Shown here: positions 1 to 30,118 of the stretch, in pieces
How the letters are laid out: each line of letters starts with the position of its first letter
Numbering within the stretch: the stretch's first letter is position 1
From: a virus
IMG/VR virus record: IMGVR_UViG_3300042905_004219
Location: 1-30,118 of that record
Direction: 5' to 3' (one strand)
Length of the DNA stretch: 30,118 bases
Position numbers and translations under genes: made by a program
Notes under the pieces: model-generated
What the model saw: only the letters and a program-made list of their open reading frames with translations
Databases searched by the model: none
What the model was told of the DNA's origin: nothing

Positions 1-23
1 CTTTAATGTAGTTGGAGATATCA

Positions 24-791
24 ATGTTCATAAGCGAGATTTCACATTCTAAGCGTGATACTTACAAGCAGTGTGGGTGGAAGTTCTTATTGAAGTACTA
101 CGAGCGCATCCCTGAGACTAGCAACAACGCCGATGCCATGCAGTTTGGCTCGTACATTCATAAGATTTTTGAGCTTGGGGTTAAGGCTAAGACCTACGAT
201 GAGCTAGTTAAGATCGCTGAGGAACAGCGTCAGAACTATACCTTCAATGATAGCTACGAGAAGAAGGTTTTTATCTGCCTCAAGAACTTCCTCAGGTTTA
301 ACGCAACGCTAGAGGAAACTATAGGAACCGAGTTAGATTTTAAGGTAGGGCTGATAGAGGGTACGGATCAGCGAGTAGTTATTGACAGAGTTATAAAATC
401 AAAGCAAGGTAACTACTTAATTATTGACTACAAGACTAGCGCGGATGAGAAGACTAAACTAGAGTTATTCAATAATGACCAATTGAAAGCATACACCTAT
501 GCGGTATCAGAGCATTTTAAGATTCCGGTCACCAAGGTCATTGCAGCACACTATTACCCATTGACCAACAATTTTGTTCATGTCCAATACTTGCCCGGAC
601 AGATACAAAAGTACCTGAATGAGGTGCGTAGGGATATCTGGGACATCCGAAAGAAGAAAAAAGAAGACTTCACCCCCAGAAAGAACGAGTTCTGCAACTG
701 GTGCGGGTACAAGGACAAATGCACCGAGTTCTACAGTCCTCAGGATGTTAAGTGCAGAATAGACGAGGCTAAGAAAAAGACTAAGACTTAA
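24..791 (+). CDS. Cas4/RecB-like PD-(D/E)XK nuclease with Fe-S cysteine cluster
   Basis: The predicted protein has 255 aa and is probably a DNA exonuclease or endonuclease of the PD-(D/E)XK superfamily, Cas4/RecB type, acting on phage or host DNA in the cytoplasm. Visible motifs in order are an N-terminal helix with C17, H46 in a GSYIH segment, D121 in VIDR, D135-Y-K137 (the (D/E)xK core), Q153-x3-Y157 (the RecB-family QxxxY motif), and C224-x2-C227-x5-C233. C17 plus the three C-terminal cysteines match the four ligands of the 4Fe-4S cluster in Cas4 and AddB nucleases. ATG 24 is chosen over an in-frame TTG at 12 because GGAG (14-17) lies 6 nt upstream. It is the only replication or recombination-type gene here. 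Lysine is coded AAG in 26 of 33 cases, unlike downstream genes, which suggests a different origin or expression class. The family call is firm; the biological role is inferred. Confidence 0.85.
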   Translation: MFISEISHSKRDTYKQCGWKFLLKYYERIPETSNNADAMQFGSYIHKIFELGVKAKTYDELVKIAEEQRQNYTFNDSYEKKVFICLKNFLRFNATLEETIGTELDFKVGLIEGTDQRVVIDRVIKSKQGNYLIIDYKTSADEKTKLELFNNDQLKAYTYAVSEHFKIPVTKVIAAHYYPLTNNFVHVQYLPGQIQKYLNEVRRDIWDIRKKKKEDFTPRKNEFCNWCGYKDKCTEFYSPQDVKCRIDEAKKKTKT

Positions 792-1059
792 TCAAGGGGT
801 CGTATAAGTCGATCTCAATAGCATCAAAAAAATTATCTACCTGATCAGGAGAATACTTACATCTCTTGGTCAGGTAGGTATATAAAGTAGTCTTCTTTAT
901 TGGTTTTTGGTTATCCATACTTTCCAGTATTTTAAGCTGGAATAGTTTTATAAAGGAAGAGCTAAATCTATGCTTCCATTTATCCTCAAATTTATTTGAT
1001 AGAGTAAAATTAATCAAATCTAAAAAATCTATTATGTTTTCATCTATATTTTCAACCAT
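781..1059 (-). CDS. conserved-looking hypothetical protein, only minus-strand gene
   Basis: This is a 92-aa protein that I do not recognise with confidence. It is rich in Phe, Leu, Ile, Asp and Lys and reads as a mainly helical soluble protein. The C-terminal half has alternating hydrophobic positions (TTLYTYLTK, then a YSPDQVDNFF segment), which could form a small helix-turn-helix-like fold, but that is a guess. No signal peptide or membrane segment is seen. Its 3' end overlaps the last codons of the convergent nuclease gene by 11 bp, and its start lies 11 bp from the divergent start of the next gene. There is no Shine-Dalgarno sequence before the ATG. Instead a perfect TATAAT lies 6 nt upstream, so the transcript may be leaderless. 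No plus-strand ORF competes for the region, which supports it being real. Confidence 0.6.
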   Translation of the reverse strand: MVENIDENIIDFLDLINFTLSNKFEDKWKHRFSSSFIKLFQLKILESMDNQKPIKKTTLYTYLTKRCKYSPDQVDNFFDAIEIDLYDPLIKS

Positions 1060-1064
1060 AAATA
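1057..1064 (+). promoter_or_regulatory. late-promoter-like CATAAATA box before the tail module
   Basis: CATAAATA matches 7 of 8 positions of the T4 late promoter consensus TATAAATA and ends 6 nt before the ATG at 1071. It would start transcription at or very near that ATG. No Shine-Dalgarno is visible for that gene. Its first bases coincide with the start codon of the opposing gene. The match is short and the context AT-rich, so support is weak. Confidence 0.25.
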
Positions 1065-1094
1065 TATTATATGGATAAAAATCTTAATTTTAAA
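1060..1094 (-). promoter_or_regulatory. candidate sigma70-type promoter for the minus-strand gene, predicted leaderless
   Basis: On the minus strand a perfect TATAAT lies at 1071-1066. A TTTAAA (4 of 6 matches to TTGACA) lies at 1094-1089, separated by 17 nt. Six nt follow the -10 box before the ATG at 1059, so the predicted first transcribed base is about the A of the ATG. The boxes are seen; activity and leaderless status are inferred. The region is very AT-rich, so a chance match is possible. Confidence 0.4.
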
Positions 1095-1643
1095 TATGAA
1101 AATGATAATTTTTTAAAAAAAATTAATCATTTAGATGAAAAGCATATTGGGTTAATTGCTAAAAGCTCTTCTTACATTAGTCCGGGGGATGTCTTACGGT
1201 TTTCTTACTCTGGTGAGCTAGTTAATGTTTTAGTGGTAAAAACTGCAATTTGGAGTCCTAATGGAATGTTTATCAGTTCTCAGGCAAACCCGCTTATCTC
1301 ATGTTACAAATTAGATGATGTTGCAGAAGAATTAGAGGATGAAGTTTCGGCTGGTATATTAAAAAAGATACTTAAAGCTATATATAGAAATAGGGATGTT
1401 GCCTCTTATAAGAAAGTTTTAATCCCTTTGGGGGACATAATAGGGGAAAATAACTTTAAAACTTATAATTTACAAAAATGTAGCACAATAGCAAAAATAA
1501 CTTTAGATGAAAAAAAATTAATTTTAGATACGACAGAATTTAAAAAAATAGAAAAACTTAAAAAGGAATCGATATCTTTATCGAAAAAAAGAAGAAAGTT
1601 AATTCAGGGACTTTTAGTCCTTGAAAAATTTGAAGGAGATTAA
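1071..1643 (+). CDS. hypothetical protein upstream of tape measure
   Basis: The protein has 190 aa and unknown function. The N-terminal third (about residues 25-85) looks beta-rich: a SPGDVLRFSYSGELVNVLVV segment followed by a stretch ending in ISCYKLDD, reminiscent of a small SH3- or KOW-like barrel. Residues 90-120 look helical, and the last 35 residues are very Lys-rich, possibly a coiled or basic tail. Codons are strongly A/T-ending, with AAA for 22 of 27 lysines. It is the first gene of the plus-strand tail run and ends 2 nt before the tape measure start, with that gene's Shine-Dalgarno inside its final codons, so the two are probably co-translated. A role as a tape-measure chaperone or tail-assembly protein is only a positional guess. 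Confidence 0.7.
   Translation: MDKNLNFKYENDNFLKKINHLDEKHIGLIAKSSSYISPGDVLRFSYSGELVNVLVVKTAIWSPNGMFISSQANPLISCYKLDDVAEELEDEVSAGILKKILKAIYRNRDVASYKKVLIPLGDIIGENNFKTYNLQKCSTIAKITLDEKKLILDTTEFKKIEKLKKESISLSKKRRKLIQGLLVLEKFEGD
1633..1638 (+). promoter_or_regulatory. Shine-Dalgarno AAGGAG that fixes a TTG start
   Basis: AAGGAG ends 7 nt before TTG at 1646. No in-frame ATG lies nearby with comparable spacing, so the tape measure protein is read from TTG. The site lies within the last codons of the preceding gene. Confidence 0.8.
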
Positions 1644-1645
1644 AA

Positions 1646-3910
1646 TTGGATCCTGAGTTACAACGGCTGCTGACAGAGCTTGTAGATTCTCTTAGAAATG
1701 ACAGAAGAAATCTAGAAGCGATTGCAGAAAATACAAGAGTTGATCGAGGCCAAACGGTTGCGATCAATAAACTTTTAAATGTTTTTAGTTCCCCGGGGGT
1801 AGCAGGCCCGGGTGGAGCTACCGCAGCGTTTGCATCTCAGTTGGGTCAATATCAGAAGAACTTCAACGATATTCAAAAATCCGCGATATCGATGGGTAGG
1901 GATTTCAAGTCCATAAATTCTACCCAAATGATTCAGTCCTTGGAAGACAGCTATGGTGCTACGATCAGCATGCAAGCTGCACTTGAAGCATTCAATGCTG
2001 GAATAGGTTTGCAATCCAAGAATGCGTTGACCCTTGCGGCTGAGATGAAGGCCACTGGTCAAAATTCCGCTGCCATGTTAGCTACATTGCGCGAGGGGCA
2101 AGTTGTTGGCAATCTAACCAATAGCCAGATAGATGCTTTATCCTTAAACCTCCAAACAACATCAAAGCAGTATGGAATTTCTAGCGACAACTTAGTTAAA
2201 TCCTTAAATGTGTTGTCCAACAGAATGCAAGATTTTGGTGCAATCGGGTTGGCAGACGAAATGAACAAGGTCATGATTGACATGACCGCGAAATATGGGG
2301 CTGGGTCTGAGCAACTAGTAGGTCAATTTATTGATAAAATTACTAGAGGGGACAACCTTGCAAATCTCCAAAAACTAGGAATAGCTCAGGATGTTGCAGC
2401 CTTTGGGATGAATGCCACCGCAGACCAGTTGGAGGTGATTGCACAAAAGGCTGCGGGGTCTATGCAAACATTGGTTTCGCAAATGGAATCAGGAATTATC
2501 AGCAGATTCCAAGCATTGCGAATGGCGGAAAACCTCTATGGTGAAGAAGGAAAACTAGCACTTCTTGTTGCTCAATTGGACAGACAAGAGGCGACTGCAT
2601 TAGGCGCAACAGATGCTACAGAACAATTACATGTTCAAGCAGACAGACTATATGATTCATTCTATGCGTTAGCCCCTGTAGTCAATGCACTGGCACCAAC
2701 TGTTCAAGCTTTAACTTTAGCATATTCTGTAGGCAAAAGCGCATACGATGCGGCTACGGGTTCAATAAACATGGTAGGAAATGCCATGGAGGGGCTTGTT
2801 AATTTCTTATCTAACGAAGCTCCAATATCTGTTAGATTTTTTGAAACAGAAATTGGTCAAGCACTCGATAATATAGGAAACCAAGCGGCTGCACTTAGAC
2901 TATCTACGAGCGTTGACACCGGGCCAGAGTTCCGTAGAAGATATACAATGGGGTATCTTGGACAACAGGGAGGATTTTCTCCATATACTCCTGAATATCA
3001 ACAAATGTTAGAAACGCAAAGAGGTGTCCGTAGACAAATTCCGCGCAGAGCATACGCAAGAGGGGGAACTACAACCACCCCAGCTAATATACAAATTGGC
3101 GAGGCTGGCCCTGAAGCACTTATTACAGGAACGGGACTTGCATCAATTCTAACTCAACCAAATATTGTTGATTTAAGTAAAACTGCCGATAAATTAAACA
3201 AATCTGCAAATTGGTTACATACTGCATTTGGGCAATCTTCTTCAATGAAGTCCCCATCTGCGCCTGCTACTAGAGTAGAAGTAGTAGCATCTCCAAAAAC
3301 AAGTACTCTTGCTAACCCAATGATTGCTCCTCCTATTGCTAACCCTGATGCAATGGGTTCAATGAAAATGATGGGAGGGGCCATGGCTTTGGGTAGCGTG
3401 ACCACTGTGTTGTCCCAAGTAACTGATGGAAATAATAAAATAGTTCAATATTTAAGTATGGCAACTACCGCATTAACTACTTTAGTTACTTTGCAACAAG
3501 CTGCTAGTATGCTTGGAGGTCTTGCTGGTATGAAGGGAATGTTGGCTGGATTGTTACCAGCATTGCTACCAGCTTTGGCAGGATTAGCCCCCTTCTTATT
3601 ACCAGTATTAGCCGTTGGGGCTGGAGCGGCTGCAATTTCAGCACTTGCGTCTAGGGAAAGGAAAAAAACCATAGAAGACGCTAAAGTAAAGCCAGCTCAG
3701 ATATCCACGAATGAGTATTTTAGAGTATCTCAATCCGTGGCAAAGGATTTATTTGCAGATGTTGCCAAACCAACTGTAGACACTACAGGAAAAGCACTTG
3801 CTGCAATTGCGATGAATACAGAAAAGGCTGCAAATCTTGCTGCTGGTCAATTAAGAGAAACTAGAAATAAAGGGGTTACAAATATGGTAGTTACAGGAGG
3901 TATGGCATGA
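1646..3910 (+). CDS. tail tape measure protein
   Basis: The protein has 754 aa. It would act as the molecular ruler in the tail tube lumen and be ejected on infection. Evidence: long helical, Ala/Gln/Leu-rich N-terminal and central regions, a GEAGPEALI motif near residue 485 (the xGExGPE signature common in tape measure proteins), and a long hydrophobic Leu/Ala/Pro-rich stretch at about residues 625-670 that could insert into the membrane. It begins at TTG 1646 behind a strong AAGGAG. It overlaps the next gene by ATGA. Position directly before tube-initiator and baseplate genes fits tail assembly order. By the usual rule of about 1.5 angstrom per residue it would specify a tail of roughly 110 nm; that is a heuristic, not a measurement. 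Confidence 0.85.
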   Translation: MDPELQRLLTELVDSLRNDRRNLEAIAENTRVDRGQTVAINKLLNVFSSPGVAGPGGATAAFASQLGQYQKNFNDIQKSAISMGRDFKSINSTQMIQSLEDSYGATISMQAALEAFNAGIGLQSKNALTLAAEMKATGQNSAAMLATLREGQVVGNLTNSQIDALSLNLQTTSKQYGISSDNLVKSLNVLSNRMQDFGAIGLADEMNKVMIDMTAKYGAGSEQLVGQFIDKITRGDNLANLQKLGIAQDVAAFGMNATADQLEVIAQKAAGSMQTLVSQMESGIISRFQALRMAENLYGEEGKLALLVAQLDRQEATALGATDATEQLHVQADRLYDSFYALAPVVNALAPTVQALTLAYSVGKSAYDAATGSINMVGNAMEGLVNFLSNEAPISVRFFETEIGQALDNIGNQAAALRLSTSVDTGPEFRRRYTMGYLGQQGGFSPYTPEYQQMLETQRGVRRQIPRRAYARGGTTTTPANIQIGEAGPEALITGTGLASILTQPNIVDLSKTADKLNKSANWLHTAFGQSSSMKSPSAPATRVEVVASPKTSTLANPMIAPPIANPDAMGSMKMMGGAMALGSVTTVLSQVTDGNNKIVQYLSMATTALTTLVTLQQAASMLGGLAGMKGMLAGLLPALLPALAGLAPFLLPVLAVGAGAAAISALASRERKKTIEDAKVKPAQISTNEYFRVSQSVAKDLFADVAKPTVDTTGKALAAIAMNTEKAANLAAGQLRETRNKGVTNMVVTGGMA

Positions 3911-4752
3911 CACAAGGTTTTAGAATTAGTAATGGTCAAGCAGTTCGTCCACAATCACCACTCCCATCTCAAACAGTAGCTCAAACAATTTCGAGAACGG
4001 ACGATTCAAAAAATTTTTATTTGCAAGTTAATTATTATGAATTTAATAACCCTATTCCAATAAAAAGATATATTTTTATCAATGCTAATGGGGATTTTCA
4101 GATAGACGAATCACAATCCGCTAACTATGTTTCCTATTCTCCATTATCGAGATCTTCGGAGTTATTTTCATATACAGGAAGCAAATCAAGATCCTTCAAT
4201 CTAACTTTTTCTTATTCAAAATCAGGAATTAAACCTGCATTTACAAACAATTTAAAATCAAGCATAACTCAACCCGCTCTACAAGATCCTAAATCTTTAT
4301 TTTTTAAAGATTTGTCTGAAGCATCGTTAGCAGGTAGACCTTTTGGTCAAATAAAATACACAGGAAGTGAAGATGAGATAATTACTTTTATAGATTCCCA
4401 ATTACAAATAATTAGAAGCTTAACTATAAATAATGCGAAGTCACCAACACAAGGCCCACCTTTGGTAAGAATAAATTTTGGAATATTGTATCAAGATGTT
4501 CCTTGCATTTGCACTGATTATGAAATAAAGCCCATCGCCTCACCAGAAACAAGAATTAATCCTATTTTAGGAACTCCAGAAGCAAACAAAATTTCAATTA
4601 GGCTCACTTTAAAAGAAATAAGAACTGGAGATTACTTAAAAACAGATTTCGCTCAGGCTGGGGGCATCAACCGAGATAATTTAGTTGGATGGGAACAATT
4701 GTTTAATTCAAAAACTGGATCGTTCGATCCTGTTAACCCAATCTATACATAA
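3907..4752 (+). CDS. baseplate hub/tube-initiator protein, CIS_tube-like (T4 gp48/gp54 or Afp7 type)
   Basis: The protein has 281 aa. It is likely part of the central platform that joins the hub to the first tail-tube ring. The region from about residue 70 to 240 follows the layout of the contractile injection system tube-initiator family (Afp7/Pvc7-like): a beta segment RSFNLTFSY, a spaced helix with IITFIDSQLQIIRSL, then a PPLVRINFG-ILYQDVPCIC beta hairpin and a final NKISIRLTLKEI strand. The call rests on pattern and position; I cannot tell gp48, gp54 and Afp7 types apart. Its ATG overlaps the tape measure stop (ATGA), and it is followed within 5 nt by the gp53-like gene, a typical baseplate order. 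Confidence 0.55.
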   Translation: MTQGFRISNGQAVRPQSPLPSQTVAQTISRTDDSKNFYLQVNYYEFNNPIPIKRYIFINANGDFQIDESQSANYVSYSPLSRSSELFSYTGSKSRSFNLTFSYSKSGIKPAFTNNLKSSITQPALQDPKSLFFKDLSEASLAGRPFGQIKYTGSEDEIITFIDSQLQIIRSLTINNAKSPTQGPPLVRINFGILYQDVPCICTDYEIKPIASPETRINPILGTPEANKISIRLTLKEIRTGDYLKTDFAQAGGINRDNLVGWEQLFNSKTGSFDPVNPIYT

Positions 4753-4757
4753 TAGCT

Positions 4758-5054
4758 ATGGAAGTAAAAATATCAAGATACGATAATGGAGTCGTAAAAC
4801 AAATACATAAAACTGCAACAGTAACTACTGTTGTTGGACATCCATATTTTGATTACATCACCCAATTTTCTGATTCCGTTCTTTCTGGAAAAGTAGGATT
4901 TGTTCCTCTTGGGTATGAGCATCGACCTGATTTGATTTCTACTGTATTTTATGGAACTCCCGCATATTGGTGGATTTTGATGTTGGCTAACAATGTTTCA
5001 GATCCTTTTGAAGGATTTAATGTTGGAGATAGAATAGTAATACCTAATTTATGA
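4758..5054 (+). CDS. baseplate wedge protein, gp53/LysM-like
   Basis: The 98-aa protein matches the layout of T4 gp53-type wedge proteins and LysM-like tail proteins. Residues 64-96 contain FYGTPAYWWIL, then ANNVSDPFEGF, then GDRIVIP, the 'yYG..yW.Il..N.i.DPf...G..l.IP' pattern shared by this group. The protein would fasten wedges around the hub. T4 gp53 is about twice as long, so this is a minimal version. Its stop overlaps the next start (ATGA at 5051-5054), indicating translational coupling with the hub gene. No clear Shine-Dalgarno is visible ahead of its ATG. Confidence 0.7.
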   Translation: MEVKISRYDNGVVKQIHKTATVTTVVGHPYFDYITQFSDSVLSGKVGFVPLGYEHRPDLISTVFYGTPAYWWILMLANNVSDPFEGFNVGDRIVIPNL

Positions 5055-7585
5055 ACCCTATAAAACCGTACAATGTAATAATCTCAAATGAGCCGAAAAC
5101 TATCGAAGAGATAATCGCAGTGGCTCAGGGTGGAAGCAATGTCTTAAAAGATGACCTCCTTTTATTTACAACTATGAATGACAATATTTTGTCTTTCGAA
5201 CATCAATATAATTTTAATGAAAAAAACAACAAAGGCAGTTTGATAAAAATTGATGTGATAGATCCAGACCAATTGTTTCTTTCTAGATTTGTCGGAAATT
5301 CAATAAAATCCTTAATTGGGAATAAGCTGGCAAATAGCCTGCAAGTAGATAAATTTAAAGAAAGTGTTAGAAAAAAGGAAGTTGCAGAAGCTTTAAAAGG
5401 TGTTACCTTACCTGTACAAAATGCTGCTAGTATTTCACAATACAAAAATTCAAAACTTCATAGGGATCAAATAAATGAAGCCATTCGAGATGAAATAACA
5501 AAAGTATTAAATAATACTAAAGTCACAGAATTAGAAAAAGAAAAAGCTATAACTTTTTTTAGTGACAAATATAAGAATAATGATTTAGCTCCATCGTCCA
5601 TCGATTCTTTAATTACTGATTTAGGATTGTCAGGAGTTCCAGAAGTTCCATACCCATATTTGTTTTTTTATTATGGTGGGGGAGCTAACAAAGATGATTG
5701 GGCTGGACCCATAATGGCTCAATTTACAGAAGCAAATTATAATTATTCTTATGAGAGTGGGCAAAAATCTATTTCTTTGGAATTTACTAGTACCCATGAA
5801 TTTTTGGGTTTTTCTAAATTAGGTTTAGAAAATATGGGTAAGAATTTACGCATAGATCCTAATTATAGATTAGCTTTCTATACTGATCGTCCTCAATATG
5901 TATCTCCAATATTTGCGTCAAATGTACAAGGGGAGGCAGGAGAAGGTGTAAAAAAAATTCACGATACGATAATTAATGTATTAGAGGACTACATTAAAAA
6001 AGTAACTACACAAAAAGCAAATGTATTAATTTTGCTACCTGATTTCAGCTCATTTTTTGATAAAGTAAAAGATGATTATTTTAAAGCCGTAAAACCAAAT
6101 ATTTGGAGCACACCGTATTTTCCTACATATAATCAATATTTGGGATTTTATAAATTATTTGCGGATATGGGATTTGAAGTTTTTAGCGCAGTTCCCAAAT
6201 ATCGCTCTTTTTTTAAAAAAGATGATTTAGGAGAACCTGTAGATAATTCTAAATTTTATGATGCTCAATCTTATTTTTTTGGACCCGGGGGAGAAGAATT
6301 AGTAGAAGAATATGAAAATGCTTCACGCGGCGGGATTTTTGCTGGGGCATCAAGAACTATTGTAGCAATCGGATTAAGAAAAAAAGATGATGAATCTATA
6401 CACGCTCCGCTACAAAAAGTAATGTCTAACATATCAAATGTTGTAACAAATGTAACTCCTCAAATTTTAGTCGTTGATGATTATGAATTTTTAACAAAGT
6501 TTAAAGCACATTGTGATGGGCTTGGATATACAAATATTGTTAAAGATCCATCATACCCCCTTATAATTTTTGGTGATTTAGAACTTATTCAGTTATATTT
6601 TGCTGGAAGAATTATTTACGAAGATAGAAAATTATATACTAAAGTAGTAGCCACAACAACGATAGGAAATCAACAAGCAACAAATACTCAAAAAGCTAAT
6701 TTAGATATTCAATTAAAAAAAAGAAATATTTTAAGTGAAAGAGATACAATGATTTTTTCTGACGACTATATCACGAATATAGCAGTTCCTACATTTTTAC
6801 AACTTTCTAGTAAAAATATTAACTTTACATTACCCTCAGATGTGTTTACTTTAAACACAGATGATATAAGAGGTTCATTAGATACACTAGGCGTACCAAT
6901 CTTAAAACTAGGATATGCAGAATCTAATATATTAGACATTGATGTAAATATTAAAGATTATTTTAATTCAATCCTTACAAAAATAAGATTCCCTAAAGAA
7001 CAGGCTGAGTTAGTTTTTACTGGGATTAGCCCAGACAATTTAAATTTACTTAATTTAGTTTCTAAAGATGGGCAAAGTAACTTAGTTTCTGTTCTTGAAA
7101 GTAAAAACTTATCTTTAAACAATTTAATAGGCGAATTACGATCTGTTTTAATGAGGGACGAAAAATTACAAAAATTAAATAAATCACCACAAGAAAAAAT
7201 AAAAACACTAAATGAAATAATTACTTTTTTAATTAAAGAAAATATAGAGAATACTCCTGCGTTCAATGTTATTTTAAAACTTCTAGGAAAACAAGACCCT
7301 CATTTGATGTATTATGACCTTTTAAATGAAATGGTTAAAAATACATATCAAGGGGTTATAAAAACAACTCCATTTTTTAAATTAAGTAAAGCTCCTACGC
7401 TATTGCCCCCTGCTCTATTATTAATAAGAGAATCAAATTTTGTGCCATATGATAAAACAAATGGGATAGTTGATTCTATTAAAGGATTTTATAACATCAT
7501 GGGGTACAAGCACATAATATCTAAAAATGAAGTGAGCACAGAATTGTTTGTAGTTAGACACATAAATGTTGGAGGACTTCCCTGA
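5051..7585 (+). CDS. large baseplate hub protein (gp27-like), probable
   Basis: The protein has 844 aa. The N-terminal part (about residues 40-80) has a short acidic turn, an SFEHQYNF segment and IKIDVIDPD, resembling the first barrel strands of hub proteins. A second such segment near residues 204-250 carries FFYYGGG and SISLEFTSTHEF. Residues about 320-540 form an extra block with alpha/beta character (NVLILLPDF near 323; ILVVDDYEF; YPLIIFGDLELIQLYF) that T4 gp27 (391 aa) does not obviously have. The C-terminal third is helical and Lys/Leu-rich. It sits between the gp53-like and spike genes, where a hub is expected, and shares a TGATG junction with the spike gene. The assignment is from pattern and synteny, so moderate. 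Confidence 0.5.
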   Translation: MNPIKPYNVIISNEPKTIEEIIAVAQGGSNVLKDDLLLFTTMNDNILSFEHQYNFNEKNNKGSLIKIDVIDPDQLFLSRFVGNSIKSLIGNKLANSLQVDKFKESVRKKEVAEALKGVTLPVQNAASISQYKNSKLHRDQINEAIRDEITKVLNNTKVTELEKEKAITFFSDKYKNNDLAPSSIDSLITDLGLSGVPEVPYPYLFFYYGGGANKDDWAGPIMAQFTEANYNYSYESGQKSISLEFTSTHEFLGFSKLGLENMGKNLRIDPNYRLAFYTDRPQYVSPIFASNVQGEAGEGVKKIHDTIINVLEDYIKKVTTQKANVLILLPDFSSFFDKVKDDYFKAVKPNIWSTPYFPTYNQYLGFYKLFADMGFEVFSAVPKYRSFFKKDDLGEPVDNSKFYDAQSYFFGPGGEELVEEYENASRGGIFAGASRTIVAIGLRKKDDESIHAPLQKVMSNISNVVTNVTPQILVVDDYEFLTKFKAHCDGLGYTNIVKDPSYPLIIFGDLELIQLYFAGRIIYEDRKLYTKVVATTTIGNQQATNTQKANLDIQLKKRNILSERDTMIFSDDYITNIAVPTFLQLSSKNINFTLPSDVFTLNTDDIRGSLDTLGVPILKLGYAESNILDIDVNIKDYFNSILTKIRFPKEQAELVFTGISPDNLNLLNLVSKDGQSNLVSVLESKNLSLNNLIGELRSVLMRDEKLQKLNKSPQEKIKTLNEIITFLIKENIENTPAFNVILKLLGKQDPHLMYYDLLNEMVKNTYQGVIKTTPFFKLSKAPTLLPPALLLIRESNFVPYDKTNGIVDSIKGFYNIMGYKHIISKNEVSTELFVVRHINVGGLP

Positions 7586-8739
7586 TGGCTACTAAAGGCG
7601 TAGTAATTGGGCATATCCCGTCCAACGAGGAATTCGGGGATCACAGTATTGGATACTACACGGTAAAGCTGGATGATGGTAGTTTTGTTACCGTGGAACA
7701 TACTAGCCCATATTACAATAGAACAGGTGGGTTTTTAGCTTTGCCTAATAAAGGTGATAGGGTATTAATTGATAAATTGTCCGATACTGCGGATAAAGGA
7801 ACTTGGTACTACTTAGCCACCATAGCCACTCCCGGAGCAGGCAAAATTTTAGAAAAAGGCGATGTAGAGCCACAACCTCAATTATTAAATAGTGTTATTG
7901 GCAAGTTAGGTGTGCCACAAAAAGTAATATTACAATCCCCAAAAGGTAATTCTTTAATTTTAAGTGATGATTACAACGAATCTGAATCCAATGTAGGTGT
8001 ATTCTTAAAAACGGGTGCCGGAAAATACTTTAAACTTTCCGATGACAAAAAACAAAATAGTATAGTTTTAAAAACTGAATTAGGCCCAGAGGAAGAAATC
8101 GCTTCAATAAGTTTACAAGGAAACCCTGTAGAAGGTAGCACTCGTCAATCTTTTAGTGTTACAATAATTGCAAATAATACCGTTGAACTTAGAAGTTTGA
8201 AGGGAGATATAGATTTAAACATAGTTGATGGAAAAGAGATAAATATCATAAATAAGTCATCTGGAGCTAATGGGGACCATTTAGTTCTTCCTAATGGTAC
8301 AACAATTATTGACCCGACTCCCGGAAACATTAACATTCAATCGACTCGGGGGGATATTAATATTGTTGCAGGCCCAACCCTAGAAGAAGTTATTTTGGCT
8401 CAATCGGTTTATGCACAGCGGCGAGCGGAATGGCAAGTGGCATCTCAAGCTGCCATTGCCTTGGGGCAAGTCCCACCCCCAGAACCACAGTTGCCTATAT
8501 TTAATCCAATAATTAAACTAAAAGCCCAAGACCCGCTTACTGGGGGCATAGGAGCAGCCATAGATATAGAAAGTGATGGAGTTGTGAATATTAGAGGAAA
8601 ACTGGGAGTAAATATAGATACATTGACACCAGTACCTAATCCTGTTAATCAAGATGGAGATCCCCTCAATAATGTTCCTGATGTGGGGGTTTTAACTGGA
8701 AATGTTACTATCGCAGGAAGAAGAATAGATTTAAACTAA
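7585..8739 (+). CDS. central spike protein with OB-fold and beta-helix (gp5/VgrG-like, no lysozyme)
   Basis: The protein has 384 aa. Residues about 1-80 have the OB-fold layout of phage spike N-termini (VVIGHIPS, YTVKLDDG, then LPNKGDRVLI and GTWYYLAT). Later residues form short beta repeats typical of the triangular spike: GDIDLNIVDG, EINIINKS, GNINIQST, GDINIVAG, ending in GNVTIAGRRIDLN. T4 gp5 carries a lysozyme domain between these parts; here none is recognisable. A GGAGGA Shine-Dalgarno (7571-7576) lies 8 nt before the ATG, which overlaps the hub stop. The spike would trimerise under the hub and pierce the outer membrane. No PAAR tip is fused to it; a separate candidate tip lies at 26896-27348. 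Confidence 0.75.
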   Translation: MATKGVVIGHIPSNEEFGDHSIGYYTVKLDDGSFVTVEHTSPYYNRTGGFLALPNKGDRVLIDKLSDTADKGTWYYLATIATPGAGKILEKGDVEPQPQLLNSVIGKLGVPQKVILQSPKGNSLILSDDYNESESNVGVFLKTGAGKYFKLSDDKKQNSIVLKTELGPEEEIASISLQGNPVEGSTRQSFSVTIIANNTVELRSLKGDIDLNIVDGKEINIINKSSGANGDHLVLPNGTTIIDPTPGNINIQSTRGDINIVAGPTLEEVILAQSVYAQRRAEWQVASQAAIALGQVPPPEPQLPIFNPIIKLKAQDPLTGGIGAAIDIESDGVVNIRGKLGVNIDTLTPVPNPVNQDGDPLNNVPDVGVLTGNVTIAGRRIDLN

Positions 8740-8740
8740 T

Positions 8741-11353
8741 ATGACAGTAGATCTTAATGTTTTAGGTCAAACTTTAAATGCCTCCAATGATAATGATTTA
8801 CTTAGAGGCTTGGGGATGCAATTTGGTGTCCCTGAGTGCTTGATGAACATTGCCATTGCTGGGGGGGCTGCTCTTTTTCCAAGCCAAGTCTTAGGCCAAA
8901 TGGCGAGCAAGATTCAGGCGGGGAGAAATAAAGCTAACGATAAAATATCTCAAATAAAAAAGAATATTCTGTTAACCTTAGGATTATGGGAAGATGATGG
9001 TGAGGGTGGTTATGTATTAAAATCTATTCACAGCGCAGAGGGGCTGGCTGGACTAGGGGAGGCGCTGGATGCAATTGGAACAGTCGTGGGTACTGGAGCC
9101 GCTATATATGACCAATATCAAATTGCTGCCGCTGAATGGGCTGCAATCGAAGACTGCGTAAATCAGGCAGCATTGTTTTTTAAATCATTGGGGAATAATA
9201 CAGGATTAAGTCCACAACAAATTCAACAAAAATTTGCTGCCGAGACAGCCCAAATTTTTGCCGCAAGATCTTTCATTGAAAGGGCAGATGCCGCATTAAC
9301 CAATATTGGACAAGTTTTACTTGATAGAAAATTAAATCCAGATCTAGAACCCATAATCATAGAACCTACCTTATCCGCTTTCGGAAAATTTATTGCTCCT
9401 CCAGTTCCAACGGACCCCGTTTTCCGATTGGTGTTCGGTCCTCCTAAATCTAAAAAAGGTCAGTTTTTGTTGTCCGTGGATGGATTGTACTACGACTCAC
9501 AAAAAGGTGGAGTTCCTGATGTTGTAGGATTTGTTCCGCCTGAAGATTACTACAAGTTTGATTTCCCTGCGAATTTGGGTGGTAAAGGGGAGATGATTTC
9601 TTTAAAGAAGTTAGAAACTTATATAGACACCATTTTTGATCCAGAAGTAATAGATGAGAGCAAGGATATTCAACAGCATTACGCGGCAGATCACTTTTTG
9701 AATGTACTAGAGGGGCAGAGGGATAAACATTTATATGATTTGTCTGCAATGATTCAAAAAGCAAAGGTTCAAGAGAGTCTGACCGATGATTCAGCCATCA
9801 TAGTAAATATGAAACAAAGTATCTACTCCGTGATGGCTCAACATCAGTCTAAAATAAATAGACGAAAAAAACAAATTGAAATCGCCATAAAATCTCCATA
9901 TTTAGCAGGCACCACTCCCGCGTTCGGGCTAGGAGAAGTTCCAATTAATGATTTTGGGCATTTACGAGATTTGAATGTTTCTGTTGCATTTGAAAAGCAA
10001 AAGAAACTAATGTTCAAGCAAGGGGAAGTTTCCGGCGTTGTGCTTCCCATACAACCAAGATTCGTAAAAGCTGCGGAGGCTAGAGCAGCCCCTGCTTTAA
10101 ATTCTTTGATAATTCCTCCTGTCGGAAAAGGTGGAATCATATACGATAATGACTCAACAGCTACTGAGCCTACAATATTGTCACTAACAGATAAAGTGGT
10201 AGATGATGGATTGTTTGCAATATATAATTTCCTCGAAGGGGAAGTTGTGTCCCCCGGATCCACTAAATATACAGTGTTGAATTGCAACTCCACCAATAAC
10301 TACAATAATGCTCAGTTGGTTGCGCTATCACCAAGTTCAGTATTCAGACGAGGATTAGGTATTCCATTTTTAAATGGAATAGTAAAGCTTTCCAACAGCA
10401 ATTCTCAAATAAATTCATTAGGAAGTTTTGTTAGACTTCCAGACACGAATGAGTTTAGAGATTATACCTACAAGCAAAAAGGGTTTACTTTTGAAACTTG
10501 GGTACATGCATCTGGCATAACCACTTCGTTATCTGATGGGGACCCTGATTCGGCATACGGTGTCTCCTGTTTGCATAGACTATTACTTGCTTGTGAAAAT
10601 ACAGGGGGATTAGTCCCAGAGGTTTTGGAAAACCCTGACCAAGCAGAACAATCATTTTCTTCCGACATAGTTAGGGGACTAGTGATGGGTTTTACTAGAG
10701 ACAGGCAAATAAGTAGAGGTTTTGAACCAAATGAATCGACCAATGATGCCGCACAGTCAGTATTTTTCATAGCTCCTACACGATCAGTCAATGGCTCTGA
10801 TGTAGGATTTATAAATAGATCTAGTGTGGAGGAATGTGCTAGTGGGTACGGGTCACTAGCGTTTTCAGTTCCTTTATCCACTAGTGTTCCAAACACTACA
10901 AAAAAACTAAGAGATGTATCGGGTCAATTTATGTACTACTCACTAGCGATTGACCCAGAAAATGACCAAATTAGGCTTTGTGTAGATGGGGAATTAGTGT
11001 CTGTGGCTTCTCTATCTTATAGTTTTGGAATTCCTGCTGGTCAATCTTTGAGGGTTCCAAGTTTTAGAGCCGCAAACAGTTTTGAATATTCTACATCAAG
11101 CACGGGAAATTCTTCGTTCTCAACAGGGCCAAAATTAAATGAATTGTTTACCCCTTGGATCTTGGGTGGGGGGTATACGGATGGATACAGGGCGCAAAAT
11201 TCAGGATTCATGGGGCAAAAGCATGGTCTTAAGAGTGGCCTAAATGGATATTTAGGTAGCACAAAATTCTATTCACGACCATTGTCTGCGTCTGAATCCA
11301 AACAAAATTACGATGCACAGAAAGGGTTCTTTAAGAACATTGATTTATCATGA
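8741..11353 (+). CDS. virion structural protein with C-terminal LamG-like (concanavalin fold) domain
   Basis: The protein has 870 aa. The first 120 residues have a segment around VPECLMNIA followed by a helical run rich in Ala/Gly/Lys. Residues about 170-400 are helical and probably form a coiled scaffold. From about residue 575 the pattern is that of a LamG/laminin-G-like jelly roll: FTFETWVHA, YYSLAIDPENDQIRLCVDGELV, WILGGGYTDGY, then LNGYLGSTKFYSRPLS near the C-terminus. Such domains bind sugars or act as structural lectins. It sits between the spike and gp25 genes and overlaps the gp25 start by ATGA, so a baseplate-associated position is inferred. It has no close T4 counterpart that I recognise. 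Confidence 0.6.
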   Translation: MTVDLNVLGQTLNASNDNDLLRGLGMQFGVPECLMNIAIAGGAALFPSQVLGQMASKIQAGRNKANDKISQIKKNILLTLGLWEDDGEGGYVLKSIHSAEGLAGLGEALDAIGTVVGTGAAIYDQYQIAAAEWAAIEDCVNQAALFFKSLGNNTGLSPQQIQQKFAAETAQIFAARSFIERADAALTNIGQVLLDRKLNPDLEPIIIEPTLSAFGKFIAPPVPTDPVFRLVFGPPKSKKGQFLLSVDGLYYDSQKGGVPDVVGFVPPEDYYKFDFPANLGGKGEMISLKKLETYIDTIFDPEVIDESKDIQQHYAADHFLNVLEGQRDKHLYDLSAMIQKAKVQESLTDDSAIIVNMKQSIYSVMAQHQSKINRRKKQIEIAIKSPYLAGTTPAFGLGEVPINDFGHLRDLNVSVAFEKQKKLMFKQGEVSGVVLPIQPRFVKAAEARAAPALNSLIIPPVGKGGIIYDNDSTATEPTILSLTDKVVDDGLFAIYNFLEGEVVSPGSTKYTVLNCNSTNNYNNAQLVALSPSSVFRRGLGIPFLNGIVKLSNSNSQINSLGSFVRLPDTNEFRDYTYKQKGFTFETWVHASGITTSLSDGDPDSAYGVSCLHRLLLACENTGGLVPEVLENPDQAEQSFSSDIVRGLVMGFTRDRQISRGFEPNESTNDAAQSVFFIAPTRSVNGSDVGFINRSSVEECASGYGSLAFSVPLSTSVPNTTKKLRDVSGQFMYYSLAIDPENDQIRLCVDGELVSVASLSYSFGIPAGQSLRVPSFRAANSFEYSTSSTGNSSFSTGPKLNELFTPWILGGGYTDGYRAQNSGFMGQKHGLKSGLNGYLGSTKFYSRPLSASESKQNYDAQKGFFKNIDLS

Positions 11354-11805
11354 CTCTTAATTACTACGGAACTAGATTAGCAAAACCTGTATCCAAAGAT
11401 ATCCAATCGGAATCAAAAAAAACATACGGGTTAAACTTTCCTTTTGGAAAAAATCCAAAAAGAGGTTTTTTTGCCAAGGAGGCGGGACAAGCATTGATCA
11501 AGTCTAATTTGACTCAGTTGCTAAATACCTTTCCCGGTGAACGAGTAATGCTCCCTAATTTTGGTCTTGATCTTAGAAAATACTTGTTTGAACCCTTAGA
11601 CTCTATTACATTTTCGGAAATAAAGGATGAAATTTTATTTACTTTAAATAAGTATGCTCCTTATGTGCAAGTTGTAGGTCTTCGCGTCAGTGAATCGTCC
11701 GAACTAAATTATACTGGAATCCCCGGCATCGTAATTCAATTAACAGTCAAATTACGCGATGACGAGAATCAAACATTTGATGTTACGGTTAAAGTTGGAG
11801 AATAA
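11350..11805 (+). CDS. gp25: baseplate wedge protein gp25 (lysozyme-like fold)
   Basis: The 151-aa protein carries the gp25/TssE signature: a FPGERVMLPNFG segment at residues 61-72 and LFEP at 79-82, followed by a helix (ITFSEIKDEI) and beta strands. In T4 and other contractile systems gp25 joins the wedges to the inner baseplate and nucleates sheath assembly; it has a lysozyme-like fold without the lytic function. Length is close to the family norm (T4 gp25 132 aa) with an N-terminal extension of about 35 residues. It overlaps the upstream gene by ATGA and is followed by gp6 after 2 nt, the usual gp25-gp6 pairing. Confidence 0.92.
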   Translation: MTLNYYGTRLAKPVSKDIQSESKKTYGLNFPFGKNPKRGFFAKEAGQALIKSNLTQLLNTFPGERVMLPNFGLDLRKYLFEPLDSITFSEIKDEILFTLNKYAPYVQVVGLRVSESSELNYTGIPGIVIQLTVKLRDDENQTFDVTVKVGE

Positions 11806-11807
11806 TT

Positions 11808-13391
11808 ATGGCATTTAATGGAAGAGTAGAATCAGATTTTTTAAAGCTTGCACAATTTGACGCTCTGGCAAAACCAGAAATTATCGATTATGCAGCTACG
11901 GACTTTGATTCATTAAGAAGAGCTTTGATTGCATATATCCAAGCAGCATACCCTCTTGATTATCAAAACTTCATAGAATCAGATTTGGGGGTAATGTTGA
12001 TAGAGTTGGTCGCGTACATGGGTGCGGTCATGTCCATGAAGGCCGATATGTTGGCGAATGAAAACTATTTGAGCACTGCTAGAAATAGAATCAATGTTGG
12101 TAAAATTTTAGAATTATTAGGCATCAAATTAAAAGGCCCTATATCATCTGCTTGCAATGCTAAAATTACATTAGATTCCACTGGGGTGGGCGGGCTTGTC
12201 ATCCCTATAGGCTCAAGAGTGGTAACCATAAATTCTCCAGAAGATGGAAATCCCGTTACATTTACTTTGTACAAGACAAACAATGGTCAAATATCCGATG
12301 CCACTAGTGATGGTTCAATATCCTTAGAAAACTCAGAATCTAATGGAGGCTTGGGGTTAGTTTGGGAAAATTTGGTTTTGTTAGAGGGTGCCTTAGTTTC
12401 TGAAGCAGGCACGGTGGAAACAACAGATGTATCAAAAACTATAGTATTAAATGCCAGCCCTGTTGTAGAAAAAAGTGTTTCAATATTTTTGACTCCTCCA
12501 AATTCTACTGGGCAAGCGTGGAATGAAATAGACAGTCTATTCTTTACTTCAGGGTCTACAGATCAAGTTTTCGAAGTCATAAAAACTGAAAATTACGGGG
12601 CCACGCTTTTATTCGGGGATGGTATTTCTGGAAAGCCTGTGGCGACAAATACCGATTATTTCATAACATATAGGGTTGGTGGTGGAAGTAGAGGAAATAT
12701 TCTTTCCGATGTAATAAATGTCCCTATCAGTGGAGAAGATGACGATTCAAACGCTAAATCAGGAATATTAGAAAACACTTCAGTAGCCGTGGGGGGTAGG
12801 GATGCGGAGGATGTTGAAAAAGCCAAAAGATATGCTCCATTGGTTTTCAGATCTCAAAACAGATTGGTAACGATAAATGACTATTCTAATTTTGCAAATC
12901 AATATGCAAATTCTGTAGGTGCAACAGGAAAGGCGCGTGCTGTAGTGCGAGATGCATACAGTTCAGCAAACATAATCGATATTTATCTATTACAAGTAGC
13001 TTCTAATATTCAGTTGCAACAGGCGACTGTAGAATATAAAAAACAGTTATTAGAGGCAATACAAGATAAGAAAATGATCACCGACGAAGTTGTAATCGTA
13101 GACGGTGTTGTAAGAACTTTGGATTTAGTCATGACAGTTCGTGTTGATAAGTACTTGTTGCCTAGAGAGGAGCAGATAAAGGCAAAAGTTAGAGATAGAT
13201 TGTTAAGATTCTTCAATGTAGATAATTTTGATTTTGGAAAACCCCTAAACATCTCTGAATTAAATAGAGCCGTGTTTACTTTGCCTGAAGTGAGGTATGC
13301 TACAGTAGATAATCTAGACTCTGATGTTGTTGTTGATTTTAATGAGATTATCCAGCTAAACAATTTTACAATTAACATAGTAGGTGTTTGA
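11808..13391 (+). CDS. gp6: baseplate wedge protein gp6 (baseplate J family)
   Basis: The 527-aa protein matches the gp6/baseplate J family. The N-terminal region has a DFDSLRRALIAYIQ helix and SDLGVMLIELVAYMGAVM, typical of the domain that dimerises gp6 into the inner ring. The central part has the ITYRVGGGSRGNI hairpin, and near residues 345-365 the SQNRLVTINDYSNFA segment that characterises baseplate J proteins. The C-terminus is a compact alpha/beta region ending at the hydrophobic FTINIVGV. It would form the ring that holds the wedges and transmits the contraction signal. It lies 2 nt after gp25, and its stop overlaps the next ATG (TGATG). Confidence 0.9.
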   Translation: MAFNGRVESDFLKLAQFDALAKPEIIDYAATDFDSLRRALIAYIQAAYPLDYQNFIESDLGVMLIELVAYMGAVMSMKADMLANENYLSTARNRINVGKILELLGIKLKGPISSACNAKITLDSTGVGGLVIPIGSRVVTINSPEDGNPVTFTLYKTNNGQISDATSDGSISLENSESNGGLGLVWENLVLLEGALVSEAGTVETTDVSKTIVLNASPVVEKSVSIFLTPPNSTGQAWNEIDSLFFTSGSTDQVFEVIKTENYGATLLFGDGISGKPVATNTDYFITYRVGGGSRGNILSDVINVPISGEDDDSNAKSGILENTSVAVGGRDAEDVEKAKRYAPLVFRSQNRLVTINDYSNFANQYANSVGATGKARAVVRDAYSSANIIDIYLLQVASNIQLQQATVEYKKQLLEAIQDKKMITDEVVIVDGVVRTLDLVMTVRVDKYLLPREEQIKAKVRDRLLRFFNVDNFDFGKPLNISELNRAVFTLPEVRYATVDNLDSDVVVDFNEIIQLNNFTINIVGV

Positions 13392-16300
13392 TGAACAGTA
13401 TTAATTTCATAACCGGACAAGACAAGAAGTACTATCGGAGAAACTATGTAGATGTTTTAGAGTTACTTACTCCTACAGTTTACAAAGAAGCTGATATTAC
13501 TACTTCTGGGTATGAAGTTTCTATTTATGATAAAGTAATAAAATCCCACATTAATGTAGCTAATTACTTTAATAGTATTTTCAATGTTTCCGGCACAACA
13601 GAGGGGTCTTCCTTTGGGTCACTATCAGGAGCATCCCAGTATTTCATAAAACAAAATAGATTAACTGAAATCACTCCATACGATTTTGAATCTAGGATTC
13701 TATACCCTTCACAACAGTCATTAAAAAATTACGAAAATAGTTCGTTATTTTCTGAGTTTTTAGAATCAACCTTACTCCCATCGATAAGGCTAAATTCGCC
13801 AACCGAGCTTTTTGATCTTGATTCTGCGGCAGACGCACATGATTATTTGATAAATGAATTATCTTGGTTGTACATATTAAATAAACAATATGATTCTAAT
13901 TTAGTTTATCAACCATCTGCAACAGTAAAAAATTTATTTTTAGAAAAAACATACAACGGAAAACCAATAATGTTGTCTGATGCCATGAAGGCATTGAACA
14001 CTTTCTTGTGGTATAATTATAATGTATGTTCTTTGTTCCAACGATTAGAATTAGTTCCAAGCGAGTTCCTTAGCGGAACTGGGAAATATACAAGTGGAAC
14101 TCAGCAATTAGATAAATTAAACACCATAACAGAAATCCTATACTCGCCATTACGGTCAGATGATAAAGATACAATTATAAAAGAGTATTTTGATTATTAC
14201 CAGTCCACCTCAGAGCATGCAATAAATACTGAAAAAGCGGGGCCTTTCCATAAATTCCTAAAAAGCATAGCTTGGGGTATTTATGATGTAAATGATCAGG
14301 TAGAAAATTTAAACCTACTTTACGATATCAATAGATGTCCTGAAGAATTACTTCCTCTTTTAGCTTATACCATTGGTTGGAGTTTGTACGGAAACAATCC
14401 TTCGAAATGGAGGCAGCAGGTTAAAAATGCTGTCCAAATTTATAAATCTGTAGGAACCAAGCGGGGGCTTAATTTAGCCTTAAATTCTGTTTTTGGTCAA
14501 ACTTCATTAGATCTCAGTGCATCAGTACAAGAGTTATACGAATCATATATTCCAAATCTACTTTACTACTGCATAGCCACGGATTCCCCTCTTGTTAGTA
14601 GCTTTGAGAGTTGGACACCCCAGTTGGCTGGAGAGTTGGGTATTCGGCATCATACTTTGAAAAGTATGGATACCAACATAAGATACATAGTTGATAGCAT
14701 ACTAGAAGATGCAGTACGGCTTTTCCCCAATCACTTTTACATAAGCCCAAATCTTAGATTCAATTTAGAAGATCCTGATTTTGTTTTCTCTTACAGGGAT
14801 GTTCCTAATAATAAAATACCTCCTTGGGAGTTGGAAAAGTATTATAGATACTGCAAGATAAGTGACGCTTTGTTGAGTTACTTTGAGGAGCGTCTAGTTT
14901 GTTTGGCAGTTAGTAGATCTGTGGCAGAACAAACTATAAATTACATTAGAGACAATACCATAGAGAATGTAACTAATATTGGTCTAAAAAATAACTTCCT
15001 ATTCTTTACATTAAGCCCTCAATATCCTCCAAATTATACTCATATTCTTTCCAACTTTGATAAACAAAAAACAAAGATACTGCCTATTTGGAATGGTAAA
15101 TCATCAACATTTAATTTAAGTCTAGAATCGAGTTCGTTTGAATTTGATAAATATTCATTCTTGATAGGAAGCTCTGAAGGGTTAAAAGCCGTACTAAAAA
15201 CGGTAATAGATTTCAGCCCCGCGCACGCGATACCCGACATCGATCTAGGACTTTCTACGGAAGATGAAATGTTCTTCCTAGAATCTTTCGAACAAGCAAA
15301 TACTTATTCCCTCTTTGATTTAGTAACCGCATCATCTGTTTTAGCTGGATTTAATAATGTTGGATTGCAGATGAGTAGCTTGGGTAGAATTTTTAAGAGG
15401 GAAGATGTAGACTCTCTCACTGATCCAGTTTTTACTACAGGATCATCTTTTTCAAATTTACATAGAAATACCTTAAGAAGAAGAAACTACAAAAATAATC
15501 TCCCCAAAGACGGGTGGTTTACACGAAGTGGGTTTAACATGCCTCCTCATCATGTGGTAGATAAAAATACCATATCTTATTCTACAAGAGGTGAGTGCGA
15601 TCCAATAATTGCATTAATACATAAAAAGATTGAAGAGAAAGCATATGCAGATGCATCAGCTAGCCTGCAAATAGAATCATTTGCATCTGCTTATTCTGCG
15701 TCAGGAGACTACATGAATTTAGTGGTTAGTTTAGCTAACACTAGTGCAGGACCAAATTCTGCTGATGAATTTTTTGATTTTGAATTTGGAAGGGGGCTGC
15801 ACAAGCTATATTTGATATACGATAAAGTCTTTGGGCTGCATACTCTTAGCTGGAATTCCGACAGAAACGATGGTGGATTTAACATATTCGCACAAACTTT
15901 TGGAACAGCTTTATTTAACGGAAATTTCGAAATAAATGGTGCCACATTTGAAACATATCCCCAGTTAATTACATCCAGTTTTGATTCAGAAGTAAGGTTG
16001 GGGAACGGGGATGGTTCTGGGGTATTTAGTAATTTAGGCACGGCTTCTGGTACGGTTATTGCTAATTCTCCATCTGATTATTACTTAAACAGATTTGAAT
16101 TTAGGAATGCTTCCTTGGTTAGTGGTGTGGAACTAATAATTCCATCGGGCGCAGGAAACGGGACTTATTTCTCGCTATTTGACATAGACCCAATAAACCA
16201 AAGAGAAGACACCGACAATTACGCCATCGATAATAGAATCATAAAAATGGCAGTAGGACAATCTAACGGATTACCTAGAATTAGGTTTAACCTATCCGCG

Positions 16301-17053
16301 CATGACAACCCCCCAAGCAAGTTAATTCCTGAGCATGAATTTAAATTACAAATTCCATTCTTTGTTGGTCAAACCACGGGCCTGAAATATGGAGGAGGAT
16401 CTTTAAAAGTTTGGATTCATACCGATGTAGAAAATGGATATGTTTGGTCTTGGACTCCACAGAATCAATGGAAAATAACCGCTGTTAGTTCATTAACTAC
16501 AACGCAAGGTTTAAATAAAATTCGTAATGAGCTAGCACACAATTTTGATTACCAACAAGAAGCCCCACCTTCGTCGGTAGTTGCTTGTTATTACGCTCAA
16601 GAATCTGGGCAAGTTAATAATTATTCTTTAGAAAATTTAACTGAATCTTCATTTAAAATAGCAGAAATTAACTTTAACACTAACAACCCCCCTATTTGTA
16701 TTCCGAACTATTATTATTCTAACGGGACACAAGTGCATAGGTTAAATCAAAACTACATAATTGAAATTTTCATGGATCAAAATCCAGAACGCTATATCTT
16801 AATAGATAAAGTTAATTTAATAGATTCTACCTTACACGAGTACGCTTCTGGGTATACTGAGGAGGAAATTCAGGATTTATTTAGATTCTTTAAGAGTTTA
16901 GCTTTAAATTTAGCGTCCAGAGTTTCTTCAACAACTAGTGGTACTTTTGAGGCACAAGGTGGAAGTCGAATGGAGTATAGATATCATCCCAAGTTTGGAA
17001 CTTTTGCCCAAGCTGCTGGAGGCCAATTTACAAGTATAGATATATTAAGATGA
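13391..17053 (+). CDS. baseplate wedge protein gp7-like with P2 gpI-type domain
   Basis: The protein has 1220 aa. Residues about 310-365 contain RCPEELLPLLAYTIGW, then WRQQVKNAV and KSVGTKRGLNLALNSVFG, the layout of the phage tail protein I (P2 gpI) family that is also embedded in T4 gp7. The N-terminal 300 residues are wedge-like and mainly helical. The last 400 look beta-rich and may form a jelly-roll side domain (EFGRGLHKLYLIYDK, FNGNFEINGATFE, KVWIHTDVENGYVWSW). ATG 13391 is preferred to the in-frame TTG just upstream: AGG at 13382-13384 lies 6 nt ahead, and the ATG overlaps the gp6 stop. It would link gp6 to the outer baseplate. The gp7 label follows from domain and order. Confidence 0.75.
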   Translation: MNSINFITGQDKKYYRRNYVDVLELLTPTVYKEADITTSGYEVSIYDKVIKSHINVANYFNSIFNVSGTTEGSSFGSLSGASQYFIKQNRLTEITPYDFESRILYPSQQSLKNYENSSLFSEFLESTLLPSIRLNSPTELFDLDSAADAHDYLINELSWLYILNKQYDSNLVYQPSATVKNLFLEKTYNGKPIMLSDAMKALNTFLWYNYNVCSLFQRLELVPSEFLSGTGKYTSGTQQLDKLNTITEILYSPLRSDDKDTIIKEYFDYYQSTSEHAINTEKAGPFHKFLKSIAWGIYDVNDQVENLNLLYDINRCPEELLPLLAYTIGWSLYGNNPSKWRQQVKNAVQIYKSVGTKRGLNLALNSVFGQTSLDLSASVQELYESYIPNLLYYCIATDSPLVSSFESWTPQLAGELGIRHHTLKSMDTNIRYIVDSILEDAVRLFPNHFYISPNLRFNLEDPDFVFSYRDVPNNKIPPWELEKYYRYCKISDALLSYFEERLVCLAVSRSVAEQTINYIRDNTIENVTNIGLKNNFLFFTLSPQYPPNYTHILSNFDKQKTKILPIWNGKSSTFNLSLESSSFEFDKYSFLIGSSEGLKAVLKTVIDFSPAHAIPDIDLGLSTEDEMFFLESFEQANTYSLFDLVTASSVLAGFNNVGLQMSSLGRIFKREDVDSLTDPVFTTGSSFSNLHRNTLRRRNYKNNLPKDGWFTRSGFNMPPHHVVDKNTISYSTRGECDPIIALIHKKIEEKAYADASASLQIESFASAYSASGDYMNLVVSLANTSAGPNSADEFFDFEFGRGLHKLYLIYDKVFGLHTLSWNSDRNDGGFNIFAQTFGTALFNGNFEINGATFETYPQLITSSFDSEVRLGNGDGSGVFSNLGTASGTVIANSPSDYYLNRFEFRNASLVSGVELIIPSGAGNGTYFSLFDIDPINQREDTDNYAIDNRIIKMAVGQSNGLPRIRFNLSAHDNPPSKLIPEHEFKLQIPFFVGQTTGLKYGGGSLKVWIHTDVENGYVWSWTPQNQWKITAVSSLTTTQGLNKIRNELAHNFDYQQEAPPSSVVACYYAQESGQVNNYSLENLTESSFKIAEINFNTNNPPICIPNYYYSNGTQVHRLNQNYIIEIFMDQNPERYILIDKVNLIDSTLHEYASGYTEEEIQDLFRFFKSLALNLASRVSSTTSGTFEAQGGSRMEYRYHPKFGTFAQAAGGQFTSIDILR

Positions 17054-18192
17054 TACGCGGAAGATTAGAATTATACAGAGAATCAGATTGTGGGCAGGAG
17101 GAGCTAGTATACTCTGAAGACAATATGATTGTAGATGGTGCAGGGGAAACGATTGCTTTTATGTTGACCATTCCTCCTGACGGGTATTCAACGGCTCCTG
17201 CAATTTACGATGCGTCAAATTTTTCAATTAGATCTTTATCTTTTGGCAAAGATCCTAGAGCTTATTTAGAAAATCTCCACGCATCTGCTGGGATACCTGC
17301 GGTTGGTAGGGAACGGGCTGGGTATGTTCTTTCGTCTGCATATTGGGGGGAAGTTGTTACTTCCACAACATCTGGATATAATGCTAACCCATATTTGCCG
17401 GAAGCCCCCTCTCCAATTGATACTAATTTAATTAAATTCTCTCAAGGGTTCTTTTCAACATCGGATTTACAGTACCCACATATGTTGGAGGGGCAAAATA
17501 TTAATTTGGTTCCTTTTTATGGGTCGTTGCCTTCATCTTTATTTGGTGTGAATGTCTCTAGTTTACCTTTATCTTCTGTGCTTGCAATTGGATCCTATGC
17601 TTACGGACCATCAAGTGTCACAGATACAACATCATCTTTAGAAATTCAATATAGATACAATAACGGAACACCTTCCGGCATTTTAGTGGCATCCTCTATA
17701 ATTTCTGCAACTGCTCTTAGTGCTACTTATAATTCATATGCTAGAAAAGTTATGGATCCTAGAGGATTCATACGAAGATCTCTTTCAGATAATACTGTTG
17801 CACAGCAACCAAATTCAGTAATGCTTTCAACAGTAAATTTATCTAGCAACTGTGAAATTAAAGTTAGACATTCAATAATAAAAGAAAACGCAGCGTTTAT
17901 AGATCTTTATGGAGGTATTACTTCAATGGGGGTATGGGTATATGATTTAGAAAGAATGCTTGAAAATAATTATGTTCCTCCGTATAACTTTTTTTCCACT
18001 TATGTTTTATCAAACCCTACTGACATAAATTTACCCGCCTCTGTTATTGATATTACAGGAAACATAAAATATAAATTATTTGCTAAAAAAGTATTTCAAA
18101 CAAATATACTTAAATCTTCAGATTCTGGATCAAGTGCTGGAATTAGTAACTACCAAAATTTAACCATTAGTTGGACATTATATTTTATATAA
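17050..18192 (+). CDS. tail/baseplate structural protein, paralogue of the next gene
   Basis: The protein has 380 aa. Its N-terminus (GRLELYRESDCGQEELVYSE, then N-x-I-x2-G-x-G) and its C-terminus (NLTISWTLYFI) both match the next gene's product (GYLEIYKLYSSGKEEMVFSE, N-x-I-x2-G-x-G; FSLIFRWTLTF). The two are therefore probably diverged copies, with this one carrying a longer middle. A FSIRSLSFGKD segment follows the conserved N-terminus. Ser/Thr/Tyr/Asn-rich composition and beta pattern suggest an extended virion protein. Its ATG overlaps the gp7-like stop (ATGA). I do not recognise a named family; an outer baseplate or fibre-connector role is inferred from position. Confidence 0.6.
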   Translation: MIRGRLELYRESDCGQEELVYSEDNMIVDGAGETIAFMLTIPPDGYSTAPAIYDASNFSIRSLSFGKDPRAYLENLHASAGIPAVGRERAGYVLSSAYWGEVVTSTTSGYNANPYLPEAPSPIDTNLIKFSQGFFSTSDLQYPHMLEGQNINLVPFYGSLPSSLFGVNVSSLPLSSVLAIGSYAYGPSSVTDTTSSLEIQYRYNNGTPSGILVASSIISATALSATYNSYARKVMDPRGFIRRSLSDNTVAQQPNSVMLSTVNLSSNCEIKVRHSIIKENAAFIDLYGGITSMGVWVYDLERMLENNYVPPYNFFSTYVLSNPTDINLPASVIDITGNIKYKLFAKKVFQTNILKSSDSGSSAGISNYQNLTISWTLYFI

Positions 18193-18222
18193 TTTAAAAG
18201 AAATGAAGTATATATTAATAGT

Positions 18223-18798
18223 ATGAAAAATCAAGACACTTATTCCCCCAATGGGTACTTAGAAATATATAAACTTTATTCCTCAGGGAAGGAGGAAATG
18301 GTATTTTCAGAAAAAAATACAATTACCTCTGGTATGGGGATAGGGTTATCTCGAATGTTTTCTGCGTCTTCAAATCAGCCAATTACTGATTTTCAAATAA
18401 GATTTTTTCAAGTAGGATATGAAAGCCCAGACTACTCTGTCTCCACAAATAAATTAAGTAGTGCCTTAGAGATAAATGACTACGGGGCTTCTCCAGATGT
18501 CATCACCTCAACTTTAAATCAATACGCAGGCACAACCTTATTAACAAATAAGGCTTTTGTAGAAATTCCATTTAATTTAATAAAAAGAGTAAATAAGAAT
18601 AGCGTTCAATTTTCTTTATTTTTAGGACAAAATACCGCGAATGATTTGCCTACTACATTGAAAGAAATCGGGCTATTTATGAAAAATCCATTGCAGTTAA
18701 GCCCGATTGCTCCAATTCTTGTAGCGTATAAAACTTTCCCGGAAATAGACAAAACCTCTGAATTCTCATTAATATTCAGATGGACTTTAACTTTCTAA
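18223..18798 (+). CDS. small tail/baseplate structural protein, shorter paralogue
   Basis: The protein has 191 aa. It shares the conserved ends of the preceding 380-aa protein: a G-x-L-E-(L/I)-Y ... E-E-(L/M)-V-(Y/F)-S-E N-terminus, a FQIRFFQVGY strand in the equivalent place, and a C-terminal W-T-L-x-F motif. The segment KEIGLFM followed by PILVAYKTFPEIDKT resembles the end of tail-collar type proteins. It is preceded by a 30-nt AT-rich gap without a clear Shine-Dalgarno and followed 9 nt later by the large beta-helix protein. Function is inferred from position only. Confidence 0.55.
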   Translation: MKNQDTYSPNGYLEIYKLYSSGKEEMVFSEKNTITSGMGIGLSRMFSASSNQPITDFQIRFFQVGYESPDYSVSTNKLSSALEINDYGASPDVITSTLNQYAGTTLLTNKAFVEIPFNLIKRVNKNSVQFSLFLGQNTANDLPTTLKEIGLFMKNPLQLSPIAPILVAYKTFPEIDKTSEFSLIFRWTLTF

Positions 18799-18807
18799 GG
18801 TTGAATT

Positions 18808-21800
18808 ATGCCGTCAGTATCAAACGATTTATATTTAGCTAGTGGCAATGTGGGAATCTTAAATTCTTGGACTCCTACTGTAACCAAGTTTGATAGTTCT
18901 ACTTTTTATAATTGGGAACAAGATAATGAACCTATTTATGACTTAGAAGAAAGAACTGAATATTTGTGGGAACGGGTTGGATACCCAATAGCAAATGGGT
19001 TTTCTGGCATTCCCGGCAAGGCATTTGCTGTTTCCGCTGATGCCCCTTTCGCGGGGGAATCTAGTGGCGTTATATTTAAAAGTTTAAGTGCTGTAATAAA
19101 TGTTCTGCCTAATCCAATCACTTACCCAATTATTATTGAAGTAGCTAGTTGGGGCAATCTAGGTGAATTATGTTTAAAAAATGTAAAGGTAGATAAAGGT
19201 TGCAATGGTGCTGGGCTAGAGATTGTAAATATTAATCACGGAAGAAATTATAAGTTTGATGCCCCTATTTCTTATGTTGGTGGTGCAACAGATAGTCATG
19301 CAGGTCCAGCGGGGGGTGCAGCATCTTCAGTTTTATTTAGAATTAGAAATGCACAGTCTTTTATTACGGGCGCAGTTACAACTAGTAATACTCCCTATTT
19401 TGCCGACTCTAGGAGTATTTATAATAATAGAGCGTATAGTATTCGTGTTGCTTATGGAACTGCCGTAGTTGGCAACAATGCATCTTATTTGGATGTTCGT
19501 GTAGACGGATCAGCCTACCATGCGGATTCGTCGGGATTTAGAGCAAGTTTAAACAGCACACTTAATGGTGCTGGCGGTGTATACACTAGTTTACGGGAAC
19601 CAGCAATATCAACATTTGATATATCTACAGTGGATGCCGATGGCACCACGCTTTTAAGTAGGGAAAATAAGGACACTGGAGACTACCACCAAATTTTCTA
19701 CTACGGAAATTATTTAAAAAATATAAAAGTAGAAAACTGTACAGGTCCAATTTACATAAGAAATTTCTGTGTTGACGGTGGATCTGATAATCGAGCAGGC
19801 ACAGTAACACAAACTGAAGATTACGGATTTGAAATAACAAATTCTGATGTGGTTTTGGAAAATAGTTTTGCTTTGCGTTGTAAAAAGGCTGGCTTTAAAT
19901 TCCAAAATTCAAACATTGCAATTCGTAGAGGAATATTAGCATATAGAAATTATGAAGTTAGCAACGGCGGTCAAGGAAGATATGCCGACAAAAAATCTTA
20001 TGGAATACTCGCAGAAAATAGTGTTCTTGACATTCAACCAACTTCATTTGATTCAGGGCTAAGTTCCGTTGATGGTGTAGATTTAGCCTTCCAAACTTCT
20101 TACAATGCTGTGGGGCTATCTCTAATTAATTCTAAACTTAAAGGAGGAACTGCTGCTAGTGGGCCGACTTTGATAAACAAAGAAGCCACCGTAGTTCATT
20201 CATTCTTTAACACTTCTTGTGGTATAGAATTGATAAATTCGGAATATGACCATAATGGAATTACCGAAGTATTTAACAATTACATAGGAATGGAAACAGT
20301 GAATTCCAATGTTAAACTGCCCATGTTTGTATGTGAGTTTAATAAACATTATGGTTTAAAATCAGATGGGTCTGTAATTGTTTTAAATCCAAAACTAGTT
20401 AAAGTAACTGCAAACTCTGTGTATTCGAGTTCTGGTTTCGGTAGCTATACACAATTTACCTTGTTTAAAAATGGACAAAATTTATACGCAAATAACTCAT
20501 TGATCACATTCCCAGAAGAAAATTCGATACCTGACAAGTTTGGCATATTTACAGCAACCCAACCTATTTTGGTTGATGAGACAACAACTACTGTTCCATC
20601 GATAAATATTAATAATTCAACAGTTAAACTTGCACATGCATTCATAACTAGTCATCAAGATAACTTTGAAAATACGAATGCCTTGTTTGGTGCATGCATC
20701 CATGCGGACAATAATTCGAATGTGAAGATACAAGGATCCAAATCAGGTCCAAATATTTTATTAGGGTTTGGATCAGACACTGTTGGAAATGTAGCTGCTG
20801 TACATGTTAATAAAAATTCTTCAATTGAATTTAACGGACCTACATTAATAGGCGAAACCGGAGTCGATGTTTTAGCAGAGAATAATTCTGTTGTTAAATT
20901 TGCTCCCCATACAAATTCAAATGGCAACCTAGATGTTTCTGGTTGGAATCTAGTAGATAACAAAAATCATACAAAAGTTGAGTTGCATGCAATTAGAGCT
21001 TGTTTAATTGCGGATAATAAATCTCAAATAATTATGGAACATTTAGGCGATTTCCATGATACATGGGGGGCATACTCAAGTAGTGTAGATTATAATTTCA
21101 ACAATGCTTTGGCTACTTCTGCATACACATCCAAGGGGTATATGCAGTTCTTCACTAACGGACAATACAATGAGGCTATTGTAGCTAGTGCAGGGAGATA
21201 TAACTTACCCGCCATTTCTTACAACACCATTGACGGATACTTCCTTGTAGACCCATACAGCACCAACCCAACCACAAATGCCGAAGAACATCTTAAATAT
21301 TCTACCGGAGGTATGTGTGTTAGAGCACTTCACGGAAGTGATGTAAAGGTATTCAATGTACATTTCCCCGCAGGCTGGGCACAAGCTGATGGTATTTGGT
21401 ATGATGCATCTGCAACAAATTGCGAAATGTTGCGTATATGGAATATTTGTGATGATTCCACATTTGAAGCTGCTTATTGTTCTGTAAGTAGCGTCTACCC
21501 CTCACTGGCCGGGTATAGAGGCCCTTCAGCCGTTTGGTTGTCAGGAACAGGACAAACCGCTAATACCTATCCAAGCTCAACGCCAGATACAGGAACTTTG
21601 GCTACTTTAGATTACTATGGAACTTCTGGTTCAAAAGCCGGAACTAATTATGGACCATTTAGATTGTATTTCTCACCAAATAGTAGAGCTAAGTTCTTGA
21701 CCACTTCAGCCTCCAATGGTGTGGATCAAGGTGTTCCATATCAAGTTTTAGCACAAGGCTATAATCCCTCTGGGGCGTGTAGCGCAGTTGGGGCTTCTGC

Positions 21801-22086
21801 CGTATCAGGTCTGTATGATGATATAACCTCCGCACAGTTCTATTTTGTTTCAGCCATGTTGGATCCAAGCTACTTTAACAGAATTAGACTTGATGAATCT
21901 GCTGCCAATACTTGGGCTAATGCCAAACATAATGGAATAGCAAAATCAGGAAGGTTTAAGTTGGTAACATTGTATAGAGCTACTGCATCAACTGAACCCG
22001 GATCCCAAGCGTTTACTGCAACTACTGCTAAGTATGGACAAGGGCTAAGATCTGCCGAAATATTTGATTTAAGGAGAAGTAACTAA
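18808..22086 (+). CDS. large tail-spike or baseplate protein with right-handed beta-helix
   Basis: The protein has 1092 aa. Residues 34-57 carry a short adaptor-like motif (Y-x-W-E-x-D-N-x-P-x3-L-x-E) also present in the next gene. From about residue 110 to 700 there are many short turns with the Asn/Ser/Val-rich rungs typical of pectate-lyase-like beta-helices (GFEITNSDVVLENS, GFKFQNSNIAIRRG, GILAENSVLDIQ, VNKNSSIEFNG, AENNSVVKFA). Such helices form tailspikes that bind or cleave surface polysaccharide. No catalytic residues can be assigned by eye. The C-terminal 250 residues (GPFRLYFSPNSRAKF; FKLVTLYRAT) form a separate domain. Start ATG has AAGG 7 nt upstream; the stop overlaps the next start (TAATG). 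Confidence 0.65.
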   Translation: MPSVSNDLYLASGNVGILNSWTPTVTKFDSSTFYNWEQDNEPIYDLEERTEYLWERVGYPIANGFSGIPGKAFAVSADAPFAGESSGVIFKSLSAVINVLPNPITYPIIIEVASWGNLGELCLKNVKVDKGCNGAGLEIVNINHGRNYKFDAPISYVGGATDSHAGPAGGAASSVLFRIRNAQSFITGAVTTSNTPYFADSRSIYNNRAYSIRVAYGTAVVGNNASYLDVRVDGSAYHADSSGFRASLNSTLNGAGGVYTSLREPAISTFDISTVDADGTTLLSRENKDTGDYHQIFYYGNYLKNIKVENCTGPIYIRNFCVDGGSDNRAGTVTQTEDYGFEITNSDVVLENSFALRCKKAGFKFQNSNIAIRRGILAYRNYEVSNGGQGRYADKKSYGILAENSVLDIQPTSFDSGLSSVDGVDLAFQTSYNAVGLSLINSKLKGGTAASGPTLINKEATVVHSFFNTSCGIELINSEYDHNGITEVFNNYIGMETVNSNVKLPMFVCEFNKHYGLKSDGSVIVLNPKLVKVTANSVYSSSGFGSYTQFTLFKNGQNLYANNSLITFPEENSIPDKFGIFTATQPILVDETTTTVPSININNSTVKLAHAFITSHQDNFENTNALFGACIHADNNSNVKIQGSKSGPNILLGFGSDTVGNVAAVHVNKNSSIEFNGPTLIGETGVDVLAENNSVVKFAPHTNSNGNLDVSGWNLVDNKNHTKVELHAIRACLIADNKSQIIMEHLGDFHDTWGAYSSSVDYNFNNALATSAYTSKGYMQFFTNGQYNEAIVASAGRYNLPAISYNTIDGYFLVDPYSTNPTTNAEEHLKYSTGGMCVRALHGSDVKVFNVHFPAGWAQADGIWYDASATNCEMLRIWNICDDSTFEAAYCSVSSVYPSLAGYRGPSAVWLSGTGQTANTYPSSTPDTGTLATLDYYGTSGSKAGTNYGPFRLYFSPNSRAKFLTTSASNGVDQGVPYQVLAQGYNPSGACSAVGASAVSGLYDDITSAQFYFVSAMLDPSYFNRIRLDESAANTWANAKHNGIAKSGRFKLVTLYRATASTEPGSQAFTATTAKYGQGLRSAEIFDLRRSN
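22071..22076 (+). promoter_or_regulatory. strong Shine-Dalgarno AAGGAG
   Basis: AAGGAG ends 9 nt before the ATG at 22086 and lies in the last codons of the beta-helix gene. It confirms the start of the downstream 748-aa protein, which overlaps the upstream stop by one base. Confidence 0.7.
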
Positions 22087-24332
22087 TGTCTGGTTTTTTG
22101 CCAAGTAACTATAAGTTTGTTGACCCTATTCGTTATTTTAAGGAAAACGATCCTTACTATTGGGAAGTAGATAATATCCCACTAAAACAATTACAAGAAA
22201 ATTGCTTGTGGTTGAAGGATCAGTTACAATTAAATGTTATTTCAGAAGGGATAAACAGAGAAGATTTTAATGAATTAAAACCTTATGTAACTGGATCCGA
22301 TAATGTCCTGCGCGTGAAGGCAGGTAGATTTACAGCTAGAATAAATGATGCATATAATAAATCTCCTATTCAAAAACTAGAACTCATTACAGGCACGGGA
22401 TTAAATTCATTGGTTGGGGCGAGTATTGGTTCTACATTTACTCCGTCTAGATACAGAACTTTGACGGGGGCTGAATATGCAACTACCTTATTTACAGCGT
22501 TGCAAGAGTACAGCACATCTGCATTCAACCTAAATGGATTGACCGAAAGAGTTTTATCTTGGCCTTACACAAACCCAAACAACATAGGGCCAACAGTAAC
22601 CATTAGCAACAATACCCCAAGCTTTCCAGAAGGGCAATGGCCTGTGTTGTCAGCCCGGTCGTTCTTCAATCAAATATTAAGCACAGACAACTTGCAAGCT
22701 TTATCAGTTGAGTTTTGCAGACAATTTAGAGGAGTGGCTAGAACCGCTGTAGTAGATGTTCCTGAAGAACTCACTCTTCAAATTCCTGAATTTGATGCTC
22801 AAGATTTTTTCGTATTGACTTCTGATGGCTCCCCAATTTACATCCCAGAAGGACAACTAGAATATCGAATTGATTTAGCTTTTATTTATAGTAAACCAAT
22901 AGATACCTCTTCTAGTTACATTCAAGAATACACAGGTCAATTACCTAGAGAAATAACAAAACCAACTCTAGGTATTTTAAGAGGTGCTGGAGTTGGTTTA
23001 AAGAATAGAGAAAATTTAAATCAATCAACATCCCCATTTACAAATAATAGTTTGATCGCTGCTGATGGAAAATCTAGTATAATGGCTCATGCTGCGGATA
23101 AAGCAGTTATTACAAATGGCTTCCAATCAGCGCAAATAGACATTCATGGATCGTTCCCAAGCCCAGACGATTTGATGAATTTGGCTCCTGTAATTTCGGA
23201 AAAATTATCAGACTCAGATCCAAGATTAGTAGGTCAATCAATACTTCCTATTGCGTATATTGTGGTTAGAAAAAACCCAACTTTTGCAGCAGGAGTCGCT
23301 GTTGTTAACGAATCAGATATTTTGGACATACGCCCATTCTTCCGTACAACTGAATTAACTTATAATGAACGCGCTGGTATTGCTGCTGCCATACCATCAC
23401 CGTCCTTGGCTAATCCTGTTGCTACGAAATATGTAGTAGAAAATGCAGTTCAAAATATCAAGACTTATGTGGATTCTAATTTTGAACCCAAAATAATAAA
23501 TCAACCAAGACGGCCTTTAGTTCTAGCTGGGGGTGTTATTCAAGGGGGGTCTTTGTTTGGGCCTGAAGGCATTTTGGTGGCATTAGACCCGTCCATGGAT
23601 TTAGGATATGCTGTGACTCAATATCCCGGATGGGATTTTGCGAGATGGTGGACAGACTCCACTGTTGCAAATAGGGGTGGTGGAAATGCACCAAAGGGAA
23701 CAAAAAGAGCGGATTGGCTGGATTATGTAAAAGTTACTTCTACTGAAGAGTATGGAGTCACCGTAGCACCTAGACAAGGTGCTTTTACTGGGAATGATTT
23801 TACTGGATTTACTAGATATGCTATTAGAGGAGCAGTTTGTAGAAGAACAATAAGAGTTCCAAAAAATACGATACCTTCTGGGTATCAAAGAATTTCTTTA
23901 ATTCCTAATTATAAATATTGCGCCCCTCGGGTTGTTACAGGGCAAGATGATGATAGATCAACATATCATCAATTTTGTGGATTATATACGGAAAGAAAAG
24001 AAACTGCAACAGATATATATTTTATAATATATTCTTTTACTAGCCAAAATTCTTATTTGGATGGTGCCGCAGATCATGTACCTTGGGCAGATAGCAGAGA
24101 GGCAGAAGGAATAAATAACTACTTAGTTCAATCTAACAGCATGAGATTGTTGCAAGAAACTGACGAGAGTGGTTTTGATAATAACGGGGAGTCTGTTCTT
24201 TCTTACGGTGGTTGCACATACCCCACCGTTGAATTTACAATAGTTGGATACCCTTCTGGGTTTTATTCAGTAGATGGAAGAAATAATACCGCAGAAAACG
24301 CCGAATTAGTTATATCTTTAAATAATGCATGA
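22086..24332 (+). CDS. tail/baseplate structural protein with shared N-terminal docking motif
   Basis: The protein has 748 aa. Residues 24-47 read YYWEVDNIPLKQLQEN and so on, matching the motif at residues 34-57 of the upstream beta-helix protein, so both probably dock to the same partner. Near residues 400-440 there is a DILDIRPFFRTTELTYNERAG segment (Arg/Thr/Tyr-rich, followed by SLANP) that looks strongly constrained. The last 250 residues contain a beta-rich region with Gly, Trp and Cys (PGWDFARWW, then CGLYTERKE). I know of no named family for it; from position and composition it is an outer tail protein, perhaps a fibre or fibre-attachment protein. It is followed by a 9-nt gap. Confidence 0.6.
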   Translation: MSGFLPSNYKFVDPIRYFKENDPYYWEVDNIPLKQLQENCLWLKDQLQLNVISEGINREDFNELKPYVTGSDNVLRVKAGRFTARINDAYNKSPIQKLELITGTGLNSLVGASIGSTFTPSRYRTLTGAEYATTLFTALQEYSTSAFNLNGLTERVLSWPYTNPNNIGPTVTISNNTPSFPEGQWPVLSARSFFNQILSTDNLQALSVEFCRQFRGVARTAVVDVPEELTLQIPEFDAQDFFVLTSDGSPIYIPEGQLEYRIDLAFIYSKPIDTSSSYIQEYTGQLPREITKPTLGILRGAGVGLKNRENLNQSTSPFTNNSLIAADGKSSIMAHAADKAVITNGFQSAQIDIHGSFPSPDDLMNLAPVISEKLSDSDPRLVGQSILPIAYIVVRKNPTFAAGVAVVNESDILDIRPFFRTTELTYNERAGIAAAIPSPSLANPVATKYVVENAVQNIKTYVDSNFEPKIINQPRRPLVLAGGVIQGGSLFGPEGILVALDPSMDLGYAVTQYPGWDFARWWTDSTVANRGGGNAPKGTKRADWLDYVKVTSTEEYGVTVAPRQGAFTGNDFTGFTRYAIRGAVCRRTIRVPKNTIPSGYQRISLIPNYKYCAPRVVTGQDDDRSTYHQFCGLYTERKETATDIYFIIYSFTSQNSYLDGAADHVPWADSREAEGINNYLVQSNSMRLLQETDESGFDNNGESVLSYGGCTYPTVEFTIVGYPSGFYSVDGRNNTAENAELVISLNNA

Positions 24333-24341
24333 TGATTAAAC

Positions 24342-26894
24342 ATGGCAATAATCGATCCATTAGATCCGTGCTTATTGTTTTATCCGGGTGAATTGCCAGA
24401 GGATGTAGCTAATCGTATTGATGGTGGAGTAATTACGGTTCCAAATGGAACTAGAGCTAACGCGGATCCAATTGATCCTGTGATTTGGGAAGAGCCTCGT
24501 ATACCCCCACGACCGCCAATAGATCCGGGGGAGCCTACTGGACCCGGAGGCCCCGGTGGTCCCGGTGGTCCCGGAGATGATGATGGCCCGGGGGATCCCG
24601 GTGGTCCTGATGGCCCGGGGGATCCCGGTGGTCCTGATGGGCCGGGAGATCCAGAGGGTCCTGATGGGCCGGGAGATCCAGAGGGTCCGGGTGGGCCAAT
24701 AGATGATGGTGGGGATGATGACGGACCCCCAACAGTTATAAAATGGAAATGCGAAACAATTACCCACTATATTGACGGATTTGGTGGGACTGTAACCGTA
24801 GTTAGAAAAGTTTGTACTTCTACTACAGATGCTAACGCCCCATTCAACACATTATCGGAATGTGTAGCCGAATGTCAGTCTGTAACAGTATTAGATGAAG
24901 GGGAAACTCAAACACCAACAGAAACAGAACCAGAACCTCCGGGGGAAGGTGGAAATAACCCTGATGAAAATGATGATGGCCCGGGTGGGGAAATTATAAT
25001 AACCCCCGGGGGGCCTCAAACTCCGATAGAACCAGAGGACCCGGATACTGAATATGATGAGGGGGAAATCACTTACTCCGCAGATGCTGTAGCTACATTA
25101 CCAAATTATTTCCCTACAGTAGACACAACACAAACAACAGAATTTTTGGAGCAAGGCAACCAAACCACAATCTTTGCATCCTTGCAAGCTCCAACTATTA
25201 ACTATTTAATCAGACAACCTCCCGTTGGATCAATCAAAGCGATTAATGAAAAATTAAAAAAACTTAATCCTAACAAAATAAAAGATTCAGTATCTAAAAA
25301 TTTTGCTGATATTATTTATAATTTGGTTGAGCCTGATGGTCGAAGAGTGCCGGATTCTAGAATAAGCACTTCCTTGCAAATGTATTTATTACAAGGAAAA
25401 GCTCGAAAAATAAATACTAGTTATTTACTAAAACTACAAATAAGAGCAATTCTTGGACAAGCAACTACTACCACAAGATTTATAAATTACATTGATTCCA
25501 GATATTCTCCCAACCAAATAAATCCTTTAGTTAATCGTGTGTTGAATATGGGAAGATTGAACGCTACCAGAACAACGCAAAGGTCTATTACTCCAAACAG
25601 CCAAAGAGGAGTTGCTAGAGCATTACAAAGTGCTAAATCTTTGGATTATAGAAGGTATACCGACGCTAAATCAGAGCACTTGAAATTGTGGAACATTCTA
25701 CCTGAAGATATTTATGCACGAATTACGGTTGCGGATCAAGATGGAAATACAAGTAGATTAAATGTTAAAAATGATTTATCCCTCCTAGCCACAGCTAGTG
25801 GAAGTCAACCAATTAGAGTTCCCATAAACAATTACTTATTTAATATTTATGTAGATACTGCATCAGGCACGGTAACTGTTCCCGCAGATTCTGAATTAGA
25901 CAGAGCCGTAACTTTAAATAACAAAGTAGAGCAAGCGTGTTTGTTTGATTCGGGTGTGGAAAAAGAATATGTGTTAAAAGTAACATCTCCGTCTGATTTA
26001 AATATAGAATTGACTTATGATGTTTCTGCACCCCGTCCAAATCATTATGTCTTAATTTTAGAGGCATCTACAATACAAGATGCGGAAGTTAAAAAATCTC
26101 CATTCGTTAGGACATCTCTTGCTAATTACAGATTGGAAACAAATGCATCTACGATTCAAGATGCGCTTAAATTTAGAATTTATCCATGGCAAGTAATGCC
26201 TGTGTATCATGACGATCCATTATTGGCGCATTTTACAACCAGTTCTACTTATCAAGTTGAATTTAATGATTTTAGTTTAGAGGAATTTGGTGATGATATA
26301 AGTGGACCAATATTCATAAGAAGAATACCAAAAGCTATTTTAGTATTACCTACGGACAGATATGATTATTTAATCTACAATGGGCAATCTCGCCTAGATG
26401 ATTGGAATGTAAGATCATTAAATTTTGTTTTAAGTCCTGATCCTAACTATTATGATGTAGGACTTAGGTCTAGTTGGACTAAAATTAATTTAGCATATCC
26501 AAACACAGACATAGAAAATAATATTTCTGAACATGGGATATTTGCAACATACGAAACTTCAGTTCCAATAATAAATAATACTTATGTAAATCAAGTTGAA
26601 CCCACTCGAACAGAAAATGGATTTAGGGTGGCGGTAAAAGTAGCATCTGGATTAAATGATGCTTATAATACTAATAATGGAATTCTATGGTCTGATGTTT
26701 ATTCTAGGTTAACTGAACAACAATATAAGACTCATAAATTAAATATATCCGATAGAATGTTAGAAAAATTAAGAAAAGGGGAAAAGACTGGGTCCCGGTT
26801 AGTTCATGATAAAGGTCAGTTTTTATTAACTAGATTAACTGGATTAAAACAAAATAAAACTAATCCATTCCCAATTTATTTGACTAGAGAATAA
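24342..26894 (+). CDS. tail fibre-like protein with Gly/Pro/Asp tandem repeat and four-cysteine module
   Basis: The protein has 850 aa. Order: a short N-terminal segment (1-60), a Gly/Pro/Asp-rich repeat (66-130), a small cysteine module (133-181; C137, C158, C174, C178), a second Pro/Glu/Gly-rich linker (190-240), then a larger mixed domain (250-850) with a helical part ([15 protein letters not shown]) and a beta-rich C-terminus. The Gly-rich part is collagen-like in composition but does not keep glycine at every third residue, so it is not a strict Gly-X-Y triple helix. The Cys module spacing (C-x20-C-x15-C-x3-C) suggests a metal-bound or disulfide mini-domain. A virion surface role is inferred. 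The GC-rich repeat stands out from the AT-rich surroundings. Confidence 0.6.
24582..24689 (+). repeat. four tandem 27-bp repeats coding D-G-P-G-D-P-(G/E)-G-P
   Basis: There are four in-frame copies at 24582-24608, 24609-24635, 24636-24662 and 24663-24689. Copies 1 and 2 are identical. Copies 3 and 4 are identical except for the last base (CCT against CCG). Copies 2 and 3 differ at several sites, so the array looks like two separate recent duplications. It is followed by a partial GGT GGG CCA unit and preceded by shorter GGT-GGT-CCC units. The segment is a strong local GC island. Confidence 0.95.
26064..26165 (+). repeat. two copies of a 21-bp element, each able to form a 6-bp hairpin
   Basis: The copies at 26064-26084 and 26145-26165 match at 19 of 21 bases and lie 81 bp (27 codons) apart. 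Both code for ASTIQDA. In each, GCATCT and AGATGC form an inverted repeat around an 8-nt loop. They lie within the 850-aa gene; the flanking protein sequence is not repeated. Confidence 0.6.
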
Positions 26895-26895
26895 A

Positions 26896-27348
26896 ATGCC
26901 TAAAATAATAACTGAAAATCAAGTAAATCAAACAGGGGGATATATCCCTGTTCCAACGGTAACAGGAACTGTTTTTTCTGGATTTACTACAGTAATGAAT
27001 GGATTAAGTAGATATACTCATCCTGTACTAGGAGATTGCCAGCCTACAATACCTCCTCCATTTTTTTCAGTTAATGTGGGCGGTGTCCCTATTCATTATG
27101 GATCTGCCCCATTAAATTGTGGGGTTGCTAATGTCGGAATTGGGGAAGTTTATTGTTATGAAAGAGTGCCCGATTCTAGCTTACCTTTATTTTTTATACT
27201 ATTCCCTATTGGTGGGGGTGGTTCAAATTATACTCCACCTTCCCTTGATACTGGAACTCCTCCATATTTGGGTGGAGGGGATGAGGATGATAATACGCAA
27301 GGGGGAGCGGATAACCCTAACTCTGATTATGCCCCAGTCATAAAATAA
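26896..27348 (+). CDS. small protein, PAAR-like spike-tip candidate
   Basis: The protein has 150 aa. Residues 21-90 show a degenerate repeat pattern like PAAR spike-tip proteins: GFTTVMNG then THPVLGD (H42, D47, C48), then SVNVGGVPIHYGS (H67), then LNCG (C75) and GIGEVYCY (C87). PAAR proteins bind one metal by three His and one Cys and cap the spike; here H42, C48, H67, C75 and C87 are candidate ligands, so any site would differ. The C-terminal 50 residues are Gly/Pro/Asp-rich and probably unfolded. It ends the tail block, just before the terminator-like hairpin. The spike gene at 7585-8739 has no PAAR tip of its own, so a separate tip protein would fit. Alternatively it is an unrelated small structural protein. 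Confidence 0.4.
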   Translation: MPKIITENQVNQTGGYIPVPTVTGTVFSGFTTVMNGLSRYTHPVLGDCQPTIPPPFFSVNVGGVPIHYGSAPLNCGVANVGIGEVYCYERVPDSSLPLFFILFPIGGGGSNYTPPSLDTGTPPYLGGGDEDDNTQGGADNPNSDYAPVIK

Positions 27349-27358
27349 AAAATAATTA

Positions 27359-27383
27359 AAAAAATCTTATATTAAGCTTTTTT
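27359..27383 (+). terminator. hairpin followed by T-run, possible terminator
   Basis: An A-run and CTT pair with AAG and a T-run around an ATATT loop, with one T-C mismatch. The stem has a single G-C pair and is weak, but six Ts follow. It lies directly after the last tail gene. It may end the tail transcript before the promoter-like box at 27387. Confidence 0.35.
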
Positions 27384-27386
27384 AGG

Positions 27387-27394
27387 TCTAAATA
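27387..27394 (+). promoter_or_regulatory. late-promoter-like TCTAAATA box
   Basis: TCTAAATA matches 7 of 8 bases of the T4 late consensus TATAAATA. It is placed about 37 nt before the ATG at 27431, leaving room for a leader with the Shine-Dalgarno AAGGA at 27417-27421. It lies just after the terminator-like hairpin, so it could open the charged-protein operon. Confidence 0.4.
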
Positions 27395-27430
27395 AGAATA
27401 GGGATGTATTCCCACAAAGGATTTAATATT

Positions 27431-27838
27431 ATGAAACACTTAAATATCTCAGATGAAGCGATGAAGATAATTCTCGAAAACTCAGCTTGGGGCCAGTTTG
27501 GACTCAAAGTTGATGAAGCCAAGCAGCCAATAAACGAAGAAGCCGAAGAGGTTTCTGAAGAGGCTGACGAGCATGTTTGCCCTCTATGCCAATCACACCT
27601 CCAAGAGGCCATAAGTGATGAGGCTTTGATGGAGCATACCGCCAATGTCCTCGAAGCAGTTAATGCTGCTACCCTCAATGAGGAAGAGGAAGAGGAAGAT
27701 GGCGAAAACCTCTCCGAGGAAGATGATGAAGATGAGGATGAAGATGAGGATGAAGATGAAGACCTCGAAGAAGGTAAAATGCCACCTCAGCTAATGAAAG
27801 CAATGAAAAAGAAAAAAGGCATGATGAAGAAGAAGTGA
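27431..27838 (+). CDS. small acidic protein, probable prohead core/internal head protein
   Basis: The protein has 135 aa from ATG 27431, chosen over an in-frame ATG at 27404 because AAGGA (27417-27421) is 9 nt upstream. The N-terminal 16 residues end in I14-L-E16, a (L/I)-x-E motif like T4 prohead protease sites. A CPLC pair (C50, C53) with H56 and H69 may bind zinc. Residues 84-114 are almost all Glu/Asp, and the last 20 are Lys/Met-rich, giving strong charge separation. T4 prohead core proteins such as gp67 are also small and highly acidic, which makes that role plausible but not proven. It is the first gene after the promoter-like box. Confidence 0.55.
   Translation: MKHLNISDEAMKIILENSAWGQFGLKVDEAKQPINEEAEEVSEEADEHVCPLCQSHLQEAISDEALMEHTANVLEAVNAATLNEEEEEEDGENLSEEDDEDEDEDEDEDEDLEEGKMPPQLMKAMKKKKGMMKKK
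27722..27763 (+). repeat. acidic microsatellite, GATGAGGATGAA units
   Basis: Two perfect 12-bp copies lie at 27731-27742 and 27743-27754, flanked by shorter GATGATGAA and GATGAAGAC units, in frame, coding the Asp/Glu run. Such a run can expand or contract by slippage without shifting the frame. Confidence 0.8.
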
Positions 27839-27887
27839 GTCTAAACTCACATCTATTAAACTTGCTGGTAGCAAAAAAGGTGTAACT

Positions 27888-28445
27888 ATGGATTCACTAA
27901 ATCGTATATTTAATTCAATTAATGAAGCTAAAAAAGCCAAGGCTAAATCTAAAAAAGGAATGGTGGGCGAAACACCAAAAGGTGCGGCCAATCGGTACGA
28001 CCATGATTCTTTTGGGATGAAGGCTGAATCTTCCCACATGGGCAAGAAAAAGAAGTTAATTGGTAAGCAGGGTAAGTTAGACAGAAACAAAAACGGAAGA
28101 TTGGATGCACAAGACTTTAAAATGATTCGTGGAGAGTCCTCCGAAATCGTAACTGTTCTATCTATTCTAAAAGAAGCCTATCAAGATGAACTTATTTCGG
28201 AAGAGGCATTCTTAGCTATAGCTGACCCAATCATGCGTTCATTGATGGAGGTAACTTTTCCCGATACATTTCAAAAGGAAGACCTAGATGATGCAGAAGA
28301 GGAAGATGCAAAAGCTAAATCTAATGGTCCAAAAAGAGTAAAGAAGGGTCCAAAACCCAAACCACCTTCAGGCACTGCGGGAGATCGTAGAAAAGAAAGA
28401 CACGCAGACGCTTCCGATAAAAGATCAATGAACCCCGGTAAATGA
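27888..28445 (+). CDS. small charged head-region protein with EF-hand-like loop
   Basis: The protein has 185 aa. Residues 1-13 end in I11-N-E13, another (L/I)-x-E motif, and are followed by a Lys/Ala-rich segment. Residues 65-76 form D-R-N-K-N-G-R-L-D-A-Q-D, a calcium-loop pattern (acidic or Asn ligands at 1, 3, 5, Gly at 6, hydrophobic at 8, acidic at 12) of the EF-hand/dockerin kind. Residues 85-120 are helical and acidic; the last 50 are basic and Pro/Lys-rich, ending in MNPGK. AAGG lies 7 nt before the ATG. An internal head protein role is inferred from charge and neighbours. Confidence 0.6.
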   Translation: MDSLNRIFNSINEAKKAKAKSKKGMVGETPKGAANRYDHDSFGMKAESSHMGKKKKLIGKQGKLDRNKNGRLDAQDFKMIRGESSEIVTVLSILKEAYQDELISEEAFLAIADPIMRSLMEVTFPDTFQKEDLDDAEEEDAKAKSNGPKRVKKGPKPKPPSGTAGDRRKERHADASDKRSMNPGK

Positions 28446-28455
28446 GGATAATTAA

Positions 28456-28866
28456 ATGACGAAACAATTTTCTATTGGTGATTTTGCAATGTCACTCATT
28501 GAACAAAATAAAGATGAGTACAAGAAAAGTGTCTCTAATGGATTACCTGTTTCAGTAGCTCCAGATCCTCACGCGCCTGACTTTTCCAAGATACGGGTAG
28601 ACGAAGATACAGTTACAGATATTTTTGCTAAATCCTTTGGTATCAAGAAGAAGGCTGTTGAAAAGAAGCCTGTGGTGGAAAAGCGGGTGCCTACGCGAGT
28701 GGTCAGAGAAAACAAAAAATCTCCTGAACAACTGATAGCTGAATTTGAACAAGTTTTAGTTCAAGCTAGAGGATTGATTCAGGAGATGACCACTTGTGGA
28801 ATGCTTGGCGTTAATATGGCTGGGCCAACAAAAAAGAAAAAATTAAAGAAGAAGTGGAAGTATTGA
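28456..28866 (+). CDS. small charged head-region protein
   Basis: The protein has 136 aa and unknown function. Its first 16 residues end in L14-I-E16, a (L/I)-x-E motif. Residues 25-60 contain a Pro/Asp-rich turn (VAPDPHAPDF), then a Lys-rich helix, a coiled-coil-like segment (PEQLIAEFEQVLVQARGLIQEM) and a very basic tail (KKKKLKKKWKY). GAGGA at 28444-28448 is 7 nt before the ATG. The polarity and basic tail fit the other small proteins of this block. Confidence 0.55.
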   Translation: MTKQFSIGDFAMSLIEQNKDEYKKSVSNGLPVSVAPDPHAPDFSKIRVDEDTVTDIFAKSFGIKKKAVEKKPVVEKRVPTRVVRENKKSPEQLIAEFEQVLVQARGLIQEMTTCGMLGVNMAGPTKKKKLKKKWKY

Positions 28867-28867
28867 T

Positions 28868-29254
28868 ATGAGAATAATTAATTTATTACGAGAATCTCGA
28901 TTTGGGGGAGGAAGAGGTTCAGATACAGGAAGACAATTATTCTCTTCCAAGGAAGGTACTTCCCGTCAAAAAGTAAAATCAACAAAAGGAAGAGTAAGAG
29001 TTTTTAAATCAATATCAAAAGCTTTAGGAGCTTTGGATTATGGATCCATTTTTTCAACTGTAGCTAGTGACAGGCTTTATGTCGTTACTCGTCCTACTTG
29101 GGGTGAAAAAAGTAGAGAACATGGGAACAAAGTAGCAAAGGGATTTGCAGCAGGCACCGCATTTTCACAGATAAAAGGCTACGCAGCTAGAACAATAAAA
29201 AAACATGGTAAGAGCAATGCTGCAAAATTTAAAAAATACAAGGAACACAATTAA
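28868..29254 (+). CDS. small basic head-region protein with possible cleavable N-terminus
   Basis: The 128-aa protein is strongly basic. The first ten residues read MRIINLLRES. L7-R-E9 is a (L/I)-x-E motif followed by Ser, and it recalls the short capsid targeting peptides of T4 internal proteins. The remainder is Gly/Lys/Arg-rich with one beta-like segment (DRLYVVTRPTW) and a Lys-rich end. GGAAG at 28856-28860 is 7 nt upstream. It overlaps the next gene by TAATG. A packaged DNA-binding protein is a plausible role but is inference. Confidence 0.55.
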   Translation: MRIINLLRESRFGGGRGSDTGRQLFSSKEGTSRQKVKSTKGRVRVFKSISKALGALDYGSIFSTVASDRLYVVTRPTWGEKSREHGNKVAKGFAAGTAFSQIKGYAARTIKKHGKSNAAKFKKYKEHN

Positions 29255-29919
29255 TGTCTTTCTTAGATAATATACTTAATAGAGTTCGTTCTGGTGCCAT
29301 TAGAATGGCACAGAGGACTCATCGTCCCCGCACGGAGCCTCCCACTCCTCAAGCTGTTTCAGCAAGATTAAAAAGAGAAAACCCTATTGCATTTAAAGAT
29401 TCAGAATTGAAAGATAAAGGATACGCTGGACTTTCTAATTTAGAAAAAATAAAAATGCGAGATAAAATAAGAAAACAAGGAGATGAAGTGTTTTCTTCTG
29501 GTTCTAGCACTGGAAAAGAAATGTTAGATGCTTTGCGTAGAGGAACTGCCGCATCAAGAGAAACACAAGGTATCACATATGGTGATAGGGACGCTGACAT
29601 TTTAAAAGCTAGAAAAAAAAGACTAAACAGGAAACAAGCTCTTGCACGGGGTAAGGGGGGTGGACCTGATTCCATTCCGGGGGAGGATGATGAACTTCCC
29701 GATCCAAATCGTTTTGGGGCAGGAGTATATGATTCAACTTATTACGGCAGCATAGCAAAATTAATTAGAGAATCTTTCCAATTAAACGAAAAGAAGCTAT
29801 GTGCTAGAGGTAAGTCCGCTGCAAAGAGAAAGTTTTCCGTTTACCCCTCTGCATATGCAAACATGTATGCATCCGCTGTTTGTTCAGGTAAAGTAAAACC
29901 CGGTGGAAAGAAAAAATGA
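29254..29919 (+). CDS. basic head-region protein with C-terminal YPSAYAN module
   Basis: The protein has 221 aa. The N-terminal 150 residues are basic and low in aromatic residues. Residues 170-179 contain LIRES (I171-R-E173) and L177-N-E179, two (L/I)-x-E motifs in a row. They are followed at once by a basic module at 180-221: C183-A-R-G-K, KRKFSVYPSAYANMYASAV, C210, and a Lys-rich end. I recognise this tyrosine-rich YPSAYAN pattern as recurrent in aquatic phage proteins, but its function is unknown to me. Cleavage at E173 or E179 would free a peptide of about 42-48 aa. The stop overlaps the next start (ATGA). Confidence 0.6.
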   Translation: MSFLDNILNRVRSGAIRMAQRTHRPRTEPPTPQAVSARLKRENPIAFKDSELKDKGYAGLSNLEKIKMRDKIRKQGDEVFSSGSSTGKEMLDALRRGTAASRETQGITYGDRDADILKARKKRLNRKQALARGKGGGPDSIPGEDDELPDPNRFGAGVYDSTYYGSIAKLIRESFQLNEKKLCARGKSAAKRKFSVYPSAYANMYASAVCSGKVKPGGKKK

Positions 29920-30118
29920 TCAACGAAGACTTAAGAAAATGGGTTGCCGAAAAATGGGTTGATATCGGAGCACCAAAAAAAGGTGGGGGATTCAAACCAT
30001 GTGGCAGGCAAGAGGGGGAAAAACGCAAGGGATATCCCAAGTGTGTTCCTCTTGCAAAAGCCCATTCCATGTCTAAAGGTCAAAGAAGATCAGCAGTCAA
30101 AAGAAAAAGAGCAGCCGG
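29916..30118 (+). CDS. small basic cysteine-containing protein, truncated by the window end
   Basis: This CDS is partial, with 67 codons plus two bases seen and no stop before the window end. The ATG overlaps the preceding stop (ATGA). The readable part has two tryptophans (KWVAEKWVDI), a Gly-rich turn, C29 in PCGR, C43 in YPKCVP, then a strongly basic stretch (QRRSAVKRKRA). The Cys pair with its flanking Gly/Tyr/Pro could form a metal site or small hairpin. The protein resembles small basic modules I associate with aquatic phages, but I cannot name the family with certainty. Its place after the YPSAYAN protein suggests it is another member of the internal head-protein group. Confidence 0.6.
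   Translation, partial: MINEDLRKWVAEKWVDIGAPKKGGGFKPCGRQEGEKRKGYPKCVPLAKAHSMSKGQRRSAVKRKRAA

Follow-up and report, generated by a model that had tools for sequence, protein, structure and literature searches.

The gene array at the 3' end of the window very probably encodes head cargo with cleavable targeting tags, which an adjacent Peptidase_S77 prohead protease would cut after a glutamate. The window is the whole stretch analysed, 30,118 nt (positions 1–30,118 of IMG/VR virus record IMGVR_UViG_3300042905_004219), with the array at 27,431–30,118; the best explanation for the whole, held with high confidence, is that it derives from an uncultured T4-like phage and ends at the start of its head gene cluster. 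In T4, capsid targeting sequences and their cleavage by gp21 are established. In the proposed mechanism, each targeting segment, an amphipathic-looking stretch of about 8–16 residues that ends in (L/I)xE and lies N-terminally or between modules, would load a small protein into the prohead core, and the S77 protease, a gp21 homologue, would cut after the Glu, leaving a small and mostly basic module free in the head interior. The cargo would comprise g2–g4 together with the C-terminal modules of g5 and g6; g1 would be an acidic core protein and itself a target of the cutting (Table 1).

Table 1. Genes, proposed cleavage sites and modules of the array, with further tag and junction segments
Feature	Position	Strand	Basis
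g1, acidic 135-aa protein, CPLC motif, seven (L/I)xE sites	27431..27838	+	sequence, homologue alignment
g1 ILE 14–16, proposed cut, clade-specific	27470..27478	+	motif, alignment
g1 INE 34–36, candidate cut, better conserved (Glu36 98%)	27530..27538	+	alignment
g2, tag MDSLNRIFNSINE then Lys-rich cargo and weak EF-hand-like module	27888..28445	+	motif, Pfam
g2 INE 11–13, proposed cut	27918..27926	+	motif, alignment
g2 EF-hand-like module LDRNKNGRLDAQDF	28074..28124	+	Pfam match below cut-off, E 0.04
g3, tag MTKQFSIGDFAMSLIE then cargo with Lys-rich end	28456..28866	+	motif, homologues
g3 LIE 14–16, proposed cut	28495..28503	+	motif
g4, tag MRIINLLRE then conserved basic domain, 119 residues	28868..29254	+	alignment
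g4 LRE 7–9, proposed cut	28886..28894	+	motif, alignment
g5, without N-terminal tag; internal segment STYYGSIAKLIRESFQLNE precedes C-terminal basic module	29254..29919	+	motif, PHROG
g5 IRE 171–173 and LNE 177–179, internal proposed cuts	29764..29790	+	motif
g5 C-terminal basic module, residues 180–221, start KKLCARGKSAAKRKF	29791..29916	+	PHROG 27331, E 1.3e-22
g6, truncated by window end, LRKW..EKWVDIG module	29916..30118	+	PHROG 23735
L153-type protease, C-terminal module string, junction segments DSIELFGDIIFE and SSTEILGRTVVE			
Further tag segments: MNYIQRIYDLLVEA, MKNFSSFLTEA			

A preliminary description of this DNA had listed the (L/I)xE positions near the N-termini of g1–g4 and the two just ahead of the basic C-terminal module of g5, and all of them were reproduced. 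Its expectation of mostly Lys-rich products holds for g2 and for the end of g3 but fails for g1, which is acidic (44 D/E vs 13 K/R). The Pfam and PHROGs matches of g1–g5 include no named head family, and no match to the IPI, IPII, IPIII or Alt families was found among the array proteins in either collection at E ≤ 1. This missing homology is not essential, because the mature regions of the internal proteins of T4 themselves diverge from one another (PMC9026906). The AF2 model of g4 is of low confidence (pLDDT 64, pTM 0.60) and found no PDB match by Foldseek; tblastn of g4 against named phages gave no match. The g2 EF-hand-like module has look-alikes in protease extensions and in cyanopodovirus P-SCSP2, and the g5 module occurs as a separate untagged ORF in P-SCSP2 and in Pelagibacter phage HTVC027P. 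In relatives, g6 is part of one 284-aa ORF with two more tag-like segments and a DUF6321 module.

The gp21-like protease that the preliminary description had proposed to look for lies directly behind the array in near-identical relatives. The window, itself a fragment, contains no S77-type protease gene; on a contig with 97.7% identical DNA (L002/L033), the array is followed by genes for a Peptidase_S77 prohead protease, a scaffold-like protein and the Gp23 capsid protein, in that order, the protease being complete (E=1e-22) with conserved catalytic His and Ser blocks. On a second contig (L008, 98.5% identical DNA) the protease begins, with its first 45 residues present. A common tag of about 14 residues, MNYIQRI[YH]DLL[VT]E, stands at the start of several unrelated cargoes, and close relatives exchange the cargo and keep the tag. 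Several tag and module units are sometimes combined in a single ORF in relatives, and 47 of 68 related S77 proteases carry extensions of 100–423 residues made of tagged modules; both multi-unit ORFs and proteases extended by tagged modules are new here.

Homologue alignment, which had been suggested as a check on the motif, gave a largely favourable answer. The tag Glu9 of g4 is conserved in 96% of 56 members (34–95% identical) as against 9–18% for other g4 Glu residues, and Glu13 of g2 is present in 21/21 aligned members, protease fusions with a g2-type module among them. The ILE of g1, on the other hand, is not kept outside its own clade; among 62 homologues Glu16 is conserved in 24% and Glu36 in 98%. 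In g3 an N-terminal (L/I)xE is kept in 49/59 homologues with its position shifted, and in one clade of g4 (L011/L012/L031) IID replaces the motif.

Clustering of the motif, the original argument, goes little beyond chance within the window. An (L/I)xE ending at residues 8–20 occurs in 4/5 array genes vs 4/18 other ORFs (Fisher p=0.033), and with residues 7–20 the counts are 4/5 vs 6/18 (p=0.089); taken alone, this excess is weak evidence. It becomes clear only once relatives are added: 12 of 13 array families carry the N-terminal motif compared with 9/30 other families on the same contigs (p=1.8e-4), families with the common MNYIQRI tag not being independent instances, and shuffled N-termini gave a mean of 1.5/13 and a maximum of 6/13. 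With a motif-free anchor from which the cut site was excluded, Glu was found at +5 in 31 of 43 contexts and at ≤5% at other offsets. An independent S77 set showed modest enrichment near the protease (9/19 families vs 6/32, p=0.03). As a lone predictor, plain (L/I)xE is weak, as 27 of 110 genes outside the array in a 99-kb relative also have it N-terminally; two genes with the array's own tag are found some 42 kb away from the array in that relative.

Array modules recur close to capsid genes in P-SCSP2, HTVC027P and DSL-LC04, there as untagged ORFs of their own. For DUF6321, a Glu stands at most 6 residues ahead of the module at 19/21 loci where T4-type neighbours are present vs 16/57 where they are not; such neighbours were adopted as the criterion because the DUF6321 contigs, being fragments, seldom show S77 or Gp23 (2/50 and 1/50, respectively). 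The module is headed by MLSFSEFIVEA in L067 and by MLTFQEFITEA in L081, and in neither was a T4-type neighbour matched in the stretch examined. Its AF2 model is confident (pLDDT 91.8) and found no PDB match, and the significant matches among viral models are almost all to DUF6321 proteins, including one from S-SCSM1 with the name 'virion protein'; therefore, no function was deduced. A literature search for DUF6321 found no paper. The DUF6321 protein of S-CREM2, gp137, is among the detected virion proteins (PMC10665884).

The N-termini of known virion proteins point in the same direction. T4 ipII and ipIII both begin with MKTYQEFIAEA, and cyanophage enzymes detected in virions by published mass spectrometry begin with MKxF..FLxE. 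In S-CREM2 the T4-derived pattern is found on all four virion enzymes other than lysins vs 2/134 undetected proteins (PMC10665884), a comparison of proteins chosen after the fact; the whole-proteome test of the identical pattern gave p=0.019. Carry-over from lysis has been discussed as an alternative source of virion enzymes (PMC10665884, PMC9602691), and the enzymes in question bear T4-like tags at their N-termini. The published virion proteomes come from relatives only (PMC3037559, PMC9602691, PMC9146016, PMC10665884). Targeting of the array proteins to the head interior, as the preliminary description had suggested, is well supported at the sequence level by the protease neighbour, the conservation of the tag Glu and the one tag on unrelated cargoes, and from these we infer that these particular proteins would enter the head and be cleaved. 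Its further ideas of host modification or DNA condensation are guesses.

It is conceivable, if unlikely, that the array products belong with gp67 and gp68 among prohead core or scaffold proteins, required for assembling the prohead and then chopped and expelled rather than delivered. T4 genes 67 and 68 lie directly upstream of 21, as the array does of its protease, and share with it, at least in part, many (L/I)xE sites and acidic (g1) or basic-tailed products, gp68 having five sites and a C-terminal half that is basic. The site density of g1 (0.052 per residue) resembles that of gp22 (0.059; gp68, 0.035), and from position and composition g1 is likely such a core protein; a scaffold-like density is confined to g1, with 0.022 in g2 and g3 and 0.008–0.009 in g4 and g5, and no Pfam or PHROG match to gp67 or gp68 was found among the array proteins. 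Against a scaffold role for the remainder, g4 combines a conserved domain with only one site, modules reappear untagged in phages of other types, and a DUF6321 protein was detected in S-CREM2 virions (PMC10665884). Moreover, an essential scaffold is not expected where cargo changes between close relatives as the tag persists. Quite improbable is mere docking of the N-terminal helices to the core, uncut: the IID of one g4 clade would fit, as would T4 IPIII, in which Asp at position 10 prevents processing and still permits targeting (PMC9026906), but docking would accept any helix, whereas 96% of g4 homologues keep the Glu and Glu precedes modules within fused ORFs. That so short a motif turns up by chance in proteins rich in Glu and Lys, without any shared meaning, could account for the 4–6 of 18 other window ORFs that match but hardly for the family-level enrichment, the selectively conserved g4 Glu, the position-specific Glu behind the anchor, unrelated cargoes under one tag and the adjoining protease, and this reading is scarcely credible.

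Cleavable head cargo has its closest counterpart in T4 IPI, IPII, IPIII and Alt, which share with the array a short N-terminal segment ending in (L/I)xE, an S77 protease and small basic products; as in ipII and ipIII, one tag covers unrelated cargo. In contrast to T4, where ipII and ipIII sit elsewhere, the array adjoins the protease gene, its tag reads MNYIQRI.DLLVE, and it includes multi-module ORFs with tag-like segments in between, in relatives on the protease too. Cyanophage T4-GC 119/DUF6321 proteins have the same modules joined within one ORF at junctions that end in Glu, but their gene lies beside gp15/gp16 instead of before the protease and uses other tag sequences. Polyvalent proteins (Iyer et al. 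2017, PMC5512222) are likewise multidomain, proposed to be packaged and injected, and in part self-processed; they differ in having larger domains of disparate, mostly enzymatic activities, some with a metallopeptidase, where the array has small basic modules separated by S77-type sites. Two or more known enzymatic domains per polypeptide, which mark such proteins, were not found in the array, where DUF6321 in the g6 homologue is the only domain above the Pfam cut-off.

A broader reading appears reasonably probable, though held with less assurance than cleavable head cargo itself: a large group of uncultured T4-like phages may deliver a toolkit as polyproteins made of exchangeable small modules, every one introduced by a targeting and cleavage segment. 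These strings would be encoded in ORFs next to the prohead protease gene and, in many members, as C-terminal extensions of the protease, which would then release its cargo within the prohead by cutting itself. Injection of the products, and any role in blocking restriction, taking over the host or handling DNA, are speculative. If the explanation as cleavable head cargo is right, a hydrophobic tag that closes with (L/I)xE, in an S77 genome, would predict head-carried proteins of T4-like phages, ungrown ones included. It would also explain the recurrent cytidylyl/NMN-adenylyltransferase in cyanophage virions and the SAM hydrolase, kinase and Cas9-like nuclease in those of S-CREM2. DUF6321 and other nameless small modules would be tied to the phage head, and the protease-fused cargo string would be a possible delivery format.

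The window, a complete IMG/VR record of 30,118 bases that is itself a fragment, carries baseplate genes (gp25- and gp6-like) and further large genes, presumably of the tail, followed by a run of small genes, the array (g1 to g5, with g6 cut by the window end). A preliminary description had read these as mostly Lys-rich head-interior substrates of a T4-type protease, four of the five complete genes beginning with short peptides ending in (L/I)xE; all named motifs are found at their residues, and the Lys-rich character does not extend to g1, which is acidic instead. Such an N-terminal segment (tag) is missing from g5. Taken by itself, the window shows a weak excess, with the motif in 4/5 array genes versus 4/18 other ORFs (p = 0.033), or versus 6/18 when residue 7 is counted (p = 0.089).

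Close relatives of g4 occur in seven viral contigs and relatives of g1 in eleven; identity to the window is 97.7% across 4.3 kb for contig L002/L033 and 98.5% across 5.5 kb for L008. L002 extends past the window end and encodes, in this order, the full g6 (284 aa), g7 (93 aa), a protease of the Peptidase_S77 family (E = 1e-22) that falls in PHROG 207 (head maturation protease), then a scaffold-like protein and finally a capsid protein matching Gp23 (E = 1.6e-73). The gp21-like protease called for by the preliminary reading is located downstream of the array in L002, and it retains the catalytic blocks (His and Ser) known from T4 gp21. The capsid protein of this lineage has VNE or LNE close to the position of LTE in T4 gp23, and its identity of only ≈ 32% to the closest isolate protein indicates a lineage without a close cultured member in the collection searched.

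Glu9 of g4 is conserved in 96% of 56 aligned homologues (34–95% identical to the window), compared with 9–18% for each of its four other Glu residues. The conservation expected of a cut site is borne out for g4; in g3 the N-terminal motif is present in 49/59 members, at shifted positions. g1 departs from this pattern, its Glu16 reaching 24% conservation and its Glu36 98%. A clade of g4 (L011, L012, L031) has IID in place of the tag motif; in T4, Asp at the corresponding place stops cutting and still allows targeting (PMC9026906).

In the region upstream of the protease, examined in eight relatives, MNYIQRI(Y/H)DLL(V/T)E heads genes whose other sequence is unrelated by blastp. The g2 start, MDSLNRIFxxINEA, looks like a variant of this tag, as does the start (MIYKKIFNLLTEA or MNTYQRIYDLLTEA) of a 51–56 aa gene missing from the window. 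With families clustered on residues ≥ 21, (L/I)xE ending at residue 8–20 is found in 12/13 array families versus 9/30 families outside the array on the same contigs (p = 1.8e-4), array families with a common tag not being independent instances; shuffled N-termini gave a maximum of 6/13. This sharing is what matters: one tag moves between genes while the cargo, the remaining sequence, changes. Two more genes with the lineage tag (MNTYQRIHDLLLEA, MNHYERIAQLIYES), ≈ 42 kb away from the array in a 99-kb relative, are probable further cargo.

In the g6 homologue an LRKW module is followed by two segments, the first ending LINE and the second LITE, with a further stretch between them; the small module DUF6321 comes last. 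A 486-aa ORF of L023 has several tag-plus-module units. Five residues past the anchor S-[ITV]-[EDQ]-x-[FILRMV]-G, chosen to leave out the cut site, Glu is present in 31/43 contexts (≤ 5% at other offsets), several exceptions and a few matches belonging to large ORFs that appear unrelated. Scanning with a protease from a second lineage as query yielded 80 loci and 68 proteases, of which 47, from contigs not all independent, bear C-terminal extensions of 100–423 residues; these consist of varied modules that follow segments such as DSIELFGDIIFE and SSTEILGRTVVE.

According to a review, T4 gp21 cleaves after (L/I)xE, and incorporation requires no more of IPIII than its first 10 residues, with residues 4 and 7 controlling targeting and 8 and 10 processing (PMC9026906). 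T4 ipII and ipIII share the start MKTYQEFIAEA, and DUF6321 is preceded by MLSFSEFIVEA and MLTFQEFITEA in two uncultured contigs. Virion proteomes of S-SM1, S-SZBM1 and S-CREM2 include the cyanophage cytidylyltransferase (PMC3037559, PMC9146016, PMC10665884), and that of S-SCSM1 a related NMN adenylyltransferase (PMC9602691). The cytidylyltransferase starts with MKSFSQFLTET, MKSFFQFLSEA, MKSFTSFFTEA and similar in four cyanophages whose sequences were read, and with MKNFSSFLTEA in S-CREM2. A T4-derived pattern lies in the first 30 residues of 4/4 non-lysin virion enzymes of S-CREM2, a set picked after inspection, versus 2/134 undetected proteins; across the whole proteome the same pattern occurs in 5/52 detected versus 2/134 undetected (p = 0.019). 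The S-CREM2 DUF6321 protein, gp137, was also detected in virions (PMC10665884). No published link between cyanophage virion enzymes and capsid targeting sequences was found in the literature searched, mostly without subscription papers.

Phages of other types carry the same modules as separate small untagged ORFs, which serve as a natural control: in the T7-like P-SCSP2 they lie between scaffold and capsid genes, in HTVC027P and DSL-LC04 near the capsid gene. In uncultured contigs DUF6321 was found 78 times; Glu occurs ≤ 6 residues before the module in 19/21 instances with T4-type neighbours versus 16/57 without detected ones, part of the latter probably being short pieces of T4-like genomes.

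Coordinates of individual features in the window and in compared genomes
Feature	Position	Remark
Two small tagged genes (MNHYERIAQLIYES, MNTYQRIHDLLLEA)	L232 (99-kb relative): 8745-9214	Far from head cluster
Small gene adjoining exonuclease-like gene	Window 781-1059 (-)	Opposite strand; close relative in 99-kb contig (81119-81397)
850-aa protein	Window 24342-26894	Collagen-like stretch; L023 counterpart has Cys-rich repeats instead
Protein looking different from 96-aa protein at same place in L023, L030, L031	Window 26896-27348	96-aa protein: PAAR spike tip likeness, judged by eye
g1	Window 27431-27838	Residues 33-70: CPLC motif, weak Rad50 zinc-hook match that misses the Pfam cut-off (E 0.0018); possible metal-linked dimer
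Five tiny ORFs of P-SCSP2 (T7-like cyanophage)	L048:4058-5036	Much of module set, scaffold to major capsid gene interval
S-CREM2 gp12, annotated CRISPR-associated endonuclease Cas9/Csn1	L148:7704-10313	Virion-detected; T4-type tag RFASFMAEA inside first 26 residues
S-CREM2 gp13, adjoining gp12		Virion-detected; start MKDLHSFLTE

On the best reading, g2 to g4 and the modules of g5 and g6 are predicted to be targeted to the prohead and cut by the S77 protease, g1 probably being a core protein. After entry into the head or into the next host cell, the modules may serve in restriction block, host takeover or DNA handling. Targeted and cut head proteins are of a kind already known from T4; the strung modules and protease-fused strings represent, as far as the literature search could find, a new variant.

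Follow-up and report, generated by a model that had tools for sequence, protein, structure and literature searches.

Internal head proteins of phage T4 enter the prohead by means of an N-terminal targeting sequence of approximately ten residues that is subsequently removed by the head protease, providing a precedent for targeting combined with cleavage after Glu (PMC9026906, PMC7697877). Among T-even phages these proteins are diverse, and the targeting sequence is the sole part common to them (PMC3012670). Prohead proteases of phiKZ and SPN3US are likewise described as cutting after x-x-Glu, including in propeptides with several sites, which resembles the arrangement examined here; unlike it, their motif is A/S-x-E, with N-terminal sites reported to serve for propeptide removal, and the available passages of these reports do not describe the release of separate small cargo modules (PMC10052503, PMC5694885). 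Long open reading frames (ORFs) of the T4-GC_119/gp114 type in kyanoviruses (SBM3_00185 of S-BM3, and gp114 of S-RIM8 and syn9) are built from the same modules as the gene cluster described below, namely DUF5872-like, YPSAYA, CW...VPNC and DUF6321 modules, with hydrophobic-x-Glu at several of the borders. They differ from that cluster in their place beside gp16/gp17, which in S-RIM8 leaves approximately 12 kb between them and the protease, and in having YPSAYA modules of subtype B or C.

The DNA analysed here (the window, 30,118 bases in full) is an IMG/VR record, probably a fragment, which carries T4-like genes, including a 527-aa ORF matching gp6/baseplate J proteins. Near its end this DNA of a marine T4-like phage holds a 221-aa ORF whose final 42 residues, the YPSAYAN module, are probably a peptide that is packed into the head and released there by cleavage, as suggested by a mobile unit placed after protease-type sites and by its occurrence elsewhere as separate genes, some of them beside capsid genes. 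The ORF, its parts and its neighbours are as follows, with slashes marking the position that follows each motif:

27404..27838, + strand: head-cluster ORF, acidic, with a Lys-rich end and MKIILE/N near its N-terminus
27888..28445, + strand: head-cluster ORF of 185 aa, beginning MDSLNRIFNSINE/A, with an EF-hand-like stretch below the Pfam cut-off
28456..28866, + strand: head-cluster ORF of 136 aa, with a Lys-rich tail and FAMSLIE/Q at its N-terminus
28868..29254, + strand: head-cluster ORF of 128 aa, basic, beginning MRIINLLRE/S
29254..29919, + strand: fused ORF of 221 aa, comprising N-terminal part, linker and YPSAYAN module; same make-up in three close relatives (L081, L082, L083)
29254..29733, + strand: N-terminal part, residues 1-160, basic; relatives in three contigs only
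29734..29790, + strand: linker STYYGSIAKLIRESFQLNE, residues 161-179, putative internal targeting and cleavage element; kept in L169, L173 and L178
29764..29772, + strand: first candidate cut site, IRE-173 before S; placed by motif position and kept in relatives
29782..29790, + strand: second candidate cut site, LNE-179 before K; placed by motif position and aligned with the module start of free copies
29791..29916, + strand: YPSAYAN module, residues 180-221, type A, PHROG 27331; profile match, mostly free-standing loci, hairpin model
29916..30118, + strand: next ORF, DUF5872-like, beginning MINE/DLRKW, cut by the window end

The original prediction addressed positions 29761-29919, which correspond to residues 170-221 and the stop of the 221-aa ORF, and described two (L/I)-x-E motifs just before a 42-residue module with two cysteines, a YPSAYAN core and a Lys tail. 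Each of these features was confirmed. Exactly two such motifs occur in the ORF (IRE, residues 171-173, and LNE, residues 177-179), where its composition predicts 1.2, and both immediately precede the module; two motifs inside residues 170-180 were obtained in 0.09% of shuffles that preserved the composition of this protein. The module (KKLCARGKSAAKRKFSVYPSAYANMYASAVCSGKVKPGGKKK) contains zero Asp or Glu residues and carries a net charge of +12. By profile search, residues 180-221 matched positions 2-43 of the 50 positions of PHROG 27331 (E=1.3e-22), and on this similarity the module is a member of that family; the profile represents a stand-alone protein of approximately 50 aa, whereas the window copy forms the C-terminal end of a longer ORF. 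The module is predicted to fold as a hairpin of two helices (5-14 and 21-31; mean pLDDT 82, fair confidence), and no relative was found in the PDB by either profile sequence search or fold search, so that structure yields no function. Pfam and NCBIfam profile searches of the whole ORF returned zero matches, and its N-terminal part, probably either a carrier or a further cargo, was also without a match among PHROG profiles. There is no in-frame ATG, GTG or TTG near the module border, making an internal start an unlikely route to the free module. Among the three close relatives, the linker is identical and the module differs by 0-2 substitutions.

Since these relatives are too similar for an informative dN/dS, we instead compared the linker with those of L169, L173 and L178. 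Alignments of the window protein with L169 and L173 were confined to the linker and the residues close to it. After the shared [LM]IRESFQLNE element, a CW...VPNC module follows in L169 and L178 and another stretch in L173, such that the same linker carries three different cargoes, preceded by three unrelated kinds of N-terminal part. Its last ten codons differ from those of the window by 4 synonymous and 0-1 nonsynonymous changes; the linker is, in these alignments, conserved as protein and not as DNA between unrelated flanks. The reverse case was also identified in L243, in which a 90%-identical module follows an unrelated N-terminus ending YYGTQLIE.

Similar elements were found throughout the surrounding gene cluster. 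Of 14 cluster ORFs, picked by us by position and content, 13 contain LxE within the first 30 residues versus 9/22 other ORFs (p=0.002); the 221-aa ORF has zero LxE in this region, and its targeting-like element lies at residues 161-179 instead. Upstream, the window holds a 150-aa ORF with a Gly/Pro/Asp-rich end (26896-27348) where L169 (6104-6394) and L178 (6388-6678) hold a different, PAAR-looking ORF of 96 aa, as well as an 850-aa ORF with a long collagen-like repeat near its N-terminus (24342-26894).

No prohead protease is present in the window fragment itself, which stops approximately 1 kb short of the head genes of L082, a contig 98% identical to it over 9 kb. Beyond the point corresponding to the window end, L082 encodes a DUF5872-like/DUF6321 ORF, a small ORF beginning MNYIQRIHDLLVE/A, a Peptidase_S77 protease (1e-22, 81 bits versus a curated cut-off of 27; PHROG 207, 2e-51), an ORF in the scaffold position without a family match, and gp23 (capsid protein match, 1e-73). 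The first of these is the counterpart of the ORF cut by the window end, and runs on through INLINE/V and IGNLITE/V to DUF6321, while conserved LGEL-HP and SSRG stretches of the protease are also found in kyanovirus proteases. The start of the small ORF (MNYIQRI[HY]DLL[VT]E) is seen again in L166, L167, L170 and L176 on proteins that otherwise differ, and appears to represent one targeting-like start on different cargo. Neighbour ORFs with this start lie upstream of the protease at L166 719-1844, L167 886-1714 and L176 3023-3466.

Almost all type-A modules in IMG/VR are separate small proteins beginning M-[AG]-KLC, with 95 free copies in one search, and the YPSAYA core also occurs in subtype B (KNxPTxPxxW...YPSAYANGWA) and subtype C (DACxxKVKxRY...WPSAYASG). 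Fused copies share ORFs with DUF5872-like, CW...VPNC, DUF6321 and NPWAVC modules; in T4-like phages they are joined to unrelated N-termini, usually after hydrophobic-x-Glu at the start point of the free form. A second, unselected search, through which L188 and L191 re-entered the comparison of free and fused type-A copies, returned 67 free and 9 fused copies. Glu directly precedes GKLC or KLC in 9/9 of the latter, exactly where free copies begin M-AKLC or M-GKLC. P3 in these nine is I, L, V or M, and strict LxE covers only 3/9 sites because V and M are also found there; strict L/I likewise fails at many other sites, which have V, M or F instead. Judged from sequence, the module is a mobile, autonomous unit. 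The expectation that it would be found behind unrelated N-termini was thus borne out, with the addition that it is mostly an entirely free protein. In two contigs (L205, 127 kb, and L199) the type-A module follows a short N-terminus ending CENILSSIDE/KKLC, near the layout of T4 internal proteins; the L205 contig encodes an S77 protease.

To quantify motifs at module borders, we considered modules with at least 20 aa upstream from motif-unselected loci only, deduplicated at 60% upstream identity, counting LxE ending at most six residues before the module against a background of other positions in the same ORFs. A DNA-pattern scan for LxE+KLC gave 35 matches, which served as loci only and were excluded from the counts because the scan preselects the motif. 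Strict LxE was found in 16/22 YPSAYA modules (0.8 expected) and in 45 of the 95 non-redundant cases from all seven module types (2.9 expected), rising to 67/95 with a hydrophobic P3 (6.2 expected), although the significance of these values is overstated, as related sequences were counted as independent. Controls among the same 95 cases were flat, with 0 [LI]xD (1.2 expected) and 2 [LI]xK (6.8 expected). Also enriched was E-x-[LI] (20 versus 2.5 expected), reflecting the many linkers that read ExLxE and suggesting that linkers, besides holding cut sites, are helices rich in Glu.

Conservation of the upstream motif in fused copies, as originally predicted, holds for type A in the Glu before (G)KLC and for unselected type-B copies with at least 20 aa upstream, where hydrophobic-x-E lies within six residues in 14/14 (strict L/I in 12) and Glu occupies position -1 in 14/14. 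The stronger claim that the module always follows (L/I)-x-E fails in several respects: free copies lack a site, V or M can also stand at P3, and four fused type-B copies joined to a DUF5872-like module (L296-L299), from loci without T4-like markers, contain no LxE. Type C fits poorly, with the motif at most six residues upstream in 3/7 fusions, where hydrophobic-x-E within six residues does not go beyond chance. The L296-L299 copies would constitute a natural negative control if those phages lack S77.

Both complete genomes with fused modules, S-BM3 and S-RIM8, encode S77, and no S77 was found in any of the complete genomes with free modules (DSL-LC04, P-SCSP2, HTVC106P and HTVC023P). In IMG/VR, S77 was detected in 7/30 contigs bearing fusions or pattern matches, these contigs being mostly fragments; contigs bearing B, C or DUF6321 modules without S77 count neither way, as gp23 is missing there too. 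The S77 domain sits in frames of 366-443 aa in G020 (L197), G026 (L191), G028 (L210) and G030 (L202), and in frames of 222-252 aa in the others.

The same modules were also identified as separate podovirus genes. In P-SCSP2 (L087), a Prochlorococcus podovirus of the Autographiviridae, separate small ORFs between the scaffold and capsid genes (4058-5036) encode a type-A module (56 aa), an EF-hand-like protein (41 aa), a DUF5872-like protein (86 aa) and a DUF6321-like protein (85 aa), corresponding to the modules of the head cluster in the window and L082. A DUF6321-like ORF adjoins the capsid gene in P-SCSP1l and Jormungand, and in DSL-LC04 a type-B and a DUF6321-like ORF follow shortly after the capsid and cement genes. 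The available parts of the P-SCSP1u structure paper and the P-SSP7 purification paper yielded nothing on these small proteins. Furthermore, gp137 of S-CREM2 has been detected in virions with 4 peptides (PMC10665884), and its sequence ends in DUF6321, which supports a virion location for the neighbouring DUF6321 family, and not for the YPSAYAN module.

Set beside the anatomy of the ORF, the conserved border sites, the swapping of cargo, the nearby protease gene of the almost identical L082, and the occurrence of the same modules as separate podovirus genes, some in the head region, the reading that we favour, and consider reasonably probable, is a T4-type system of head cargo with cleavable targeting linkers, here in the form of multi-module precursors. 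In an aquatic T4-like phage, the 221-aa ORF would encode a precursor from which internal head cargo is made, and its linker would act like a T4 capsid-targeting sequence (CTS) to bring the chain into the prohead core, where the phage's own gp21-type (Peptidase_S77) protease would cut after Glu-173 and/or Glu-179. The 42-residue module would be left free inside the head with the DNA, apart from the N-terminal part; a cut after E179 would make it equivalent to the free-standing protein. Neighbouring genes would follow the same plan, some of them stringing several modules together, and the element for targeting and cleavage would occur internally and more than once. Cleavage of the linker and retention of the module in the virion are inferred, and the module's charge, its position and the T4 analogy suggest that it may bind or condense DNA or be ejected into the host. 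Weighing against this reading are the failures of strict L/I, the weak fit of type C, the site-less L296-L299, the enrichment of E-x-[LI], the counting of related sequences as independent, the LxE-free N-terminus of the ORF itself and a window fragment that does not include the protease.

Compared with T4 IPI, IPII, IPIII and Alt, which are cut by gp21, the window ORF shares a short hydrophobic element ending in LxE before its cargo, and its group shares a gp21-type protease (encoded in L082, approximately 1 kb past the window end), basic cargo (net +12 in 42 residues) and a constant targeting element with variable cargo (PMC9026906, PMC3012670). T4 internal proteins possess an N-terminal propeptide of 10-19 residues ending in a gp21 motif, whereas the element of the window ORF is internal; its neighbours, also unlike the T4 proteins, hold several modules with repeated sites, and the cargo exists as free podovirus genes. 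Pfam, PHROG and PDB sequence searches of the cargo found no T4 internal protein family, although these proteins are themselves hardly conserved (PMC9026906). As the N-terminal propeptide is absent, we do not classify the ORF as a T4 internal protein, though it would work like CTS cargo.

The linker might instead target the fusion into the prohead through binding of an LxE helix to the scaffold or core, with the module remaining attached. The Glu-rich, amphipathic-looking linkers and the enrichment of E-x-[LI] are consistent with such a role, and targeting is separable from processing in T4 IPIII, where Asp at position 10 stops cutting but not targeting (PMC9026906). However, the Glu holds a fixed place relative to the module start, the free-standing protein begins at the same point, and an S77 protease is encoded next door in L082, making permanent attachment unlikely. 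An ordinary gene fusion with a flexible Glu-rich spacer and a functionless motif would account for the site-less fusions L296-L299, and LxE is short; we regard it as very improbable, given 45/95 borders with LxE against 2.9 expected, the flat [LI]xD and [LI]xK controls, and a linker whose protein sequence, unlike its DNA, is kept where the flanks are unrelated.

The precursor could also form part of the prohead core or scaffold, with protease fragments, the module included, cleared from the head and not kept as cargo. According to the available passages on SPN3US, the prohead protease makes several cuts in long head-protein propeptides, and these are for the most part undetectable later in the head (PMC10052503). 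The module, however, is a conserved, independently encoded part with its own gene in phages without S77, and its strong basicity would fit a companion of DNA rather than of the core, so that we attach very little probability to clearance.

Under the favoured reading of cleavable head cargo, the carrier-plus-peptide arrangement first proposed for this ORF is supported in outline and proves wider in scope, comprising several module types, set apart by such sites, in the neighbourhood of a prohead protease gene. An arrangement in which sites recur between exchangeable modules, themselves separate genes in other phages, represents a new form of a known T4 principle; in the open-licence literature, no account of the modules as processed head peptides was found. 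More broadly, we see about an even chance that aquatic T4-like phages use the prohead protease to cut virion peptides of approximately 40-90 residues from polyproteins at targeting linkers, while protease-less phages use separate genes, some beside scaffold and capsid genes, the modules being widespread, unrecognised internal head peptides exchanged between morphotypes. This would provide a testable role for families of aquatic phages (PHROG 27331, DUF6321, DUF5872-like and T4-GC_119), link myovirus precursors with single podovirus genes, and take the T4 principle of targeting plus cleavage beyond a single propeptide in each protein to whole strings of modules. If true, cut sites and packed cargo would be predictable from sequence in many environmental phages.
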